From Methanohalophilus sp. (GTDB taxonomy: Archaea > Halobacteriota > Methanosarcinia > Methanosarcinales > Methanosarcinaceae): a stretch of DNA of 64,000 nt. The translations under genes were made by a program, and so were the position numbers. The notes beneath the pieces are model-generated. The model worked only from the letters and a program-made list of their open reading frames with translations, did no database searches and had not been told where the DNA came from. Location: positions 1 through 64,000 of the forward strand of contig NZ_JASGLW010000007.1 in assembly GCF_030156785.1 (NCBI RefSeq), given 5' to 3'. Shown one piece after another: positions 1 to 64,000 of this stretch (its first letter is position 1; each line of letters opens with the position of its first letter).

Positions 1-105
1 TGCACTGAGTTTGCCACGGGCTTTCTCAACAGCTGCTATTACAGCATCTTTTTTACAGCTGACGATAGCATCTGCTAATTCTTTGTATAATTCTTCGTTG
101 CTCAT
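1..105 (-). CDS. mtbC: Methylamine corrinoid protein, N-terminal fragment (probably MtbC)
   Basis: Cut by the left edge; only the first 35 codons, from the ATG at 105, are present (MSNEELYKELADAIVSCKKD...). The short helical N-terminus resembles the start of the methyltransferase-associated corrinoid proteins, which carry a methyl-cobalamin cofactor between a substrate methyltransferase and the CoM methylase. In Methanosarcina barkeri the dimethylamine corrinoid gene mtbC is clustered with mttB, mttC and mttP, and the same genes lie immediately upstream here, which favours MtbC over MtmC. The cobalamin-binding domain lies outside the window, so the substrate assignment is inference. Confidence 0.65.
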   Translation of the reverse strand, partial: MSNEELYKELADAIVSCKKDAVIAAVEKARGKLSA

Positions 106-155
106 ATTTATCTACCACGTCAATGTGTAAGATATTTGAAAGTTCTAACCCTACA

Positions 156-173
156 TGAGGCAGAAACGCCTCA
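156..173 (-). other. Hairpin in the mtbC 5' leader
   Basis: A perfect 6-bp stem (TGAGGC/GCCTCA, loop AGAAAC) lies about 50 nt upstream of the mtbC start codon. It would be in the untranslated leader of either a local transcript or a readthrough transcript from mttP. Its role is unknown. Confidence 0.4.
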
Positions 174-196
174 GAAGGATAAGCGTAATATTGCGG

Positions 197-223
197 ATAT
201 TTATCTACAAGGACCTGTTATAG
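197..223 (-). promoter_or_regulatory. Possible TATA boxes for mtbC
   Basis: Read on the minus strand there are two TATA-like elements, CTATAACAG (215-223) and GATAAATATC (197-206). Either would place a transcription start near 175-195 and give mtbC a leader of roughly 70-90 nt. Neither has a clear purine-rich BRE, so this is tentative; the gene may also be served by readthrough from the mtt genes. Confidence 0.3.
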
Positions 224-271
224 TCATTTCCCTCTGCACATTTTATTAACTACAAAGAGGCAGATAAATCA

Positions 272-310
272 AGAACGGGTTCTGTATCTGATAGATACAG
301 AAACCGTTCT
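272..310 (-). terminator. Long inverted repeat between the mtt genes and mtbC
   Basis: A near-perfect inverted repeat has arms AGAACGG..TTCTGTATCT and AGATACAGAA..CCGTTCT with one unpaired base on each side and a tiny loop. On the minus-strand transcript it follows the stop of the 48-residue membrane protein by about 35 nt. A T-poor tail makes it a weak intrinsic terminator; it could equally be an mRNA-stabilising or processing hairpin that sets different levels of upstream and downstream genes. Confidence 0.5.
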
Positions 311-345
311 GGTTTTACAAACGGCCTGAGGTTCTTTGTACCTTC

Positions 346-492
346 TTAGAAGTCACTTACAAAGCTTCTGGCAAGATACAATGCAATAGCAGAGATGATC
401 AGAACCAAAACGATCCATGCCCATTCAGCCATTGGTACAACGGGATCTCCAAGCAAAGTACCTTCCCAAACTTCCATATAACTAAGTGCCAT
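346..492 (-). CDS. 48-residue single-helix membrane protein
   Basis: The start ATG at 492 follows the preceding stop by one base and the frame ends TAA at 346. The predicted protein has a polar, acidic N-terminal half (MALSYMEVWEGTLLGD...), one strongly hydrophobic segment of about 20 residues (from about W24 to L40, WAWIVLVLIISAIALYL) and a short basic/acidic tail ending RSFVSDF. I do not recognise a family. Its placement two genes after the permease mttP, with translational coupling to the intervening gene, suggests a small accessory subunit of the transporter, by analogy with small one-helix partners of bacterial amino-acid symporters. That role is inference; that the frame is real is supported by spacing and by its transmembrane composition. 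Confidence 0.6.
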   Translation of the reverse strand: MALSYMEVWEGTLLGDPVVPMAEWAWIVLVLIISAIALYLARSFVSDF

Positions 493-493
493 T

Positions 494-790
494 TCAGTCC
501 TCCTCACTTAATTTCATTGCTTCTGCCCATTCACGGCCAAAGTCTGTAATCCTGTATTTATGGAGAAGAAAATCTTTTTTGAACACGCCATCCTCATCCA
601 CTTGTTGTTCAAGGTCTTCAATCATACCTGCTGAAAGCAACTCCAACAGATCAAAATTGATAGTATCCCTTCCATAATTGGACTCCATACTACAGGCTTT
701 CTGGATAGGAGGCACGATATTATAGTTCCAGTGTTCTCCACCATCCAGAAGCGTCTTTATTATCTGGAATTTTATAGGTAATGTGGCCAA
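494..790 (-). CDS. Winged-helix-like protein in the trimethylamine operon
   Basis: About 98 residues. I place the start at TTG 790, five bases after the SD GAGAGGTGA; a GTG at 799 overlaps that SD and is less likely. The order helix (IKFQIIKTLLDGG), helix, recognition-type helix (INFDLLELLSAGMIEDL), then a KYRITDFGREWAEAM hairpin and C-terminal helix matches small winged-helix proteins of the PadR/MarR-like type, where the phrase Y-x-[IL]-T-x-x-G is typical. The gene starts one base after the mttP stop and ends one base before the 48-residue protein. A transcriptional sensor for methylamine metabolism is a reasonable guess, but no ligand or operator is shown. Confidence 0.6.
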   Translation of the reverse strand: MATLPIKFQIIKTLLDGGEHWNYNIVPPIQKACSMESNYGRDTINFDLLELLSAGMIEDLEQQVDEDGVFKKDFLLHKYRITDFGREWAEAMKLSEED

Positions 791-791
791 T

Positions 792-1832
792 TCAATCACC
801 TCTCAGGGAATCAATATCACTTGAATCTTCACCAAAAATCACAAAACTTCCGGTAATACAGAGCAGACCTCCAATGAGAGTTGTTGAAGTCGGGGCACCA
901 CCAAGGAAGAGCCAGATAAAGATCACTGCAAAAAGACCATAGAGGTTCCCTATTGCCTGTCCCTTACCAACTCCTATAAGCGGGAATGACTTGTACCAGG
1001 TCACATAACAGTAACCAAAGGTCAGACCTGCAAATGCCAGAATCATTATAGTAATCGGAGTGAAGACCTGAATTGCATATTCGTATATTGGATAACCCAT
1101 GAGTGCAAACAGCGGCAACAATACAAGGAGCCAGATACCACCTTCACTAATGAAACGGATAGTAAGACCTGCATCAGGTTCTGCCATGTCCAGTGCCTTA
1201 CCGGCAACAGCACCTTCAACACCCCATCCGATAGCGGCCATAAGACCTCCGGCAAGACCAAGCCATGGGATACCTCCAGTGACCTCACCCATAAACTGGC
1301 CGCCGTATATGCTGACACCACCGATAACGATCAGTAAAATGCCTATATAACCTCTTTTTGTAATACGTTCACCATACCAGAAATATGCGAGCATGCTACC
1401 AATAAGGGGATACAAAAGACCTGCTACAGCGGCGAATCCCGCTCCGATGTAACCTCCGGCAATATATGTGCCGTAGACTGCAAGTAAACCAAAAATACCT
1501 GCAGCAAAGAACCATTTGGAGCATGTCTTAAACTGCACAAGGGTGCGCTTAAGTTCACCCATCTTACCAAGATACAGGTTCCAGATAAGAAGAGCAACAA
1601 TTACCGCAATGGCATTAAATGCCGAGATCAGTGCTGCCGTCACAACATAAGCTGCCGAGCCACCGCTGGTTGTATCAATATTCATGAACATATCGCCAAA
1701 CGGTTCTGCAACCCATACGAGGTAACCGGGGACATACCAGAGACCCCACAGTAAGGCACAAAAGAATGCCCACATAAAACCATAACGATATTTTTTCTTA
1801 TTTTCAAGACTTTTTAAAATTTTAACATCCAA
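792..1832 (-). CDS. mttP: Trimethylamine permease-like membrane protein MttP
   Basis: A 346-residue polytopic protein with about ten hydrophobic segments, beginning with a positively charged stretch (LENKKKYRYGF) and a W-rich first helix. The start is TTG 1832, preceded by the strong SD GGAGGAGG. The topology and Gly/Ala-rich helices with a repeated pattern of small residues resemble drug/metabolite-type transporters. In Methanosarcina the gene directly after mttC encodes MttP, the presumed trimethylamine permease, and the same order is seen here. Transport of trimethylamine has been inferred from context in those species, so substrate and direction remain unproven. Confidence 0.8.
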   Translation of the reverse strand: MDVKILKSLENKKKYRYGFMWAFFCALLWGLWYVPGYLVWVAEPFGDMFMNIDTTSGGSAAYVVTAALISAFNAIAVIVALLIWNLYLGKMGELKRTLVQFKTCSKWFFAAGIFGLLAVYGTYIAGGYIGAGFAAVAGLLYPLIGSMLAYFWYGERITKRGYIGILLIVIGGVSIYGGQFMGEVTGGIPWLGLAGGLMAAIGWGVEGAVAGKALDMAEPDAGLTIRFISEGGIWLLVLLPLFALMGYPIYEYAIQVFTPITIMILAFAGLTFGYCYVTWYKSFPLIGVGKGQAIGNLYGLFAVIFIWLFLGGAPTSTTLIGGLLCITGSFVIFGEDSSDIDSLRGD

Positions 1833-2021
1833 AAATATTCCTCCTCCAGTTCATTTCCTCATTTACAATAATTTATAGTTGAAACAATTGATATTTGTCT
1901 TTACAGATGTTATAGATCATAGATATCAGAGGCGCAATAAAGCATTATTTCAACTGTAAGATACAACTGAAATAATGAAATGGGAGATGTATCCTTAAGG
2001 ATACATCCCTTAAAGACAAAC

Positions 2022-2669
2022 TTACTCAAGAGCTGCCTTACATTTTACGACTACATCTGCGGAGTTTTCACCGTAGATGTCCGCACCTATCTTGTCTGCC
2101 CAGTCCTGGGTGACAGGTGCACCGCCAACCATGGTCATGACCTTGTCACGAACTCCGGCTTCCTTGAGCTGTTCTTCGATCTGGGTCTGGAGAACCATAG
2201 TGGTGGTCATGAGTGCAGAGGAACCGACAATGTCAGCACCATCCTTGGCAGCCTGAACATATGCAGAAATTGGAACGTCTCTGCCGAGGTCGACAACTTT
2301 GAAACCTGCAATCTTGAGCATGGTTGCAACGATGTCCTTGCCGATGGTGTGAATGTCACCTTCGATGGTACCGATTGCGACTGTGCCTTTGTTTTCAGTT
2401 TCTGCTGCTGCTTTCTCGAGCTCGGGAGTGAGTATTTCGACACCTGCGCTCATTGCTTCGGAAGCGGCGATGACGTGAGGCAGGAAAAGAGTGCCCTGCT
2501 CAAACTGATCACCTATTTCGTTCATACCGGCAGTGTAACCATCCTGGATGAGGGAAACAGGATCGAGACCAGCGGATATGCATTCTTCTGCGACTTCAAC
2601 AACGGCATCGTTGTCGAACTCCATGACTGCGGCTTTTCCTTTCTCGTTTAATTCTTCTTGAGTAACCAT
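2022..2669 (-). CDS. mttC: Trimethylamine corrinoid protein MttC
   Basis: A 215-residue cognate corrinoid protein. MttB methylates its Co(I) cofactor with trimethylamine, and MtbA passes the methyl to coenzyme M. An N-terminal helical cap (residues 1-90) precedes a Rossmann-like B12 domain with the base-off signature E-G-D-I-H-T-I-G (axial ligand His107), S-A-L at 151-153 and G-G-A-P at 182-185. The longest frame starts at 2723, but the ATG at 2669 gives the family's usual N-terminus (MVTQEELNEKGK) and lies 28 nt after the mttB stop. A 190-nt gap separates it from mttP. Confidence 0.95.
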   Translation of the reverse strand: MVTQEELNEKGKAAVMEFDNDAVVEVAEECISAGLDPVSLIQDGYTAGMNEIGDQFEQGTLFLPHVIAASEAMSAGVEILTPELEKAAAETENKGTVAIGTIEGDIHTIGKDIVATMLKIAGFKVVDLGRDVPISAYVQAAKDGADIVGSSALMTTTMVLQTQIEEQLKEAGVRDKVMTMVGGAPVTQDWADKIGADIYGENSADVVVKCKAALE

Positions 2670-2697
2670 TTTTGTAAACTCCTGAATGTTTTTAAAA

Positions 2698-4188
2698 TTA
2701 CATTGAAGCCCTGACTGCTTCATCGGCCTTGTCCACTACAGCCTTCATATCTTTCATAAGGTCTGCATCGACTGGTGTCACTTCGTGGTTCTTGAGGACA
2801 TCAACAACTTTTTCGTGTGCAACAGTAGCAAGGTCCTTGGAACCAGCTGCTTCCCAGTCCCCAAACATGTTCCTGTCGAACAGTGATGGATCAGAAACGA
2901 TACTAATGTACTCCCTTGTCTGTTTGTGTGCAAGGAAGTTGTTGCCTATACCAACTTTCTGGATAGACTCAACACCAAGTGTTAGTTCGTTGACAGGAAT
3001 TCCACGCATTGCGGATTTTGTCATTTCAATTATGTCGTTGTCGATTACCAGTTGTTCAAGGGAGAAGGTCATACCAAGCTCAAGCATACCTGCACCATAC
3101 AGGGTGTTACAGCCTGCAAATGCTGGAAGAAGAGTGGTCATTGTCTTCTCGTGTCCTGCCTGACCATCTGGTATCTTGGAATCTGCCTAAGAACCTGCCA
3201 CAAAAGAGGGGAGGCCATAATACTGTGCAAGTTTACCGACTGCAGCACTAATGAGTCCAAGCTCAGGAGCACCTACAGGTGCTGTACCTCTCTTCAGATC
3301 GAAGGTGGTGGTTGAGCTACCATACCAGACAGGTGTACCAGGTACAGTCAACTGTGCGAGCACGATACCAGCAAGAACCTCTGCGTTGTGTGTAACAAGA
3401 GTACCTGCACGGAATACTGGTGAAGAACCACCGGACATAGCCATACTCAGGACGTTAACAGGAATGCCGTAGCGTGCACCCTTGATAATGACCTGACAGG
3501 CGTTAACACTGAGTTCGAGTGGGCTGGTTGGGCAGAGAAGCATAGAGAAAATTGGCTTCTTGCGGGCTTCTTCATCGTCGCCACCATAGTAAGCATCGAT
3601 CATTTGCTTGTAGTAATCGACATGTTCACCCACAGGGTCTATGTGGTGATAGTGTTTTGAGGTGTTCATTATTGGAGTAAATGTTTCGTGAACATCCTGT
3701 GCACCCTTTCCTGCCCAGTCTCTTGCGGAAACTGCAAGAGAGTAGTAGTCAATGTTGTCTGCCCAGTCACAAAGTTTTGCTGTTGTAGCAACATCTTCTT
3801 CGACTGAATCGACTGTCTTGTATTTGCCGGGACCCTCATAGTTGCACATCTTGACACCTGTACCGAAACAGGTCCAGTTTACTTTACCAAGGTGCTCCTG
3901 CGGGGTGTTGTTCTTCTTATCACGGCCCCAGAGGACAAACCTTGATGGTGCATCCATAAGAGCCCTTCTGACAAGATATTCAGGGATTTTTACAACCTGT
4001 GCCTTGTCATCTACTTCACAACCAGCATTTCTGAAGATGTCCCTTGCTTCTGCATCGGAAACCTGAATACCTGGATTCTGGAAAACCTGCATTGTTGCAT
4101 AGTGTATAAGCCTTAAGTCTTCCTCAGAAAACAGGTTAAGCTCTACACCTTCCAGTGGTCTCTGTCCTGGATAGTAGTGTTCTTTCAT
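2698..4188 (-). CDS. mttB: Trimethylamine methyltransferase MttB, with pyrrolysine at codon 334
   Basis: MttB transfers a methyl group from trimethylamine to Co(I)-MttC. The frame from ATG 4188 meets an in-frame TAG at 3187-3189 after 333 codons and continues open for 162 more codons to the stop at 2698, giving 496 residues, the family's full length. The same position carries pyrrolysine in Methanosarcina MttB, where the residue is thought to bind the methylamine. Sequence on both sides of the TAG (PSFVAGS[12 protein letters not shown]) is conserved in style, so this is readthrough and not a pseudogene. An SD (AAGGAG) precedes the start. The tRNA-Pyl and pyl biosynthesis genes are not in this window. 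Confidence 0.96.
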
Positions 4189-4425
4189 TTTCCTTTCACT
4201 CCTTATTTTTAGTTTTATTTAGTATGTAACAAAGGCGGAAGCATAGTGCACAAACCAGTGATCCCTACCAAGGGACACAACTGGAATGAACCAGCAATTT
4301 GCAAATGAACCCAACAATCTGTTTCAATTATGGAACTTGGGATCATTAACAGGCTTACAACCTCCTCATAAGTGTACAAACTTAAATTGCTAGACTTGTT
4401 AAAGTTGTAGCTTCCACCTTTATTG

Positions 4426-4466
4426 CAAGCTATCAATAGCTTGTTTTAGTTACTGTTATATATATG
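4426..4466 (-). promoter_or_regulatory. mtt operon promoter with palindrome at the start site
   Basis: On the minus strand a TATA box (ATATATATAA, about 4456-4465) is followed about 20 nt later by a perfect 8-bp inverted repeat CAAGCTAT-CA-ATAGCTTG at 4426-4443, covering the expected transcription start near 4435. This implies an untranslated leader of about 245 nt before mttB. The palindrome could be an operator or a 5'-terminal hairpin. Confidence 0.55.
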
Positions 4467-4470
4467 TATC

Positions 4471-4948
4471 GAGGGCAAGAAGAGGAATATATGTACTAAA
4501 AATAGTACAAAAAGGAAAATTAAGAGTAGATGATTTGGGTCCCTCATAGGGATTTTACACAAAACAACTCTATTTGTGGAAAACGCGATAGTTTTAACAG
4601 AATTGTTCAAAGAGAAAACAATAGCTTGCCCGAATGTAGATATATACAGAATATAAAGAGAGAATTAGATCAAGCAAATTTACTCATTTTTTGATCTTAG
4701 TACATATGTACAACGAATGATCAGAACAATTTTATGAAGTTGCAACAACCTAAAAAAACTGATCGAGAATGTGCATAATAAACATTGAAAAAACACAGAA
4801 AGATGCAAACATTTAAATAATATATGTGCCGCAAGTTGCGGCACCCGTCAAAATTGCGCACCCTATGGGAATTTGCCAACCCCTTTGGAAAAAGCATATT
4901 GTGTGAGAAACTGCTCGCCCTAAAGAAGTTGCATAATAAAAATCCCAA
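4471..4948. other. Non-coding stretch between ramA and the mtt promoter
   Basis: I see no convincing gene here. The short open frames have no SD and no family resemblance. It is AT-rich and holds a small stem-loop (4826-4844) near the ramA end plus scattered TATA-like runs (for example near 4641-4660) that I cannot assign to a transcript. Confidence 0.6.
4826..4844 (-). terminator. Stem-loop downstream of ramA
   Basis: A perfect 8-bp stem (GTGCCGCA/TGCGGCAC, 3-nt loop) lies about 105 nt beyond the ramA stop on the minus-strand transcript and is followed there by an AU-rich tail (ATATATTATTT). A T-run (GGGATTTTTATT, 4932-4943) directly after the stop is a second possible termination point. 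Confidence 0.4.
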
Positions 4949-6598
4949 TTATTTGATATAGATATCTAAGTAATGAATTGCATTAACTGGACAAGCTGCA
5001 ACACATCTGTGACAACTTGTTCCCAGACACCTCTCGCTATTATAGTTAGCATACCGTACGCTGCCTTTTTCCACAATCTTAATTGCATCCTCTGGACATT
5101 CAGCCTCACATTTATGGCAGAGGATACAATCCCTGGCATGTTCCTCAATAGTGATACCAATATCATCGAGAATACTAAGACCCTCTTTACCAACGTCATC
5201 AATGTCCTTTGAAACGCGTTTTTCAATAACCACTGATTCACAAATTTCCGGTAATGTCGGAAGATTGTACATTTCAAGCATCTGATTATATACCTCCATG
5301 GGCATACCCTGCGTCCAATAGGAAAGCTCACATAGATAGAACTTGGAAAAAATATCACTTGTTGCCATCATAATGTGATCAGCCTTAATCTTGTGGGCTA
5401 TGGCTATCACCACATCAAGCTTTGACTTGTCAAGCACAAGTTCCCTTGCAAGAGCCAGAGAAGTATTTCCAAATTGTACAATATTCTTCGCAAAATTCGG
5501 GCAGGATCCAAGTCTCCTTGCCTTTTCAGCATCAACATAAGTTCCTGTAGCACCCGACATGTACACATATTCGAGATCTTTGTAAGGTACCCCCGCTTCA
5601 ACAAGGAGTGTTAGGTGAGCTGCACGGATAGCACCGATCGCTTTCCCTGCCTCTTCAATATCTTTTGTAGTGATCACAACGTCCTTTGCAAGAGTCAGTT
5701 TACCGTCAGGAAGTTCCGGGATCTGTCCAAAGCAACAGGAAGTATTACTACATACACCATACTTCATCGCTACAGCCAATGCAGAAACGACACCTGTGCC
5801 GGTAACACCCTTTGCAACCAGATCTGATTCTTCTATTATTTCACCAGAAATAGGATCTATAAGATGAGCTTTCTGAGGCACCATATCTTTATCAAGGATA
5901 GTTATTCTCCAGTAGTCACCTTCTACATTGACATCAGATATTGCACCCGGACTAGCAAGCATACCGCAGCTTATACCTTGACCTTCAATGGCTGGCCCTG
6001 CCGCAGCGCTACCTGTAATTATTTTGTCACCAACCTTTAGTGCCATTTCCGCATTTGTGCCATAATCAGTTACAATTGCCGGTGCCGTTTGATCCGCAAA
6101 ATCAGTCTTAATCATCATGGCAAGGGCATCAGCTCCAATTTCGTGCTTAATTGCAGGAGGTACGATGACAGTACAGTTGGGAAGATCTAAAATGTCTTTA
6201 AAAAGTTCATTTGCTTTGAAGACCCGCGCATCACGGGTAATGTTCTGAACACCAAGCTTCTTTTGCTTGCTTTCACCTGCATATGCCAGATCCCTTATCT
6301 CAATGTTCTGAAAGAGTGATAGCTGGATGGGATTCCCACAAACAGCAAGCCTTTCAATTTTAGAATTATCAATGTCGAAGAGATTGATAATCTCTTTAAT
6401 AGTATCAAGAATTATTTCATGGGCAATTTCTTCCCCAACCTGAATTGCAAAATCCAGGTGATCCATAACGTTTCCGCCTGGAAGAGGATGCCTCATCGTA
6501 ATAGCTGTCTTTATCGTTTCCTTTGATTCAAGATCAATCAATTGAGCCCTGAATCCACTTGTTCCCAAATCAAGAGCAATTCCATACACTAAGATCAC
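4949..6598 (-). CDS. ramA: Corrinoid reductive activator RamA
   Basis: RamA uses ATP to reduce inactive Co(II) corrinoid proteins of the methylamine system back to the nucleophilic Co(I) state. The 549-residue protein opens with an ASKHA-type nucleotide-binding motif (GIALDLGTSG) and has further phosphate-loop-like elements (VTDYGTNAEMAL, GVTGTGVVSALA, YMSGATGTYV). The C-terminus carries two [4Fe-4S] motifs, CxxCxxCxxxCP near residues 491-501 and CxxxxCxxCxxxCP near 524-537, typical of RamA. The start is GTG 6598, or GTG three codons later. It lies upstream of the mtt operon on the same strand, and its substrates are the corrinoid proteins encoded there. Confidence 0.93.
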   Translation of the reverse strand: MILVYGIALDLGTSGFRAQLIDLESKETIKTAITMRHPLPGGNVMDHLDFAIQVGEEIAHEIILDTIKEIINLFDIDNSKIERLAVCGNPIQLSLFQNIEIRDLAYAGESKQKKLGVQNITRDARVFKANELFKDILDLPNCTVIVPPAIKHEIGADALAMMIKTDFADQTAPAIVTDYGTNAEMALKVGDKIITGSAAAGPAIEGQGISCGMLASPGAISDVNVEGDYWRITILDKDMVPQKAHLIDPISGEIIEESDLVAKGVTGTGVVSALAVAMKYGVCSNTSCCFGQIPELPDGKLTLAKDVVITTKDIEEAGKAIGAIRAAHLTLLVEAGVPYKDLEYVYMSGATGTYVDAEKARRLGSCPNFAKNIVQFGNTSLALARELVLDKSKLDVVIAIAHKIKADHIMMATSDIFSKFYLCELSYWTQGMPMEVYNQMLEMYNLPTLPEICESVVIEKRVSKDIDDVGKEGLSILDDIGITIEEHARDCILCHKCEAECPEDAIKIVEKGSVRYANYNSERCLGTSCHRCVAACPVNAIHYLDIYIK

Positions 6599-6709
6599 AT
6601 CTTTAAATGATAGATTTTATTTGAATAAATACAATAGTTAAATGAACTTGATACATATAAGGTTTTGTACCCGAGATGCAAAACCAGTGTATTCAGATCT
6701 ATTTTGACA

Positions 6710-7294
6710 TTAAGTACCCCTTCCGATATCAAATCCAAGCAGGAAAGTTCCCGTTCCAGATTCATTATTATGACAAATGCGTTTCTTGAGATACTCATCA
6801 GTTGGTGGAGAAGGGGATGCAAGATATGCGCTGGAGATATTTGGAAGACACTCAATTTCATTACATTTCTTTGGAGGCAAAACCACTACAAGAGGTTCAC
6901 ATTTCCCACCCATTGAAGAGAGGGCATTTTTATTATAGATTATAATATTGCCCATCACAATAGCATCATCGGAGTTTGCAAGTTCCTTGAGTTTTTCTTC
7001 ATCGTCAGTATCTTCACCAACAACTTCTCCATTTTGCATGAGAATTACATTGGGTGCCGGAGGCCACTCGTAATCCATATCTGTGGTGAATACCAACAAG
7101 AAGTCAGATTTGAGAACTTTCTTTACTCCTTTGTTATCCCCTCTTCCAAGACCCATCAAGGTCATCTCGTCTGCTTTGGCTTCCATTTCTTCGATTACAC
7201 GCCGATCTTCATCGGTTAACACTTCACAGTGTCCGACACCCTTTATCTTGGATAATTCATCTATTACTTTATTGATAACATCCTCGTTTTCCAA
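6710..7294 (-). CDS. Uncharacterised protein upstream of ramA
   Basis: A 194-residue soluble protein of unknown function. The longest frame begins at 7327, but TTG 7294 has a strong SD (GGAGGG) six bases upstream, so I use it. The N-terminal part is acidic and helical (EDVINKVIDELSKIKG...), followed by alternating beta/alpha segments with a glycine-rich turn (MGLGRGDNKG), an acidic stretch (GEDTDDEEKLKEL) and a C-terminal part with PPKKCNEIECLP. Three cysteines sit in the C-terminal half. It ends 111 nt upstream of ramA on the same strand, which suggests a role in corrinoid activation or methylamine metabolism; that is context only. Confidence 0.75.
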   Translation of the reverse strand: MENEDVINKVIDELSKIKGVGHCEVLTDEDRRVIEEMEAKADEMTLMGLGRGDNKGVKKVLKSDFLLVFTTDMDYEWPPAPNVILMQNGEVVGEDTDDEEKLKELANSDDAIVMGNIIIYNKNALSSMGGKCEPLVVVLPPKKCNEIECLPNISSAYLASPSPPTDEYLKKRICHNNESGTGTFLLGFDIGRGT

Positions 7295-7407
7295 ATTAGT
7301 CCCTCCTTTAAATTTTGGATTAAACAAATGGCTGATCTCAAAAATATAAAGAAACTATTTTCCCTCCATATTTAAGAATATCGAAAAGCTCGTGTAAATA
7401 GTGGTTG

Positions 7408-7437
7408 TGTCAACAATTGACAAAACCATTATATACT
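7408..7437 (+). promoter_or_regulatory. Operator-like palindrome and TATA box between divergent genes
   Basis: A perfect inverted repeat TGTCAA-CAA-TTGACA (7408-7422) lies directly upstream of the TATA box ATTATATACT (7428-7437) serving the gene at 7487. The expected start is near 7458, leaving a leader of about 29 nt. The opposite strand leads into the gene preceding ramA, so a regulator bound here could act on both directions. Confidence 0.5.
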
Positions 7438-7486
7438 TTGCCATAGAAAATGTTCCATAACAATAAAATAAAAGGACTGGTGACTT

Positions 7487-7822
7487 ATGATAAACATAAA
7501 AGTAAACTCAAATATCTGCGGTTACAAGCATAAAATCCATGGCGAGAAAAAAGGGAAAGAGATATCAATTGACATCAAAACAGGATGTAAAAAAATAGCT
7601 CAAATGTCCCACCTTGATGTTCCAATGATGAAAATATTTGATATTAAAGACAATTATGTTACAGAAAAGGCACATGAAGCAAAAGCATGTGCATCCTGTA
7701 TTGTTCCAAGCGGAGTTCTTCATGCCTGTAATATAGAAGCGGGATTCATTTCCGACACCCTTGCAAAAAAATCAAAATATGTAAGCATTGAATTTATAGA
7801 TGAAGATGAAGAATCCAATTGA
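7487..7822 (+). CDS. Small conserved-type protein with five cysteines
   Basis: A 111-residue protein starting at ATG 7487 behind AAGGACTGGTGA. It has Cys at about residues 11, 34, 66, 69 and 79, including a CASC pair in AKACASCIVPSGVLHAC. This spacing could hold a metal or Fe-S cluster. The ends are polar and acidic (DEDEESN). I recognise it only as a type of protein found in methanogens, without a known function. It is divergent from the ramA-associated gene across a palindromic operator, which hints at a shared link to corrinoid activation. Confidence 0.75.
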   Translation: MINIKVNSNICGYKHKIHGEKKGKEISIDIKTGCKKIAQMSHLDVPMMKIFDIKDNYVTEKAHEAKACASCIVPSGVLHACNIEAGFISDTLAKKSKYVSIEFIDEDEESN

Positions 7823-7960
7823 TCTCAAATTCAATTTTTAACAGAAACGCCCATTTTTTAATTATAAGATTACTGCATCAAAACAGAGAACAAAGCTAGC
7901 AAACCTATTTATCCAAAACACCTATAAAAATAAGGAAACAAGAACATAGGACTGATTTTG

Positions 7961-8179
7961 ATGCAGATAATACCATATGCACCTATAGAAAGAGTCATCC
8001 GGAAGGCAGGAGCAGAAAGAGTTAGTGAAAGTGCAGGAGAGGCCCTTGCCGAAATCTTACAGGAGCATGGCTTGAAAATCTCAAAAGAAGCTATCAAACT
8101 TGCAAATCATGCAGGCAGGAAGACAGTGAAAGCAGAGGATATCTTGTTGGCTTACGAAATGATGCAATCACACAATTAA
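7961..8179 (+). CDS. Archaeal histone
   Basis: A 72-residue protein that is a single histone fold: helix 1 (PYAPIERVIRKAG), loop, long helix 2 (SESAGEALAEILQEHGLKISKEAIKLANHAG) and helix 3 (VKAEDILLAYEMM). Residues typical of the HMf family, such as the basic R-K-x-x-x-x-x-x-D pattern in GRKTVKAED, are present. It wraps DNA into nucleosome-like particles. The start is the ATG at 7961; the base triplet just before it is TTG and is not needed. It is monocistronic, followed by a convergent gene 9 nt away. Confidence 0.95.
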   Translation: MQIIPYAPIERVIRKAGAERVSESAGEALAEILQEHGLKISKEAIKLANHAGRKTVKAEDILLAYEMMQSHN

Positions 8180-8188
8180 GCAAAAAGT

Positions 8189-8689
8189 TCAGATTCCTGC
8201 AATGCTAATGCCTGCAACTGTCAGTGAAGTAACAATAATTCCTGCAATAAGAATCCCTAAAAATATAGCAGGCAATGCATATTTGAAGTGAATCCCGAAT
8301 ACAAATGCCGCAACACAGCCTGTCCATGCGCCCGTCATAGGAAATGGGACTGCAACAAAAAGAGTAAGTGCAAGAAGACCAAATTTTTCAAACCTCTCGG
8401 AATGGTTTTTTCTAGTTCTGCTAAAGAGCCAGTCAAAAAACATATCCATGAATCTGAATCGTCTCAAATAGTTTGAAACAGGGTCAAGAAATAGCAAAAG
8501 AGGGATCACAGGAAGCATGTTCCCGATTATTGACAGCACATATGCATCTACTGGTCTAAACCCGTAAACGCCTATCGCAAGTGGGATTGCACCCCTTAGC
8601 TCGGAAACCGGCAAAGCTGCCAATATGACTGTTGACATCCATGGCGGAATAGATGAAAGAAAGTCTACCAGCACTTCTTCAATGGGCAT
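8189..8689 (-). CDS. Small multidrug-export-family membrane protein
   Basis: A 166-residue integral membrane protein with about five hydrophobic segments. The sequence around LPVSELRGAIPLAIGVYGF and the VAVPFPMTGAWTGCVAAFVFG segment match the family known as putative small multidrug export proteins (COG2426). The name rests on weak evidence in the family, and real substrates are unknown. It starts at ATG 8689 only 8 nt after the rfcS stop and is probably co-transcribed with it. Confidence 0.8.
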   Translation of the reverse strand: MPIEEVLVDFLSSIPPWMSTVILAALPVSELRGAIPLAIGVYGFRPVDAYVLSIIGNMLPVIPLLLFLDPVSNYLRRFRFMDMFFDWLFSRTRKNHSERFEKFGLLALTLFVAVPFPMTGAWTGCVAAFVFGIHFKYALPAIFLGILIAGIIVTSLTVAGISIAGI

Positions 8690-8697
8690 AGAGGTTA

Positions 8698-9654
8698 TTA
8701 CTCCACAATTGGATCTGAAAGGCGTGCCAAAAGTGCATCAAGCTGGATCCTTTCATCAGCTCCTTCTGTAAGCCGGAAATCTGTTTCTCCAAGAGTATCC
8801 ATTATATGAACAAGTTGTTTGGAAGGAATTTTCATCCCAATAAGTGATCTGTAAATCTGCCCCACTACATCCTCGCCGGAAAGACCCCTTTCTACCATAA
8901 GATTGTCAAGCATTTTGCGTGCATTAAGGAAATTTCCGGACAAAGCCGTTTCAAGGAGCTTGACAATTTCTTCCGGATGGGCTGTGGCAGTTATTCGATA
9001 GATGCTATCAGAATGTATGGTAGTATCAAACATTGATGCTGCCTGAAGTGCATTGATGGCTTTTCTCATGTCGCCACCTGAAATATATACTATTGCCTCA
9101 AGTCCGTCATCTGCAATATCCAGACCTTCCTGCCTGGAAATGTAGATGCACCTTTCCTTAATGGCTTCACCGGAAAGGGGACGGAAACGATAGACAGCAC
9201 ACCTAGACTGAATGGGCTCAATTATACGGGAAGAATAGTTACATGAAAGGATAAACCTGCAATTACTTGTGTAGCGTTCCATTGTCCTACGAAGTGCAGA
9301 CTGTGCATCTGAAGTCAGTGCATCCGCTTCGTCAAGGAAAATAATCTTGAAATCCGCACCTCCGATAGGAGATGTTTTTGCGAAGTTCTTGATTTTGGTT
9401 CGCACTACATCAATGCCACGTTCATCAGATGCATTCAATTCGGTAAAATTCTCATTCCAGTCATCGCCGAACAGTTCCTTTGCTATAGAGACAGCTGTTG
9501 CGGTTTTACCCACACCAGGAGGACCTGAGAACAAAAGATGGGGGAGGTTCTTTGTTGATACATAGGACTTTAGCCTTTCAATTGCCTCGGTTTGCCCCAC
9601 AACATCTGATAGTTTTTGAGGACGGTACTTTTCGATCCAAATCTCTTCTTTTAT
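8698..9654 (-). CDS. rfcS: Replication factor C small subunit, probable AUA start
   Basis: The clamp-loader small subunit opens PCNA rings onto DNA using ATP. The protein has the RFC box (IWIEKYRP), Walker A (GPPGVGKT), Walker B with DEAD (IIFLDEADAL), sensor 1 (FILSCNYSS) and the SRC arginine-finger motif (IQSRCAVYRF), ending at about 319 residues, normal for the family. The longest frame begins at TTG 9702, but that codon lies upstream of the expected transcription start (TATA at 9706-9716, start near 9686). The SD GGGAGG at 9662-9667 sits seven bases before an ATA codon at 9652-9654, and no ATG, GTG or TTG exists in between. AUA initiation is therefore inferred. Confidence 0.93.
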   Translation of the reverse strand: MKEEIWIEKYRPQKLSDVVGQTEAIERLKSYVSTKNLPHLLFSGPPGVGKTATAVSIAKELFGDDWNENFTELNASDERGIDVVRTKIKNFAKTSPIGGADFKIIFLDEADALTSDAQSALRRTMERYTSNCRFILSCNYSSRIIEPIQSRCAVYRFRPLSGEAIKERCIYISRQEGLDIADDGLEAIVYISGGDMRKAINALQAASMFDTTIHSDSIYRITATAHPEEIVKLLETALSGNFLNARKMLDNLMVERGLSGEDVVGQIYRSLIGMKIPSKQLVHIMDTLGETDFRLTEGADERIQLDALLARLSDPIVE

Positions 9655-9705
9655 AGAAATTCCTCCCGCAAAAATATGAAAGAGATGAACTGATAATGTC
9701 AATAT

Positions 9706-9716
9706 GGTTTTTAAGC
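9706..9716 (-). promoter_or_regulatory. rfcS promoter (TATA box)
   Basis: The minus strand reads GGCTTAAAAACC. With the usual spacing of about 25 nt it predicts transcription from about 9686, between the upstream TTG and the SD of rfcS, which supports the short form of the protein. Confidence 0.5.
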
Positions 9717-9721
9717 CTTAT

Positions 9722-9731
9722 GAAAAAAGGA
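9722..9731 (-). terminator. Oligo-T terminator of the rnf operon
   Basis: The minus strand carries CCTTTTTTCA six bases beyond the stop of the last rnf-operon gene. Such T-runs terminate archaeal RNA polymerase. The rfcS TATA box follows immediately. Confidence 0.5.
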
Positions 9732-9736
9732 AGTAA

Positions 9737-10084
9737 TCAGGATTCCTGATATACTTCATTGTAAGCAATCTTTCCTGATATCGGAAGCCTGAATTTTGAT
9801 CCCCTCCACGCCATAACTACCAATACAAGATAGATGAATAGTGAAAAGAATCCAAGGAAATCAGCAAACAGCCATCCAACAAAAGGCACCCAACCCACTG
9901 CGTAGACAATAAAGGTCAATGGAAGGAATGTAAGCATGGACTGCAATGCATGGAACTGAACGAAGCGGTTGTTCCTCTCAACTAAAAGGAACAGGAGTCC
10001 GGTAATCCAGAATCCAATATAGCATAGCACTGCTTCCACATTTTCATTTAAACCAAGAGTCGTTTGATATTTTTGTTTCTCCAT
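9737..10084 (-). CDS. Rnf-operon accessory membrane protein (Tic20/DUF4870-like)
   Basis: A 115-residue protein with three to four hydrophobic segments and the pattern FLLVERNNRFVQFHALQSML, characteristic of the DUF4870/Tic20-like group of small membrane proteins. It begins six bases after the rnfB stop and is the last gene before the terminator. In Methanosarcina acetivorans the rnf operon also ends with a small membrane protein of unknown function (MA0665), so the gene is a conserved part of the archaeal Rnf locus. A role in assembly or anchoring of the complex is possible, but unproven. Confidence 0.85.
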   Translation of the reverse strand: MEKQKYQTTLGLNENVEAVLCYIGFWITGLLFLLVERNNRFVQFHALQSMLTFLPLTFIVYAVGWVPFVGWLFADFLGFFSLFIYLVLVVMAWRGSKFRLPISGKIAYNEVYQES

Positions 10085-10090
10085 ATGGTA

Positions 10091-10888
10091 TCACCTCATT
10101 TCTATGCATTTCTGCGGACATTTTTCCACACATGCACCACATGCAGTACATTTTTCCTGATCAATCTCGGCAAGGAAATTGGTGACGTGTATGGCATCTG
10201 CAGGACATGCTTTCTCACAAAGCTTACATCCAATACAACCAAACTTACACACTTCTTTGACAAATTTGCCTTTATCATTAGACAGGCACCTTACATGCAC
10301 TTTTTCATTTTCCTTTGCAAAGACTAGTATGTCGTTGGGACAGGCTTCAATACAGAGACCACAACTTTTACACAGGTTTTTGTTAATATGTGGAAGCTTA
10401 TCCTCTCCAATACGAATAGCATCAAATGGGCATGCACGTACACAGGTCCCACGACCCATGCAGCCATAGCTACAACTTTTTTCACCATCTGAGAGCATCA
10501 TAACTGCTTTACAGTCCTCCATACCAACATAGTCAAACCTGTTGGTACAGTTGACACCTCCCTGACAGCGAACATAGGGATATTTTTTTTCACCTTCGGA
10601 AACTTCCTGACCTATAATATTGCCTATCTGTTTGGCCACCTCAAACCCTCCCACAGGACAACCTGTGAGGGGAGCACCTTCCTCCACAACACGCGCTGCA
10701 AAGTCGGCACAGCCTGCATAGCCGCATGCTCCACAGTTGGCACCTGGCAGGATTTCAAGTACCTCATCCACCAAGGGATTAGTTTCTACATGGAATTTTT
10801 TGGATGCTGCAATGAGCATAATACCGATTGCAAGACCAAGGCCTCCGAGAACTGCCATGGACTGAATTAACAGTGTTGTAACGTTCAT
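10091..10888 (-). CDS. rnfB: Rnf complex subunit B (polyferredoxin)
   Basis: RnfB accepts electrons from reduced ferredoxin in the ion-pumping Rnf complex. The 265-residue protein has one N-terminal membrane anchor (residues 5-28), the CGACGYAGC cluster-binding region with a following Cys (near residues 52-77) and four cysteine-rich ferredoxin-type segments (CSYGCMGRGTCVRACP, CKSCGLCIEACP, CKFGCIGCKLCEKACP, CTACGACVEKCP). Its ATG overlaps the rnfA stop (ATGA), indicating translational coupling. Confidence 0.96.
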   Translation of the reverse strand: MNVTTLLIQSMAVLGGLGLAIGIMLIAASKKFHVETNPLVDEVLEILPGANCGACGYAGCADFAARVVEEGAPLTGCPVGGFEVAKQIGNIIGQEVSEGEKKYPYVRCQGGVNCTNRFDYVGMEDCKAVMMLSDGEKSCSYGCMGRGTCVRACPFDAIRIGEDKLPHINKNLCKSCGLCIEACPNDILVFAKENEKVHVRCLSNDKGKFVKEVCKFGCIGCKLCEKACPADAIHVTNFLAEIDQEKCTACGACVEKCPQKCIEMR

Positions 10889-11475
10889 AAGGGAATCACC
10901 TTGAAGTAGTTAACAAATGCCATTGCTAGCATAGATGCTATAAGAAATGCATGCGGGAGGCCTTTCATAGCGGAAGGTACATTCATGAGAGTTACACGTT
11001 CACGGATACCTGACATCATCAGCATGACAATTGTATAACCAAGACCTGCGGAAAAACCAAATACCACACTCTGGATAAATGAATATTCACTCATCACGTT
11101 CAAAAGAACAGCACCCAGTACTGCACAATTTGTGGTGATCAACGGTAGGTAAATACCAAGTGAGTGGTACAACGAAGGTAGGTTTTTACGTACGACGAAT
11201 TCCACAAGCTGCACAAGAGCTGCAATAACTACAATGAAACTTATCAATTTCAGGAACATCAGGTCAAGGGGTACTAACACAAATGTATAAAGCAGGAAAG
11301 AAACCACGGAGGCCATTGTCATCACAAAAATAACAGCCCCAGACATCCCTGCTGCACTTTTGGTGTCCTTGGTCACGCCTACAAATGAACAAAGTCCAAG
11401 GAACTGTATGAGAAGAAAGTTTCTAATGAAAACGCCATCCATAAATATGGAAAACAAAGAAACATCAGCAGCCAT
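10885..11475 (-). CDS. rnfA: Rnf complex subunit A
   Basis: An integral membrane subunit with six helices, 196 residues. The pattern FIRNFLLIQFLGLCSFVGV contains the family's conserved Cys in the first helix, and TTNCAVLGAVLL carries the second conserved Cys of the N-C-A motif; these bind an intramembrane iron centre in RnfA/E pairs. The open frame extends three codons further (GTG 11484), but ATG 11475, directly behind GAGAGGTGA, is the better start, leaving a 1-nt gap after the rnfE stop. Confidence 0.95.
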   Translation of the reverse strand: MAADVSLFSIFMDGVFIRNFLLIQFLGLCSFVGVTKDTKSAAGMSGAVIFVMTMASVVSFLLYTFVLVPLDLMFLKLISFIVVIAALVQLVEFVVRKNLPSLYHSLGIYLPLITTNCAVLGAVLLNVMSEYSFIQSVVFGFSAGLGYTIVMLMMSGIRERVTLMNVPSAMKGLPHAFLIASMLAMAFVNYFKVIPL

Positions 11476-11476
11476 T

Positions 11477-12094
11477 TTATTCACCTCTCTCCAGTTTTTT
11501 AGCCCTGCGGTAATTCACAATCGCCATGAGTGTACCAATTGTGAGGAATGCTCCCGGTGACAGGATCATATAGGTGGCGGGATTCATCATAGGTATTGTG
11601 AAAAGAAGATGTCCGAAAACCTCAATCTGCCCTGTACCAAACATTTCTCTGATTCCACCAATGAGCACGAGAACCAGAAGAAAACCTGATGAAACTCCCA
11701 GTGCGTCAATAAAGGAATCAAAGACTCCATTGCGGTTTGCATATGCTTCCGCACGGCCGATAATAATACAGTTAACCACTATCAAAGGAATAAAGACACC
11801 AAGTGCGTTATATAGTGCAGGGGTATATGCCTCCATAACCATTTCAACAATTGATACAAAGGTAGCTATAATCAAAATAAAAATCGGGAGCCTTACCGAA
11901 GCCGGAATCTGTTTCCTCAGTGCTGAGACCATAATATTTGAACAAATTAGTACAAATGCAGTACCTGCAGACATCCCAATAGCATTCTCAACCGATGTTG
12001 TTACTGCAAGTGTTGGACATAAACCAAGCACAAGACCAAAAATAGGATTATCCTTTGTGATACCACGCATATATTCATTGAAAACATTACTCAT
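11477..12094 (-). CDS. rnfE: Rnf complex subunit E
   Basis: A 205-residue, six-helix membrane protein related to RnfA. It has the N-terminal GLVLGLCPTLAVTTSVENAIG signature with its conserved Cys and the second cysteine in VVNCIIIGRAEAYA. Together with RnfA it forms the inverted-topology pair through which electrons cross the membrane. Upstream is rnfG, ending 14 nt before the ATG at 12094. Confidence 0.95.
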   Translation of the reverse strand: MSNVFNEYMRGITKDNPIFGLVLGLCPTLAVTTSVENAIGMSAGTAFVLICSNIMVSALRKQIPASVRLPIFILIIATFVSIVEMVMEAYTPALYNALGVFIPLIVVNCIIIGRAEAYANRNGVFDSFIDALGVSSGFLLVLVLIGGIREMFGTGQIEVFGHLLFTIPMMNPATYMILSPGAFLTIGTLMAIVNYRRAKKLERGE

Positions 12095-12108
12095 TGTTGT
12101 TCACCACC

Positions 12109-12678
12109 TCAAGCTTCATGCTCCTTTACTAAATCCACACCTGCGTTGAGGGCATCAATAACTGCCTGGGAGGATATTGTAGCACCTGTAATGGAATCGA
12201 TTTTTCCTCCATCTTTTGATAATTTCATATCTGCCAGTGGAATACCTATGAATTGGTTCCTGAAATCAGGTTCTGTTATTTTTGCGCCAAGACCCGGGGT
12301 TTCACCATGTTTCATAATCTGTACGCCTGTAATTGTAGAGAATGAAGTATCAACTCCACCAACAATCTGTATTGGACCCTGCGCTCCGGGATACTCCTGG
12401 AAAAATGCATAACCAACCAGATTTCCAGACGAATCAAATGCCCTGTAATAAAGTATCGGAAGGTCACCGTCTTCATTTGCCACGGAACCGTAAACCGGCT
12501 CAAATTCACTGGCTTGAGGAAGAATCTCTGCCAGTGCCAGTTTTTGTGCTTCTATTGAATTAAGCTTGAGCTGCTCCTGAGTAGGAACATAAGTGATCCC
12601 GAGTAATGCAGATGCAACAAGGCAAACAAGCACAAGTTTTCCAAGAATTATGGCAATATCTTTTCTTGAGTCACTCAT
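12109..12678 (-). CDS. rnfG: Rnf complex subunit G (FMN-bearing)
   Basis: A 189-residue subunit with an N-terminal membrane anchor (about residues 8-30) and an external FMN-binding domain. The motif D-S-I-T-G-A-T at 161-167 is the flavinylation site; FMN is expected on Thr167 by a phosphoester bond made by ApbE, which is encoded divergently from this operon. M. acetivorans RnfG is known to carry covalent FMN at the equivalent threonine. The ATG at 12678 overlaps the rnfD stop by eight bases (ATGAGTGA); the longer frame from 12702 is not needed. Confidence 0.96.
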   Translation of the reverse strand: MSDSRKDIAIILGKLVLVCLVASALLGITYVPTQEQLKLNSIEAQKLALAEILPQASEFEPVYGSVANEDGDLPILYYRAFDSSGNLVGYAFFQEYPGAQGPIQIVGGVDTSFSTITGVQIMKHGETPGLGAKITEPDFRNQFIGIPLADMKLSKDGGKIDSITGATISSQAVIDALNAGVDLVKEHEA

Positions 12679-13594
12679 CCAAATACACCCCCAGTTTCTC
12701 AAAGGGTATTTTATCCATTATCTGATTGTATTTACGCTGGAAGAAAGACTCTTCGGCATAAGAACCTGGCAGGGTGTTATTGTCTATGAAAGAAGCAACA
12801 CAGTTTGCAAGGAAGAGGCCATAGAAAGTCGCGTAGATATAATTGTCAAAGTGTCCGTAAATAACTGTAAGGACACCACACAAAATACCATAAATGATCC
12901 TTCCATTCTTTGTGACCGGAGAAGATGGTGTATCTGTTGCAAGGAAAAGTACACCAAAGATGAAAGCGCCTGTCAATACATAAGATAAGCTATCACCGAT
13001 TATAAGTGCAAATACAATTGTTGTCAGGAAATAAAACACTGGAATTCTCCACTCTATATATCTCCGGTAAATCAGATATACTCCACCAATCAGTGCAAGA
13101 GGCGACACGCCTATTAAATGTCCTGCGCCTGTTTCAAGCACAAGATCTGAGATTGCACCGATCATCGGGAAAGAAACCGGTTGCATTAGTGGTCCCCATG
13201 CAAGACTCAGGAATACCCACGCTGCTAAAACTGGATTAAACACAGAGGAACCTAGTCCCCCAAACGCGTGTTTTGCAATGGCAACGCCGAAAATCGAACC
13301 AATCATAGGTATCCATATGGGTACTTCCGGAGGAACCACAAGTGCGATCATCAAACCAATTAATGCTGCGTGTCCGTTGTTAATTTCCAAGGGCTTATCA
13401 AATACTTTCTGGATAATCGCTTCTGTAACCACTGCAGCTACCATACTCACAATAATCAGTGCGAGGGCATACAACCCAAAGAAATAAACAGCAACAATAC
13501 AGACTGGGACAAGAGCAAGTATTTTTGCAAATATAATTTTCCTCAAAGTTATATCCTGTTTCCTATGAGGAGGGGCTGAAATTGTAAATGTCAT
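12671..13594 (-). CDS. rnfD: Rnf complex subunit D
   Basis: A membrane subunit with about nine hydrophobic segments, 307 residues from ATG 13594, which lies three bases after the rnfC stop (the open frame begins at 13618). NNGHAALIGLMIALVVPPEVP and DTPSSPVTKNGRIIYG are RnfD/NqrB family signatures. Bacterial RnfD carries an FMN on a Thr in an S-G-A-T loop; here the corresponding region (near LETGAGHLIGVSPLALIGG) is short and has no such motif, so this subunit may lack the covalent flavin. Confidence 0.94.
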   Translation of the reverse strand: MTFTISAPPHRKQDITLRKIIFAKILALVPVCIVAVYFFGLYALALIIVSMVAAVVTEAIIQKVFDKPLEINNGHAALIGLMIALVVPPEVPIWIPMIGSIFGVAIAKHAFGGLGSSVFNPVLAAWVFLSLAWGPLMQPVSFPMIGAISDLVLETGAGHLIGVSPLALIGGVYLIYRRYIEWRIPVFYFLTTIVFALIIGDSLSYVLTGAFIFGVLFLATDTPSSPVTKNGRIIYGILCGVLTVIYGHFDNYIYATFYGLFLANCVASFIDNNTLPGSYAEESFFQRKYNQIMDKIPFEKLGVYLDE

Positions 13595-13596
13595 AA

Positions 13597-14955
13597 TCAC
13601 ACACTCCCACAAGAGCATCCTAGCTTAAGATTGGATGATTCCTTTGGTGGCACATCTTCATATGCTTTTTTAATTGCAACTTTTGCATAACGTATTAGTT
13701 GTAAAATCGGGATTTTTGAAGGACAACTGGCGGCACACCTGCCACATTCAATGCAATTGTTAACATACATTTGATTGCATTCATCAAAACGTCCCTGATC
13801 TGCAAGTGTCGCAAGCCTTGCAGGAATCAGATTCACAGGGCAAACATCTACACATCTTGCGCAGTGCACGCAGGGAAGTGGCTCATCCCTGAGAACCTCA
13901 CTTTTGTCCTGTACTGTGATCGAAAACGTAGTCTTGGTAACAGGAACTTCATCCACATACTGAGCCACACCGGTTATCGCACCATTAGCAATGAGTTTGC
14001 CGGGCTCACCTTTGTAACCGCCACATGCCTCAATTACATCCTTGAAAGGAGTTCCTATTTTTACAAGAATCTTCTGAGGATTATTTACCTTCCCTGATAC
14101 TGAAACAACCGTTTCTATGTAGGGTTTACCGTTGTGGACAACATCATAGAAAGCTTTGGCAGATTGTACGCTGCATATTGCAACTCCAACTGAAGCTGGA
14201 TTACAATTGAAAGGTACATGCCTGCCAGTTACATTGTAAGTAAAGAGGTTGAGAATGTTCTGCCCATAAATACGATCTTGTGATAATATCACAATGTCTG
14301 ATTGCTGGTCCTTGAAGTAGTAGCTTGCACGTCTTTTTCCCACGAGGGGTGCGACATTCAATCTTTTTCCATCAAACACTAATCCATCAAAGGCTGAGAT
14401 GAACTCACTATTATCATTACGCAGAACAATCGCACCATTGGATGCATTGGAAGCTTTCATCAGAAGTTTCAGAGATTCAAGTATCTGGAGCGCATAGTCA
14501 CGGGGGGATTTGTAATCTCCCCATATCCACTCTGATGCAGTAGCATTGATCAAAACAATGTCAATATTAAAACCATCGCCAGGCCTTAAAACCAAGTGTG
14601 TTGGGGTTCCATAGTTCTCCACAATTCCTGCATCTTTGATGATTGAAATAAGTTCTTCCTCTTTTGTAGCATCCCTTGGAGTGAAATCTACACATTCCGC
14701 AACCTCAGTTGGCTTTAGAATAACACTCATAACTTTTGTACCAGATGGAGTGGGGAAATCTTCAATTGAAATCACTTCTCCGCAGATACTGGAATGGACC
14801 GCTGCACAGATGTCGGAAGTGCATTCTCCTATTTTTTGCCCGACTTTAACGATGTCTCCTTTGCTTACAAGGGGTTCACAGACAGTCCCATTATGCTGTT
14901 TGAGTGGGATTATTACTTTTTCAGGGATGTTTTTCATAATTGATATTTCTGCCAA
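13597..14955 (-). CDS. rnfC: Rnf complex subunit C
   Basis: A peripheral 452-residue subunit with two [4Fe-4S] motifs near the C-terminus (CVHCARCVDVCP and CIECGRCAASCP), a SLBB-like middle part (VSGKVNNPQKILVKIGTPFKDVI) and an N-terminal biotinyl-like fold (VCEPLVSKGDIVKVGQKIGE). Unlike NADH-linked bacterial RnfC, the archaeal complex works with cytochrome MmcA and methanophenazine, and I see no clear NADH-type P-loop (G-x-G-x-x-G) here. The start is TTG 14955 behind AAGGAG; it lies 14 nt after the mmcA stop. Confidence 0.95.
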   Translation of the reverse strand: MAEISIMKNIPEKVIIPLKQHNGTVCEPLVSKGDIVKVGQKIGECTSDICAAVHSSICGEVISIEDFPTPSGTKVMSVILKPTEVAECVDFTPRDATKEEELISIIKDAGIVENYGTPTHLVLRPGDGFNIDIVLINATASEWIWGDYKSPRDYALQILESLKLLMKASNASNGAIVLRNDNSEFISAFDGLVFDGKRLNVAPLVGKRRASYYFKDQQSDIVILSQDRIYGQNILNLFTYNVTGRHVPFNCNPASVGVAICSVQSAKAFYDVVHNGKPYIETVVSVSGKVNNPQKILVKIGTPFKDVIEACGGYKGEPGKLIANGAITGVAQYVDEVPVTKTTFSITVQDKSEVLRDEPLPCVHCARCVDVCPVNLIPARLATLADQGRFDECNQMYVNNCIECGRCAASCPSKIPILQLIRYAKVAIKKAYEDVPPKESSNLKLGCSCGSV

Positions 14956-14969
14956 ACCGCATCAACTCC

Positions 14970-16541
14970 TTAGAAAGCCGGTTCCCTCTCTACTTCCGGC
15001 GGTTTTTCGCCTGGTATTGTTACTTTTATCACCTGTGCTGAGAAATCTGTGGGCGGATCAGTTTCTGCAGGGTCCCTGTCATAACCGAGCATTGCCCAGT
15101 CAATAACAGGTTTTATATCATGACATGTTTCACAATCCGGCCTTTCCACAAAGTGGATATCCTGCAATACCGGAGTCGCTGATGCACCGTGACAGTCATC
15201 ACATTTAAGAGGATCTGTCATACCTATTTCTGATCCGGAAATACCATGTCCCAGCCTGTAATACAGATCAACTTGCCTTAAAATAGCATTGGGATAATCA
15301 GGTGTACCATCGCCGTTTCCATCATATGAACGCATTTCTTCAACAGTAACTTCACCGTCTGCGTTAGTATCCGCAGCCAATACATCATCATTTGGAATTG
15401 GGTTTCCTTTCAGGGCACTTGTATCTGGAAATGCAACTATCTCCTCATCAAGTCCTTCGTCCCACCAGGCACCGTTAATCACATTGAAAGGAGCAAGTAC
15501 TGAATTTTCAGTCCTTTCTCCTGCCACATTAAGACCTTCCGAAACACCAGTGGTCCATGCAAGTGTGGGAGAGAAATCTGTCATATGATATGTGTCCACA
15601 CGTTCACCGTTTGACCAATTAAAAGATGCAATTGGAGTTCCGGCGGGGATATCTCCTCCGGGGAGGCGTGGAATATGGCAGGCAGTACAATCAAGGAATT
15701 CAAGATGGAAATCTGCAGTTGCACCGTGGGTGATTCCCGCATGACACGATTCATCAGTACAGCTTTTCACTGAGATAACATCTTCGTGAACAGAAGATCC
15801 TTCGCTATGTTCAGTTTCCAATATGGGAGCTTGTGCTCCAGCGATATTATGTTCATGTGTTTCATGGCATTCCACACAGGTTACTTCCGCATGTACATCA
15901 AATTCTTCATAATCTTCAGCACCCCACAACACCGGCATAACCTGTGCATCTTTAATGTGACAATTGTTGATACAGGAAGATTTCTGAGGTGCTCCATTTA
16001 CAGTATCATGTAATATCAGCAAAACCGGAGCAGGAGTTAAAACATCTAGAGCATAAGTGCTGATTCGTATGGGATCCTGCTGCACAATAACCCGAGCATC
16101 TTCCATTGCTGCATCATTAGCATTTTCATAATTGCCATTCTCCAATTCCAGAGCCCTAGCTTCGGCATCATATAGACCATACTGCTCATGACATATCATA
16201 CAGTCAATTCCGACACCGTATTCATCGAGGATTCCACCACCCGGATGATAACGACCGAATTTCTGCACCCAGGCATCCTCACCTTCTGATTCTACCTGGA
16301 AATTGGTTAAAGGTTCCCATTCAGGGACTCTTTGGACATGCGTGGACTCTGATACTTCATCATAGTCCGCAAAAGGAACGCCAACATGACACCCTCCACA
16401 GCTTGAATCAGACCACTTACCTTCTGTCATATAATGGTGGGCAAGTGCTTCATTACCACTGTAGCCAAGATATATGTTGATGCCTGCAAACGCAAAAACA
16501 ATCAATGCGATCGCAACAAGAATACCTCTAAGCTCCGCCAT
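14970..16541 (-). CDS. mmcA: Multiheme cytochrome c MmcA
   Basis: A membrane-anchored, externally facing cytochrome that takes electrons from the Rnf complex to methanophenazine or to external acceptors. The N-terminus is an uncleaved-type anchor (LRGILVAIALIVFAFAG). Counting from the GTG at 16550, I see six CxxCH motifs (Cys51, 117, 225, 288, 450, 473), one CxxxCH (Cys193) and one CxxxxCH (Cys264), so up to eight hemes. An EF-hand-like Ca2+ loop D-T-N-A-D-G-E-V-T-V-E-E lies at about 394-405, followed by a degenerate second loop. The ATG at 16541 is preferred as the start. It is the first gene of the rnf operon, as in M. acetivorans. Confidence 0.94.
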   Translation of the reverse strand: MAELRGILVAIALIVFAFAGINIYLGYSGNEALAHHYMTEGKWSDSSCGGCHVGVPFADYDEVSESTHVQRVPEWEPLTNFQVESEGEDAWVQKFGRYHPGGGILDEYGVGIDCMICHEQYGLYDAEARALELENGNYENANDAAMEDARVIVQQDPIRISTYALDVLTPAPVLLILHDTVNGAPQKSSCINNCHIKDAQVMPVLWGAEDYEEFDVHAEVTCVECHETHEHNIAGAQAPILETEHSEGSSVHEDVISVKSCTDESCHAGITHGATADFHLEFLDCTACHIPRLPGGDIPAGTPIASFNWSNGERVDTYHMTDFSPTLAWTTGVSEGLNVAGERTENSVLAPFNVINGAWWDEGLDEEIVAFPDTSALKGNPIPNDDVLAADTNADGEVTVEEMRSYDGNGDGTPDYPNAILRQVDLYYRLGHGISGSEIGMTDPLKCDDCHGASATPVLQDIHFVERPDCETCHDIKPVIDWAMLGYDRDPAETDPPTDFSAQVIKVTIPGEKPPEVEREPAF

Positions 16542-16888
16542 AAAAATCACACATCTTTAAATTCATAAATTCCCGAGACGTAAAGTATTGAATATTAGCA
16601 TCACTACTGGCAGGATTAAGTAATTATGTCCAAATCCTGATAGCCAGCGGAGATAACAATGTTGTTCCATAGTTGTTACTGATTGCAAATCTTGACTTAT
16701 TTACTGTATTTATAGCTTTCGAATTGTCCATAAAATGGGCTTCGAAATGTGTAGAAATGTCATGAATGTTAATTTTGAGTCCCAAATTTGCAATGGATTT
16801 TAAAAAGTTTCGCCATAATATGCATGTATTTCCAGGTAATTCCCACTTTCCCCCAAAATTTAATATTTATGAAAACCCACCAGTGGAC
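16542..16888. promoter_or_regulatory. Divergent control region between mmcA-rnf and apbE
   Basis: For the rnf operon the minus strand has a TATA box (CTATAAATAC, 16705-16714), which would give a leader of about 145 nt. For apbE the plus strand has TTTAATATTTATG at 16859-16871, so near the ATG at 16889 that the transcript would be leaderless or nearly so. A TAACAA/TTGTTA inverted repeat at 16653-16678 lies between transcription start and gene. I see no coding frame. Confidence 0.5.
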
Positions 16889-17908
16889 ATGGACGCAAAG
16901 ATTGTAATCGCATTCATGATCCTGATAATCGCATCAATTGCTTTTGTGGAATTAGGTTCTGAAAACGAGATTCCTGCTAAAATCGAAATCTACAGCCAGA
17001 CAAGGGAAGCAATGGGAACCACTGTCACAATTGCTGCTGTCGGATCGAATGAAGACCAAATGTATGAATCTATTGACAAGGCGTTTGAAAGGATTGAAGA
17101 AATTGAAAGCTTGATGAGCACTTACAATGACCAAAGCCAGTTATCCATCCTCAACAAAGAAAAAAATGTTGACAATACTGACCCTTCACTTGTCTATGTT
17201 TTAGAAAAGTCAATATACTACAGCGAGATAACCTCTGGAGCTTTTGATGTCACAATTAAACCTGTACTTGATCTCTGGGCAAGTAAATATGGAGATGGAA
17301 AACCAAATCAACCCCCTACACAAGACGAAATTAATGACGCCCTCCGTCTTGTGAATTCCTCTGCAATAATAATCAACGGAACTTCTGTTTCAATCAATGA
17401 GGGCATGGAAATTACCCTTGGGGGAATAGCAAAAGGTTATGCAGTTGATGAAGCTGCAAGAGTTCTGATATCCCATGGGGTTGAAAATGGCTTTGTCAAC
17501 GCTGGAGGGGATGGATTTTACTTCGGAACAAAACCGGATGGCAAACCATGGATTATCGGATTGCAGGATCCGGAGAAAAAGGTCGATCCTGTTACCGTAA
17601 TGACACTTTCTGGCAAAGCTGTTACAACCAGCGGAAACTATGAGCGATACTTCAATGATTCCGCCAGAGTTTCACATATTGCAGATCCACGCACAGGTTA
17701 TCCGGTTTCAAACCTCATCAGTTCAACTATAATCGCAGATTCAGCCTTAGAGGCAGATGCTCTGGCTACATCCGTATTTGTTTTGGGTGAAGAAGATGGA
17801 CTGAAACTGGTGGAAAGTCTTGAAGGGGTTGAATGCCTGATAATAACCCCTGACAAAAGAATTGTCAGAACAGAAGGTTTTGAAGCCTATGAAACAGTTG
17901 ATTATTGA
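16889..17908 (+). CDS. apbE: FAD:protein FMN transferase ApbE
   Basis: ApbE attaches FMN to threonine in target proteins; the obvious target is RnfG, encoded in the divergent operon. The 339-residue protein has an N-terminal membrane anchor (KIVIAFMILIIASIAFV), and an ApbE fold with the motifs MGTTVTI, GGIAKGYAVDEAA, NAGGDGFYFG, TTSGNYERYF, HIADPRTGYP and ADALATSVFVLG. The acidic Mg2+ ligands of this family are in the last of these. There is no lipobox Cys, so anchoring is by the helix. The longest frame begins at 16766, but the TATA box lies downstream of that codon; ATG 16889 fits. Confidence 0.95.
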   Translation: MDAKIVIAFMILIIASIAFVELGSENEIPAKIEIYSQTREAMGTTVTIAAVGSNEDQMYESIDKAFERIEEIESLMSTYNDQSQLSILNKEKNVDNTDPSLVYVLEKSIYYSEITSGAFDVTIKPVLDLWASKYGDGKPNQPPTQDEINDALRLVNSSAIIINGTSVSINEGMEITLGGIAKGYAVDEAARVLISHGVENGFVNAGGDGFYFGTKPDGKPWIIGLQDPEKKVDPVTVMTLSGKAVTTSGNYERYFNDSARVSHIADPRTGYPVSNLISSTIIADSALEADALATSVFVLGEEDGLKLVESLEGVECLIITPDKRIVRTEGFEAYETVDY

Positions 17909-18450
17909 AGTGAAAACTCGTGGAGAGTCTCATAAATCGGCCCCTCTGGGGTTAAAGTACTTTTTTTGAGCTTAAAGCTGGTTACTTCAAATTCACCGAA
18001 ATATTTGTCCCCATATTCCTGCAGGAAATTTTTCAGCTTTTCCTTTTGCTCGCCCTTGAGGAATTTTACCCTACCAATGGTTGCATGTGAAATATACTCA
18101 TGTTTGTCTTTTTTAAAGCCCATTCCATCAAGAGCATGCTCAACCTGCAAATGAAGATTATCAAATTGACCCCCTAATCCCAACCAAATAATCCGCGGTC
18201 TTGAAGAAGATGGGAAAACACCCACCATTTCAATTCTGCACATAAAAGGAGAAGCCTTCACTTCATCAAGCCTCTCTATGACATCAGGTATCCGGGAAGT
18301 TTTCACATCTCCTAGAAACTTAAGCGTTACATGAATATTAGACGGATGAACTACCTTGATCCCTTTTATGGCATTCAAATCAGAGAGAATATCTTCAAAT
18401 CCTTTCTTGAGTTTTTCCGGAATATCAACGGCTACAAAAGTTCTTATCAA
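17902..18450 (-). CDS. thpR: RNA 2',3'-cyclic phosphodiesterase (LigT/ThpR)
   Basis: A 182-residue member of the 2H phosphoesterase superfamily. It has the two catalytic motifs HVTLKFLG and HATIGRV and ends with the family's LTPEGPIYETLHEFSL. It hydrolyses 2',3'-cyclic phosphates of RNA in vitro; its cellular role in archaea is unclear. The start is TTG 18450, preceded by GGAAGTGA; the longer frame (from 18546) has no SD. The stop overlaps the stop of apbE by seven bases in convergent orientation. Confidence 0.92.
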   Translation of the reverse strand: MIRTFVAVDIPEKLKKGFEDILSDLNAIKGIKVVHPSNIHVTLKFLGDVKTSRIPDVIERLDEVKASPFMCRIEMVGVFPSSSRPRIIWLGLGGQFDNLHLQVEHALDGMGFKKDKHEYISHATIGRVKFLKGEQKEKLKNFLQEYGDKYFGEFEVTSFKLKKSTLTPEGPIYETLHEFSLQ

Positions 18451-18573
18451 AATAATCACTTCCTTGTTTCCAAAAGGAACAGAAACAATATCTAAAAGAC
18501 GTCCCTTCTTTAATATAGCAGTATGTTTAATAAACATACAAAGCATATTTATAAAAAAACTGTCGGGGATGGA

Positions 18574-19434
18574 ATGGAATCCATTGAAGTACTAATAGAA
18601 AGTGCCTTGAGGCTGGCAGAGAAAAACAATGCAGCAGCAATCCTGATTTCAGGAAATATCACATTTCCCATTGAGACAACTATTCCTGTGTACCAGCTTC
18701 CGGGAAATCCAAACACTTTTGTAGAAAGTTTCATTCCTCCTGATAGTGGCAATCTTTCTTCTATGAAAGATAATCTCAGAAGGGAAACAGCATATCACAT
18801 CTCTGATATCGAGAAGGCAGCATCTATCGAGCACATTATAGGGGAAATGAAAAAAGGAATTGTCCTTGGAATCTCCATATCAAGCGAATCCGTAGCTGTA
18901 ATTTTTCATGATTTCTCAAAAAGCATTTTTCTTAATGCAATTCAGGAGTGTGAGAAACGTATTCCTCCGGAAGTTATGCGTGCTGCATTGCGGTTATGTC
19001 TTGAGATATCTGCTGCTGGCCGTGAGGGAAGGCATGTTGGAACGGCATTCCTGATTGGAGATCACGAAGAAGTCATGCAGCGTTCACACCAGATGATTCT
19101 GAACCCCTATTCCGGGCATCCGGATGAAGAACGAAATATACTTGATAAAAAGAACTGGGAATCCATAAAGGAATTTGCACTTCTGGATGGCGTATTTGTT
19201 GTTTCGGCTGAGGGGATAATCCAGAATGCGGGACGTTATCTGGATGTTGACGCAAAAGATCTTGATATAAACAAGGGATTCGGAGGACGACATGTGTCCG
19301 CAGCGGCGATGACACGTGACACTGTGGCAGTTGCTTTAACCGTATCAGAATCCGGCGGTACAGTCCGATTATTTATGGATGGTAAGGAACGACTATCTAT
19401 TGAAGCCAGTGACAGACCTCTAAAAAATAATTAA
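18574..19434 (+). CDS. dacZ: Diadenylate cyclase DacZ (c-di-AMP synthase)
   Basis: The enzyme makes c-di-AMP from two ATP. A C-terminal DisA_N-type domain contains the signatures DGVFVVSAEGIIQNAGRYL and GGRHVSAAAMTRDT, matching the D-G-A and R-H-x-A catalytic motifs. The N-terminal part (about 1-170) is the archaeal-specific domain. Start choice: a TATA box (ATATTTATAAAAAA, 18545-18558) sits about 25 nt before ATG 18574, so the mRNA is probably leaderless and the longer frame from 18523 is excluded. 286 residues. c-di-AMP controls K+ and osmolyte balance in other prokaryotes; K+ transport genes lie 39 kb away in this window. Confidence 0.9.
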   Translation: MESIEVLIESALRLAEKNNAAAILISGNITFPIETTIPVYQLPGNPNTFVESFIPPDSGNLSSMKDNLRRETAYHISDIEKAASIEHIIGEMKKGIVLGISISSESVAVIFHDFSKSIFLNAIQECEKRIPPEVMRAALRLCLEISAAGREGRHVGTAFLIGDHEEVMQRSHQMILNPYSGHPDEERNILDKKNWESIKEFALLDGVFVVSAEGIIQNAGRYLDVDAKDLDINKGFGGRHVSAAAMTRDTVAVALTVSESGGTVRLFMDGKERLSIEASDRPLKNN

Positions 19435-20471
19435 ATCCTGAACCTGAGGATTGCTGCAATACCTCCAAGGGCAGCAAGTTTTTGTCCAGGTTCAAATTCT
19501 GTGCTTAACACCACAAGTTTTCCTTTGGAATATTCCACATTCCGGATGAACGAATCTATGCTACCCTCTTCCCGTTCCTGCCGCAGATATTCATCAGCAA
19601 CAAGAAGTGTCTCGATTGCACCGTAATCCTGTGCCTTGCAAACTTCTTCCATCCCGTATGCAGCTTTACCATCGATCGATATTTCCTTCAAAAGCTCGTC
19701 CATCAGGGCAGCTTCCCTCGAAAGGCGAGATTGCTCCACTAACCTGTCAACCGCACCTCTTCGCAGTACTTCCTGGAAACCAGACATTCCGATGGATGAA
19801 GTGTCTTCGATTAGAATTCTTGAAGCCAGTTCAGGCTCTCTGGTTTTTACATAGTTGAGGAAATCTTCTTTTGTAAATCCGGGACCTGCAAGCACAATGG
19901 ACTCTTCTCCCGTAAGGGGATATTTTAATTTTTCCAGAAGTGTTTCAAAGAAATCTTCCCTTAAAGATCCTTCACCTTTACCGGAAGACTGGCGAACATG
20001 GGCATATAATTCAATACCATAATGTCGTACAAAACCAATATCTGCATCACCCTCTTCCACTGCGACAATTATCACTTTTGGTCGCTTAGCTGCCGCTTCA
20101 GCTTCCTCTATTCTCTCAAGCTGATCTCCTTTCCATACTTTGACAATTGAAATGTCATTCCCTTGCTCTATGTTCAGGGTGTGATAGGAGCCCTCATCCA
20201 TACCATGTTCTATAGGACCATGCAATCTCAGACGGTTTGAAAATTTGTGGAATTCAAGAGATTCAACCAGAATACCAAGGCGAACTGTTTTTTTCTCCGA
20301 CTTTTCGGGTCGTAGCTTGTCAGTTGCGGAATCAACTTTCCTTTTGGTAAGGGCAAATACGAGATCCCCTGGCTCAATAATATATTTGAGATGCCATAGA
20401 TCATCCAGCGTTTGCGGTACAAGGGTAATCTCTCCTTCATTTCCCTTAAGATTCTTTTTCAGAACTCGCAT
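19431..20471 (-). CDS. pelA: mRNA surveillance protein pelota
   Basis: Archaeal pelota (Dom34) binds stalled ribosomes in the manner of aRF1 and works with ABCE1 to split them. The 346-residue protein has the Sm-like N-terminal domain (MRVLKKNLKGNEGEITLVPQ), the central eRF1-like domain (VIIVAVEEGDADIGFVRHYG) and the C-terminal L7Ae-like domain (AIETLLVADEYL). It lacks a GGQ motif, as expected for pelota. It starts nine bases after the rqcH stop and ends four bases into the convergent dacZ stop. Confidence 0.96.
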   Translation of the reverse strand: MRVLKKNLKGNEGEITLVPQTLDDLWHLKYIIEPGDLVFALTKRKVDSATDKLRPEKSEKKTVRLGILVESLEFHKFSNRLRLHGPIEHGMDEGSYHTLNIEQGNDISIVKVWKGDQLERIEEAEAAAKRPKVIIVAVEEGDADIGFVRHYGIELYAHVRQSSGKGEGSLREDFFETLLEKLKYPLTGEESIVLAGPGFTKEDFLNYVKTREPELASRILIEDTSSIGMSGFQEVLRRGAVDRLVEQSRLSREAALMDELLKEISIDGKAAYGMEEVCKAQDYGAIETLLVADEYLRQEREEGSIDSFIRNVEYSKGKLVVLSTEFEPGQKLAALGGIAAILRFRI

Positions 20472-20480
20472 TTACATACC

Positions 20481-22490
20481 TCAGTTTACTCCGCTTAATC
20501 TCTTCAATTCAGAACCGCCTGGGGGAAGCATCATGGCGATTTTATCAGGAGATGCGATCTGTTTCACAAAATGTACATCCCCCAGCTTTTCCACATATAT
20601 CCTGTAGATCTTTTTGGCAATGTCATTCTGGTTAAATTTACCGGGAACAAGTTCAATTACGTGTTCAGCTCTGGATTCCACGGCTGAAAGCGGACCACCG
20701 ATTACACGGGTTTCCTTCCCAAGCTCAAGACCTACTGCAGCACTTACGGGTACATCCCGCATATAGTTACGTTCTCCCCGTATTACAAATGAACCCTTCC
20801 TGAGATATTCTCCCGACTCTGGAGTTTTGGTAACCTGCTCGGGTAATATCCAATAACAATCCCCTGCAAACTGTCCTGCCTTCCAGATACTGGAGTTGGA
20901 GACTACGAATTGGGCAACCTCATCAAGGGTAGACTGGGGAACTTTCATCCCTTGGGTTTTTATGATAGTCATGGGCGCTCCCGGTGCCTGAGTATGGAAA
21001 ACTACATCCCTTTTTTCCATGTACTTTTTGACGATTTCCTCATTCGTGGCAGCGTCACGTCCTGCAACCACAAAAAAACCATCCGATGAAACAAACCACC
21101 TGAAGCGATCATACCAGTGTTTCTTGACAAAGGCTTTCCTTGTGGCAGCCTTTTTCTTGCTCTTTCTCTTTTTCATCTGCTGGCGTGTTTGCTCAATTGC
21201 GGCAAGGGCTCCTTTTCGCTTCTTTTCAAGCTTTTTGACCTTTTCATAGTAGACAAGAGCATTCTGGGGAACCGTCTTTCGCACATCGATATTCGCCTTT
21301 ACACCATTGAGATTCATGGTGACGATTCCTTTGGAGGAATCGATATTAACAACTGATCTTGCCGCCTCAGATTTTTCTTTTGCACCATCAATTATCTTAC
21401 AGATTTCCTGCCATGAATAACCTTTTTCACGTGCTGAAGACAGAACACCTAGCAATCCTTCGATGTCCTGATAGTATTCATAAATACGTTCAGCGGTTTG
21501 AGTATATTTCTCGATTTCCCTGCCAAACTTATTAATTGCATCTTCCTGCTGCTGGAGACGCCGGGCAAGAACATCGACTTTTTCTTTTTTGACTGATTCC
21601 TTTTGTTCCTCAAAAGTAGCTGCTGAACGCTTTCCAAAAAACTCATCCAGAGCCTTGTTAAATGATTCGTAGTACTGTATTTGATAACCTGAATACTGCT
21701 TCAGTTCAAAGGGGATGACATTGACATCCACTTGTTTGCCATTTTGTTCCTCTCGAACTATGCAGGGCTTTAATTTACCTTCTATAAGTGGTTTAAATAC
21801 TTCTTTCAAGCCTTCTATCAGAGCATTAATTTCCTTTTCTTCAAGTGAAGCCGCATCTAGGGTCTTATCTATACCACTGCGCAGGCACACTTCTTCGGCG
21901 TATACCCCTCCCAGATTAAACCTACTGGCAATCGTACGCACAACATCGGCATTTGAGGAATGGAAGATCTGGGATAATTGCTCACTGTCAATGTCCAGCG
22001 GACTTAACTGTGCCTCAGGATACTGGTAGATTTCGCCACGCCTGATACGCCTGCCCTTAAAAGTAACCGGTTTCATCGGCAGGATGATGCGACGATTCTT
22101 ATCAAGTAAAACAATATTCCCCTGCCCAAAAAGCTCGACAACTAGGACAGTAGTTTCACCTCCTCTTATAATATGTATCTCCACAATCCTGTCGAAATCA
22201 TATTGGTTAATGGAAAGGATTCTGCCTCCCATAATGTGCTTTCTCAAAAGCATTGGGAATGCCTGAGGAATCTTCGGGCTGGGTCGAATGTAGTTGCTCA
22301 GATGAAAACGTTTGCCCAATTCAATTACAAGATTTACGCGACCTCTCGTAAACAGGTTCAGATTAATGCGTAATTCTTCCTCTGCCGGCTGGTAAATTTT
22401 ACCGATTTTTGCATCTACCAGTGTCATAGAAGGAGTGTTGAATTCATTTATCAATGCGGCAACATCCACACTTGTCATTTCTTCTTTCAT
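20481..22490 (-). CDS. rqcH: Ribosome quality-control protein RqcH (NEMF/Rqc2/FbpA family)
   Basis: A 669-residue NFACT protein. The N-terminal NFACT-N domain (DAKIGKIYQPAEEELRINL, FHLSNYIRPSPKIPQAFPML) is followed by a middle coiled coil (about residues 300-460) and the NFACT-R domain (KKHWYDRFRWFVSSDGFFVVAGRDA). The family binds 60S/50S subunits blocked by peptidyl-tRNA and, in bacteria and eukaryotes, directs untemplated C-terminal tails. Adjacent pelota splits the stalled ribosome first, so the pair forms a ribosome rescue operon. ATG 22490 is used; a second ATG four codons later is possible. Confidence 0.93.
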   Translation of the reverse strand: MKEEMTSVDVAALINEFNTPSMTLVDAKIGKIYQPAEEELRINLNLFTRGRVNLVIELGKRFHLSNYIRPSPKIPQAFPMLLRKHIMGGRILSINQYDFDRIVEIHIIRGGETTVLVVELFGQGNIVLLDKNRRIILPMKPVTFKGRRIRRGEIYQYPEAQLSPLDIDSEQLSQIFHSSNADVVRTIASRFNLGGVYAEEVCLRSGIDKTLDAASLEEKEINALIEGLKEVFKPLIEGKLKPCIVREEQNGKQVDVNVIPFELKQYSGYQIQYYESFNKALDEFFGKRSAATFEEQKESVKKEKVDVLARRLQQQEDAINKFGREIEKYTQTAERIYEYYQDIEGLLGVLSSAREKGYSWQEICKIIDGAKEKSEAARSVVNIDSSKGIVTMNLNGVKANIDVRKTVPQNALVYYEKVKKLEKKRKGALAAIEQTRQQMKKRKSKKKAATRKAFVKKHWYDRFRWFVSSDGFFVVAGRDAATNEEIVKKYMEKRDVVFHTQAPGAPMTIIKTQGMKVPQSTLDEVAQFVVSNSSIWKAGQFAGDCYWILPEQVTKTPESGEYLRKGSFVIRGERNYMRDVPVSAAVGLELGKETRVIGGPLSAVESRAEHVIELVPGKFNQNDIAKKIYRIYVEKLGDVHFVKQIASPDKIAMMLPPGGSELKRLSGVN

Positions 22491-22601
22491 GGCCGATACT
22501 AATAAAGGAATAGATGCTAAAAAGGTTTGTCCAATAGCTTATATAAGGCTAAGATGAATAAAGTCAGAGTCTCCAACAAAGGCTGGGTAGGATTATTATT
22601 T

Positions 22602-23828
22602 ATGGACATCCGGACAAAAAGATACCTTAAAAGCAAATTCAAGGAATACTATAGAATGGCAAATTTAGATCTGCCTTCAGAACTTCCTTCCCGCGAATGG
22701 GGTTTTATCTCGTTTGATCAGATGCCCCAAACCATTATGTACAGGCACAAAGCGTTTGAAGCTCCAGGAGAGATTCGTGATTACCTTGTGTCAATGCAGC
22801 CTGCTCATGTGTATCATTCTGTTGCATATTATCAGTATCCTGGTGCCCCGTCAATGAAAGAGAAAAACTGGCTGGGAGCTGATCTTATTTTTGACTTGGA
22901 TGCAGATCACCTTCCCAACTCACCTCAATCGTATGCCGATATGCTTGATATGGTGAAAAACGAGGCTTTAAAACTGCTGGATTTCCTTATGGATGACTTC
23001 GGATTCCCGGAAGACAGCATTACTGCGGTTTTTTCCGGTGGCAGAGGATATCACTTCCATATTGAAGATCCTAAGGTCCGGCAACTGGAAAGCCCTCAAA
23101 GAAGGGAAATTGTTGACTATGTGGGGGGAAAGGGGATACGTGCCGAATTTTTTTATAAAAGAAAGTTCCTTGAAGGAGATTCCGGAACCGGCACCAAGAG
23201 TTTCAAGGAAAAAACAGAGTTATCCAGTCGATATGTCCTGAAAAACCCTGATACAGGCTGGAGCCGGAGAATTACGGAATATATTGCCTGCTATCTTAGA
23301 GAAGAGATGGAAAAGGACAAGAAAAAGAGATTCCGAGAACTCAAAAAGATTGATGGTTTTGGGAAAAAAGCTATTTCACAACTTGAAAGGATAGCTGTTG
23401 ATCCTGAAAGGCTGGATGCTTTTAGAAAAACCGGCATGCTTGATTTCGGATCAAATATTTCACAGGATCTGCTGCTCAAATTAATTAATATGGCAATAGA
23501 GGAAAATCATATACATCTCCTTAATCCAGCACAGGTGGATGAACCCGTTACTGCGGACATCAAAAGACTCATACGCCTGCCCGGCTCCCTTCACGGTGGA
23601 TCAGGGATGCGTGTCGTAACACTGAGACTTGACGAAATTGAGAATTTCGAACCCCTCTCAGATGCAGTTGTATTTTCAGGAAAACCGGTAACAATAAAAG
23701 TTATGAAACCATACGAGATACAAATGAAAGGCGAGGAACTGCAGGTTGAGGAAGGAGTGCAGCAGGTCCCCGAATATGCCGCAATTTACCTCATGTGCAG
23801 AGGAGCTGCAGAATATGGATCGAAATGA
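22602..23828 (+). CDS. priS: DNA primase small subunit PriS
   Basis: The catalytic subunit of the archaeal primase makes primers for replication. The 408-residue protein contains the motif DLIFDLDADHL with the metal-binding aspartates and the FSGGRGYHFHIED motif with its catalytic histidine, plus RLPGSLHGGSGMRV late in the protein. The start is ATG 22602 behind GGTAGGA; the frame is open upstream to 22527 without an SD. It is the first gene of a replication-translation operon and overlaps the GINS gene by 14 bases. Confidence 0.95.
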   Translation: MDIRTKRYLKSKFKEYYRMANLDLPSELPSREWGFISFDQMPQTIMYRHKAFEAPGEIRDYLVSMQPAHVYHSVAYYQYPGAPSMKEKNWLGADLIFDLDADHLPNSPQSYADMLDMVKNEALKLLDFLMDDFGFPEDSITAVFSGGRGYHFHIEDPKVRQLESPQRREIVDYVGGKGIRAEFFYKRKFLEGDSGTGTKSFKEKTELSSRYVLKNPDTGWSRRITEYIACYLREEMEKDKKKRFRELKKIDGFGKKAISQLERIAVDPERLDAFRKTGMLDFGSNISQDLLLKLINMAIEENHIHLLNPAQVDEPVTADIKRLIRLPGSLHGGSGMRVVTLRLDEIENFEPLSDAVVFSGKPVTIKVMKPYEIQMKGEELQVEEGVQQVPEYAAIYLMCRGAAEYGSK

Positions 23829-24528
23829 GTTCAAAGGATATTCCAGGCAGGAGAATAGTCCATCCCTGAACTCCTTACCACCCGATTTTTATAATCGTGT
23901 TAATGATTACATTCATGAGCTTGAGGAAGAGATCAGAAAGATCAATAACCCCAGATCAGTGGAATCCAAGATCCTTGAAGATGAATTACAAGCTGCCCTT
24001 AATGATGTGGAAACCATTTTCATCCGAAGGATCAGGAAAATAACTTCTCGAGCCACATCCAATGCGTTTTTGGAGGTTTCTTCCAGTGAGGATATGAGTA
24101 AATTGCTTCCTTCGGAGAAGAAGGTATATAAAGCAATTCTTTCAGCAATACAAACCGCAAGAGAAGAATTAATTGATCCTATATTCAAACCAAATACTTC
24201 AAAACCAAGTCCTTCACTTAATGAAAACGAAGGGGAAAAAAAAGAATCTGATGGTAACGTAATCCGGGAGCAGGATAACTTTGAAGAAGCAACCATGCAA
24301 CCAGAAGAAAGCAATCAGATAAGCAAAAAGGATATAAATGAAGAGTACTGTCTTGTCCGAATACTAAAGGACCTGCCTACGTTCAAAGCAGCAGATGATC
24401 ACAATTACACCCTTGCCGCGGAGGACATCGTAGTATTGCCTGCCCTTAATGCAAAAGGACTGGTAAAACGCGGCGTAGCCATTCCTGTTGAAGGAAGGCG
24501 AATCAAGTTAAAAGATGTGAGATTATGA
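23815..24528 (+). CDS. GINS complex subunit (Gins51 type)
   Basis: A component of the CMG replicative helicase. The 237-residue protein has an N-terminal helical A domain ([19 protein letters not shown] ... [16 protein letters not shown]) and a C-terminal small B domain ([32 protein letters not shown]), the order found in archaeal Gins51. A low-complexity acidic linker of about 50 residues lies between. ATG 23815 follows GAGGAG; the 14-base overlap with priS supports co-translation of two replication proteins. The 3' end overlaps the L44e start (ATGA). Confidence 0.9.
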
Positions 24529-24803
24529 AGATTCCAAAGAGATTCAGGACACATTGCCCGTACTGTAATAAACACACAGAGCATGTCGCAGAGAAAGTAA
24601 AGAAGGGCAGAGAGTCAATGATGACGCGCATTAGAAGGCAGAAGAAGAGACAGACTGGTATTGGAAACAGCGGAAAGTTCTCTAAGGTACCTAGTGGTGA
24701 TAAACCCACAAAGAGGATTGCACTCAGATACCGTTGCACCGTGTGCAACAAAGCACACCAGAGACCATGTTTTAGAGCAAAGAAATTCGATTTTAAGGAG
24801 TGA
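24525..24803 (+). CDS. rpl44e: 50S ribosomal protein L44e
   Basis: A 92-residue basic protein with two CxxC pairs (CPYC near residue 11 and CTVC near 72) forming the zinc site of eL42/L44e, and the motif GGQ-like loop replaced by [13 protein letters not shown]. It contacts the E site of the large subunit. The ATG overlaps the GINS stop. Confidence 0.97.
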
Positions 24804-24810
24804 AATCATA

Positions 24811-24987
24811 ATGGAAACCCCAAAAAGCAGATTCCTCAGAGTAAAATGCAATGATTGTTCCAATGAACAGGTTATCTTCGGAAGCGCAAGCAGAAAGGTT
24901 AAATGCGTCGTTTGCGGAAGAACCCTTGCTGAACCCACTGGTGGCAAATCCACTATTACAACCCATATACTTGAAGTACTCGAGTAA
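24811..24987 (+). CDS. rps27e: 30S ribosomal protein S27e
   Basis: A 58-residue zinc-ribbon ribosomal protein with CNDC and CVVC pairs ([36 protein letters not shown]). The start is ATG 24811; the in-frame extension to 24661 is only readthrough of another gene's region. It is seven bases after L44e. Confidence 0.97.
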
Positions 24988-24998
24988 AGTGATTCCAG

Positions 24999-25796
24999 AT
25001 GGATAACAATAAATGGCCGGAAGTTGGTGAATTTGTCGTTTGTGAAGTCAAGAACGTTACCGACTTTGGGGCCTATACAACCCTTGAGGAATATAATGGC
25101 AAAGAGGGATTCATCCACATCTCCGAAATAAGGGCAGGGTGGGTCAAATACGTTAGGGATTACGTAAAGGAAGGACAGAAAATTGTTTGTAAGGTCCTTA
25201 ACGTAGACACTACCAGACGCCATATTGACCTTTCCCTCAAAGATGTGAATGAGCACCAAAAAAGGGCTAAAATCCAGGATTGGAAAAACGAACAGAAGGC
25301 GACCAAATGGCTGCAGTTTGTTGCAGAGGAATCTAAACTCGATGAGAAAAAACTGCAGAAACTTGAGAATACTCTTTTTGATGAATTTGGCAGCAATTAT
25401 GCGGCATTTGAGGAAGCTGCAATCCAAGGCGAAAATGCATTTGAGGATGTTAAGATCAGCAAGAAAGTCGCTGCAAACATCGTGAAGCTTGCACAGGAAA
25501 ATATCAAACTTCCATACGTTGAAATCGCCGGTTATGTCGATCTTACAAACAATGCACCTAATGGCATTGAACTTATCAGGATGGCTCTTGAAGAGGCAAA
25601 CAATGTAGACAGAGATGATGTCCGGTTAAATATTACTTACACCGGTGCACCAAGATACCGTATCCAGGTAATTGCTCCGGATTACAAAGTTGCTGAAGCA
25701 GTTCTTAAAAAATCGGCGGAAACAGCTATTGATAAGATTCAGCAATTGGGTGGCAAAGGTGTTTTCCACCGTCACATTGAAGCCGCAAGGTCGTGA
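24999..25796 (+). CDS. Translation initiation factor 2 subunit alpha
   Basis: The aIF2 alpha subunit helps deliver Met-tRNA to the small ribosomal subunit. The 265-residue protein has an N-terminal S1 domain (GEFVVCEVKNVTDFGAYTTL ... GFIHISEI), a helical middle domain and a C-terminal alpha/beta domain (RLNITYTGAPRYRIQVIAPDYK) that binds the gamma subunit. It is 11 bases after S27e and 6 bases before nop10. Confidence 0.97.
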   Translation: MDNNKWPEVGEFVVCEVKNVTDFGAYTTLEEYNGKEGFIHISEIRAGWVKYVRDYVKEGQKIVCKVLNVDTTRRHIDLSLKDVNEHQKRAKIQDWKNEQKATKWLQFVAEESKLDEKKLQKLENTLFDEFGSNYAAFEEAAIQGENAFEDVKISKKVAANIVKLAQENIKLPYVEIAGYVDLTNNAPNGIELIRMALEEANNVDRDDVRLNITYTGAPRYRIQVIAPDYKVAEAVLKKSAETAIDKIQQLGGKGVFHRHIEAARS

Positions 25797-25802
25797 TTAC
25801 CG

Positions 25803-25982
25803 GTGGGATATTCGATCAGGAAATGCCGTGATTGCGGCAGATATTCCCTCCGGAACAAATGCCCTGTTTGCGGTGCAGATACAACTGATCCAAGACCTGC
25901 AAAGTTTTCTCCAAAAGATCCATACGGCAAATATCGCAGAATTAGCAAAAAGGAAGGAATGATATGCAGAGCACAAAAGTAA
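25803..25982 (+). CDS. nop10: Nop10, H/ACA ribonucleoprotein subunit
   Basis: A 59-residue protein with GTG start at 25803, found by reading the third frame. It has the zinc ribbon KCRDCGRYSL ... KCPVCGADTTDPRPAKFSPK and the C-terminal DPYGKYRR helix, all diagnostic of archaeal Nop10, which holds Cbf5 and L7Ae on H/ACA guide RNAs for pseudouridine formation. The usual C-terminus is slightly extended (GMICRAQK) and overlaps the start of the next gene by 19 bases. The order aIF2alpha-nop10-PAC2 is widely conserved in archaea. Confidence 0.95.
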   Translation: MGYSIRKCRDCGRYSLRNKCPVCGADTTDPRPAKFSPKDPYGKYRRISKKEGMICRAQK

Positions 25983-26740
25983 TCCAGCTGAAGAAAGATG
26001 TTGAACTGGATAATCCTATTCTGTTGGTTGGACTGCCCGGTGTCGGCCACGTGGGAAAACTTGTTGTAGATCATATCATAGAAACATTTAAAGCTGAAAA
26101 ACTTGTAGAGATTTATTCTCCCTCCTTTCCCCCTCAGGTACTGGTGGACGAAAACAGTGCCATTCGTCTTGTAAGCAATTCATTTTACACGTGCAAAGCG
26201 GGGGATACTGATCTCCTTTTACTGGCAGGAGACCAACAAAGTGCAACAACCGAAGGTCAATATGAGCTCTGTGATCTCTACCTTGATATTGCCGAAGAAT
26301 ACGGTGTTTCCAGAATCTATACCCTTGGCGGATTCCCCACCGGCCAATTGGAACATAAAGATGAGGTGATGGGAGCTGTCAACAATGTGGAACTGGTGGA
26401 ACCCCTTCAAGAATGTGGCGTAACTTTTAAAGAATGTGAACCTGGTGGCGGAATTGTTGGGGCATCCGGTCTTATGCTGGGTTTAAGCAAATTTAGGAAT
26501 ATCGATGCAGCCTGCCTTATGGGACTAACATCCGGCTACATGGTTGATCCAAAGAGCGCACAGTCGTTGATTAAAGTGCTAAGCAATTTGTTAGATGTCG
26601 AAATTGACGTCAGCGAACTTGAAAAACGTGCCCGGGAAATGGAAAAAATTGTTGCAAATCTTATGGAGCAAAAGCAACAACAACAGCAACAAATGCTTCC
26701 TGATAAAACCCCTGACGAAGATCTGAGATATATCGGATAA
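25964..26740 (+). CDS. PAC2-family protein (proteasome assembly chaperone-like)
   Basis: A 258-residue PAC2-domain protein (LVGLPGVGHVGKLVVDHIIE, YTLGGFPTG, GGGIVGASGLMLGLSKF). Archaeal members PbaA and PbaB relate to proteasome assembly or regulation. The C-terminus has a glutamine-rich stretch (QKQQQQQQM) and ends DLRYIG, near but not matching the Hb-Y-X tail that docks into the 20S proteasome ring, because Tyr is third from the end without a hydrophobic residue directly before it. Its exact role is undetermined. Confidence 0.88.
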   Translation: MQSTKVIQLKKDVELDNPILLVGLPGVGHVGKLVVDHIIETFKAEKLVEIYSPSFPPQVLVDENSAIRLVSNSFYTCKAGDTDLLLLAGDQQSATTEGQYELCDLYLDIAEEYGVSRIYTLGGFPTGQLEHKDEVMGAVNNVELVEPLQECGVTFKECEPGGGIVGASGLMLGLSKFRNIDAACLMGLTSGYMVDPKSAQSLIKVLSNLLDVEIDVSELEKRAREMEKIVANLMEQKQQQQQQMLPDKTPDEDLRYIG

Positions 26741-26745
26741 TCGCA

Positions 26746-27906
26746 ATGATCATTAACGCAGATCTACACCTTCATTCGAAGTATTCAATGGCCTGCTCCA
26801 ACATGATGGAGCTGCCTGTGATGGCAAGGGAAGCCGCCAGAAAAGGCATAGACCTTGTCGCAACAGGGGACTGTATACATCCTAAATGGCTTGCGGATAT
26901 CCAGAAATATGCTTCTGATGACACAACTGTTGAAATAGATGGCACATCGTTTGTTCTGACAACTGAAATCGAAGATAAAAAAAGAGTCCATCACTTGCTC
27001 ATTTTACCGTCAATTTCAAAGGCTGAGGAGCTGGCGGAGCGCATTAGCCCCTACGGCAATCTTAAGATTGACGGCCGCCCCACTGTCCAGCTTGACGGTG
27101 AGGAAATTGCAGAGATTGCCCATGATGTCGGTGCACTGTTTGGACCATGTCATGCATTTACGCCGTGGACTGGTATGTACGCCTACCATGATAGTTTGGA
27201 AAGCTGTTATGGAAATATGACTGACAAAATCGCTTTTCTTGAGCTTGGATTGAGTGCGGACAGTGATTATGCGGACAGGATCGCAGAGTTGCAGGACCTA
27301 ACCTTTCTCTCGAATTCGGATGCACATTCCCCGTGGTCCAACAAATTGGCACGGGAGTTTAACAGATTCAAGGTTCCGGATATTAGTTTTGAGGGGCTCA
27401 AAAAGGCAATCCTCCGAAAAGAGGGATACAAGTGTGTGCTGAATGTGGGCTTCTACCCACAGGAGGGTAAGTACAATGAATCCGCATGTATCAAATGTTT
27501 CAGGCATTATACCCTTGAGGAATGCGAGGAAATTGACTGGAAATGCAGGGTTTGCGGAGGGCAGGTTAAGAAAGGGGTATACGACAGGGTGAACGAGCTT
27601 GCAGACTATGATGAGCCATCTCATCCGGATCACAGACCACCATATCTCCATACTTTGCCTCTGGCCGAGATTATTATGATGGCACTGGGACATTCCAGCA
27701 TCAATACCAAAGGTGTCAGCACAGCATGGAATAAATTAGTTGACAGATTCGGCAGCGAGACTGCTGCAATGCTGGATGCAGACCTTGAAGAACTTGATTT
27801 CGTGGACAAACGTATCATTGACGGTATCCGGGCATTCAGAGAGGAGAAAGTTATCATTCATCCAGGTGGCGGAGGGAAGTACGGCTGGCTGGAACTTTCC
27901 GGTTAG
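26746..27906 (+). CDS. Endonuclease Q (PHP-domain DNA repair nuclease)
   Basis: A 386-residue protein with an N-terminal PHP metal-dependent phosphoesterase domain (NADLHLHSKYS, ATGDCIHP, SNSDAHSPW), a zinc site (CIKCFRHYTLEECEEIDWKC..CGG) and a C-terminal helical part with helix-hairpin-helix-like segments. The arrangement matches endonuclease Q of Thermococcales and methanogens, which cuts 5' to deaminated bases and abasic sites. It starts six bases after the PAC2 gene, so probably shares its transcript. Confidence 0.88.
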   Translation: MIINADLHLHSKYSMACSNMMELPVMAREAARKGIDLVATGDCIHPKWLADIQKYASDDTTVEIDGTSFVLTTEIEDKKRVHHLLILPSISKAEELAERISPYGNLKIDGRPTVQLDGEEIAEIAHDVGALFGPCHAFTPWTGMYAYHDSLESCYGNMTDKIAFLELGLSADSDYADRIAELQDLTFLSNSDAHSPWSNKLAREFNRFKVPDISFEGLKKAILRKEGYKCVLNVGFYPQEGKYNESACIKCFRHYTLEECEEIDWKCRVCGGQVKKGVYDRVNELADYDEPSHPDHRPPYLHTLPLAEIIMMALGHSSINTKGVSTAWNKLVDRFGSETAAMLDADLEELDFVDKRIIDGIRAFREEKVIIHPGGGGKYGWLELSG

Positions 27907-28018
27907 GATACAATTTCCAAACCACAGGAAAAAAAGGGACAGAAAAAGCAGCAGAGCAGCCTTTTCGACTTTTGAACACGATACTTATTTAAGCCATAAA
28001 CCCATCAAATCAAAACGT

Positions 28019-28141
28019 GCCGGGGTGGCAGAGCGGACTAATCCAACGGCTAATTAAAAATTTGCCGCGGAGTCTATACGCGGCAGGCTCGAGACCTGTT
28101 TCCCCTAACGGGGTGCTTGGGTTCGAATCCCAACCCCGGCG
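28019..28141 (+). tRNA. tRNA-Ser (anticodon CGA), apparently interrupted in the D-arm
   Basis: A class II tRNA. Acceptor stem GCCGGGG/CCCCGGC (28019-28025, 28134-28140) with discriminator G; T-arm TTGGG-TTCGAAT-CCCAA; long variable arm CCCC-TAAC-GGGG; anticodon stem GCAGG/CCTGT with loop CTCGAGA (28088-28094), anticodon CGA at 28090-28092. Between the D-loop and the anticodon arm lie 37 extra bases. Removing 28043-28079 restores a proper D-arm (GCA...TGC) and an 86-nt tRNA. CCA is not encoded. All features of a functional tRNA-Ser are present; whether splicing occurs is inferred. Confidence 0.9.
28043..28079 (+). other. Probable 37-nt intron in tRNA-Ser at a non-canonical position
   Basis: The insertion interrupts the 3' strand of the D-stem. 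A 5-bp helix can form between GGACT of the D-loop (28035-28039) and AGTCT (28071-28075), flanked by a 3-nt bulge AAT on the 5' side and a 4-nt bulge ATAC on the 3' side; the inferred cleavage sites lie at the 3' edges of these bulges, a relaxed bulge-helix-bulge. A competing perfect 6-bp hairpin, GCCGCG/CGCGGC, spans 28064-28084. Intron boundaries are set by restoration of the D-stem, not by experiment. Confidence 0.6.
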
Positions 28142-28248
28142 CTTGAAATAAAGGCCTATGACTGGACATTCCATTTTTCAATAACCCAACTATTTCATCG
28201 CATATACTCAAGAAACAGCCTAAAGTCTGACAGCTTTCACTACATTAT

Positions 28249-28268
28249 GAATAGAATGTCTTCTATTC
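28249..28268. other. Perfect inverted repeat downstream of tRNA-Ser
   Basis: GAATAGAA-TGTC-TTCTATTC, an 8-bp stem with a 4-nt loop, lies in the otherwise gene-free stretch 28142-28324. It may be a terminator, or the remnant of an element end, next to a transposase relic. Nothing else is seen in this stretch. Confidence 0.35.
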
Positions 28269-28324
28269 AACCCACATTCTTCGTTTTTTGTCGGAAAACG
28301 CTTGATAGTTTGAAAAAATTCACA

Positions 28325-28612
28325 CTAATTGCCATGAAAATCCCACGTTTGCCTTAGAATCAGCATATTTATGGCATAAAAATTGGCGTAAATGTACTTT
28401 TTATCCTGATTTTTCATAAAATCGACGGGAACTGTCAAATTCTTACTTGATTTCAGCAGCTTGTTGATATCAACATCATTCTTTTTGTGCTTGCCAAAAA
28501 CATTGGAAAGATCAAGGATGTCGTAAAGTCGGTTTACAGCCAGAATTGTTCCGATAGGAAAGCATATATTCTTGTTAGGAATTATCTCGTATGTTCTTAG
28601 TTTTGTTTGCAT
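28325..28612 (-). pseudogene. Transposase relic (IS1634-like N-terminus)
   Basis: A 95-residue frame whose first about 55 residues (IIPNKNICFPIGTILAV, LYDILDLSNVFGKHKKNDVD, INKLL) look like the N-terminal region of IS1634/IS4-type transposases, including the K-H-K-K and D-I-N-x-L-L pattern. The remainder loses that resemblance and the catalytic domain is absent, so this is a truncated copy. It lies 184 bp downstream of the tRNA gene. The family assignment is from memory of the pattern and needs a search. Confidence 0.5.
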
Positions 28613-28747
28613 TTTTGGTCGAATACAACAACAGAATTAAGAACACTTTTATTACTTTTGATGTCAAAGTTGGGATTATACATCAAGGGGCGAACGTTGT
28701 CAAACTAGTTCACCCCACGATCGGCATCTCCTCCAAAACATCCATCC

Positions 28748-29563
28748 TTATTCAATCACGTTGTCCACCTGCAACTCGAATGTTGTCCGGAATCCATTCA
28801 CGTTCACTGTATAACTGCCTTTTTCAATCCCGTACACATCGAGGGGTACGTTGATGTTGTAGGGGACGATTGCCTGTGTGCAAATAGCATCTGCCGGGCG
28901 TTTTGTTGGAATATTGACGGTGTAATTGAAGCCATCGCGTAGCTCTTTGATACCATCCTCATCAATCTCCGTGCATCCGTCAGGAAGGTAGCCTGAGACC
29001 GAGAGATGAACCTGCACAGGGAAGGATTCAAGGATCATGACCTGTACGTTCTCAACAACTGCTGTGCCATATACATAATCACCTTCCTGCATATCTCCAT
29101 TTTCTGCCGCCACTGAAATCGTCATGAAAAAAGTATCCTCTTCACCTGTTACATTCTCCCATGGTCTCATGTAAATTGCATCGATAGTTTGCTCACTTGC
29201 TTCATTTACCCTAATTACCCAGACATGAAATCCACCTGAACCCACAAGTTCCTCCTCTTTAGGAGATTGAATAAACTCATCTTCAATTATCCCAAGACCT
29301 TCCGAAACAGTTAGATTCCACTGGTAACCCGTGGAAGGATTCTCTTCAAGGCGGATTTCAAAAGTATCCCCTACTTCAGCGTATATTGTAGAACCACTGT
29401 CATCTTCACTGTAGAAAGCAACCTCCTCTGCATCGTTATCTCCATTGGAAACATTGTCTATCGGCGAGGAAGGTTCCATGCATCCAGATAGCATCACTGC
29501 CGCCAATGCAACTGTGAAAACCATCAAAATAATACCCAGAGTTGCATACCTATTAATCTTCAT
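28748..29563 (-). CDS. Lipoprotein with chagasin-type protease inhibitor domain
   Basis: A 271-residue secreted protein. An N-terminal signal with lipobox LSGC (Cys at about residue 28) implies lipid anchoring. Residues of about 50-155 contain all three loops of inhibitor family I42: NPSTGYQW, GSGGFHVW and RPWE, which block papain-like cysteine proteases. The second half (about 160-271) is a separate beta-rich domain of unknown function (SGYLPDGCTEI ... GFRTTFELQVDNVIE). The start is ATG 29563 after GGGTGAT. It stands alone, between the transposase relic and hdrC. Confidence 0.85.
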   Translation of the reverse strand: MKINRYATLGIILMVFTVALAAVMLSGCMEPSSPIDNVSNGDNDAEEVAFYSEDDSGSTIYAEVGDTFEIRLEENPSTGYQWNLTVSEGLGIIEDEFIQSPKEEELVGSGGFHVWVIRVNEASEQTIDAIYMRPWENVTGEEDTFFMTISVAAENGDMQEGDYVYGTAVVENVQVMILESFPVQVHLSVSGYLPDGCTEIDEDGIKELRDGFNYTVNIPTKRPADAICTQAIVPYNINVPLDVYGIEKGSYTVNVNGFRTTFELQVDNVIE

Positions 29564-29822
29564 GTCATTATCACCCAAAACAAAGAGGAGAAGAAAAGCA
29601 TATAGCCTTTACTTAAGATACGAATCATTTTGAAGCTACTGTCAATTTCATAACTTACGCAGTGATTGAACAGAGTAAAGATTAGAGATTTAATGGAGTT
29701 CCTGATTTGTGCAATCTTGAGAATTCCACAATTTCAAATAAAAACTCGCTTCCAGTATTAAAATCCGAAAAAAAAACCATATTTTATAACTCATAAACCC
29801 CTAAAAGTACGAGGGTGAATAG
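29564..29822. promoter_or_regulatory. Intergenic region with hdrC promoter
   Basis: A TATA box (ATATTTTATAAC, 29779-29790) on the plus strand precedes hdrC, followed by SD GAGGGTGA at 29810-29817. The rest is AT-rich and shows no gene. Confidence 0.5.
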
Positions 29823-30305
29823 ATGCTGAAAGGTACAGCTTCTCTTGAATCTGCGATTGAGAATTTCGACATCCTGAAATGCATGCAATGTGGTATTTGC
29901 AGCGGTAGTTGTCCTTCTGGGAGACACACTGTGCTGAATATAAGGAGACTTGTACGCAGGGCATCACATGATCCAGCTGTCATGGAGGATGAATCCCTGT
30001 GGATGTGCACTACCTGCTACAACTGTCAGGAGCGCTGCCCCCGCTCGGTCAGGATTGTTGATGCAGTGCTCAGAATTCGCGAGATTGCTGTCCATCAGGG
30101 AATTATTCTGGATTCCCACCGAAAGGTAGCCAGCCTGCTTCTTGAAACCGGGCATGCTGTTCCGATTAATGAGGAAAATACAGAAAGACGCAAACAACTG
30201 GGACTATCCGAACTGCCTCCAACAGTACACAGCGTGCCGGATGCGCTGATGGAAGTTAAAAAGCTGCTTAAAAGCTGTGATTTTGAGGAAATTGTGGAGG
30301 ACTAA
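29823..30305 (+). CDS. hdrC: Heterodisulfide reductase subunit C (cytosolic type)
   Basis: A 160-residue iron-sulfur protein with two [4Fe-4S] motifs, CMQCGICSGSCP and CTTCYNCQERCP. It passes electrons to HdrB, which reduces the CoM-S-S-CoB heterodisulfide. The next gene, hdrB, follows after four bases. No hdrA is nearby; in Methanosarcina the soluble hdrCB pair is also encoded apart from hdrA. Confidence 0.93.
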   Translation: MLKGTASLESAIENFDILKCMQCGICSGSCPSGRHTVLNIRRLVRRASHDPAVMEDESLWMCTTCYNCQERCPRSVRIVDAVLRIREIAVHQGIILDSHRKVASLLLETGHAVPINEENTERRKQLGLSELPPTVHSVPDALMEVKKLLKSCDFEEIVED

Positions 30306-30309
30306 AAAG

Positions 30310-31203
30310 ATGTCCGATAAGGTTTCACTGTTTCTGGGATGTCTGATCCCCAACCGATATCCTGGGATTGAAAAGGCTACTCAACTATGCTTTGAAAAAC
30401 TTGACATTGACTGCAAGGACCTTGTAGGTGCCTCCTGCTGCCCCGCGCCGGGAGTATTCCGTTCGTTTGACGAACCTTCCTGGCTTGCAATAGCCTCCCG
30501 CAATATCTTGCTCTCCGAGGAAATGGAAAGAGATGTATTGACTCTCTGCAACGGATGTTATGGCTCACTGGCAGAGGCCAACAACAAGCTCAAGGAAAGT
30601 TCAAAGCTCAGGGAAATGACAAACGAGCATCTTTCAAAAATCGGGAAGGAGTATAAGGGTAGTGTAGATGTCCGTCACATAACCGAATTCCTGTTCAGGG
30701 AAATAGGAGCAGACACAATCAAGCTCAATGTAACAAAACCGCTGGGATTGAGGGTTGCCGTGCATTATGGCTGCCATCTTCTCAAACCATCTAGGGATCG
30801 GGAATTTGAGAGCATAGAAAGACCAACTTTCTTTGATTCGATTGTTGAAGCTACAGGTTGCAAAAGTGTTGATTATCCGGATAAGATGGAATGTTGTGGG
30901 GCAGGGGGTGGTGTTCGGTCAGGGTTATCTGATAGTGCTCTTTCTATTACCAATCACAAACTTTCCCGAATAAAGGAAGCAGATGTAGATTGTATCATAA
31001 ATGCCTGTCCGTTCTGCCATTTGCAGTTTGATGATGGTCAGAAGGAGATCAAAACACAAGGCGGTGAAGATTATGCAATCCCTGTGTTGCATTTCACACA
31101 ACTGCTTGCTCTTGCTTTTGGCTATTCACCGGAGGATGCGGGTCTGCAATTCAACGTAACTGATTGCAGCAGCCTTGAAGAAAAGCTGGTGCATGAAGGC
31201 TAA
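30310..31203 (+). CDS. hdrB: Heterodisulfide reductase subunit B (cytosolic type)
   Basis: A 297-residue catalytic subunit with two complete CCG cysteine motifs: first Cys in FLGCLIPN, then ASCCPAPG and LCNGCYGS; second in HYGCHLLKP, then MECCGAGGG and NACPFCHLQ. These bind the paired noncubane [4Fe-4S] clusters that split the heterodisulfide. The start is ATG 30310 just after GGAGGAC; the longer frame from 30277 overlaps hdrC. In species with a cytochrome-linked HdrDE this cytosolic version serves ferredoxin- or F420-linked reactions. Confidence 0.94.
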   Translation: MSDKVSLFLGCLIPNRYPGIEKATQLCFEKLDIDCKDLVGASCCPAPGVFRSFDEPSWLAIASRNILLSEEMERDVLTLCNGCYGSLAEANNKLKESSKLREMTNEHLSKIGKEYKGSVDVRHITEFLFREIGADTIKLNVTKPLGLRVAVHYGCHLLKPSRDREFESIERPTFFDSIVEATGCKSVDYPDKMECCGAGGGVRSGLSDSALSITNHKLSRIKEADVDCIINACPFCHLQFDDGQKEIKTQGGEDYAIPVLHFTQLLALAFGYSPEDAGLQFNVTDCSSLEEKLVHEG

Positions 31204-31227
31204 TTGCAGAGCAAATGGCTAGAAGTC

Positions 31228-31239
31228 AAAAAAAGAAAA
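31228..31239 (-). terminator. Oligo-T terminator of the Cys-rich gene
   Basis: The minus strand reads CTTTTCTTTTTTTG just past the stop of the 67-residue protein, which fits an archaeal T-run terminator. Confidence 0.45.
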
Positions 31240-31249
31240 GGGATTTGAA

Positions 31250-31453
31250 TTATCCCTTTATCTCATGAAGCTTTTGATCCACGCCGAGGATCTCTTTTTC
31301 TAATTCACTTTTGTATTTTTCAAGCATTTCGATTTCTTCTTCTCTGGTTAAGAACTGTCTCTTCCCAATGCAACAATTGCACATATTGGGCTGGCAGACT
31401 TCTTTATTTGTATTGGTCGGTTTGCAACACATATTTTCACATCCGATACACAT
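31250..31453 (-). CDS. Small cysteine-rich protein with C-terminal coiled coil
   Basis: A 67-residue protein with eight cysteines in the first 28 residues (MCIGCENMCC, VCQPNMCNCC) followed by a charged heptad-like helix (REEEIEMLEKYKSELEKEI). The Cys cluster suggests a metal or Fe-S site. It is transcribed divergently from an HxlR regulator with its own N-terminal Cys motif, across a shared operator-like region, which points to a redox- or metal-responsive pair. No known family is recognised. Confidence 0.7.
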   Translation of the reverse strand: MCIGCENMCCKPTNTNKEVCQPNMCNCCIGKRQFLTREEEIEMLEKYKSELEKEILGVDQKLHEIKG

Positions 31454-31473
31454 ACAATATCTTGTATGCTTCC

Positions 31474-31506
31474 AATACTTACTATTATATGGAAAGTATT
31501 AATACT
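31474..31506. promoter_or_regulatory. Operator with three copies of an AATACTT half-site
   Basis: AATACTT (31474-31480), its inverted partner AAGTATT (31494-31500) and the overlapping perfect 12-bp palindrome AGTATTAATACT (31495-31506) lie between divergent genes. They overlap a minus-strand TATA (CATATAATAG) for the Cys-rich gene and adjoin the plus-strand TATA (CTATAAAG, 31505-31512) for hxlR. A dimeric winged-helix protein such as the HxlR regulator could bind here and control both genes. Confidence 0.55.
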
Positions 31507-31551
31507 ATAAAGTTTATGGTAATGTAGGAGATATCCGGCCGGTGATAAACT

Positions 31552-31905
31552 ATGTGTGAAGAAAGTAATTGCGAAAATGTGGCTAATTGTTTGTGTCCAA
31601 TTCGTGGAATCATAGATGTAGTTAGCAAGAAGTGGGCCATCTGCATAGTAAGTCATTTGAAAAAAGAAAGTTCAATCAGGTATCGTGATATACAAAAGGA
31701 AATAGGTGCAATAAGTCCAAAATCACTTTCTGATACTTTGAAAATGCTGGAAAAAGAGGGTTTAGTCGAAAGGCAGGTGTATCCGGAAACGCCACCAAGA
31801 GTTGAATATTCATTGACAGATGATGGGGACGAACTAAAAACCGCTCTGGTGCCGCTGGTTGAATGGGTGCAGGAAAGAGACAAAACGCAAAACCATTGTG
31901 CGTAA
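31552..31905 (+). CDS. HxlR-family transcriptional regulator with N-terminal cysteines
   Basis: A 117-residue winged-helix regulator with the HxlR signatures CPIRGIIDVVSKKWAICIV, RYRDIQKEIGAISPKSLSDTLKMLEKEGLV and the wing P-P-R-V-E-Y-S-L-T. The N-terminus adds Cys at residues 2, 7, 13 and 15 (CEESNCENVANCLC), which could sense thiol oxidation or bind an Fe-S cluster; a single conserved Cys there is the redox switch in several HxlR proteins. It sits divergent to the Cys-rich gene at 31250. Confidence 0.9.
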   Translation: MCEESNCENVANCLCPIRGIIDVVSKKWAICIVSHLKKESSIRYRDIQKEIGAISPKSLSDTLKMLEKEGLVERQVYPETPPRVEYSLTDDGDELKTALVPLVEWVQERDKTQNHCA

Positions 31906-31988
31906 GTACTTCTCACTCATTTGCTGCAGTTTTCTCACACTATAATGGTTGCACATGATATTTGTGTCAGCAGCGAGTATTCTTCTGT

Positions 31989-32615
31989 ATGGAAGCACCT
32001 CTTATTTTTGAAAGACTCAAGGAAAACTACACTCTACAGTTCTTTCTGGACAGGCATGATCCGTTCTATGTCCTGATTTCCACAGTGCTTTCGCAGCGTA
32101 CCCGTGATGAGGTTACACAGGTAGCGACCAAGCGACTTTTCAAGCGCTATGACACGCCGCAAGACTTCGCCACCGCAGATGTGGAAGATATTGAACATCT
32201 CATCAGGGATGTCGGTTTTTACAGGATGAAAGCACCGAGGGTAATTCAGATAGCTTCCATCCTGCTGGAAAAGTATGACGGAGAAGTGCCTGAGGATATG
32301 GATCTGCTTCTTGATCTTCCGGGAGTGGGACGAAAGACGGCGAATTGTGTTCTGGCTTACGCTTTTTCCAGAGATGTTGTTGCAGTGGATACGCACGTGC
32401 ACCGCATATCCAACAGGCTCGGGATCGTTAAGACTTCCAATCCTGAACAAACTGAGGAATCGCTCAAGGAAGTGCTTCCTGAAGATATGTGGAGGGATGT
32501 GAACGAGTTGTTTGTAAGCTTCGGGAAAGAAATCTGCAGGCCGATCTCCCCGAAATGCGGTGTATGTCCCATAGATGATATGTGCGCAAAGCTCGGTGTA
32601 AATAAATCCGACTAA
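31989..32615 (+). CDS. nth: Endonuclease III
   Basis: A DNA glycosylase/AP lyase that removes oxidised pyrimidines, 208 residues. It shows the helix-hairpin-helix LPGVGRKTANCVLA with the catalytic Lys, the catalytic Asp in VAVDTHVHRI, and a C-terminal [4Fe-4S] motif with the exact spacing C-x6-C-x2-C-x5-C (CRPISPKCGVCPIDDMC). The start is ATG 31989; the frame from 31962 has no SD. Confidence 0.95.
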   Translation: MEAPLIFERLKENYTLQFFLDRHDPFYVLISTVLSQRTRDEVTQVATKRLFKRYDTPQDFATADVEDIEHLIRDVGFYRMKAPRVIQIASILLEKYDGEVPEDMDLLLDLPGVGRKTANCVLAYAFSRDVVAVDTHVHRISNRLGIVKTSNPEQTEESLKEVLPEDMWRDVNELFVSFGKEICRPISPKCGVCPIDDMCAKLGVNKSD

Positions 32616-32669
32616 GCTTTAGTGAAAAAAAGGCACTTTCTCTTTTCAGTTGGACGATATGGTCACAAA

Positions 32670-32680
32670 ATATTTATAAG
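32670..32680 (+). promoter_or_regulatory. Distal promoter upstream of the protease gene
   Basis: The TATA-like ATATTTATAAG predicts a start near 32700, immediately before the inverted repeat at 32722-32758. A transcript from here has a leader of about 130 nt. Confidence 0.45.
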
Positions 32681-32721
32681 TTATACTCCATAGGATTTAC
32701 TCTACATCGAAAATATGTTTG

Positions 32722-32758
32722 GGGGTTCAACTTGACCTAACAACGATTGTTGAACCCC
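32722..32758 (+). other. Perfect 10-bp inverted repeat in the protease gene leader
   Basis: GGGGTTCAAC (32722-32731) and GTTGAACCCC (32749-32758) flank a 17-nt loop, followed by a small TGCC-TTGA-GGCA hairpin. It may be an attenuator, a terminator of a short RNA made from the distal promoter, or a target for a regulator. Confidence 0.45.
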
Positions 32759-32792
32759 GTGCCTTGAGGCAAGGCTAAGTTTGCCATTTACA

Positions 32793-32802
32793 CTATATAA
32801 AC
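32793..32802 (+). promoter_or_regulatory. Proximal promoter of the protease gene
   Basis: CTATATAAAC lies about 26 nt before the expected start near 32822, leaving only a few bases of leader ahead of ATG 32829. Confidence 0.5.
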
Positions 32803-32828
32803 ATAGCTTTGCTTCTGGGGTAAATTGA

Positions 32829-33944
32829 ATGAGGCAAAGTATGAGAAGAAGTACAAAATCAATACTGCACATTTTGCTAATAAGTGTGTTTTTGGTTGGA
32901 ATGTCATTATCGGGCTCAGCTGCTCCAAATGATGATAACGAAGAAAAGAAATTGCCAGATTATGGTCTAAATATCCATGAAAAACTAGAAAAGGATGACA
33001 AAGTTCTCAAGACAAAAGGGAAAATACCTGAAATAAAAGAGGAAAAGGAAAAGCGAGAGTGGCTTGATAAGCTGGACAGCAGTGGGAGGAAAGTGAACGA
33101 AGAAATGCTTCAATATATGCAACCAGAAGGTCCCTTGGTCTCATGTGGTTATAATTATCAAGGGTATTTGGTTGTTGATATATTGGAAGGATCTGAAATT
33201 GATGAATCAACGATGAATGAAATTTACGAAATATACAACAAACAAGCCAAAAAAGATGGAATCGAGGAAGTTCCCGTTGTATTCCAATACTCACCACAAA
33301 TTGAAGTTACGTCACGAACTAGTACGTGGAATCCACTTATTGGTGGAATTAGAGTTGTGAGAAGTGGTGGATTTAGTTCAACTCTTGGTTTTGCAGTAAG
33401 AGATGAAGATAATCCAAGTGAAGAGGGCTTTTTGGTTGCAGGTCACAGTGCAATTAATGCTGGTGGTATTGGAAGTATGTTTTACCAACCTTATGTTAGT
33501 ACCACAAAAAGAGTAGGTACTGTAGATAGACTCGAATTTGAATATGCAGATGCGGCATTCATAGAGGATGATTATAGAAGCGTTGATAACAAAATTTATT
33601 ATGATGATACTAATCAATTGATGGACGTAACATCTTTTGATGATCCAGAGGTTGGGGATTATGTTAGAATTTCAGGAATAACTTCAGGACTAACTTCAAG
33701 TGGTCGAGTAACAGATATTCATTATATGACAACATACCCTGGTTATGACATATTATATGACCAATGTAAAGCCGAGTATAGCTCTGACAGTGGAGATAGC
33801 GGAGCACCCGTGTTTAAGATAACTGGTACTTCCACAGTCTGCATATACGGAATACAAAGCGGGAAGATCGGAACTTCCTACTCACTGTTCTCGCCAATAA
33901 GTGGGATTACTGAAGATTTAGGTGTTGTTCCCCTTACATATTGA
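32829..33944 (+). CDS. Secreted trypsin-like serine protease with propeptide-like domain
   Basis: A 371-residue protein with a signal peptide (cleavage after about residue 31, GSAA), a charged segment, a domain at about 77-155 (EWLDKLDSS ... GIEEVPVVFQYS) and a chymotrypsin-fold catalytic domain. The triad is visible as His206 (GFLVAGHSA), Asp241 (YADAAFIE) and Ser324 (GDSGAPVF). The position of the 77-155 domain suggests a propeptide that aids folding and inhibits the enzyme until cleaved. The same domain forms the C-terminal part of the two following HEAT-repeat proteins. Two Cys near 313 and 338 flank the active-site Ser. S1 proteases of this sort are sporadic in archaea; transfer is possible. 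Confidence 0.85.
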   Translation: MRQSMRRSTKSILHILLISVFLVGMSLSGSAAPNDDNEEKKLPDYGLNIHEKLEKDDKVLKTKGKIPEIKEEKEKREWLDKLDSSGRKVNEEMLQYMQPEGPLVSCGYNYQGYLVVDILEGSEIDESTMNEIYEIYNKQAKKDGIEEVPVVFQYSPQIEVTSRTSTWNPLIGGIRVVRSGGFSSTLGFAVRDEDNPSEEGFLVAGHSAINAGGIGSMFYQPYVSTTKRVGTVDRLEFEYADAAFIEDDYRSVDNKIYYDDTNQLMDVTSFDDPEVGDYVRISGITSGLTSSGRVTDIHYMTTYPGYDILYDQCKAEYSSDSGDSGAPVFKITGTSTVCIYGIQSGKIGTSYSLFSPISGITEDLGVVPLTY

Positions 33945-34011
33945 AGTATTATCTGAAGCATAACACTTTTTACTTTTTGTTTTACAAATATTTTAATCAA
34001 GGTAGGTAATC

Positions 34012-35199
34012 ATGCTAACAAAAATATTAGTTTTAGCAACCATAACTCTAATGTTAATCACACCATTAACAGACGCCGATACCAATCCGGATGCTTCTGA
34101 AAATGAGACTGCAGTTGAAGTGCTAATAGAGAACCTGGCTAATGAAAATGTGTCCGTAAAGTCAGAAGTTGTACGAAGTCTTGTTGATATTGGGGAACCT
34201 GCCGTAGCCCCTCTTATTCAGGCATTGGAAAACGACAATCCGGATATCCGGAAAAACTCTGCAATTGCACTTGGTAAAATCGGAGATGAAAGGGCGATTG
34301 AACCTCTTCTTGATCTATTAGATGATGATAATCGAGAAGTGCGTCATGCGGCGGAAATTGCTCTTGGGAACATCGGGGAAGAAAGCATAGATCTGTTAGT
34401 ATCCTATGCCAAAAATCAGGACAATGCTGTATATTCCAGAACAATAGCAGTAATTGTCTTGGGAGAATATGGTGAAAAGGCAGTACCCTCACTTATTCAG
34501 TTACTGTCTGATGATGAGTACTTTTTGCTACATCCTGACGTAAGATCTGCCCTGAACAAGATCGGAGATCCTGCCGTAGAACCTTTGATTGGGTTACTTG
34601 ATAGCGCTGATCCCGATGTAAAATCCCGTGCCATTCAAACCCTTGGTGATATTGGTGATGATAGGGCAATTGAACCGCTTGGCAAAGTCCTGAACGATGA
34701 ATCAGAACAGGTCAGAGATCTTGCAAAGTCCGCTATAGAGGCGATTGAAAATCAAAGTAAAGATGAAAATTTGTCTCTTGTAAGTTATGGGAAAACACCA
34801 GATTTCTATATCGAAGATGAAAGGTGGGATTTTCTCGACAAACTGGATATTATTGTAACTGCTTCAGAAACAGAAATGGACAAATACATCCGGCCTAAAG
34901 GTCCTGTATATGGTTATGGATACAGTTATTACGGATATATTTCAGTTGGAATTGTAGCAGATTCGGGTGCTAATGAATCCAAGTTAAACGAAATCTACGA
35001 CATTTTTGATCGACATGCACAGGAGATTGGCGTTGAAGATGTACCTGTCATGTTTGAGTACGGAGATGTTGTAGCTGGTGAGGGGCAACCTGTAGCTGGC
35101 GAAGGAGAACCAGTAACTCAGAAGACTCCCGGATTTACAGGGTGTCTGCCTATTATGGTGATTCTGTTGTTATATGGGAAAGTCCGTACTTGCCCTTGA
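34012..35199 (+). CDS. Surface HEAT-repeat protein 1 with protease-propeptide-like domain
   Basis: A 395-residue protein: signal peptide (MLTKILVLATITLMLITPL...), about six PBS-lyase-type HEAT repeats (about 34-248, for example IGEPAVAPLIQALENDNPDI), then a domain at about 271-350 (FLDKLDIIV, PKGPVYGYGYSYYGYISVGI, NEIYDIFDRHAQEIGVEDVP) that aligns along its length with residues 77-155 of the protease encoded just upstream. The C-terminus has a PGF motif (373-375), a hydrophobic stretch and an Arg, resembling the PGF-CTERM archaeosortase sorting signal. HEAT repeats bind proteins. A role as surface-held binder or inhibitor of the protease is inference. Confidence 0.8.
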   Translation: MLTKILVLATITLMLITPLTDADTNPDASENETAVEVLIENLANENVSVKSEVVRSLVDIGEPAVAPLIQALENDNPDIRKNSAIALGKIGDERAIEPLLDLLDDDNREVRHAAEIALGNIGEESIDLLVSYAKNQDNAVYSRTIAVIVLGEYGEKAVPSLIQLLSDDEYFLLHPDVRSALNKIGDPAVEPLIGLLDSADPDVKSRAIQTLGDIGDDRAIEPLGKVLNDESEQVRDLAKSAIEAIENQSKDENLSLVSYGKTPDFYIEDERWDFLDKLDIIVTASETEMDKYIRPKGPVYGYGYSYYGYISVGIVADSGANESKLNEIYDIFDRHAQEIGVEDVPVMFEYGDVVAGEGQPVAGEGEPVTQKTPGFTGCLPIMVILLLYGKVRTCP

Positions 35200-35340
35200 T
35201 TTCTTTTCTGAATTTTTTAGGTTCAGTTCTATAAGACACTTGAAAACGATAATGTTCTGGATTTTTTGGTCCAAGGCCCCATTCCTGTCGATTTGAAAAT
35301 GATGGCTCTGTAGAAATTCTCTGCATTCAAGGTAGATATA

Positions 35341-36516
35341 ATGTTAACAAAAAATTTCTTTTTAGCAATTTTGGTTATAATATTAGTCACAACTATTACA
35401 TACGCTGATACCAATCCTGTCGCGTCCGAAAATGAAGCCACAATTGAAAAGCTAATAGAAAAATTAGCCGATGGAAACATATCCGTAAGGTCTGATGCTG
35501 TAAAGGGTCTTGTTGATATCGGGGAACCTGCCGTAGGATCACTTATTCAGGCATTGGAAAATGACAATCCGGATATCCGGGAAAACTCTGCGCTTGCACT
35601 TGGTAAAATAGGGGATAAAAGGGCAATTGAGCCTCTTGTTTATCTAATTGAGGACAACGATGTGAACGTCCGTGGTGCGGCGGAAATTGCTCTTGTGGAC
35701 ATTGGGGAAGAAAGTATTGATATGCTAGTAGCTTATGCCAAAAATCAGGACAATGTTGAATATGAACGGAGATTAGCAGTAATTTTCTTAATAGAATATG
35801 GTGAAAAAGCGGTACCCTCCCTTATTCAGGTATTGTCAGATAATGAGAGTTTTGTTTTGCACCGTGACGTAAGATATGCCTTGAGCGAAATCGGAGAACC
35901 TGCCGTAGGACCGCTAATAGAATTACTTGAGAGTGATGATCCAGATGTGAAGTCTCGTGCCATTCAAACCCTTGGTGATATTGGTGATGAAAGGGCTATT
36001 GTGCCACTTGGTATGCTCCTGAACGATGAATCAGAACAGGTTCGAACTCTTGCAAAGTCCTCCATAGAAGCGATTGAAAATCAAAGTGAAAATGGGAGGC
36101 TTCATCTCACCAATTATGGGAAAAAACCAGATTTTTATATCGAAGCTGAAAAACGGGATTTCCTCGACAAGTTGAAGATTGTTGTAGAGGCTTCGGAAAT
36201 AGAAATGGATGAGTATATAAGGTCTGAAGGCACAGTATCTTCATATGGATACAATTATGGCGGCTCTATTTCAGTTGGACTCGTAGTAGGTTCGAATGTC
36301 AGTGAATCTGGGCTAAACGAAATTTATGACATCTTTGATCGACATGCGCAGGAAATTGGCATTGAAAATGTACCTGTTATGTTTGAGTATGGAATTATTG
36401 AACCGCATGACCTCCCGGTCCAAGAACCAGCAACACAGGATACGCCTGGATTAACAGGATGGTTGCTTTTTGTGGTGATTCTGCTATTGTATTGGAAAAT
36501 CCGTACCAATCCCTAA
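35341..36516 (+). CDS. Surface HEAT-repeat protein 2 (paralogue of the preceding gene)
   Basis: A 391-residue paralogue with the same order: signal peptide (MLTKNFFLAILVIILVTTI), HEAT repeats to about residue 248, propeptide-like domain (FLDKLKIVVEASEIEMDEYI ... IENVPVMFEYG) and a C-terminal PGL motif plus hydrophobic segment and basic end (TPGLTGWLLFVVILLLYWKI). The PGF of copy 1 is PGL here, which may weaken or change sorting. It most likely arose by tandem duplication, which suggests dosage or specificity selection. Confidence 0.8.
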   Translation: MLTKNFFLAILVIILVTTITYADTNPVASENEATIEKLIEKLADGNISVRSDAVKGLVDIGEPAVGSLIQALENDNPDIRENSALALGKIGDKRAIEPLVYLIEDNDVNVRGAAEIALVDIGEESIDMLVAYAKNQDNVEYERRLAVIFLIEYGEKAVPSLIQVLSDNESFVLHRDVRYALSEIGEPAVGPLIELLESDDPDVKSRAIQTLGDIGDERAIVPLGMLLNDESEQVRTLAKSSIEAIENQSENGRLHLTNYGKKPDFYIEAEKRDFLDKLKIVVEASEIEMDEYIRSEGTVSSYGYNYGGSISVGLVVGSNVSESGLNEIYDIFDRHAQEIGIENVPVMFEYGIIEPHDLPVQEPATQDTPGLTGWLLFVVILLLYWKIRTNP

Positions 36517-36631
36517 TTTACGCTGAATCCTTTTAGATTCAGTTCTATAGGGTGCACAAAAATGTTCAAGTTCTGATTTTTTGAGCCTGTGGCTCACAAT
36601 CATCAATCTGAAGATTGTCTTTAGTTAGAGC

Positions 36632-36649
36632 AAAAAAAGAAAGAAAAAA
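36632..36649 (-). terminator. Oligo-T terminator of the mtr operon
   Basis: The minus strand carries TTTTTTCTTTCTTTTTTT just after the mtrH stop, a strong archaeal termination signal for the highly expressed mtr operon. Confidence 0.65.
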
Positions 36650-36664
36650 GTGAACGAAGCCGGA

Positions 36665-37621
36665 TTATACCAGCTTGTTCACAGGGTGGTTCTCGTCCAT
36701 GATTTCCAGGCCGAGTTCTTTGGCTGTCTCGCCGAGGATAATGTCTACCATTGCGGTAGCAGGATAAACAAGAGGTGTGTTCTCGATAGGACCAAACAGC
36801 TGGAAGTTTGAACCAAGTGTCTGTGGGACAAGGTTCGTTCCAATGTCTGCAGGCATGTAGACTGCTTTGCGCTGTTCCTTTGTCTCGAACTGTTTCTTGT
36901 AATCTTTCATCCAGTCCCATGCAGAAGCAAGGTTGTGATATCCACCTCCTACCGGAAGACCAAGGTGCCCTTTGATAGCAATAACTGCCCTCATTGATGC
37001 ACCGGCTCCTGCACCTAGTGGAGTTGCTGCGACATCGACAAGTGGTTTTGTGATTCCGCATTCCTTGGCGATGTCAAGCATACCCATACTGTGTCCCGCA
37101 CCACCGACTTCAAGAATCTCAAGTTTACCATTGACGGTTGGGTCAACTGCATTGAAAGCCAGTACAATGGAAGCATCAATGTCACTTCTCTTTACTGCTT
37201 CGATCTCATCATCGTCGATACTTGCATTGATGGAGTTATAAATGGCGCGTTTTGCCACACCAATTTCTGTAACGTAGTCTGCTGCTGCTGCACGTACTTC
37301 TCCGGCAGATGAGTCAATGAGGAAAGGAGTCTCGTCATCATACTCAATGAACCAATCGATGTAGTTCTTGATGGCTTCCGGTGTTTCACCCACAATCTGA
37401 TTGACACATGGATTTCCGGTAACATCCCTCATCTCGATCATGCTGTCCCAGAGTTTCTCTGCAGCTTCCTTGTCGAATATTCCTTTGTCTTCGTCAGTCA
37501 CAATGTTGTGCCTGTTGTAGAACATGGAACCGACAAGCACAGTGGGGTACTGGCCAGGCTGTCCGCCGAATTTGATCCCACATATGTCGAAAACTTCCTG
37601 TTTCTTATCAAATTTGAACAT
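36665..37621 (-). CDS. mtrH: Methyl-H4SPT:CoM methyltransferase subunit H
   Basis: The 318-residue soluble subunit that moves the methyl group between tetrahydrosarcinapterin and the corrinoid on MtrA. Signatures include GGQPGQYPTVLVGSMFYNRH, NPCVNQIVGETPEAI and GAGAGASMRAV, typical of MtrH's TIM-barrel fold. It is the last gene of mtrEDCBAFGH, 12 bases after mtrG. In methylotrophic growth the complex runs backwards, using the Na+ gradient to push methyl groups to H4SPT. Confidence 0.97.
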   Translation of the reverse strand: MFKFDKKQEVFDICGIKFGGQPGQYPTVLVGSMFYNRHNIVTDEDKGIFDKEAAEKLWDSMIEMRDVTGNPCVNQIVGETPEAIKNYIDWFIEYDDETPFLIDSSAGEVRAAAADYVTEIGVAKRAIYNSINASIDDDEIEAVKRSDIDASIVLAFNAVDPTVNGKLEILEVGGAGHSMGMLDIAKECGITKPLVDVAATPLGAGAGASMRAVIAIKGHLGLPVGGGYHNLASAWDWMKDYKKQFETKEQRKAVYMPADIGTNLVPQTLGSNFQLFGPIENTPLVYPATAMVDIILGETAKELGLEIMDENHPVNKLV

Positions 37622-37633
37622 ATTATTTCCCTC

Positions 37634-37861
37634 TCAGAAGAGTATTGGTGATATTGAAATGTAGAGTAAGAACATTATGATACCTGCTACGGCTCCGTAG
37701 AGAATACCAATGTCTCTTCCCACTTTCTTTCCGATTCTTTGTGCTATTTCACTGTTCACGAACTCGATTTTTTCATCGATTTCGTTCAGGCGTTTGAGGA
37801 CCTCATTGAAATCATCTGGATCCACTACAACTGCCGGGATTTTTTCCTGTACACTATCCAT
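37634..37861 (-). CDS. mtrG: Methyl-H4SPT:CoM methyltransferase subunit G
   Basis: A 75-residue subunit with a helical N-terminal part (FNEVLKRLNEIDEKIEFVNSE) and one C-terminal membrane helix. Its size and position between mtrF and mtrH are as in other Methanosarcinales. Confidence 0.95.
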   Translation of the reverse strand: MDSVQEKIPAVVVDPDDFNEVLKRLNEIDEKIEFVNSEIAQRIGKKVGRDIGILYGAVAGIIMFLLYISISPILF

Positions 37862-37862
37862 A

Positions 37863-38090
37863 TCACATCACCCCCCATAAAAGGAGTGGGAGTACCAGTA
37901 CCATTAATATGGCAAAGATAAATCCAGCTGCAAATCCGATTACTCCTGTTGCGGAGACACCGGAATCAAGTACCTGATTCCTTGCAATAAGCTGTGCCCT
38001 GTAGCGGATGCTTTCAACCTTGGAATCTATAGCTCCCATTGAAGGCTCGATGACCATTGGCACGCCCTGTCCGTATTGTTCTTCCGCCAT
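37863..38090 (-). CDS. mtrF: Methyl-H4SPT:CoM methyltransferase subunit F
   Basis: A 75-residue subunit with a soluble N-terminal part ([20 protein letters not shown]) and one C-terminal membrane helix. It is related to the N-terminal part of MtrA's partner regions and is encoded five bases after mtrA. Confidence 0.95.
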
Positions 38091-38095
38091 ATTAC

Positions 38096-38818
38096 TTACC
38101 TCCCGAACAATAAAAGTCCCAGAAGTGAAAGTGTAATCACTAGACCTACCATCACTCCTTCAATCTTACCTGCATGGACACCTGCATGGAACTTATTCAG
38201 GTTTCCAATGTTGATCATTTCCCTTTCAATATCAAGGACCCTGTTCCTTATAGTTGCGAGTTCGGATGCCATTGGCTTAAGTCCGCCAACTTCTGCTTCT
38301 TCCTCGCCTTCTTCGCCTACCTCGAGGACAAGAGGATCTGCATCAAAGGCACCTGGATCTTTTGCAGCACATTCTTTTATCTTAGCGGTTATCTGACCCA
38401 TATCTTCGGTGCCAATCAGATCAATGCACTCTACCTGTTCCTGATACCGCTTTATGGCTTCATCAGTCAGGTTTTCCACATAAGGGATTGCACCGATTGC
38501 GCCCACAATACGGTTTTCACTGACACCGTTTTTGTGTAGCATCAGGAATGCATTTCCGGTGATATGACCTTTTACTTCAGAACCGGTTACTATCAAAAAC
38601 CTGATATTGGGGTTTGAAATAATATGGGCTATTACCTTTTCAAGACCAAGGTTTTCAGTTTTACAGGGACCTGTAATGGCAGCTCCTGCTTCTAGCTGGG
38701 GAGCGCCGTCAAGATGTGATCCAAGAGTTATTACTGCAACACAGTTCTGTGGATCTCCTACCTCGTATTCACCTTTCAGGATAGGCCATCCTGCTGCGGG
38801 TTCTCTTTTGTCAACCAT
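38096..38818 (-). CDS. mtrA: Methyl-H4SPT:CoM methyltransferase subunit A (corrinoid)
   Basis: The 240-residue corrinoid subunit. His85 in [12 protein letters not shown] is the expected cobalt ligand. A soluble N-terminal domain, a charged linker ([14 protein letters not shown]) and a single C-terminal membrane helix ([19 protein letters not shown]) follow the family pattern. Methylation state of its cobalamin is coupled to Na+ translocation through MtrE. Confidence 0.97.
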
Positions 38819-38822
38819 AATA

Positions 38823-39149
38823 TCACAATCCTATTGAAATCAGGCTCATTATATAGAGAACCAGTGCCATAATTCCAGCAACCACAAGCCCGACAACAAT
38901 TCCATAAAAAGCATTTCCATAGATACCTGCTTTGTATGCAGCACCTTCCCTTCCACTGAATGAGTTAAGCAGTGGCCTGTCCGGAGCAAGTGAGTTTACC
39001 AGATCATCAGCAATTTTATCTAATTCATCTATTCTTTCCATTACCGGGTCCATGGAATAGCTAATAATATCTTCCCGCTCTTCAGCGACCAGTCCGCCAA
39101 TCGGATCCATGACCAGATGTGTTTCAGGAGCAACGTGTACCATACTCAT
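38823..39149 (-). CDS. mtrB: Methyl-H4SPT:CoM methyltransferase subunit B
   Basis: A 108-residue subunit with soluble N-terminus and one C-terminal membrane helix ([20 protein letters not shown]). It overlaps the mtrC stop by four bases (ATGA type), indicating coupled translation. Confidence 0.95.
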
Positions 39150-39961
39150 TCTGATCCCTCCTCTTCAGTAGGCAGGAGACCAACTCCAACGACATCATAT
39201 GCATCCCTATCAACATACTTCCTGTATTGTTCAAATGCCATATACCATATGAACAGTCCAATCAGGATAGTAGGTGCTGATGCAGCTCCATCAGTTGTGA
39301 TAGATACAATACCTGCAATTATCATTGCGATAGCTCCTTTTTCAACTGCTGTCATAAGAGTCCTGTCCTGTTTTTCATCAGGTCCAAGGTTTGCGTTGAA
39401 TGGGTGTAGGATAGCAAGACCGCCCGCAATGAAGATTACTGCAATGTATCCAGTTGCAACAACGTTGTTAAGGACTGCGTCAAACAGGAATGTTCCTGTC
39501 ATGGATGCGCTGAGTCCGAGAATTGTAAGGCATCCTGCGCTGGCAATCTCTGTCATGGACTGTTCCATGATTGGGAGTCCCATCCCGATTACACGGTTTG
39601 CGAGTACTCCGATTACAAGACCAATGATTGCTGCACTTAACAGGGCTATTATAGGGCCGGCAATGCCACCTACTGCAAGGCCAAACATGCTGGCTACGAC
39701 ACCCATACCAAGAGCGAGCATACCAATAGAGGGTACACCTGTACCAAGACCATAACTGGCTACACGTCTTACTGCTGCTGCACCCCATACAATTGCACAA
39801 ATTGCAGCAAGTCCTCCTATAAAGGAGAATGCAGTGCTGACATATGCTACAAGGTAATGGGATAGATACACACCAACTAATCCGGCAATTACGCCGAATG
39901 CGATAAGTTTATTCTGGGGAATTGCCTCGGGGGCTCCTCCTCCACTTCCGCCTGCAGACAT
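39146..39961 (-). CDS. mtrC: Methyl-H4SPT:CoM methyltransferase subunit C
   Basis: A 271-residue integral membrane subunit with seven to eight Gly/Ala-rich helices ([20 protein letters not shown]). With MtrD and MtrE it forms the Na+-translocating membrane core. One base separates it from mtrD. Confidence 0.96.
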
Positions 39962-39962
39962 T

Positions 39963-40682
39963 TTATAGTCCTCCTATGGCGATTACACCTACAATTGAAC
40001 ACATAAATGTGACAATGAATGATGTGATTACAGCCTTTGGCCATCTCTTGAATTTTGGATCGTGGAAACCTTCGATGGTACCACCAATGTTGTAGGATGG
40101 AATTACCGCGTTCACGAAGAAGATACCTACTGCAAAGATACTTGCAAGACCCATCAGGTTAGTAGCTGAAAGACCGGTAGTGATGTTCACAAGGGAGTAG
40201 TAAACCATTGCACCACCAATACCTCCAAGACCTCCTCCGATGACACCGCTTACAAAAGAGACCGTTGGGAGTCCATGACCTTCTGTTCCCTGTGACACAT
40301 AAATATCCTGTCTGTCTTTTGTAATTGGATCATAATCTACCTTTGCAGAGGCAGGGGGCACTCCTACACCATAGGTGTATACCCAGGTACCTACAATCAT
40401 TGTAACTGAAATCATAATCATTGCTCCCACTGCACCAGATGCAAGGATAAGTGGAAGGCTATCGGTTACATTGATCATTGCACCGGCTGTCACCAATCCG
40501 GTTAAACCCGCACCAGCAGCGAGTTGAACAGTTCCGGTTCCGATACCAGTTGCCTGTGCCATAGCTGCAGGTGCACCACCTACAGGCACGAAGTGAACAC
40601 TCCATGAAATCAGTACGCCACCAAGAGTGATCAAAGCGACAAACAAGATGTTATCAATAAGAATTCCGGCTATATCTATCAT
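39963..40682 (-). CDS. mtrD: Methyl-H4SPT:CoM methyltransferase subunit D
   Basis: A 239-residue integral membrane subunit with about six helices, starting [20 protein letters not shown] after the first helix as in the family. Its start overlaps the mtrE stop by four bases. Confidence 0.96.
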
Positions 40683-41584
40683 GCTTCCACCTCGTCTTCC
40701 TTGTAAGGTCCGTAGGTATTGCGCGCTGCGACTTCAATCCTTCTGTTCCAGATAATAAGGGCAAGTACGATTATAGCACCTGCAATAACAGAAAGCCATC
40801 CAGCAGTGGTGCCGGTAGATGGATCGAAAACAGCTGTAATCCAGCCACTCAGGAATACGGTCATACCAAATGCGATACCTGTTACAGGTCCGCCGAACTT
40901 GGCACAGAACCATGAGTTATCAATACCGTTCCTTAAACCCGATTCTGCCTTGCGGACAATGTTACCGGAGTTTGCGGCATTGAGACCTGACCCAAATTCT
41001 ACGTTCTGGAATTCACGCTCTGCACCGTAGTGGACATCACCGGTTGAAGAACCGATTGCACCAACTGTAATTCCCCAGATAAATGCCAGAAGTGGCAGTG
41101 GGAACGGATGAGCGAGAACAGCTGTCATAAGATAGGATACGACAAGAATACAAAATGTAGTAATATATGCGAATCCCATCATTACCGGGACATGGGAGCG
41201 TATTATGTCCAGGTAGATTGGTTGTCTGAAACGTTTCTGACTTGCACTTCTTCCCATATACGCGGATGTACAGTAAGTCCCGTGAATGAGTGCAGCAACG
41301 AGTGCTCCTGCAGCAATTGCAAATACTACAGATAGACCATATGCATTCATAAGCACGGAGGTAACTGTACCGCCAACAGCGCCTAACATTGCGTTAGAGG
41401 GAGGCTCACCAGAAATAGCTTTATTGAAAATCCGATGAGGGTAATTCATTTGGGGTGCTAATTGGACCTGTGAGTTAGGGTTACTTTGTGACCCGACGTC
41501 CGACTCAAGGTCTTCAGATGCGCCAGCAATAGTTGCTGCAGCTCCTATTATTGCAAGCACACCCATACCCATAAGTGGTTCCAT
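40679..41584 (-). CDS. mtrE: Methyl-H4SPT:CoM methyltransferase subunit E
   Basis: A 301-residue integral membrane subunit considered the site of Na+ transport. Membrane segments include a motif [18 protein letters not shown] with its conserved acidic residue. First gene of the operon, with a strong SD (GGAGGAG). The gene order mtrEDCBAFGH is the universal one. Confidence 0.97.
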
Positions 41585-41704
41585 TCGCTTTTCTCCTCCT
41601 TTGTTTAGTTAACATAGCTCCTTGTATTATAATAAAGAGCAATCCTGAAGAGTCATGTACTCCAGTTTATGAATATGAGATTACCTAATACAGGGATGCA
41701 TGGG

Positions 41705-41720
41705 ATTATATTATATAATT
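41705..41720 (-). promoter_or_regulatory. mtr operon promoter
   Basis: The minus strand reads ATTATATAATATAAT, an extended TATA box. The expected start lies near 41685, giving mtrE a leader of about 100 nt. The upstream gene ends about 40 bp before the box. Confidence 0.55.
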
Positions 41721-41757
41721 CATAAAGCTTTCGGAAATCCATACAAAATGATAGGTT

Positions 41758-42135
41758 TTATGCAGTTCTGAGGACATAAATATCAGGTCTTGGTTGCTTT
41801 CCTTCAATTCTACCGAATTCCTGATAGCAGCTATCGCAAAGCATTCGTATGTTCAGGGATGCAATTTCTGCAGTTCCCGGGATCAATCTGGCAAAAACAA
41901 AAAAGGGATCCATTTCCATTTTTTCCGCAGATTCATCAATGAATTTCAGGATGTGCTCCTCAAAAACATCAACATCATCAACACGAAGTCCACGTATGTT
42001 TATAGTGGCACCACTGCATCCACAGGGGAGGGCAAAGGCATCAAGTTCAGCAAGAAATACGGGGATTCCAAGCATTTCCCTTAATTTTCTTTCCAGATCA
42101 TTTCTGACAGATAGAAGAGATTCCGCAATTGTCAT
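41758..42135 (-). CDS. Uncharacterised 125-residue protein with CxC and CxxC motifs
   Basis: A soluble protein with LPCGCSGATINIRG in the middle and RMLCDSCYQEFGRI near the C-terminus; the four cysteines could form a zinc ribbon. The arrangement of helix, beta strands and acidic helix (DVFEEHILKFIDESAEKM) resembles a small ferredoxin-like fold. I do not recognise a named function. It follows the U32 gene after 22 bases on the same strand and precedes the mtr promoter, a position that suggests an accessory role in methanogenesis or cofactor work. Confidence 0.75.
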   Translation of the reverse strand: MTIAESLLSVRNDLERKLREMLGIPVFLAELDAFALPCGCSGATINIRGLRVDDVDVFEEHILKFIDESAEKMEMDPFFVFARLIPGTAEIASLNIRMLCDSCYQEFGRIEGKQPRPDIYVLRTA

Positions 42136-42157
42136 TGTATTTCCTCATTTATGCCGT

Positions 42158-43141
42158 TTATCTTTCTATGACCCGTACAACTTTTTCAGAGAGCCTTTTG
42201 CAATATCCACACTTCTTGCAGTTTTTGCTGCAGTTTTCCCATTGTTTGATAGTACCATCAAGTTCAGAGTTAGGGATTTCAAAGACTTCCCGGAGATCCC
42301 GGATACTGTCAAGCAGATCCAGCAGATTCCCGTCATAATGCTGGTTTGAATAAGCATTGACAGTGTTCAAGATCCAGTTGATAAAGTGAGTTCTTCCACC
42401 TATTTTGAACGTGTCTGTTATAGGAAGGTAATGGGGAAGATCCTCCGGGCGAATCCAAGGAGACTTTATGATTTGTTCAGGGTCCCTCAGCCTGATTGAG
42501 AGGCATTTGTAGTAATAATAGTCATCGAGAACATTGGGTTTGGGTCCGGGACCATTGGCATGGGAAAAGAAGTTGAAGTGGGCATACCTGAAGGGACACT
42601 GATACAGACAACCTTCATTAACCAACAATTTAAGGTTGCAGGAAACAGATTCCTTGATAGCTTCAAGTTTCTGGAAATCCCTATTTACCACCGGATCCAC
42701 AACAATGGTATCTGCACCCAACTCTTCGTAGAACATTGCTTTCTGTGGAGAATCCACAAATGAAAGTACCGAAACTACAACTTCTATGTCGTAATCCCTG
42801 CTCAACATTTCTACAAGGTAAGGGTCTGCTACTGTAACTGAATCTACTTCCATTTCATTGAGCCGGTCAAAATACCAGCTTATTGTGCGGTAGCCTTCCG
42901 GAGAAAGCTGCTGCCCTCCCATGCAGGAACTGTTGAGCACAATTTCAAGTTTTACGTTTTTACTGTGGGCATACTCAACCTGCTCTGCGATGTCTTCAAT
43001 CGAAGGTGCGCTTAAGTTTGTGCGTCCTGTGCCGATATAGTCAGGAGAACCTGCCATATAAACAGCATAAATGTCATCAGAACCTTCAAGTAAACTCCGC
43101 AGACCTTCCATATGACCTACATGGGGAACATAAAGTTTCAT
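42158..43141 (-). CDS. U32-family (peptidase/hydroxylase-type) protein
   Basis: A 327-residue TIM-barrel-like protein of the U32 group. Signatures: LYVPHVGHMEGLRSLLEG, VLNSSCMGGQQLSPEGYR, VNEGCLYQCPFRYAHFNF and a C-terminal cysteine group (CSKNCKKCGYC). Related UbiU, UbiV and RlhA proteins bind a [4Fe-4S] cluster and hydroxylate substrates without oxygen, and the Cys pairs here fit such a cluster; peptidase activity is unlikely to be general. The start is ATG 43141, as the longer frame from 43195 runs into the divergent promoter area. Confidence 0.85.
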   Translation of the reverse strand: MKLYVPHVGHMEGLRSLLEGSDDIYAVYMAGSPDYIGTGRTNLSAPSIEDIAEQVEYAHSKNVKLEIVLNSSCMGGQQLSPEGYRTISWYFDRLNEMEVDSVTVADPYLVEMLSRDYDIEVVVSVLSFVDSPQKAMFYEELGADTIVVDPVVNRDFQKLEAIKESVSCNLKLLVNEGCLYQCPFRYAHFNFFSHANGPGPKPNVLDDYYYYKCLSIRLRDPEQIIKSPWIRPEDLPHYLPITDTFKIGGRTHFINWILNTVNAYSNQHYDGNLLDLLDSIRDLREVFEIPNSELDGTIKQWENCSKNCKKCGYCKRLSEKVVRVIER

Positions 43142-43213
43142 CGTTGAGGCATAACAGGTTTTTTTAGATAAGGATTTTGGTTTTATTTTCACCAAGTTTT
43201 GTTTTCACCAAAA

Positions 43214-44047
43214 ATGTTATTAATCAATATCGGAACGTACTTTAATATGATTGGAGCATCGTCATTTGCTGCCCCCCTCTCCATACTTGATGAGCATGTT
43301 GATTCTGTGGAATTGTACATTCCTAAATTAGGGGTCTATAATAGTGATGAGCTTAACTATGAAGCGATTCAGATAATTATTGACGAGCTTTCTACATGCA
43401 ATCTTGAAACTTCAATTCATGCCCCGTATTTTGCCGATACGCCCAATTACCCCTTCGAAATTGTAGTTGATTTGTCTGCAATGAAAAAACTTCACTTCAG
43501 GCTGATTGAAGAATCCATTTCGCTTGCATCCGAACTTGGGTCAAAAGCGGTTGTCATTCATCCAGGCAGGATCCATGCTGATCGTGAACATTCGTTCAGG
43601 AAGATGATAGATGCGCTCAAACAGCTTGCTGATTTTGCACTTGATAGAAATGTTGTTCTTGGTCTTGAAAACAAGGAAGGAACAGACCCAGAAAACCTGT
43701 GTTGTGATTATGCCGAACTGTTGAGGGCCGTCTATGCAGTTGATTCACCTGCTCTGGGGATTACCTTTGATGTGGGTCATGCCAATCTCACATGCAGGAG
43801 TGATCAGGCTCTTTTACGCCACTTTGCCAGACAAATATCGGAACATGTGGTGCATGTGCACCTGCATGATAACCATGGTTGCTGGACTGATGAATATTGT
43901 GGAGATGCTCATATGGCACCCGGAGGAGGGTGTATTGACTACAGTGTTTTGAAAGAGCTTCATGATTTCAAAGGGATCTATAATCTAGAAGTCTTTTCTC
44001 TTGAGGACGTGCTTGAAGGAAAAAGAGTTATAAGTGAAATCCTTTGA
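43214..44047 (+). CDS. TIM-barrel protein of the AP endonuclease 2/sugar isomerase type
   Basis: A 277-residue protein with metal-binding residues in typical strands: VELYIP, SIHAPYF, VIHPGRIHADREHS, GLENKEG, ITFDVGHANL, HVHLHDNHG and NLEVFSLED. This is the xylose-isomerase-like barrel superfamily, which includes endonuclease IV and sugar epimerases. Substrate cannot be told from sequence. ATG 43214 is used; the upstream start at 43199 is possible. It is divergent from the U32 gene with 72 bases between them. Confidence 0.8.
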   Translation: MLLINIGTYFNMIGASSFAAPLSILDEHVDSVELYIPKLGVYNSDELNYEAIQIIIDELSTCNLETSIHAPYFADTPNYPFEIVVDLSAMKKLHFRLIEESISLASELGSKAVVIHPGRIHADREHSFRKMIDALKQLADFALDRNVVLGLENKEGTDPENLCCDYAELLRAVYAVDSPALGITFDVGHANLTCRSDQALLRHFARQISEHVVHVHLHDNHGCWTDEYCGDAHMAPGGGCIDYSVLKELHDFKGIYNLEVFSLEDVLEGKRVISEIL

Positions 44048-44135
44048 GTTGGTATTAATCTTTTTTGACAAGAATAAACTTTAAAGGCACAACAATGTAT
44101 AATACTGGTTGCAATACGGTATTGGAGGTGCCTGT

Positions 44136-44633
44136 CTGAACCCATATGAAAAATTCAAAAAACTGGAGCAGAAGTCATATTCTGATGTCACACACTACCT
44201 GAAATCCACTACACATTTAACTGCACGGGAATGGGTTATTGCCCGCCTATGTGCCGATTTCAGGAACACGTCTAATCAGGCTGAAATGACCTGGATCGGT
44301 GAGAACCTGCCAGATTTGGTTCCCTTCGTGGAGCGTCCTTATTCAAGGCAGGAAGTATCAAATGCACACTCGGCATTTCAGAAAAAAATCAGGCGCAGTG
44401 GAGTCACTTTCTTTTATGCATATTATGCAGGACTTCTTGATAGAAAGCAGATGATTTCGCTCATCCATGATGTGATTTCGGACATTAGAAAATTGATAGA
44501 AGTTGAAGGTGTTCAGGCACCAGAAGAACATTCGGAAGAAGTCCAGAAGCTAATTGCAGAGGTTCTCAAGCGCATTAACGAGTCCCTCGAAGAAAATGAA
44601 GAACACGATGAGTATGAAGACTATGCTATCTAA
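44136..44633 (+). CDS. Conserved archaeal-type protein with probable CUG start
   Basis: About 165 residues from CTG 44136. The SD GGAGGTG lies five bases before this codon; the only other in-frame start is TTG 44109, without an SD and probably at or before the transcript start. The protein is helical (NPYEKFKKLEQKSYSDVTHYL, TAREWVIARLCADFRN) with an acidic tail (EENEEHDEYEDYAI). The pattern of Trp-Val-Ile-Ala-Arg-Leu-Cys and the YSRQEVSNAHSAFQKKIRRSG segment are of a conserved euryarchaeal family without known function. Confidence 0.75.
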   Translation: MNPYEKFKKLEQKSYSDVTHYLKSTTHLTAREWVIARLCADFRNTSNQAEMTWIGENLPDLVPFVERPYSRQEVSNAHSAFQKKIRRSGVTFFYAYYAGLLDRKQMISLIHDVISDIRKLIEVEGVQAPEEHSEEVQKLIAEVLKRINESLEENEEHDEYEDYAI

Positions 44634-44639
44634 AAAGAC

Positions 44640-44816
44640 ATCCTATTTAAATCAAATAAAATTGTTTATATACAAGTTGTGCTTACTTAGAAGTAGTGCA
44701 AAGGCTAGAAGTCCCTCAAAACCTCCTTTCCTTTGGTTCCTTCCCATTTCATCAATGAGGGACTTACATCCTTTCATAGAATAACATATTTATCATTTCT
44801 CGGATTAGTACCTATA
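44640..44816. promoter_or_regulatory. Promoter region of the mevalonate-branch operon
   Basis: A TATA box (CATATTTATC) near 44787-44796 lies about 25 nt before ATG 44817, so the mRNA is probably leaderless. A second TATA (TTTATATACA) at 44663-44672 could drive a longer transcript. Confidence 0.45.
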
Positions 44817-46085
44817 ATGAGTTTCAGAGAGTTCATCACACAGCTTCGCTCTTCCGGTAGACTGACCGAAGTTAAAGATCCTGTATCCGCTAAATACAAA
44901 GCGCCTTCAATTGCACATAACACCGAAGGCCCTGTTTTTTTCCATGATGTAGACGGCTCAAGAGCTATCATGAATGTCCTTGGTAGTCGCGAAGAATTGG
45001 CATCGATGTTAGGAGTTGACCGCTCTTCCATCATCCAGAGATTATCTGAAGTCCAGCCAGATGGTGAAGTGCAGATCGTAGAAGATTCACCGACAATGGA
45101 AGTTATCGAAGATGAAGTGGATTTATCCTCACTGCCGATTATGACGCATTTCGAGAAGGACGGTGGACCTTACATCACAGCCGGTATAGTTGTCTCTGAG
45201 TTTGAAGGTATCATGAACGCAGCCATCCATCGTCTTCAGGTTGTTGGAAAAAACAAATTAGCCGCTCGTCTTGTGCCTCCAAGGCACACCTACGTACTTC
45301 ACAAAAGAGCATCAGAAAAAAACATGCCTTTACCGGTTGCAATTGTTATTGCCCCCCATCCTGCAATCACTTTTGCCTCAACAACCCGAGTTCCCGAAGG
45401 GAGGGAATTCCATTATGCTTCCGCTCTTCTGGGAAGGCCCGTTGAGCTTTTTGAATGCAGTAACGGTGTAAAAGTTCCACATGCTGAGATCGTGCTTGAA
45501 GGTTATATCGATCCAGAGGAAAGGGTGGATGAAGGACCTTTTGTTGACATCACCGGAACATACGATCTGGTTCGTAAGGAACCTGTAATCCACATTACCC
45601 GTATTCTTCATCGTAAAGATCCCATTTATCATGGAATACTGCCCGCAGGTTCAGAACACCTGCTTATGATGGGCGTTCCCTATGAACCCAAAATCTTCCG
45701 TGCGGTATCCGAAGTTACAACTGTCAAGAATGTAGTCCTCACCGAAGGCGGATGCTGCTATTTGCATGCAATTGTCCAGATTGAGAAGCAGACTGAAGGA
45801 GATGCAAAGAATGCGATAATGGCGGCATTTGCAGCTCATACCAGCCTCAAACATGTGATTGTTGTGGATGAGGATATTGACATCTTTGATATAAAGGATG
45901 TGGAATTCGCAGTAGCAACTCGTGTTAAAGGCGATTCTGACATCATGATAATACCCAATGTGAGGGGCAGCTCCCTTGATCCCCGGGGAGCAAAAGACGG
46001 GACTACCACCAAGGTTGGTATTGATGCAACCAAAGTCCTTGCTGAATCCGATAAATTTGAAAGGGCTAAAATGCCGCTTGATTGA
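44817..46085 (+). CDS. UbiD-family decarboxylase, probable trans-anhydromevalonate phosphate decarboxylase
   Basis: A 422-residue UbiD-fold enzyme (SFREFITQLRSSGRLTEV, ITAGIVVSEFEG, DGGPYIT, EGPFVDITGTYD) that would use prenylated FMN. In the archaeal mevalonate pathway, aconitase X dehydrates mevalonate 5-phosphate and a UbiD-type enzyme decarboxylates the product to isopentenyl phosphate. The two aconitase X genes follow at once, which makes this assignment much more likely than a general UbiD. The longest frame starts at 44733; ATG 44817 is used because of the TATA box. Confidence 0.88.
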   Translation: MSFREFITQLRSSGRLTEVKDPVSAKYKAPSIAHNTEGPVFFHDVDGSRAIMNVLGSREELASMLGVDRSSIIQRLSEVQPDGEVQIVEDSPTMEVIEDEVDLSSLPIMTHFEKDGGPYITAGIVVSEFEGIMNAAIHRLQVVGKNKLAARLVPPRHTYVLHKRASEKNMPLPVAIVIAPHPAITFASTTRVPEGREFHYASALLGRPVELFECSNGVKVPHAEIVLEGYIDPEERVDEGPFVDITGTYDLVRKEPVIHITRILHRKDPIYHGILPAGSEHLLMMGVPYEPKIFRAVSEVTTVKNVVLTEGGCCYLHAIVQIEKQTEGDAKNAIMAAFAAHTSLKHVIVVDEDIDIFDIKDVEFAVATRVKGDSDIMIIPNVRGSSLDPRGAKDGTTTKVGIDATKVLAESDKFERAKMPLD

Positions 46086-46094
46086 GGCTGTTTT

Positions 46095-47285
46095 ATGTAT
46101 CTTACTACTGATGAAGAGCGTATTCTTGAAGGTGAAGAAGGTGAAACCCTCAGAAAAGCAATGGAAATACTGGTGGCACTTGGAGACATTTACGGAGCAG
46201 ATTGCTTAATCCCAATAAAAAGTGCCCAGATAGCAGGTGTATCCTACAAGACCATAGGTGATGCAGGTCTTGAATGGATTTCCGATCTCAAAGGACATGT
46301 CAAAGTCCCTTCTGTGCTAAATCCGGCAGGCATGGACATGATACGCTGGAATGAAATGGGTATATCCAGGGATTTCGCCAAAAAGCAGAAACAGATTGTA
46401 GAAGCATACGGACGCTTGGGTATCAACACCATGTGCACGTGCACCCCCTATTATCTGAAAGGTTTTTCCGTGGGTTATGGGGATCACCTTGCATGGAGTG
46501 AATCCTCTGCCGTATCCTATGCAAATTCGGTAATAGGTGCCCGAACAAACCGTGAAGGCGGTCCTTCGGCCCTTTCGGCAGCACTTGTGGGCAAAACCGC
46601 AAATTATGGTTACCACCTAGATGAAAAACGCATTCCCAATATCGGGATCCGTGTAGAATGCAATCTCAAAGGTGCCGATTACGGCGCACTGGGATATGTT
46701 GCAGGCAAAATAAGTGGTAACATGGTACCTATATTCTCGCTGACTTCGAATCCCACAAATGATGAACTAAAATCCCTTGGTGCTGCAATGGCAGCTTCGG
46801 GCGCCGTAGCATTGTACCATGTTGAAAATGTGACCCCTGAAGCCCGGAAAATGAAATATGATTTTCCGGAGGAAGTAGTGGTAATTGAGAGAGCTGATAT
46901 TGAAGAGGTTTATGCAACCGTTGGCGGTAGTGACGGCAATTCGGAATGCGATGTTGCCGCCGCGGGTTGTCCTCATTGTTCGCCAAAAGAGCTTGAATCA
47001 ATTGCCCAAATGATTAAGGGAAAAACAGTGGATAAGGAATTCTGGGTTTTCACATCCCGGGAAGTTGCCACAAAATATCCCGATCTTGTTGAGACAATTG
47101 AGAAAAGTGGGGCAAAGGTGCTTTGTGATACCTGCATGATAGTCTCACCGGCTGCGAATAATTTTCATCACATGGCCGTAAACTCCGGAAAAGCCTATTC
47201 ATACATACCGGGGATGTGCAGGATTAATTCGACACTTTGCGATCTGGAACATTGCATCAAAAAGGTGGTTTCCGATGATAATTAA
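46095..47285 (+). CDS. Phosphomevalonate dehydratase large subunit (aconitase X type)
   Basis: A 396-residue AcnX-type protein. Motifs include VLNPAGMDMIRW, TCTPYYL, VSYANSVIGARTNREGGPSA, AAAGCPHCS and DTCMIVSP; cysteines in these segments ligate the Fe-S cluster and the R-T-N-R-E-G-G phrase is characteristic. It dehydrates (R)-5-phosphomevalonate to trans-anhydromevalonate 5-phosphate in archaea, including Methanosarcina. Its stop overlaps the small subunit start by 11 bases. Confidence 0.92.
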   Translation: MYLTTDEERILEGEEGETLRKAMEILVALGDIYGADCLIPIKSAQIAGVSYKTIGDAGLEWISDLKGHVKVPSVLNPAGMDMIRWNEMGISRDFAKKQKQIVEAYGRLGINTMCTCTPYYLKGFSVGYGDHLAWSESSAVSYANSVIGARTNREGGPSALSAALVGKTANYGYHLDEKRIPNIGIRVECNLKGADYGALGYVAGKISGNMVPIFSLTSNPTNDELKSLGAAMAASGAVALYHVENVTPEARKMKYDFPEEVVVIERADIEEVYATVGGSDGNSECDVAAAGCPHCSPKELESIAQMIKGKTVDKEFWVFTSREVATKYPDLVETIEKSGAKVLCDTCMIVSPAANNFHHMAVNSGKAYSYIPGMCRINSTLCDLEHCIKKVVSDDN

Positions 47286-47679
47286 GGGCAGGAAAATATC
47301 AAGAGGAATTGCAGAAGGAAAAGTTCTCCTGTCGAAAGATCCCATTTCCTTCCTTGGAAACGTTGATCCTGAATCCGGGAAAATAATAGACCCAAATCAT
47401 ATGCTTTATGGCAAATCCATTTCAGGCAAAGTTCTGGTATTTCCTTATGGAAAAGGTTCCACAGTGGGTTCCTATGTCATCTACCAGCTAAGTAAAAACA
47501 AAGTTGCTCCAGCCGCCATGATTAACCTCGACTCGGAACCCATAGTTGCAGTGGGTGCAATCATTTCCGAAATTCCTCTTGTTGACAGGCTGGAGAAAAA
47601 CCCTTATAGTTTATTGAAGGATGAGGATATTATCAAGGTGAACGGAAACCTTGGTTTGATTGAAATTGAAGATAAGTAA
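47275..47679 (+). CDS. Phosphomevalonate dehydratase small subunit (aconitase X swivel)
   Basis: A 134-residue AcnX small subunit (swivelling domain; DUF126). It contains VLVFPYGKGSTVGSYVIYQL and SEPIVAVGAIISEIPLVDRL, which supply substrate-binding residues to the large subunit. The overlap of the two genes supports a complex. Confidence 0.93.
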   Translation: MIIKGRKISRGIAEGKVLLSKDPISFLGNVDPESGKIIDPNHMLYGKSISGKVLVFPYGKGSTVGSYVIYQLSKNKVAPAAMINLDSEPIVAVGAIISEIPLVDRLEKNPYSLLKDEDIIKVNGNLGLIEIEDK

Positions 47680-47681
47680 AC

Positions 47682-48791
47682 ATGTCAGGTAAAATCTCGC
47701 AAAGTGATCTGGAATATCCGCAGGAGCTAGAGCTTCTATATGCGCAGGTTCATCCTTTTTTCAAGGTTTACGAAGTAGCATACTATGATGGGTCTCTTTA
47801 TTTATACGGGACTCCCCGCGTGGAGATCTCCATTCTTCAGAAATCCCTATGGCCAGTATTTGCATCACGAGGCTACCATATGCAATTGACTTCAAACCTT
47901 GGCGAAGACATCCTGGTGGCAACTCCTTTCGCACAAGAAGATAACAAGTTCCCGCTAACAAATATCATTTTGGCAGTAATCACCATCTTCACCACGATGT
48001 TTGCAGGTGCCACTATGTTTGGTGCTGATATCTTCTCATCCCCATTGGCAATTTTCGAAGGATTGCCTTTTACAATAGCAATAATGGCAGTATTGGGCTC
48101 TCATGAGATGGGACATTACCTTATGGCAAAACGCAGGGGAATGAAAACTACTCTTCCATACTTTATCCCTTTCCCCACAATCATCGGAACCATGGGTGCT
48201 GTTATCCGACACAAGGGACCGATACCCGACAGAAAATCACTATTTGACGTGGCTGTTGCAGGCCCTCTGGTAGGTCTGATGGTTTCAATTGTTGTAACCT
48301 TAATCGGGCTCATGCTTCCCGCAATAGAATATACTCCTAAACCCGGAACCATGGTTATCGATCTGCAGCTTCCAATATTATTTGAATTTCTGGGAAGAAT
48401 GGTTGGATATAACGGGGAAATATTGCATCCTGTGGCTTTTGCGGGCTGGGTGGGAATGTTTGTCACACTGTTGAACCTGCTTCCTACAGGACAGCTTGAT
48501 GGCGGCCATATTATGCGGGCAATGCTCGGTGAAAGGGCAAAACATATTTCTTCAGCCACGCCGATTGTATTAGCTCTCGTAGCCCTTTATGTGGCTTACG
48601 TTATGAAAGCAAATGCATCAGTGTGGATATTCTGGTCCTTCTTCCTCCTATTTTTCGCTGCTGCAGGACATCCTACCCCCCTTGACGATTCAAAAAAACT
48701 GGACCGTGGGCGGATGGCTGTGGGAGTAATCACATTTATTCTCGGATCACTCTGTTTTACCCTGGTTCCCTTCACGCTGGTTACCCTTTGA
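47682..48791 (+). CDS. Site-2 protease family metalloprotease
   Basis: A 369-residue membrane metalloprotease (M50). The motif SHEMGHYLMAKRRGM supplies the HExxH zinc site and LLPTGQLDGGHIMRAM the third ligand. The N-terminal 85 residues form a soluble domain, followed by about eight membrane segments. It may perform regulated intramembrane proteolysis. It lies two bases after the AcnX small subunit, in the same operon. Confidence 0.92.
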   Translation: MSGKISQSDLEYPQELELLYAQVHPFFKVYEVAYYDGSLYLYGTPRVEISILQKSLWPVFASRGYHMQLTSNLGEDILVATPFAQEDNKFPLTNIILAVITIFTTMFAGATMFGADIFSSPLAIFEGLPFTIAIMAVLGSHEMGHYLMAKRRGMKTTLPYFIPFPTIIGTMGAVIRHKGPIPDRKSLFDVAVAGPLVGLMVSIVVTLIGLMLPAIEYTPKPGTMVIDLQLPILFEFLGRMVGYNGEILHPVAFAGWVGMFVTLLNLLPTGQLDGGHIMRAMLGERAKHISSATPIVLALVALYVAYVMKANASVWIFWSFFLLFFAAAGHPTPLDDSKKLDRGRMAVGVITFILGSLCFTLVPFTLVTL

Positions 48792-48800
48792 GGTTGTATT

Positions 48801-49904
48801 ATGGATGTTCATCTGCGCTGGTACAAGAAAAATACCTATAGTCTTGCTGTGCTTGCTCCCCTGCTTCCGCAATCCGATTTTGTGCTAGAACCTGTTGATG
48901 GAATAATGATATACAGTTTCAGCACACCCCAGAAAGAAAGCATTTATTCCGAAGTTGATAGTTCCGATACAGATTCAATTTACATAGCCGGCGGCCCTCA
49001 TCCCTCGGGAGCAGTAGAAGATGCCCTGAAGCACTTTGATTATGTGGTTGTTGGTGAAGGTGAAGAAACCCTTCCGGAACTTGTAAATACGATACGAGGT
49101 AGCGGAGACATCGCTGCTGTTAAAGGGATAGCATATATGGAAAACGGAAAACTTGTACGAACTCCCGCACGACTCCATGTAAACCTTGACAATTATCCCT
49201 GTTTTGATCCCGATGGGCTGCGGGGTCCGATTGAAATAAGCCGCGGATGCCCATGGGGATGCAAATACTGCCAGACACCCCGGCTTTTCGGAAGCAAGGT
49301 TAGACATCGAAGCATTGATACTATTATTAAGTATGCAAAACATTACAATGATCTGAGGTTTACATCTTCCAATGCTTTTGCATACGGTGGCAATGGGATT
49401 AAACCGGAATTTGACAAAGTAGAAAAACTTCTGTCATCTCTTGCATCCCTTGAAAACAAAAAAATATATTTTGGGACTTTCCCTTCGGAAGTGAGACCTG
49501 AATTTGTTACAGACAAGTCACTTGAACTCATCACCCAGTACTGCACCAATGAAACCATTAGTCTTGGCGCCCAGTCTGGCAGTGAGAGGATCTTAAAGGC
49601 AATTTGGAGAGGACATAGCACATCGGATGTCATTGATTCGGTTGAGCGATGCTTTACCCATGGAATCATCCCAGCAGTTGATTTTATAATCGGTTTTCCG
49701 GAAGAATCAGAAGAGGAACAGTTACTCACAGTGGAGATGATAAAATATATTACCCGCAAAGGCGGTAAAGTACGTGCCCATTACCTAACTCCTCTTCCGT
49801 CAACGCCGTATGAAAATACACAACCTTCACCTGTTTCAAAAGAAGTGCATCGCGTTCTGGGGAGGCTCGCCCAGAAAGGAAAGGTAATCGGTAGCTGGGA
49901 ATAA
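48801..49904 (+). CDS. Radical SAM protein with N-terminal B12-binding-like domain
   Basis: A 367-residue protein. The N-terminal 130 residues are of the B12-binding type (IYIAGGPHPSGAVEDAL, VVGEGEETLPELV). The radical SAM domain has the cluster motif CPWGCKYC (near residue 152) and glycine-rich ISLGAQSGSERIL and DFIIGFPEESEEEQ. It fits the methanogen family of B12-binding/radical SAM proteins; substrate is not known. It starts nine bases after the M50 gene. Confidence 0.88.
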   Translation: MDVHLRWYKKNTYSLAVLAPLLPQSDFVLEPVDGIMIYSFSTPQKESIYSEVDSSDTDSIYIAGGPHPSGAVEDALKHFDYVVVGEGEETLPELVNTIRGSGDIAAVKGIAYMENGKLVRTPARLHVNLDNYPCFDPDGLRGPIEISRGCPWGCKYCQTPRLFGSKVRHRSIDTIIKYAKHYNDLRFTSSNAFAYGGNGIKPEFDKVEKLLSSLASLENKKIYFGTFPSEVRPEFVTDKSLELITQYCTNETISLGAQSGSERILKAIWRGHSTSDVIDSVERCFTHGIIPAVDFIIGFPEESEEEQLLTVEMIKYITRKGGKVRAHYLTPLPSTPYENTQPSPVSKEVHRVLGRLAQKGKVIGSWE

Positions 49905-49911
49905 TAAGTTT

Positions 49912-50616
49912 TCAGATTTTGTGGCTATGGAGATGCAATTTGCCTTTATGGTAAACAAGCACATCAACTTCTCTCCCGTTCTCAAAGTCTCGCATTCGCA
50001 GATCATATTGCCTCTGTACATGACGCAACTTATTTTTGGTAAAGTGCTTCAGGATTGTTTTGAAAAACTCGAGTCTCTGTTTCAGGTACAAAGTTTCATA
50101 CTCTTTGACTTGGCGGGCGATGTCAAGGCTGGTTTCATCATCCGTTTCAACATGATAGTAGCCATGCTCGTTGAGCCCTGAAACCTGTCTCCAGTCAAGA
50201 TTTCCCTCTCCATCTACTTCCCTGTGAAGCATATAAGGATAAATCCTACAAATAGATGGCCGTTCACTGTAGATGCTGCAAAGGCCGTTTTTTAGGAATG
50301 TGCAGGTCCCGTCTTCCTTGTACCTGAGTGCATATCCCTCAACATAGAAAATTCCATTTTTATCACAAAAATCAAAGTACGGGGCAGGAACGATACAATC
50401 CGGATCAACAGCAAGAACTTTATCCACATCTTTTTCCAGCAGGAACACATGGTCATTATATTCTTTGGTACAGCAGCGTGTGCACCTCTCACATTCAAAC
50501 CCTACTTCCTTTACGATTTCCGCCAGCTTTTCAAGCGGATATGCTTCCAGCTCCTGAAGCTCATCACTGGCAGAATCTATTTCCCGCATAATTTCTTTGT
50601 GAGAGGAGTTTTTCAT
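49912..50616 (-). CDS. YkgJ-family cysteine-cluster protein
   Basis: A 234-residue protein with the family's Fe/Zn-binding cysteines: CERCTRCCTKEYNDHVFL, GTCTFLKNGLCSIYSERPSICRIYP. Such proteins bind an oxalate-like or Fe-S centre of unknown purpose. The C-terminal half is basic and helical. The start is ATG 50616; the frame open to 50637 lacks an SD. It is convergent with the radical SAM gene, 7 bases apart. Confidence 0.85.
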   Translation of the reverse strand: MKNSSHKEIMREIDSASDELQELEAYPLEKLAEIVKEVGFECERCTRCCTKEYNDHVFLLEKDVDKVLAVDPDCIVPAPYFDFCDKNGIFYVEGYALRYKEDGTCTFLKNGLCSIYSERPSICRIYPYMLHREVDGEGNLDWRQVSGLNEHGYYHVETDDETSLDIARQVKEYETLYLKQRLEFFKTILKHFTKNKLRHVQRQYDLRMRDFENGREVDVLVYHKGKLHLHSHKI

Positions 50617-50652
50617 CCTTAGGGCGTGGGAACACATTCTATTTAAAACATG

Positions 50653-51075
50653 TCAGTGGACAACAAGCACAGGTCTGCTGGCGTTACGGACTATTTTTCC
50701 TGCAACGCCTCCCATGCGGACAATGGATGATCCGCTTTCACCTACGGCCCCGATTACGATAAGATCCATATCCTTTTTCTTGGCAAAGGAAATTATCTCT
50801 TCGGCAGCATTGCCTTCTGCTATGGTTGTCTTTATGGAAACACCATTCTCTTCTGCGATATCTCGGGCTTTTTTAAACAATTCTTTTCCCACTTCCTTGA
50901 GTATTCTTCTTGGAGGTGCCCATGTGGATTGTCCGGAAAGCAGTGAAGGTGGTTCTATGACATAGATTATGTTGGCATCTGCACCAAGAACTGCTGCGGT
51001 CGAAAGACCGGTCTTAAGTATTTCATGAGAATGCGCTGTGCCTGCCACAGCTATCAATATCCTGCTGCATTTCAT
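50653..51075 (-). CDS. Universal stress protein (UspA family)
   Basis: A 140-residue UspA-type protein with ILIAVAGTAHSHEIL at the N-terminus and the ATP-binding phrase VIGAVGESGSSIVRMGGVAGKIV (G-x2-G-x9-G-S-like) near the end. Likely a small nucleotide-binding stress protein. Its target is not known. Confidence 0.92.
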   Translation of the reverse strand: MKCSRILIAVAGTAHSHEILKTGLSTAAVLGADANIIYVIEPPSLLSGQSTWAPPRRILKEVGKELFKKARDIAEENGVSIKTTIAEGNAAEEIISFAKKKDMDLIVIGAVGESGSSIVRMGGVAGKIVRNASRPVLVVH

Positions 51076-51150
51076 CTAACCCCTCCCTGAATAAATCCCA
51101 CTAAGAAATTTGGTTGTATGCATTAAATAACTATCGTGTTATTTATCGCT

Positions 51151-52941
51151 TTAGTCTTTAAGATAGCTGAGAATTCTGGTAGCCAGTTTTTTTCCAATTC
51201 CCGGAACTTCCATTATTTCTTTTTCTGATGCAAGCCTGATTTTTTCCACGGAACCAAAGTGCTGGAGCAATGCTTTCTTCTTTTCTTTTCCAAGTCCTTC
51301 TACTGCATCCAGCTCAGAATGGGATAAGCGCGAACTTCGTCTCCTGCGGTGCGATGTAACTGCAAACCGGTGGGATTCATCCCTTACCTGCATCAGTAAT
51401 TTAAGCGCAGGAGATGTATGCGGCAGAATAAGAACTTTTTTTTCTGTATGCTTTGGGAAAACAATGTGCTCGAATTTCTTTGCAAGACCCACAAGCGGAA
51501 TGAAGATACCAAGATTGTCAAGCGCCTGCTGGGCGGCATTAACCTGCCCCTCCCCACCATCTATGAGAATTAGGTCTGGCTTATTATTATCATCCTCATT
51601 GATATGCTTATACCTGCGACCCACTACTTCTGCCATCATTGAGAAATCATCAATTCCTTCAACTGTCTTAATGTTAAAGTGCCTGTAATCCGCTTTTGCG
51701 GGCATACCATTACGGAAAACTACCATGGAACCTACAGCATCGGTTCCGGAAATATTGGAAATGTCAAAACCCTCGATATGTAGGGGTATTTTATCCAATC
51801 CCAATTTTTCTTTGAGTATCATCAATGCTTCCTCCGGAGATGCATCTGTAGCTTTCAGGGAATATTCTCTTTCCATTGCCATGGAAGCATTCATGATGGC
51901 CATTTCAACAAGCTTCCTTTTTTCTCCTTTCACAGGGGTCTGGATACTAACTTTTTTCCCGGCACACTTTGTGAGCCACTTTTCAAGAAGGATCTTCTCG
52001 CCTGGCTCCTCCTGCACAACTATTACAGGAGGAACGGGAGAATCACGATAATATTGTACTACAAAACCGGAAATAATCTCATCAATATCCGCTTTTCCTC
52101 GATTCAAGATGAAATCAGCCTTTCCAACAAGGTTTCCGCTGCGGACGAAAAATATCTGTACAAAGGCATTTTTCTCGTCACAGACAATCCCTATGACATC
52201 CTGATCATTAATTCCGGCAGTACTTCGTTGCTGTTTTTCAAAGTCATGCAAAGCTTTTATATGATCCCTGACCGCTGCAGCGGCTTCATATTGCTGCCTT
52301 GCAGCGTATTCTTCCATCTGCCGATTAAGTCGCCACAACAATTCCTTTGTGTCACCTTTCAGAAACTTCACAGCCGTTTCCACGTTTTTCCGGTATTCAT
52401 CCCTGTCAACTTTCCCGGTACATGGACCCATGCATCTACCTATATGCATGTTCAGGCAGGCTCTCTGCGGTTTTTCGGCAAGCTTTTTTCTGCATTTTCT
52501 GATTTTAAATAACTGGTTAATTATGTCCAGCGTTTTCCTTACAGGTTTTACACTTGTGTAGGGGCCAAAATAAACAGCATCGTCCATCAAACGCCGGCGT
52601 GTAAGGAAAATGCGGGGATAAGTTTCATTCAGGGTTATTTTAATGTAAGGATAGCGTTTGTCGTCCTTGAGATCCACATTGTAATGCGGTCGGTTTTTCT
52701 TGATCAGATTGGCTTCCAGAATCAGGGCTTCGATTTCAGAAGAGGTGACAATAAAATCTATGTTTGATATTTTTTCCACCATTCTTCGGGTTTTAGGTGT
52801 AAGATTTGAAGGAGAATGGAAATACTGACCAACTCTTTTTTTGAGATCTTTTGCTTTCCCTATGTATATTATGTTACCTGAGTTATCTTTCATCAGGTAA
52901 ACACCTGGGAGATTCGGGATTTTTGAAATATCAGGCTTCAT
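51151..52941 (-). CDS. uvrC: Excinuclease ABC subunit C
   Basis: A 596-residue nuclease of bacterial-type nucleotide excision repair. It has a GIY-YIG domain (GVYLMKDNSGNIIYIGKAKDLKKR), a UvrB-interacting UVR motif (RQMEEYAARQQYEAAAAVRDHI), the RNase-H-like C-terminal nuclease domain (LILIDGGEGQVNAA) and helix-hairpin-helix motifs (AVEGLGKEKKKALLQHFG, EVPGIGKKLA). It acts with UvrAB, acquired by many methanogens from bacteria. uvrA and uvrB are not in this window. Confidence 0.96.
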   Translation of the reverse strand: MKPDISKIPNLPGVYLMKDNSGNIIYIGKAKDLKKRVGQYFHSPSNLTPKTRRMVEKISNIDFIVTSSEIEALILEANLIKKNRPHYNVDLKDDKRYPYIKITLNETYPRIFLTRRRLMDDAVYFGPYTSVKPVRKTLDIINQLFKIRKCRKKLAEKPQRACLNMHIGRCMGPCTGKVDRDEYRKNVETAVKFLKGDTKELLWRLNRQMEEYAARQQYEAAAAVRDHIKALHDFEKQQRSTAGINDQDVIGIVCDEKNAFVQIFFVRSGNLVGKADFILNRGKADIDEIISGFVVQYYRDSPVPPVIVVQEEPGEKILLEKWLTKCAGKKVSIQTPVKGEKRKLVEMAIMNASMAMEREYSLKATDASPEEALMILKEKLGLDKIPLHIEGFDISNISGTDAVGSMVVFRNGMPAKADYRHFNIKTVEGIDDFSMMAEVVGRRYKHINEDDNNKPDLILIDGGEGQVNAAQQALDNLGIFIPLVGLAKKFEHIVFPKHTEKKVLILPHTSPALKLLMQVRDESHRFAVTSHRRRRSSRLSHSELDAVEGLGKEKKKALLQHFGSVEKIRLASEKEIMEVPGIGKKLATRILSYLKD

Positions 52942-52956
52942 TTACATCCTTTTATT

Positions 52957-53709
52957 TTACTGGCTTTCAAAAGTATAATCCATGAGGTCTTCGTATGTGA
53001 GTTTAATGATCTTTTCCAAGTTTACTATGTCCTCGCGATTGTATTCCAGGAGAAGGTCAAGTGCATCATCGTTTCCTCTTTCATAACGATTCCAGAGCCT
53101 AATAGCCTCTAAACCGTCGATTCCTATAGTATCCTCAGTCCTTGAAATCCCCAGATCCTCTTCGATTTGCTTGAGTCCGCCTATGTACCCGATTCTTCTC
53201 AAGGAGTACATAATATCCGCATGCAGATGCTTAAACTCAATTTGCGGATATTCTTTTTTTATGAATGGCAAATCGAAACGTGCTCCATTGAAAGTTACCA
53301 GATACTTGTATTTCAATAATTCCTCAATCGCATCGTCAAGATTAATTCCGCTAACAAAACTCTTCACATCATTCCCATTGTAAATCCCAATGACTGTAAT
53401 TTTTGAACTGGAAGGTGAAAGCCCGGTGGTTTCAATATCCACATATGCAACAGAATCAGAGAATGATCTGAAAGCTCGCCAGTGTTCCGAAGAGGGAAGG
53501 CTGGTGGCAAAATATTCCGAATCCTTTGCTTCTAGTCTATCCATTGATTCCTCTATACCCTGACATATTTTCTCAGATTTGGAACAGGGAAGTGGCAGCT
53601 CATGTTTTCTTTCAAGAAACTCATCCCATGAGCGTGTTCCGGTAGACCAGATTTTCTTTTCAACTACCTTGCCTATGCCCGGAATGTGAATATATGAGCT
53701 TGTTAGCAT
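52957..53709 (-). CDS. RNase H-like 3'-5' exonuclease-fold protein
   Basis: A 250-residue protein with a DEDD exonuclease fold of the YprB type: VAYVDIETTGLSPSS (first Asp-Glu), LVTFNGARFDLPFI, and a C-terminal EYNREDIVNLEKI holding the last Asp. The N-terminal 60 residues contain a small helix-hairpin-helix (IPGIGKVVEKKIW). Start at ATG 53709 behind AAGGTGA. A role in DNA repair is likely, next to uvrC, though the substrate is unknown. Confidence 0.85.
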   Translation of the reverse strand: MLTSSYIHIPGIGKVVEKKIWSTGTRSWDEFLERKHELPLPCSKSEKICQGIEESMDRLEAKDSEYFATSLPSSEHWRAFRSFSDSVAYVDIETTGLSPSSSKITVIGIYNGNDVKSFVSGINLDDAIEELLKYKYLVTFNGARFDLPFIKKEYPQIEFKHLHADIMYSLRRIGYIGGLKQIEEDLGISRTEDTIGIDGLEAIRLWNRYERGNDDALDLLLEYNREDIVNLEKIIKLTYEDLMDYTFESQ

Positions 53710-53886
53710 GAGAAATCACCTTGAAATGGAGGCTGTGATGAAAATCATATATACCTGTTGGTAGTAAATAAGTAAAAAACCAATGTTAAGTAAGCTTTTA
53801 GCCAAACTATTTATTGTTTGAGAAAATGTATTTATATGTACAATTTATGTATGACCTCTAAAATAACAAAGCTGACAGGGAATAAC

Positions 53887-54153
53887 ATGCGCGCAGATAT
53901 CACATCATTGTTCGGCCTGAATGTCTACACCACTTCTGGTACTCATGTGGGAAAAGTAAATGACGTTGTACTTAATGTAGAGGGAGGGGAAGTAAGCGGT
54001 CTTGCGATTACCGATATCAACAGGAAAATGTTTGATGTTCCCACAATGGGTGTTATAATACCCTATCGTTGGGTTGTAACATGTGGTGATATTGTCCTTA
54101 TCAGAGATGTTGTCAACAGATTTCAGAAAAAAGAAACTGAAGAAGAGGAATGA
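53887..54153 (+). CDS. PRC-barrel domain protein
   Basis: An 88-residue PRC-barrel protein (MRADITSLFGLNVYTTSGTHVGKVNDV, VIIPYRWVVTCGDIVLIRD) of the archaeal short type. These small beta-barrels can bind RNA or ribosomal components or other proteins, but most are uncharacterised. The start is ATG 53887 after AGGGA; TATA at about 53826-53836 gives a leader near 30 nt. Confidence 0.9.
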   Translation: MRADITSLFGLNVYTTSGTHVGKVNDVVLNVEGGEVSGLAITDINRKMFDVPTMGVIIPYRWVVTCGDIVLIRDVVNRFQKKETEEEE

Positions 54154-54162
54154 TCTTTCATC

Positions 54163-54894
54163 ATGAAAGACCGGGAGATCTATTCTGACTTGCGTTGCGC
54201 GCCTCCCATCATCATTCGCATTGACGGAAGGAACTTCAAGAATACACTTAATGAGATTGGATTCGAGAAGCCTTACGATAAGCAGTTTGCCTCTGCCATG
54301 GCAGGATCACTGGAGCTTCTTTTTACAAATAGCGGTTTAAATCCCGCATTCTCATACACTTTTTCAGATGAGGCAAGTATCGTATTTTACGACATCCCCT
54401 TTAACGGCAGGATTGAAAAACTGGATTCTATTATTCCCAGCTTTTTGAGTAGTGCTTTTACTCTTTTAATGGAACTTGATATTCCTATATCTTTTGATTC
54501 AAGAATAATACCCGTACAACCGGATCAAATTACTTCTTACATGCAGTGGAGACAAACTGAAGCATGGAGGAATTGCCTCTTTTCCTATGGATTCTATACT
54601 CTTATTTCCGAAGGAATGACTCAAAAGCAGGCTTTCCAAGAGCTATACGGAAAAAAATCCAGCGATATTCACGAATTGTTATTTCAGAGAGGTATCAATA
54701 TAGCCAGAGTTCCTGCGTGGCAGAGGCGCGGGATAACAGTTCACCGCGAAGAATATACCATAACAGGCTTCGATCCTTTAAGAGAGAAGAATACTGTATC
54801 TACACGATCCCGAATTACACAGCAATGGGATATCCCTCTGTTTAGCACCGATGAAGGAGTGGATTATCTCAAAAGATATATAACGTTGGATTGA
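54163..54894 (+). CDS. thg1: tRNA(His) guanylyltransferase-like protein (archaeal Thg1)
   Basis: A 243-residue 3'-5' polymerase-fold enzyme. It has the metal-binding IIIRIDGRNFKN and SYTFSDEASIVFYD motifs of Thg1 and the M-Q-W-R-Q-T-E-A-W-R-N-C phrase. It adds G at the -1 position or repairs tRNA 5' ends. In Methanosarcina acetivorans the homologue contains pyrrolysine from an in-frame TAG; here the whole frame is open without an internal amber codon. It lies nine bases after the PRC-barrel gene. Confidence 0.92.
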   Translation: MKDREIYSDLRCAPPIIIRIDGRNFKNTLNEIGFEKPYDKQFASAMAGSLELLFTNSGLNPAFSYTFSDEASIVFYDIPFNGRIEKLDSIIPSFLSSAFTLLMELDIPISFDSRIIPVQPDQITSYMQWRQTEAWRNCLFSYGFYTLISEGMTQKQAFQELYGKKSSDIHELLFQRGINIARVPAWQRRGITVHREEYTITGFDPLREKNTVSTRSRITQQWDIPLFSTDEGVDYLKRYITLD

Positions 54895-54949
54895 ATAAGG
54901 AAGTGCATATTTTTATATCTGTTTCACATTAGCGATGTGCGGTGAATCT

Positions 54950-55903
54950 ATGGAGAAAATTGATCTTATCAAAAGAAATGTACAGGAAATCGTAACCGAG
55001 AAGGAATTATTAGAGCTGCTGGAATCCACGGAATCCCCGTCTGTCTATACAGGTTATGAACCAAGCGGCAAAATCCATCTTGGTCATGTACTTACTGTCA
55101 ACAAACTCCTGGATTTGCAAAAAGTAGGATTTAACGTCACCGTTCTGCTTGCTGATGTGCATGCTTACCTTAATCAGAAAGGGACTCTTGAAGAAGTGCG
55201 CAAGATCGCGGATTACAACAAAAGATGTTTCCTCGCTTTGGGGCTTGATCCCGAAAAAACCAATTTTGTTTATGGATCGGATTTCCAATTAAGTTCTGAC
55301 TACATGCTGAATGTCCTGAAACTTACATGTTCTTCTTCCCTGAATCGTGCCCGAAGGAGCATGGATGAAGTCGGAAGAAAAATGGAAGATCCGAAAGTAT
55401 CCCAGATGGTCTATCCAATTATGCAGGCAATTGACATTGCTATGCTAGGAGTTGATGTTGCCCTTGGTGGAATTGATCAGCGTAAGATCCATATGCTTGC
55501 AAGGGAAGGTCTTCCTAGTCTGGGATATAAATCTCCAATATGTATACACACACCTATATTACTGGGACTTGATGGAAAAAAGATGTCTTCATCCAGTGAA
55601 AACTACATCTCGGTTGATGATAATGAAGCTGCAATAAAAAAGAAGATGAAAAAGGCATTCTGTCCCGCAGGTGAAATACATGATAATCCAGTTCTTGCCT
55701 TATTCAAGTATCACATCATCCCGCGTTATGAAAGAGTTGTTTTTGAAAGACCGGCTAAATTCGGCGGGGATCTTGAATGTAAAGGCTATGAAGAACTTGA
55801 ATCCGTATTTGAGAATGGTACTCTCCACCCTATGGATCTGAAAAACGGTGCTGCAAAATACATGAACATGATCCTTGAGCCAGTTAGAGAAGTTCTTCTC
55901 TAA
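54950..55903 (+). CDS. tyrS: Tyrosyl-tRNA synthetase
   Basis: A 317-residue class I synthetase with the HLGH version of HIGH (GKIHLGHVLTVNKLL) and KMSSS (LDGKKMSSSSENYI), and a tyrosine-binding pocket around VYTGYEPSG and LGGIDQRKIHML. The start is ATG 54950 after GGTGA with TATA at about 54910-54919. 317 residues is usual for archaeal TyrRS. Confidence 0.96.
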   Translation: MEKIDLIKRNVQEIVTEKELLELLESTESPSVYTGYEPSGKIHLGHVLTVNKLLDLQKVGFNVTVLLADVHAYLNQKGTLEEVRKIADYNKRCFLALGLDPEKTNFVYGSDFQLSSDYMLNVLKLTCSSSLNRARRSMDEVGRKMEDPKVSQMVYPIMQAIDIAMLGVDVALGGIDQRKIHMLAREGLPSLGYKSPICIHTPILLGLDGKKMSSSSENYISVDDNEAAIKKKMKKAFCPAGEIHDNPVLALFKYHIIPRYERVVFERPAKFGGDLECKGYEELESVFENGTLHPMDLKNGAAKYMNMILEPVREVLL

Positions 55904-55984
55904 TTTCTCCATTTCTTGTTGACGCAATTTATTTATCATTTGCAACACAGATTAAAATAAGCGAATCCAATCGAGCGGGGTTTT

Positions 55985-57118
55985 ATGAAATACACATTTC
56001 AGGATTCTACAGAGTTACCGGTACAACGTGACTTCATTCGTGATATGCGTGATTTCATGGAAGCTTGCAAGCAGGTACTTCCGGTAGAGAGTGCTGCAAT
56101 TGAAAAAACCGAGCAGGTTCGGGAAACAACTGCCAGTTTGCAGGCAAAGCTAGAGGAATTAACCGGGATTCATGAAAAGATGCTACAATGCATTGATTCT
56201 GTTATAGGGAACAATGATTACGACGAAATAAGAAATTACAGGGATTCCGTCATCAAAACCTGTGATGCTTGTGCCGAAAAGGGCAAAAATGATTTAAAAT
56301 CAATGCTGGACAATGTTTCAAAAGAACTTGACGATGAAATGGCAGTTATCAAAAGACAAATCCTTTCCATGCTCAATCCCCTGTTTGAAGGTGGTATTTA
56401 CGGAGCAGAAAAAAGATATTCTGCGATGCAATCGATTGATGGTATGAAAGGAGTCATGACAGCTGATCTTGGACCCATGGAGTACCAGTGTGATCTTACT
56501 TTTGATCGCCCATTTGTTACACTAAAATACCTAATGGGTTCTTTGTTCCTTCCCAAATGGTCGAAATCAGGCATTATTTACAAAGAAGCAAAAGTGAAAA
56601 TGGAAGACGTGTCGGATTTCTTACTTTCCACATTCGATTACGATGGAAAATCACGGATAGAAACTACTTTTAAGAGCAAGAAATCCGATAAAGTCCTGAA
56701 AATATTACATGAGGGAGATGAACTCCGCGTTTTCCTCGATGATGTCGAGATTACTGCTGACAGTATGCTTGTTCGCTCAATCAAATTTGAAGAAATAAAT
56801 GGTCTTCTGACTTCCACAGTAGATTATGTAAAGTCCCACATTAAATCCCAGAGGCTAACATCCCTTCTTCTCAATGGGGAAGATGCTATTCTAAACACAG
56901 AGGTATTTGATTGCCTGAAACTGGTTGCTGAACAATATTCTGATATAATCAGGGAGTGTCTCCAGCGTGGTTATGTTGAGGGAGAAATTACCATAAAGAT
57001 GGAGCAACAGGATGGTACACGTACCGAAAAGTACCTCTCAAAGGCAGAAGTTTTCGAAGAACTCTCCGAACTTGGTAGTGAAGGACTTGAAATTGCAAGC
57101 GTTCTTGGTCTGAAATAA
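55985..57118 (+). CDS. Uncharacterised protein with N-terminal coiled coil
   Basis: A 377-residue soluble protein. Residues of about 25-135 are helical and coiled-coil-like (IEKTEQVRETTASLQAKLEE, KGKNDLKSMLDNVSKELDDE), followed by a beta-rich middle (DLGPMEYQCDLTFDRPFVTL, RIETTFKSKKSDKVLKILHE) and a helical C-terminus. I recognise no family or catalytic motif. It lies between tyrS and the CPA2 antiporter on the same strand with an SD (GAGCGGGG) of its own. Confidence 0.8.
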   Translation: MKYTFQDSTELPVQRDFIRDMRDFMEACKQVLPVESAAIEKTEQVRETTASLQAKLEELTGIHEKMLQCIDSVIGNNDYDEIRNYRDSVIKTCDACAEKGKNDLKSMLDNVSKELDDEMAVIKRQILSMLNPLFEGGIYGAEKRYSAMQSIDGMKGVMTADLGPMEYQCDLTFDRPFVTLKYLMGSLFLPKWSKSGIIYKEAKVKMEDVSDFLLSTFDYDGKSRIETTFKSKKSDKVLKILHEGDELRVFLDDVEITADSMLVRSIKFEEINGLLTSTVDYVKSHIKSQRLTSLLLNGEDAILNTEVFDCLKLVAEQYSDIIRECLQRGYVEGEITIKMEQQDGTRTEKYLSKAEVFEELSELGSEGLEIASVLGLK

Positions 57119-57200
57119 ACGACGGGATATAAGGCGAATGCTGCAGCTAATGCAAACTTATTTGAGATTGTTTCTGTATATTTGAGTTAAGGATTTATTT

Positions 57201-59204
57201 ATGGAAGCGCCTCTTCTAAATGATATATTAATAATATTCGGATTGTCAATTGCAACTTTGTATGTATGCCACAAGCTTAACCTTTCAATAATTGTAGGTT
57301 TTCTTTTTACCGGTGTTCTTGTTGGTCCCTATGGATTGGGGTTGATTGATGCGGTTGAGGAAGTTGAACTCCTTGCAGAGATCGGTATAATTTTCCTTCT
57401 TTTCAGCATTGGTGTAGAACTTTCTATCAAGGATTTATGGAAAATGAAGAGAGTGGTTTTCCTTGGTGGCTTCCTTCAGGTCGCAATTACTGCCGCAGTC
57501 ACGTCTATAGCGTCACTAGAACTTGGATATTCGTATAACGAAGCAGTATTCCTTGGATTCCTGATATCACTGAGCAGTACTGCAATTGTACTCAAAATAT
57601 TGCAAACCCGTGCTGAATTACACTCTCTTCACGGGAAGAATATTCTTTCAATTTTACTTTTCCAGGATGTAATTGTGGTTGCAATGATTGTTGTAACACC
57701 CATTCTTGCAGGAACGGGAGAAACAGGAATTGGAGCAATTCTTCAGATACTGGCAATGGCATTTGCCATCATCTTACTGGTCATAGTTGCTTCACGATGG
57801 ATTGTCCCATATCTCCTTTTCCAGATCACAAAAACACGAAACCCTGAACTTTTTATGCTAAGCATTATTGTAATTTGTCTCTCTGTTGCATTACTCACTG
57901 CGAGTATTGGCCTGTCCCTTGCACTAGGTGCCTTTCTTGCTGGGCTGATTATTTCCGAATCCGAGTACAGTCATCAGGCTCTCGGCAACATCTTGCCATT
58001 TCGAGATATTTTCCTGAGTTTTTTCTTTGTATCAGTAGGAATGTTGCTAGATGTGGGTTTCTTTCTGGAGAGACCTTTTTTGATTATATTTGTAGCAATA
58101 CTCGTAATGCTGGCTAAATCTTTCATCGCAGGTTTTGTATCATCAATGATGGGATACCCTATGCGAACGTCTGTTCTTACAGGTATTGCCCTTTCGCAGG
58201 TAGGGGAATTTTCATTTATCCTGTCAAAATTCGGCCTTGATGCCGGACTTCTTGACGTACATACTTATCAGATCTTTCTGGATATTTCAATATTTACAAT
58301 GGCAGCAACATCGGTTGCAATTGCAATTTCCCCGCGTGTTGCGGACCTTGTGGCGAAATTACCGATTCCCCCAATTCTTAAAAATGGTCTGTCGTCGAAC
58401 AAACTGTCGTTTCTACCGGATAAAAATGTTCAGCTCAAGGGTCACCTGATTATTGTAGGATTTGGATTTAACGGAAGGACAGTAGCAAAAGCTGCCAAAG
58501 CTGCGGGCATCCCATACGTCGTTATTGAGAGTAATCCGCAGAGCGTAAGGGATGGACTTGAAGCAGGACATCGTATATTCTATGGTGATGCATCACAGGA
58601 ATCGGTACTTGAGCATGCTTCAATCAACACCGCAAAGGTTATGGTAATTGGAATCTCGGATGCTCCTGCTACAAGAAGAATAACATGGATGGCACGTTCT
58701 ATGAACCCTAACATTCACATTATTGCAAGAACCCGTTATCTTCAGGAAGTTGAGCCGCTTTACGAACTCGGTGCAAACGAGGTTATTCCAGAAGAGTTTG
58801 AAACTTCCGTGGAAATATTCGTAAGGTTACTTCGTCGCTATCTTATTCCAGAAGACCAAATCAAGCAATTTATAGCTGATGTAAGGTCAGACAGTTACGA
58901 AATGTTGCGTAGTCTATCCTCAGAACCTATATCTTTGGCTGATATGCAATTTGATATACCTAATGTTGACATTGTTTCCCTACGAGTTCCGCTGGGATCA
59001 GAGGTTGTTGGTAAGACCTTAAAAGATCTGGATTTGCGACATAAATTTGGAGTTACCGTGCTTGCGATAAGGCGGGGACTTGATGTTATAACCAGTCCTG
59101 ACGGTGATACAAAGTTGCTCGAAGGAGATATTCTTGTGCTAATGGGAAAACATGAAAAGCTGGAACAATTTGGGGATCTTTTTGTGAATGTGGATGACAA
59201 CTAA
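57201..59204 (+). CDS. CPA2-family cation:proton antiporter with RCK domains (KefB-like)
   Basis: A 667-residue protein. Residues 1-395 form about 12 membrane segments of the Kef/CPA2 type (GFLFTGVLVGPYGLGLI, SLSSTAIVLKIL, ISEFSFIL-like EVGEFSFILSKFGL). RCK_N follows (HLIIVGFGFNGRTVAKAAKAAG, FYGDASQ) and RCK_C ends the protein (LRVPLGSEVVGKTLKDLDLR). It should exchange K+ or Na+ for protons under ligand control. Its placement before trkA and trkH marks a K+ homeostasis region. c-di-AMP and NAD(H) are the common ligands of such domains. Confidence 0.92.
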   Translation: MEAPLLNDILIIFGLSIATLYVCHKLNLSIIVGFLFTGVLVGPYGLGLIDAVEEVELLAEIGIIFLLFSIGVELSIKDLWKMKRVVFLGGFLQVAITAAVTSIASLELGYSYNEAVFLGFLISLSSTAIVLKILQTRAELHSLHGKNILSILLFQDVIVVAMIVVTPILAGTGETGIGAILQILAMAFAIILLVIVASRWIVPYLLFQITKTRNPELFMLSIIVICLSVALLTASIGLSLALGAFLAGLIISESEYSHQALGNILPFRDIFLSFFFVSVGMLLDVGFFLERPFLIIFVAILVMLAKSFIAGFVSSMMGYPMRTSVLTGIALSQVGEFSFILSKFGLDAGLLDVHTYQIFLDISIFTMAATSVAIAISPRVADLVAKLPIPPILKNGLSSNKLSFLPDKNVQLKGHLIIVGFGFNGRTVAKAAKAAGIPYVVIESNPQSVRDGLEAGHRIFYGDASQESVLEHASINTAKVMVIGISDAPATRRITWMARSMNPNIHIIARTRYLQEVEPLYELGANEVIPEEFETSVEIFVRLLRRYLIPEDQIKQFIADVRSDSYEMLRSLSSEPISLADMQFDIPNVDIVSLRVPLGSEVVGKTLKDLDLRHKFGVTVLAIRRGLDVITSPDGDTKLLEGDILVLMGKHEKLEQFGDLFVNVDDN

Positions 59205-59216
59205 AGGGGTTTGGTT

Positions 59217-59348
59217 ATGGAACGTTCATTAAATACGATAATAGAAAAACTGGATCGCAAAGAGGCTAAGGTTCTGACGTCACGGCAGATTACTTTACTC
59301 TATACGGACACCACAACCTTAAAATCCTCAAATAGGGCATCTTCATGA
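59217..59348 (+). pseudogene. Short frame, possible transposase relic
   Basis: A 43-codon frame that begins with ATG 59217 after AGGGG, 12 bases past the antiporter stop. It reads MERSLNTIIEKLDRKEAKV, then LTSRQITLLYTDTTTLKSS. The segment LLYTDTTTL resembles the first catalytic strand (Y-x-D-x-T-x-L) of IS4/IS1634-type transposases. It ends abruptly and no other transposase part follows. It could also be a real small gene; the evidence is slight. Confidence 0.25.
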
Positions 59349-59586
59349 AACTCATGGAAGAATCGTAGATCTCTTATCAAACTGCATTTTTGCAATCTTT
59401 TTCTTAAAGTGATCTACCATTACTTCATTAGCTTTTCCGATGGTATTTTACCACAATTATACATTCCTTTAATTGTCGTAAATCCGCGATCAGTTCTTTC
59501 AAATTATAGCTTTCTGCTGCTTTATGCTACGGTAACCTTTAACAATGTGTTTATAATATTATCCAAGGTTGGATTGAGGAAGTCGT
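59349..59586. promoter_or_regulatory. Gene-free stretch with trkA promoter
   Basis: Nothing coding is seen. Near the end a TATA box GTTTATAATA (59548-59557) precedes trkA with SD TTGAGGAA, giving a very short leader. Confidence 0.5.
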
Positions 59587-60921
59587 ATGAAAATCATTAT
59601 CATTGGTGGCGGTGAGGTTGGCTATCATATTGCCAGTTCACTCTACCAGAATAACGATATTGTAGTCATTGAAAATGATGAAGATGCCTGCCTTAGAATT
59701 GATGAATTGGATGTGCAGGTAATTCGTGGGAATGGTGCAAATGCTGCAATTCTCAGGAAAATCCTTCCTAATACTAATCTCCTTGTAGCAGTCACTGGGT
59801 CAGACGAAGTTAATATCGTATCATGTATGGCTTCCAAACTGATCATGCAGTCAAATCCAAATTTTAAGACAATGGCAAGGGTCAGTAACCCTGATTATAT
59901 CGACAGTCCTGTTGCAAAAAGGACCCAGCTTGGTATTGATGTAATGGTTTGTCCCGAATTATCCCTTGCATCTGAGATTGCAGATATCCTCTCTATTCCT
60001 GCAGCAATTGACACAGAACGATTTGCTGATGGTAAAGTTATGATGATGGAGTTTGTTGTGAAAAAAGACAACGAACTTGTAAGAAAAAAAGTCAAAGACC
60101 TCGATCTTCCGGAAGGTTGTATTTTAAGTGCCCTGTTCCGTGACTCTGAATTAATAATTCCTCATGGGGATGATGTAATCCTTGCAGGAGACCACATGGT
60201 TATAATGGGAAAATCCAACTCAATGATGGAGATCCCAGCACTCTTTGGCGAAATCGGAAGGAAAAAAAGCCGAATTATGATCATTGGAGGAGGTGTAGTT
60301 GGCTTCTATCTTGCTAAACTTCTGGAGCATACACACTTGAAAGTTAAGCTTATAGAGAAGGACAAAGAGCGCTCTGAATATATCGCGGAAGAACTTTCGA
60401 ACATACTTGTTTTAAGAGGAGATGGGACAGATCTAAACCTTCTTAAGGAAGAGGGGATCGGAGACATGGATGTTGTAATCTCTGTCACTGGTAGTGATGA
60501 AAAAAATTTATTATGTGCCCTTCTAGCAAAACAACTTGGCGCAAAAAAAGTAATCGTGCGTGCAGATCATTACGATTATGTTCCTCTCTTTGAAATGGTG
60601 GGTGTTGACAGAGCTGCAAGTCCAAAGGAAGCTACTGTTAACGAAGTCTTAAAACTGACAATGGGTACAGGAATTGCGGCACTCACTACACTTGAGGGTG
60701 AGAAAGTTGAAATTATAGAGTATACAGTCTCTCCCAATTCAAGAATTGAGGGCACTCCTCTCAAGGATGTCCAGTTCCCGCGTGGTGCCATTGTAAGCAT
60801 GGTAGTGAAAGGGAATGAAACACATGTCCCCAGAGGAGATTATGTTATTAAAGCCGGTGATCATGTATTGATTTTTTCTCTTCCCTCTGTCCTCCATGAG
60901 GTTGAAAAACTCTTCAAATGA
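59587..60921 (+). CDS. trkA: Trk potassium uptake regulatory protein TrkA
   Basis: A 444-residue cytosolic regulator with two tandem RCK_N/RCK_C units: first IIIGGGEVGYHIASSLY (residue 3), second IMIIGGGVVGFYLAKLLE (about 230). Each binds NAD(H) or ATP; together they gate TrkH. Its stop lies six bases before the trkH start, so both form one operon. Confidence 0.95.
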   Translation: MKIIIIGGGEVGYHIASSLYQNNDIVVIENDEDACLRIDELDVQVIRGNGANAAILRKILPNTNLLVAVTGSDEVNIVSCMASKLIMQSNPNFKTMARVSNPDYIDSPVAKRTQLGIDVMVCPELSLASEIADILSIPAAIDTERFADGKVMMMEFVVKKDNELVRKKVKDLDLPEGCILSALFRDSELIIPHGDDVILAGDHMVIMGKSNSMMEIPALFGEIGRKKSRIMIIGGGVVGFYLAKLLEHTHLKVKLIEKDKERSEYIAEELSNILVLRGDGTDLNLLKEEGIGDMDVVISVTGSDEKNLLCALLAKQLGAKKVIVRADHYDYVPLFEMVGVDRAASPKEATVNEVLKLTMGTGIAALTTLEGEKVEIIEYTVSPNSRIEGTPLKDVQFPRGAIVSMVVKGNETHVPRGDYVIKAGDHVLIFSLPSVLHEVEKLFK

Positions 60922-60927
60922 AATGAA

Positions 60928-62373
60928 GTGATTGATTTGAAGTATAAGGTAGTTCTTGGAGCATTAGGATTCATTCTTTGGATATTAGGCGCTTTCATGG
61001 CCATCCCACTGATGGTATCGTTTTACTACCACGAATCACCGAACACCTTTGCACTTCCTATTATGATAACGATATTGACGGCTTTCTGTTTGACTATCTT
61101 TTTGGAAAGGGAGAATGATGAATGGGACTTACGCGAAGGTTTTTTAATAGTTGCTTTTGGATGGCTTCTCGCGGCAGCATTTGGGTCGCTTCCATATATT
61201 TTTGAGGGTTTGCCTCCATTAAATGCTTTCTTTGAATCCATGTCTGGATTTACAACCACTGGAGCTACTGTTTTTACAGATATTGAAAGTCATAGCAAGG
61301 GGCTCTTATTCTGGAGAAGTCTGACCCAATGGCTGGGCGGCATGGGAATTATTATGCTTTTCATTGCTATCCTTCCGAACTTGGGAATTGCAGGAAGACA
61401 GCTTTTCCGTGCTGAAGTCCCGGGTCCAAAGGAGGACCAGCTAAAACCAAGGATCCGTGAAACAGCAAAGATCCTTTGGATGGTTTATCTTGTAATGACC
61501 CTTATGGAATTTGCGTCCCTGACGATTGTGGGGTTACACCCTTACGATGCCATCACCCATACCTTTTCAACGATGGCATGTGGAGGGTTTTCACCAAAAG
61601 GGGAAAGTGTGGCTGCATTTGGAGATCCTTTGGTTGAAGGTATTATTACTCTCTTCATGTTTTTTGCAGGTGCTAATTTTGCGCTCCATTACAAATCACT
61701 CTATATTGATCGAAAAAGCCTTTTGAAAGATCAGGAGTTCAGGTTTTATTTCTTTTTGATTGTGTGTGCATTTCTCATTCTGGCATATATGTTGTTTTCC
61801 ACTGGAGTATATTCAATTTCAGATTCTTTTAGGTATGGCATTTTTCAGGTAGTTTCAATAATGACAACTACTGGTTTTGCAACTGTTGATTTCAACCAGT
61901 GGCCAGATTCTGCTAAAATTGTGTTATTTACCCTGATGTTTATTGGTGGATGTGCAGGATCAACAGCAGGTGGTGTGAAAGTTGTCAGATTCCTTCTTTT
62001 GTTCAAGTATGCACAAAAAGAGCTTTTTAAGGTAATTCATCCAAAGGCTGTAAAACCTATTCGTTTTAACAACAAAGTCGTACCCGATGATGTAATGCAG
62101 GCAACTATATCTTTCATGATATTCTATTTTTCTATATTCTTTATCAGCTCGATTCTCCTGTCTCTAATGGGACTGGATTTTGTAACTTCAATGAGTGCTT
62201 CCATCGCAACGCTGGGAAATATCGGCCCAGGATTTGCACTAGTTGGACCTATGCAAAATTTTGACATAATCCCAGCCTTTGGAAAGTGTATCCTGATTAC
62301 CAATATGTGGATAGGAAGACTTGAGGTATTTACGGTTCTTGTAGTTTTCACACCGGCATTCTGGAACAAATAA
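60928..62373 (+). CDS. trkH: Trk potassium uptake membrane protein TrkH
   Basis: A 481-residue channel-like transporter with four pore repeats; selectivity-filter segments are seen as [31 protein letters not shown] and [11 protein letters not shown]. Start GTG 60928, 6 nt after trkA; a TTG three codons later is possible. It takes up K+, probably needed for osmotic balance in salty habitats. Confidence 0.95.
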
Positions 62374-62381
62374 AGCATTAG

Positions 62382-63581
62382 TTATTTCTTCTGTTTTGTT
62401 TCCTTAATCAGACCGCGCAGATTCCAGAGCAATTTCTTATTTGCTTTGAAAAGAGCAGTCAGAAGCTCTTTGATTGTTATTTTATGGATGGCAATTCCTT
62501 CAATTGACCGTGCAAGTGAATTAAGGTCATCATCACTGAAATTTATGAACGTATTCTTCACTTTCAAGCTAAAGGCTATATCTTCACCAATTGTTGCACG
62601 CCATCTCTTTTCATATTCCTGCAGACTAGCTATGGAACAATCTCCTTTCTTAATGGCTTCGGCTGCAACTTCTGCCGCAATCTTACCAGCATCCATTGCA
62701 TTAATTATTCCGCCGCCAGTTATTGGATCAGATTGCCTTGCAGCATCTCCTACCAACATCAGACCGTTTGCAATTGTCCGTTCGATGGGTCCGCTAACCG
62801 GCACCCCTCCATACACCATCTCAATTATCTTGCTTTCAGGAAAATGTTTCTCCTTGAATTCATTGAGATAATCAATAGCTTTTTTCTTCTCTGAACGACT
62901 TCCCAGAATTCCAACACCTAGGTTGGCTGTGCCATTACCTTTAGGGAATACCCAAACATATCCTGCAGGAGCTATTTCATTTCCCAGATAAAAATAGCAG
63001 AAATTCTGGTCAATATCAATGTTTGTGACAAGATATTGTACGCATGTTTCCATGTCTGATGGCTTGCAGGCAGTATTAATTCCAGCCCACCTGCCAACCT
63101 TGGATTCCATTCCATCAGCACCAACAACAATCTTGCACCTGATTTTGTATTCTTCTCCCAGATGCATTACCTTTACGCCACAGACAGTGTCATTTTCGAT
63201 TATTAGATCAGTGGCCCGTGTCTTGACCATGACTTCAGCTCCAGCCATTGCGCTGGCATCTACAAGTGCTCGATCAAAGACTTTTCTTTCAAGTACATAA
63301 CCGACTTCTCCGCCGGACATCTCTTCGTTCATTTCCACCATCGTCATGTCCGGTGAAAATATACGGGATCCAATTACATCTGCACAAATCCATCGGGGAT
63401 CTGGCTCAATATGATTCTTGAGTGCAATTTTTGCAACACCCTCAGCACATCGGACAGGGTCACCTATTTCCTGCCTTTTTTCAATGAGAAGGACATCCAA
63501 TCCCATTTCTGCGGCATATTTTGCAGCCATGGATCCGCCGGGACCTGCACCTACAACAACCATGTCATAATAGTCTTTCAA
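62382..63581 (-). CDS. Geranylgeranyl reductase (digeranylgeranylglycerophospholipid reductase)
   Basis: A 399-residue flavoenzyme saturating the isoprenoid chains of archaeal lipids. It has the FAD-binding [20 protein letters not shown], the phrase [12 protein letters not shown] (P-x-x-Y-x-W-x-F-P) and [20 protein letters not shown]. The start is TTG 63581 behind GAGGTGA, overlapping the ferredoxin stop. In M. acetivorans the enzyme receives electrons from a ferredoxin encoded beside it, as here. Confidence 0.95.
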
Positions 63582-63751
63582 CGTTTCACCTCAATAGCGC
63601 CAACCGGACATATCTTTGCACATATTCCACAACTGGTACAAGATTTACCAACTTCTATCCATGTCTCTACAAGTTCAAGTGATCCTGAAGGACATACTCC
63701 AACACATGCACCACAATAGCCGCATTTGTACCTATTTATGCTAATGCTCAT
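63578..63751 (-). CDS. Ferredoxin, partner of geranylgeranyl reductase
   Basis: A 57-residue 2[4Fe-4S] ferredoxin, read from ATG 63751 behind GGTGATTG. It has [12 protein letters not shown] and [12 protein letters not shown], the two-cluster pattern. Its stop overlaps the reductase start by two bases (CGTTGA/TTG), which couples translation and supports a dedicated donor-acceptor pair. Confidence 0.93.
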
Positions 63752-63814
63752 CCAATCACCATGTCCAATCTCTAAAAACTGAGGTGTAACTAAGTCCTAA
63801 TGTACTTCAAGATT

Positions 63815-63825
63815 CATATATATAT
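63815..63825 (-). promoter_or_regulatory. Promoter of ferredoxin-reductase operon
   Basis: The minus strand reads ATATATATATG, a clear TATA box about 65-75 nt upstream of the ATG at 63751, giving a leader of about 45 nt. Confidence 0.5.
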
Positions 63826-63841
63826 CGTTTTGGCACCGCTA

Positions 63842-64000
63842 TCATATACGGCAGATAGGACAGTTTCTTTGCCTTCTTACGCACTGACGATTTATAAGAT
63901 ATTTCCTCAAATATTTATAGGTACTTTGAAGACGATAATCGATTCCAAGATGTGAAGGATACAGATTTAGATCTTCTGCTGCCTTATGATTTAACTGCAA
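63842..64000 (-). CDS. Possible 3' end of a gene cut by the right edge
   Basis: A minus-strand frame is open from the right edge to a TGA at 63842-63844 (52 codons). It reads NHKAAEDLNLYPSHLGIDY ... LRKYLINRQCVRRQRNCPIC. The composition is basic and includes a C-terminal CPIC pair. I recognise no family, and a chance frame cannot be excluded; the stop sits only 17 bases before the ferredoxin promoter TATA. Confidence 0.3.
   Translation of the reverse strand: MQLNHKAAEDLNLYPSHLGIDYRLQSTYKYLRKYLINRQCVRRQRNCPICRI

Follow-up and report, generated by a model that had tools for sequence, protein, structure and literature searches.

The question raised by this locus is why the gene of a secreted protease is followed by two genes whose products repeat a domain of the protease itself. 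The locus lies in a 64,000-nucleotide stretch of Methanohalophilus DNA, the whole of which is referred to here as the window.

Three neighbouring genes share one domain

The three open reading frames are located where the original prediction had put them, as seen in the ORF list, and all are on the + strand. The first (32829..33944, 371 aa) encodes a secreted chymotrypsin-fold serine protease that resembles alpha-lytic protease and streptogrisin. Its signal peptide, assigned by eye to about residues 1-31 (32829..32921), has an AxA-type end, and a helix is found at residues 8-26 of the AF2 model. HEAT-1 (34012..35199, 395 aa) consists of a signal peptide, HEAT repeats, the shared domain, here called X, a linker and a C-terminal hydrophobic segment. 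HEAT-2 (35341..36516, 391 aa) is a paralogue of HEAT-1 and is built in the same way; the X domains of the two are 70% identical. The HEAT repeats expected in both proteins were recovered by matches to Pfam HEAT_2 (E 1.5e-37 and 8e-43).

That the same domain occurs in the protease and in the HEAT proteins had been proposed and was confirmed by aligning two profiles with hhalign, one built from 20 X copies of proteases and the other from 12 copies linked to HEAT repeats (E 6.5e-36). In blastp, the protease X aligns with the C-terminal region of HEAT-1 over 91 residues without a gap (43% identity, E 2e-21). The domain is longer than the predicted residues 77-155 of the protease; in the AF2 model it covers residues about 59-155 (33003..33293, +), with a match to the X profile at 64-154. 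The trans copies, i.e. those carried by other proteins, lie at 34789..35061 (+) in HEAT-1, based on blastp, profile search and AF2, and at 36118..36390 (+) in HEAT-2, based on sequence search and the X profile. X had been described as the C-terminal domain of the HEAT proteins. It is indeed in their C-terminal region, but the linker and the hydrophobic segment follow it. This segment is of PGF type in HEAT-1 (35128..35196, +; no NCBIfam match) and of PGL type in HEAT-2 (36445..36513, +), both assigned by eye and hydropathy. When the organism's own genome was searched with the HEAT-1 copy, only the three X copies of the window were found.

X is approximately 95 residues long, and a search of 111 genomes from the window's family matched it 386 times. 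AF2 predicts the protease X with a pLDDT of 92-98 and the order strand-helix-helix-strand-strand-helix-strand, and predicts the same order of elements for the HEAT-1 X (pLDDT 94.8). Conservation falls on the same positions in cis copies, which belong to proteases, and in trans copies (profile r 0.86). When 74 X domains were compared with Pfam, the best E among the 25 most-matched of 52 families was 0.004, and I9 was not one of these 25; the window copies by themselves gave no credible Pfam match either. No credible match was obtained in NCBIfam or among PDB sequences (best E 0.021). With X alone, Foldseek found 0 PDB matches at E 0.001; the best 50 of 763 matches included no known propeptide inhibitor. 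Known propeptide families were therefore rejected as the identity of X, which, judged by its sequence, is an undescribed protein domain. Two X-less proteases outside the family have a different region at the N-terminus, and a relationship of X to it was also rejected (hhalign probability 1.4%).

X occupies the position of a pro-region

The catalytic domain (33321..33941, +) was delimited by profile, Foldseek and alignment. Its predicted triad of His206 (33444-33446), Asp241 (33549-33551) and Ser324 (33798-33800, all +) is intact, and its residues do not vary in any of the 36 X-proteases aligned. Among solved structures, 2sfa is closest in both profile (E 3e-13 against PDB sequences) and fold (Foldseek E 2e-13, TMt 0.85). 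Sequence and model together indicate that the catalytic domain resembles alpha-lytic protease and streptogrisin (S1E), with X in the slot of the pro-region. Residue 2 of mature alpha-lytic protease aligns with profile position 170, just past X. The propeptide-like position that had been suggested for X, between signal peptide and catalytic domain, thus agrees with the AF2 model and the profile alignment.

X and the mature protease are joined by residues 156-172 (33294..33344, +), within SPQIEVTSRTSTWNPLIGG. The junction is disordered at 164-172 in the model (pLDDT <50), and the N-terminus of the mature protease is expected near the SRTSTWNPLIGG junction. A GG-type junction is present in 36 of 50 cis copies and in none of 105 trans ORFs of the family. 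The whole protease is modelled with a pTM of 0.82, compared with about 0.53 by our own estimate for freely moving domains, so that X is predicted to pack in a fixed position against the catalytic domain.

Besides the catalytic fold, sequence profile and triad, the N-terminal position of the putative prodomain is shared with S1E proteases. S1E proteases have conserved disulfide cysteines, whereas the X-proteases contain 0 to 5 cysteines per protein, none of them in columns conserved at 85% among 36 sequences. The two also differ in that X has no detectable similarity to a known pro-region among the matches listed. Pro_Al_protease (PF02983) did not match the protease of the window even when E values up to 1 were allowed, and it was not among the 25 of 52 families listed for 74 X domains or the 25 of 29 listed for 27 X-proteases; a genome search with PF02983 was uninformative, as control genomes gave no match. 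To our knowledge, no S1E system has extra prodomain copies encoded next door. Relatives of the whole protease were not found in the viral contigs or named genomes searched. A whole-chain Foldseek match was obtained to rice NARROW LEAF 1 (NAL1; 8pmm_A, TMq 0.55, 370 columns, rmsd 5.5), which also gave a sequence-profile match in the catalytic part. NAL1 is a plant protein, and our literature search found no paper on it.

The protease gene is paired with a downstream X gene

In the 111 family genomes, 68 protease loci were found, and the catalytic domain is complete in 56 of them. In 55 of these 56, it is preceded by X, within the same ORF in 51 and in a separate or shifted ORF in 4. A further X gene follows on the same strand within 2.2 kb in 44 of the 56 and is missing in 12. 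This pairing was seen in six genera with three partner types. Of 10 intact X-proteases fetched from outside the family, 3 are accompanied by a partner and 7 lack a downstream X gene. Co-occurrence of the three genes in relatives had been suggested as a check. The pairing of protease and X gene is strongly conserved, but a HEAT-X partner is present at only 2 of the 44 paired loci. The partners at the other 42 are plain single- or double-X proteins without HEAT repeats, which rules out the repeats as an essential part of the design, contrary to the original prediction.

In one genome, the two parts of the protease are separate genes. At L060 and L065 of genome G059, the only loci where this split form was observed, the protease has nothing but a signal peptide and the catalytic domain. 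The gene directly upstream encodes a divergent X (HMM E 8e-10 and 1e-11, for 4000 sequences) that ends in a hydrophobic C-terminus. When two domains form one protein in some genomes and two proteins in others, they often interact.

Co-divergence was examined in 42 modules, each an intact X-protease in a single ORF followed by an X gene. Divergence of the catalytic domain correlates with that of the partner X (r 0.79) at least as well as with that of the cis X (r 0.69), and the value for the trans X was reached by 0 of 5000 within-genome permutations. The partial r of the partner X is 0.61 with the catalytic domain and 0.30 with the cis X. Gene linkage alone can yield such co-divergence.

A hydrophobic stretch is present at the N-terminus of 98 and at the C-terminus of 86 of the 105 family trans ORFs. 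The cis junction is absent from all of them, and 92 match a loose pattern for a PGF-like C-terminal end. When eight proteins were scanned with NCBIfam models of C-terminal sorting signals, the only match was one below cut-off, to Heimdall-CTERM. The surface location proposed for the X partners is consistent with this layout: they appear to be exported and are probably anchored in the membrane.

A possible role of the displayed X copies

We consider the chances about even that X is a prodomain of which neighbouring proteins display uncleavable copies, and that these bind the mature protease in trans and inhibit and/or tether it. X would serve a secreted S1E-like protease as its N-terminal prodomain, and the downstream gene or genes would present further copies on the outer face of the membrane, carried in the window by the two HEAT-repeat proteins. 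The anchored copies might bind the mature enzyme at the site vacated by its own prodomain. Binding would inhibit the protease and/or keep it at the surface of the producer, providing self-protection and local proteolysis. This reading is favoured by the pro-region slot with its predicted fixed packing, the upstream and downstream pairing (55/56 and 44/56), the split form, the likeness of cis and trans copies and the repeated switches between the two in the X tree described below, the co-divergence with the catalytic domain, and the hydrophobic ends without a cis junction. As the pairing persists in related archaea, it may serve to hold the protease at the producing cell or to block it there.

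Several observations speak against it. Of the 111 genomes, 72 contain X and 35 contain the protease; in 37 of the 72, no protease of this kind was detected. HEAT-X proteins also occur apart from the protease, which the original prediction had regarded as adverse. This is partly the case, as the flanks fetched for 21 HEAT-X domains contain no protease in 18 cases. Among 17 orphan HEAT-X loci, a sample of the top X profile matches rather than a census, 6 have a PQQ/beta-propeller-type protein as neighbour (three of the six were scanned). The partnerless proteases inside and outside the family, the split form being confined to one genome and the linkage noted above for co-divergence also count against it, as does the absence of a PDB fold match for X alone or of a known propeptide inhibitor among the matches listed. 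In alpha-lytic protease, the C-terminus of the pro-region is described as joining the mature N-terminus, with the junction across the active site (PMC2829044). The trans copies lack this tail, which would occupy the active site if X works in the same manner.

The orphan copies might instead be explained if X were a general cell-surface interaction module, binding another X or an envelope partner. The protease would then dock on the surface of the producer, with X proteins as receptors or scaffold parts and with no inhibition. Consistent with this, X outnumbers the protease across genomes, has the propeller-type neighbours just mentioned, and is also joined to HEAT repeats, to a NosD/beta-helix region or to itself in tandem. 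On the other hand, nearly every catalytic domain is preceded by X, from which a short junction leads to the mature N-terminus. In addition, the partner X follows the catalytic domain more closely than the cis X, which speaks weakly against X-X pairing. We regard this explanation as unlikely, although worth serious consideration.

It seems improbable that X is a mere envelope or S-layer sorting domain of unrelated surface proteins, with genes that are close together through tandem duplication and no direct contact between X and the protease. The N-terminal hydrophobic stretches of the trans ORFs would fit, as would repeated changes of context: in a tree of 208 X domains (>35 bits, >=70 residues), made by a quick method from few columns and with long branches, the cis/trans label switches at least 9 times on starred branches. 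However, the pairing spans six genera and three partner types, the order and junction of X and protease are nearly fixed, and the pTM points to a predicted rigid packing.

Slightly more doubtful is a membrane-anchored folding catalyst needed in trans, suggested by L060/L065, where the sole X is encoded by a gene of its own next to that of the protease, and by the classing of alpha-lytic pro-regions with Lif, the membrane-based steric chaperone of a secreted enzyme (PMC3352829), since 51 of 56 proteases bear their own X, partners are absent at 12 of 56 loci in the family and 7 of 10 outside, and X without a protease is common. X also differs from Lif in being a small alpha/beta domain that is fused to the enzyme too, with no Pfam relation among the families listed.

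The proposed display of uncleavable prodomain copies has a parallel in the free-standing propeptide-like inhibitors of subtilases in MEROPS I9. There, too, a prodomain-like unit exists apart from the protease, and the helix and strand order of X is similar to the beta-alpha-beta-beta-alpha-beta order of I9. However, I9 proteases belong to S8, the X copies look membrane-anchored and are gene-paired, and X has neither an I9 sequence match nor a Foldseek match to I9 among the best 50 of 763. In archaea, the propeptide of pernisine is described as inhibiting its own protease (PMC10580911).

Orphan immunity genes without a cognate effector are reported for effector-immunity pairs (PMC10539506), which resemble our loci, as known here from gene order alone, in having an immunity-like gene directly downstream as well as orphans. 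A protease-based conflict or kin recognition system of methanogens is about as doubtful as the folding catalyst: the released S1E-like protease would attack surface proteins of neighbours, anchored uncleavable X copies would confer immunity, the X genes of protease-free genomes would be orphan immunity genes against the proteases of neighbours, and HEAT-X would be a variant with the inhibitor on a long stalk. In contrast to such pairs, there is no sign here that the protease is a weapon.

Our data connect an undescribed domain, as judged from its sequence, with secreted chymotrypsin-fold proteases that had been overlooked as a group, and add a conserved gene pairing in which a putative prodomain is also displayed by a neighbouring exported protein. 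Binding of the mature enzyme by the partner copies, if it occurs, would amount to a new form of control over extracellular proteolysis. Our literature search found no report of a protease gene paired with a gene for a copy of its prodomain. For Methanosarcina acetivorans, M. mazei and Methanococcoides burtonii, the accessible part of a 2008 survey names no protease of the trypsin family (PMC2605481), and a term search in the available text of a Methanosarcina proteome returned one irrelevant mention only (PMC3361143). Another Methanosarcina proteome, in the part available, names a 'periplasmic serine protease', MM0866 (PMC4350412).

Domain X in the window and its predicted fold

The protease gene (32829-33944) encodes a signal peptide, domain X, a junction and the catalytic domain. 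On the same strand, HEAT-1 (34012-35199) and HEAT-2 (35341-36516) follow after gaps of 67 and 141 bases, each encoding a signal peptide, Pfam-recognised HEAT repeats, X and, behind a linker, a hydrophobic C-terminus. The original observation that protease and HEAT proteins have a domain in common was borne out. X of the protease and X of HEAT-1 align without gaps over 91 residues (43% identity, E 2e-21), and in a profile-profile comparison 20 protease-linked copies matched 12 HEAT-linked copies with E 6.5e-36. No further X copies beyond these three were found in the window's own genome.

X shows an identical order of elements whether modelled by AF2 within the protease (27 sequences; mean pLDDT 83.9, pTM 0.82) or, for the HEAT-1 copy, alone (74 sequences; mean pLDDT 94.8): a strand, a helix and a short helix, then two strands, a helix and a last strand. 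The pTM of the protease model fits a prediction that X packs rigidly against the catalytic domain; for independently moving domains, we estimate about 0.53. Since no credible match was obtained in Pfam, NCBIfam or PDB sequences, nor by Foldseek at E 0.001, X is an undescribed domain as far as the searched libraries reach. The best PDB-sequence match, 31 residues of beta-lactamase inhibitory protein at E 0.021, was taken as chance. One protein, L095:4525-5577, combines X with a NosD/right-handed beta-helix region.

X occupies the pro-region slot of an alpha-lytic-type protease

A profile of 27 X-proteases matches streptogrisin-like and alpha-lytic proteases (2sfa, 3e-13), and the predicted protease structure finds the same class (2sfa, 2e-13). 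The triad (His206, Asp241 and Ser324) is invariant in all 36 aligned X-proteases. Because Pfam yields no protease match for the window protein, the enzyme may escape routine annotation. Residue 2 of mature alpha-lytic protease aligns at profile position 170, right behind X; X therefore fills the pro-region slot, and the likeness to alpha-lytic protease and streptogrisins comprises catalytic profile, predicted fold and this slot. Two members of the same catalytic family from outside the Methanosarcinaceae (L170:3336-4700 and L171:1948-3363) differ in their N-terminal region, which spans about 235-255 residues and likewise ends at an IRPLxGGI junction.

Pairing of the protease with a downstream X gene

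Among the 111 Methanosarcinaceae genomes, X was found in 72 (8 of 14 genera, 386 matches) and the protease catalytic domain in 35 (6 of 14 genera). All 35 fall among the 72, so that 37 genomes have X without the protease. In 392 genomes sampled from the phylum, X occurred in 83, of which 39 lie outside the family.

The 70 catalytic-domain matches in family genomes represent 68 loci, 56 with a complete and 12 with a partial catalytic domain. X lies upstream in 55 of the 56 complete loci (within the protease ORF in 51, in a separate or shifted one in 4), and the sole exception, L033:4000, appears N-terminally truncated. A separate same-strand X gene follows within 2.2 kb at 44 of the 56. Six of the 12 complete loci lacking it (L034, L060, L065, L070, the second of L072, L180, L181 and L185-L189) are paralogues within one genome, G012 (L070, L185-L189). 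This small genome has ten catalytic-domain matches (L184-L190, L197, L069-L070), including six complete ones without a downstream X gene. At partial loci, the downstream gene is present in five and absent in seven, one of which lies at the end of its contig. Outside the family, three (L133, L134, L141) of ten intact X-proteases examined (L133-L142) have one, a count that leaves out L172 (weak X, no partner) and L170 and L171 (other N-terminal region). Given 44 of 56 in the family versus 3 of 10 outside, the partner is a habit mainly of Methanosarcinaceae and not a universal need.

The partner proteins carry X singly, in tandem (X-X) or together with HEAT repeats (HEAT-X). Co-occurrence held for an X gene downstream of the protease, but HEAT-X is the partner in just 2 of the 44 paired loci (the window and L033), and the HEAT repeats, first taken as a working part, are judged incidental. 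Of 21 HEAT-X domains counted, 18 have no protease in the examined flanks and three lie beside one. At 6 of the 17 orphan HEAT-X loci examined (L073-L089), a gene of one and the same family follows; the three members scanned are PQQ/beta-propeller proteins. Such exported PQQ/BamB-type proteins, directly downstream in Methanosarcina (L074:4171-6123, L079:7328-9187, L085:3292-5217), are possible partners of orphan HEAT-X.

Among the 105 family trans ORFs that reach at least 150 aa, a hydrophobic stretch is present N-terminally in 98 and C-terminally in 86, and a loose pattern detects a PGF-like end in 92. We infer a membrane anchor from these features; in the eight proteins tried, no NCBIfam model of a C-terminal signal scored above its cut-off. 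The cis-copy junction (GG type in 36 and SR-S-W type in 22 of 50) occurs in none of the 105; outside the family, one ORF (L167:6217) matched among the matches listed.

Evolution of cis and trans X

Two paralogous proteases of genome G059 (L060, L065) lack X and are made up of a signal peptide, a short junction and the catalytic domain. Directly upstream, in overlapping frames or 35 bases away, lies a gene for a divergent X (E 8e-10 and 1e-11) that has an insertion and a hydrophobic C-terminal end. These split loci of one genome are the best comparative hint that X may serve the protease in trans.

The cis/trans label has to change 17 times on a tree of 208 X domains, and starred branches force at least 9 of these changes; these counts are to be treated with care because the tree was made by a quick method from few columns. 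Cis and trans X resemble each other in conservation profile (correlation 0.86). Across 42 modules, catalytic-domain distances correlate with those of downstream X at 0.79 and of cis X at 0.69, with partial correlations of 0.61 (catalytic-trans given cis) and 0.30 (cis-trans given catalytic). When partners were permuted within genomes, the observed catalytic-trans value was reached in 0 of 5000 permutations (permuted mean 0.45), the catalytic-cis value in 0 and the cis-trans value in 4. Judged by these distances, the analysis shows that protease-X modules are inherited as units. Because linkage alone could produce such correlations, the co-divergence is support, not proof, of contact between X and protease.

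Proposed function

In alpha-lytic-type proteases, the pro region is described as speeding folding and as connecting to the mature N-terminus across the active site (PMC2829044), and an archaeal subtilase propeptide is reported to inhibit its own protease (PMC10580911). On the most economical reading, cis X would be cut off at the junction, and surface-displayed, uncleavable X copies would bind the mature enzyme, inhibiting it or keeping it on the surface of the producing cell. We consider this inhibitor or tether role of partner X a plausible prediction, evenly poised between holding and failing; help with folding is a further candidate role. Of the proposal that HEAT proteins hold a trans-acting propeptide or inhibitor at the cell surface, the underlying observation is confirmed and extended and the interpretation partly supported; HEAT repeats as an essential part were not supported.

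The orphan X proteins suggest either that X serves further roles or that orphans protect from proteases of other cells. Under the protective reading they would resemble bacterial orphan immunity proteins, for which protection is described (PMC10539506). A haloarchaeal antagonism is reported to depend on a secreted serine protease (PMC12893001); nothing in our data points to antagonism by X-proteases.

Surroundings of the window cluster

The gap between the protease start and the gene before it contains a perfect 10-bp inverted repeat, GGGGTTCAAC...GTTGAACCCC, at 32722-32758 (one match in the window versus none in 100 shuffles), followed by a second long hairpin. The region 32715-32830 folds with -42.5 kcal/mol (z -5.1) and has no Rfam match; it may be a structured leader, or else an upstream terminator.

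For 32500-36500, the closest protease relative seen belongs to another genus (L033, genome G022; 75% identical, catalytic part 71%), whereas the catalytic parts of two same-genus proteases (G031, G035) are only 45-46% identical. From this cross-genus likeness, transfer is possible. The G+C content is 37-43% across 32500-36500 compared to about 45% beyond 36500, but it also falls to 40% in the stretch preceding the cluster.
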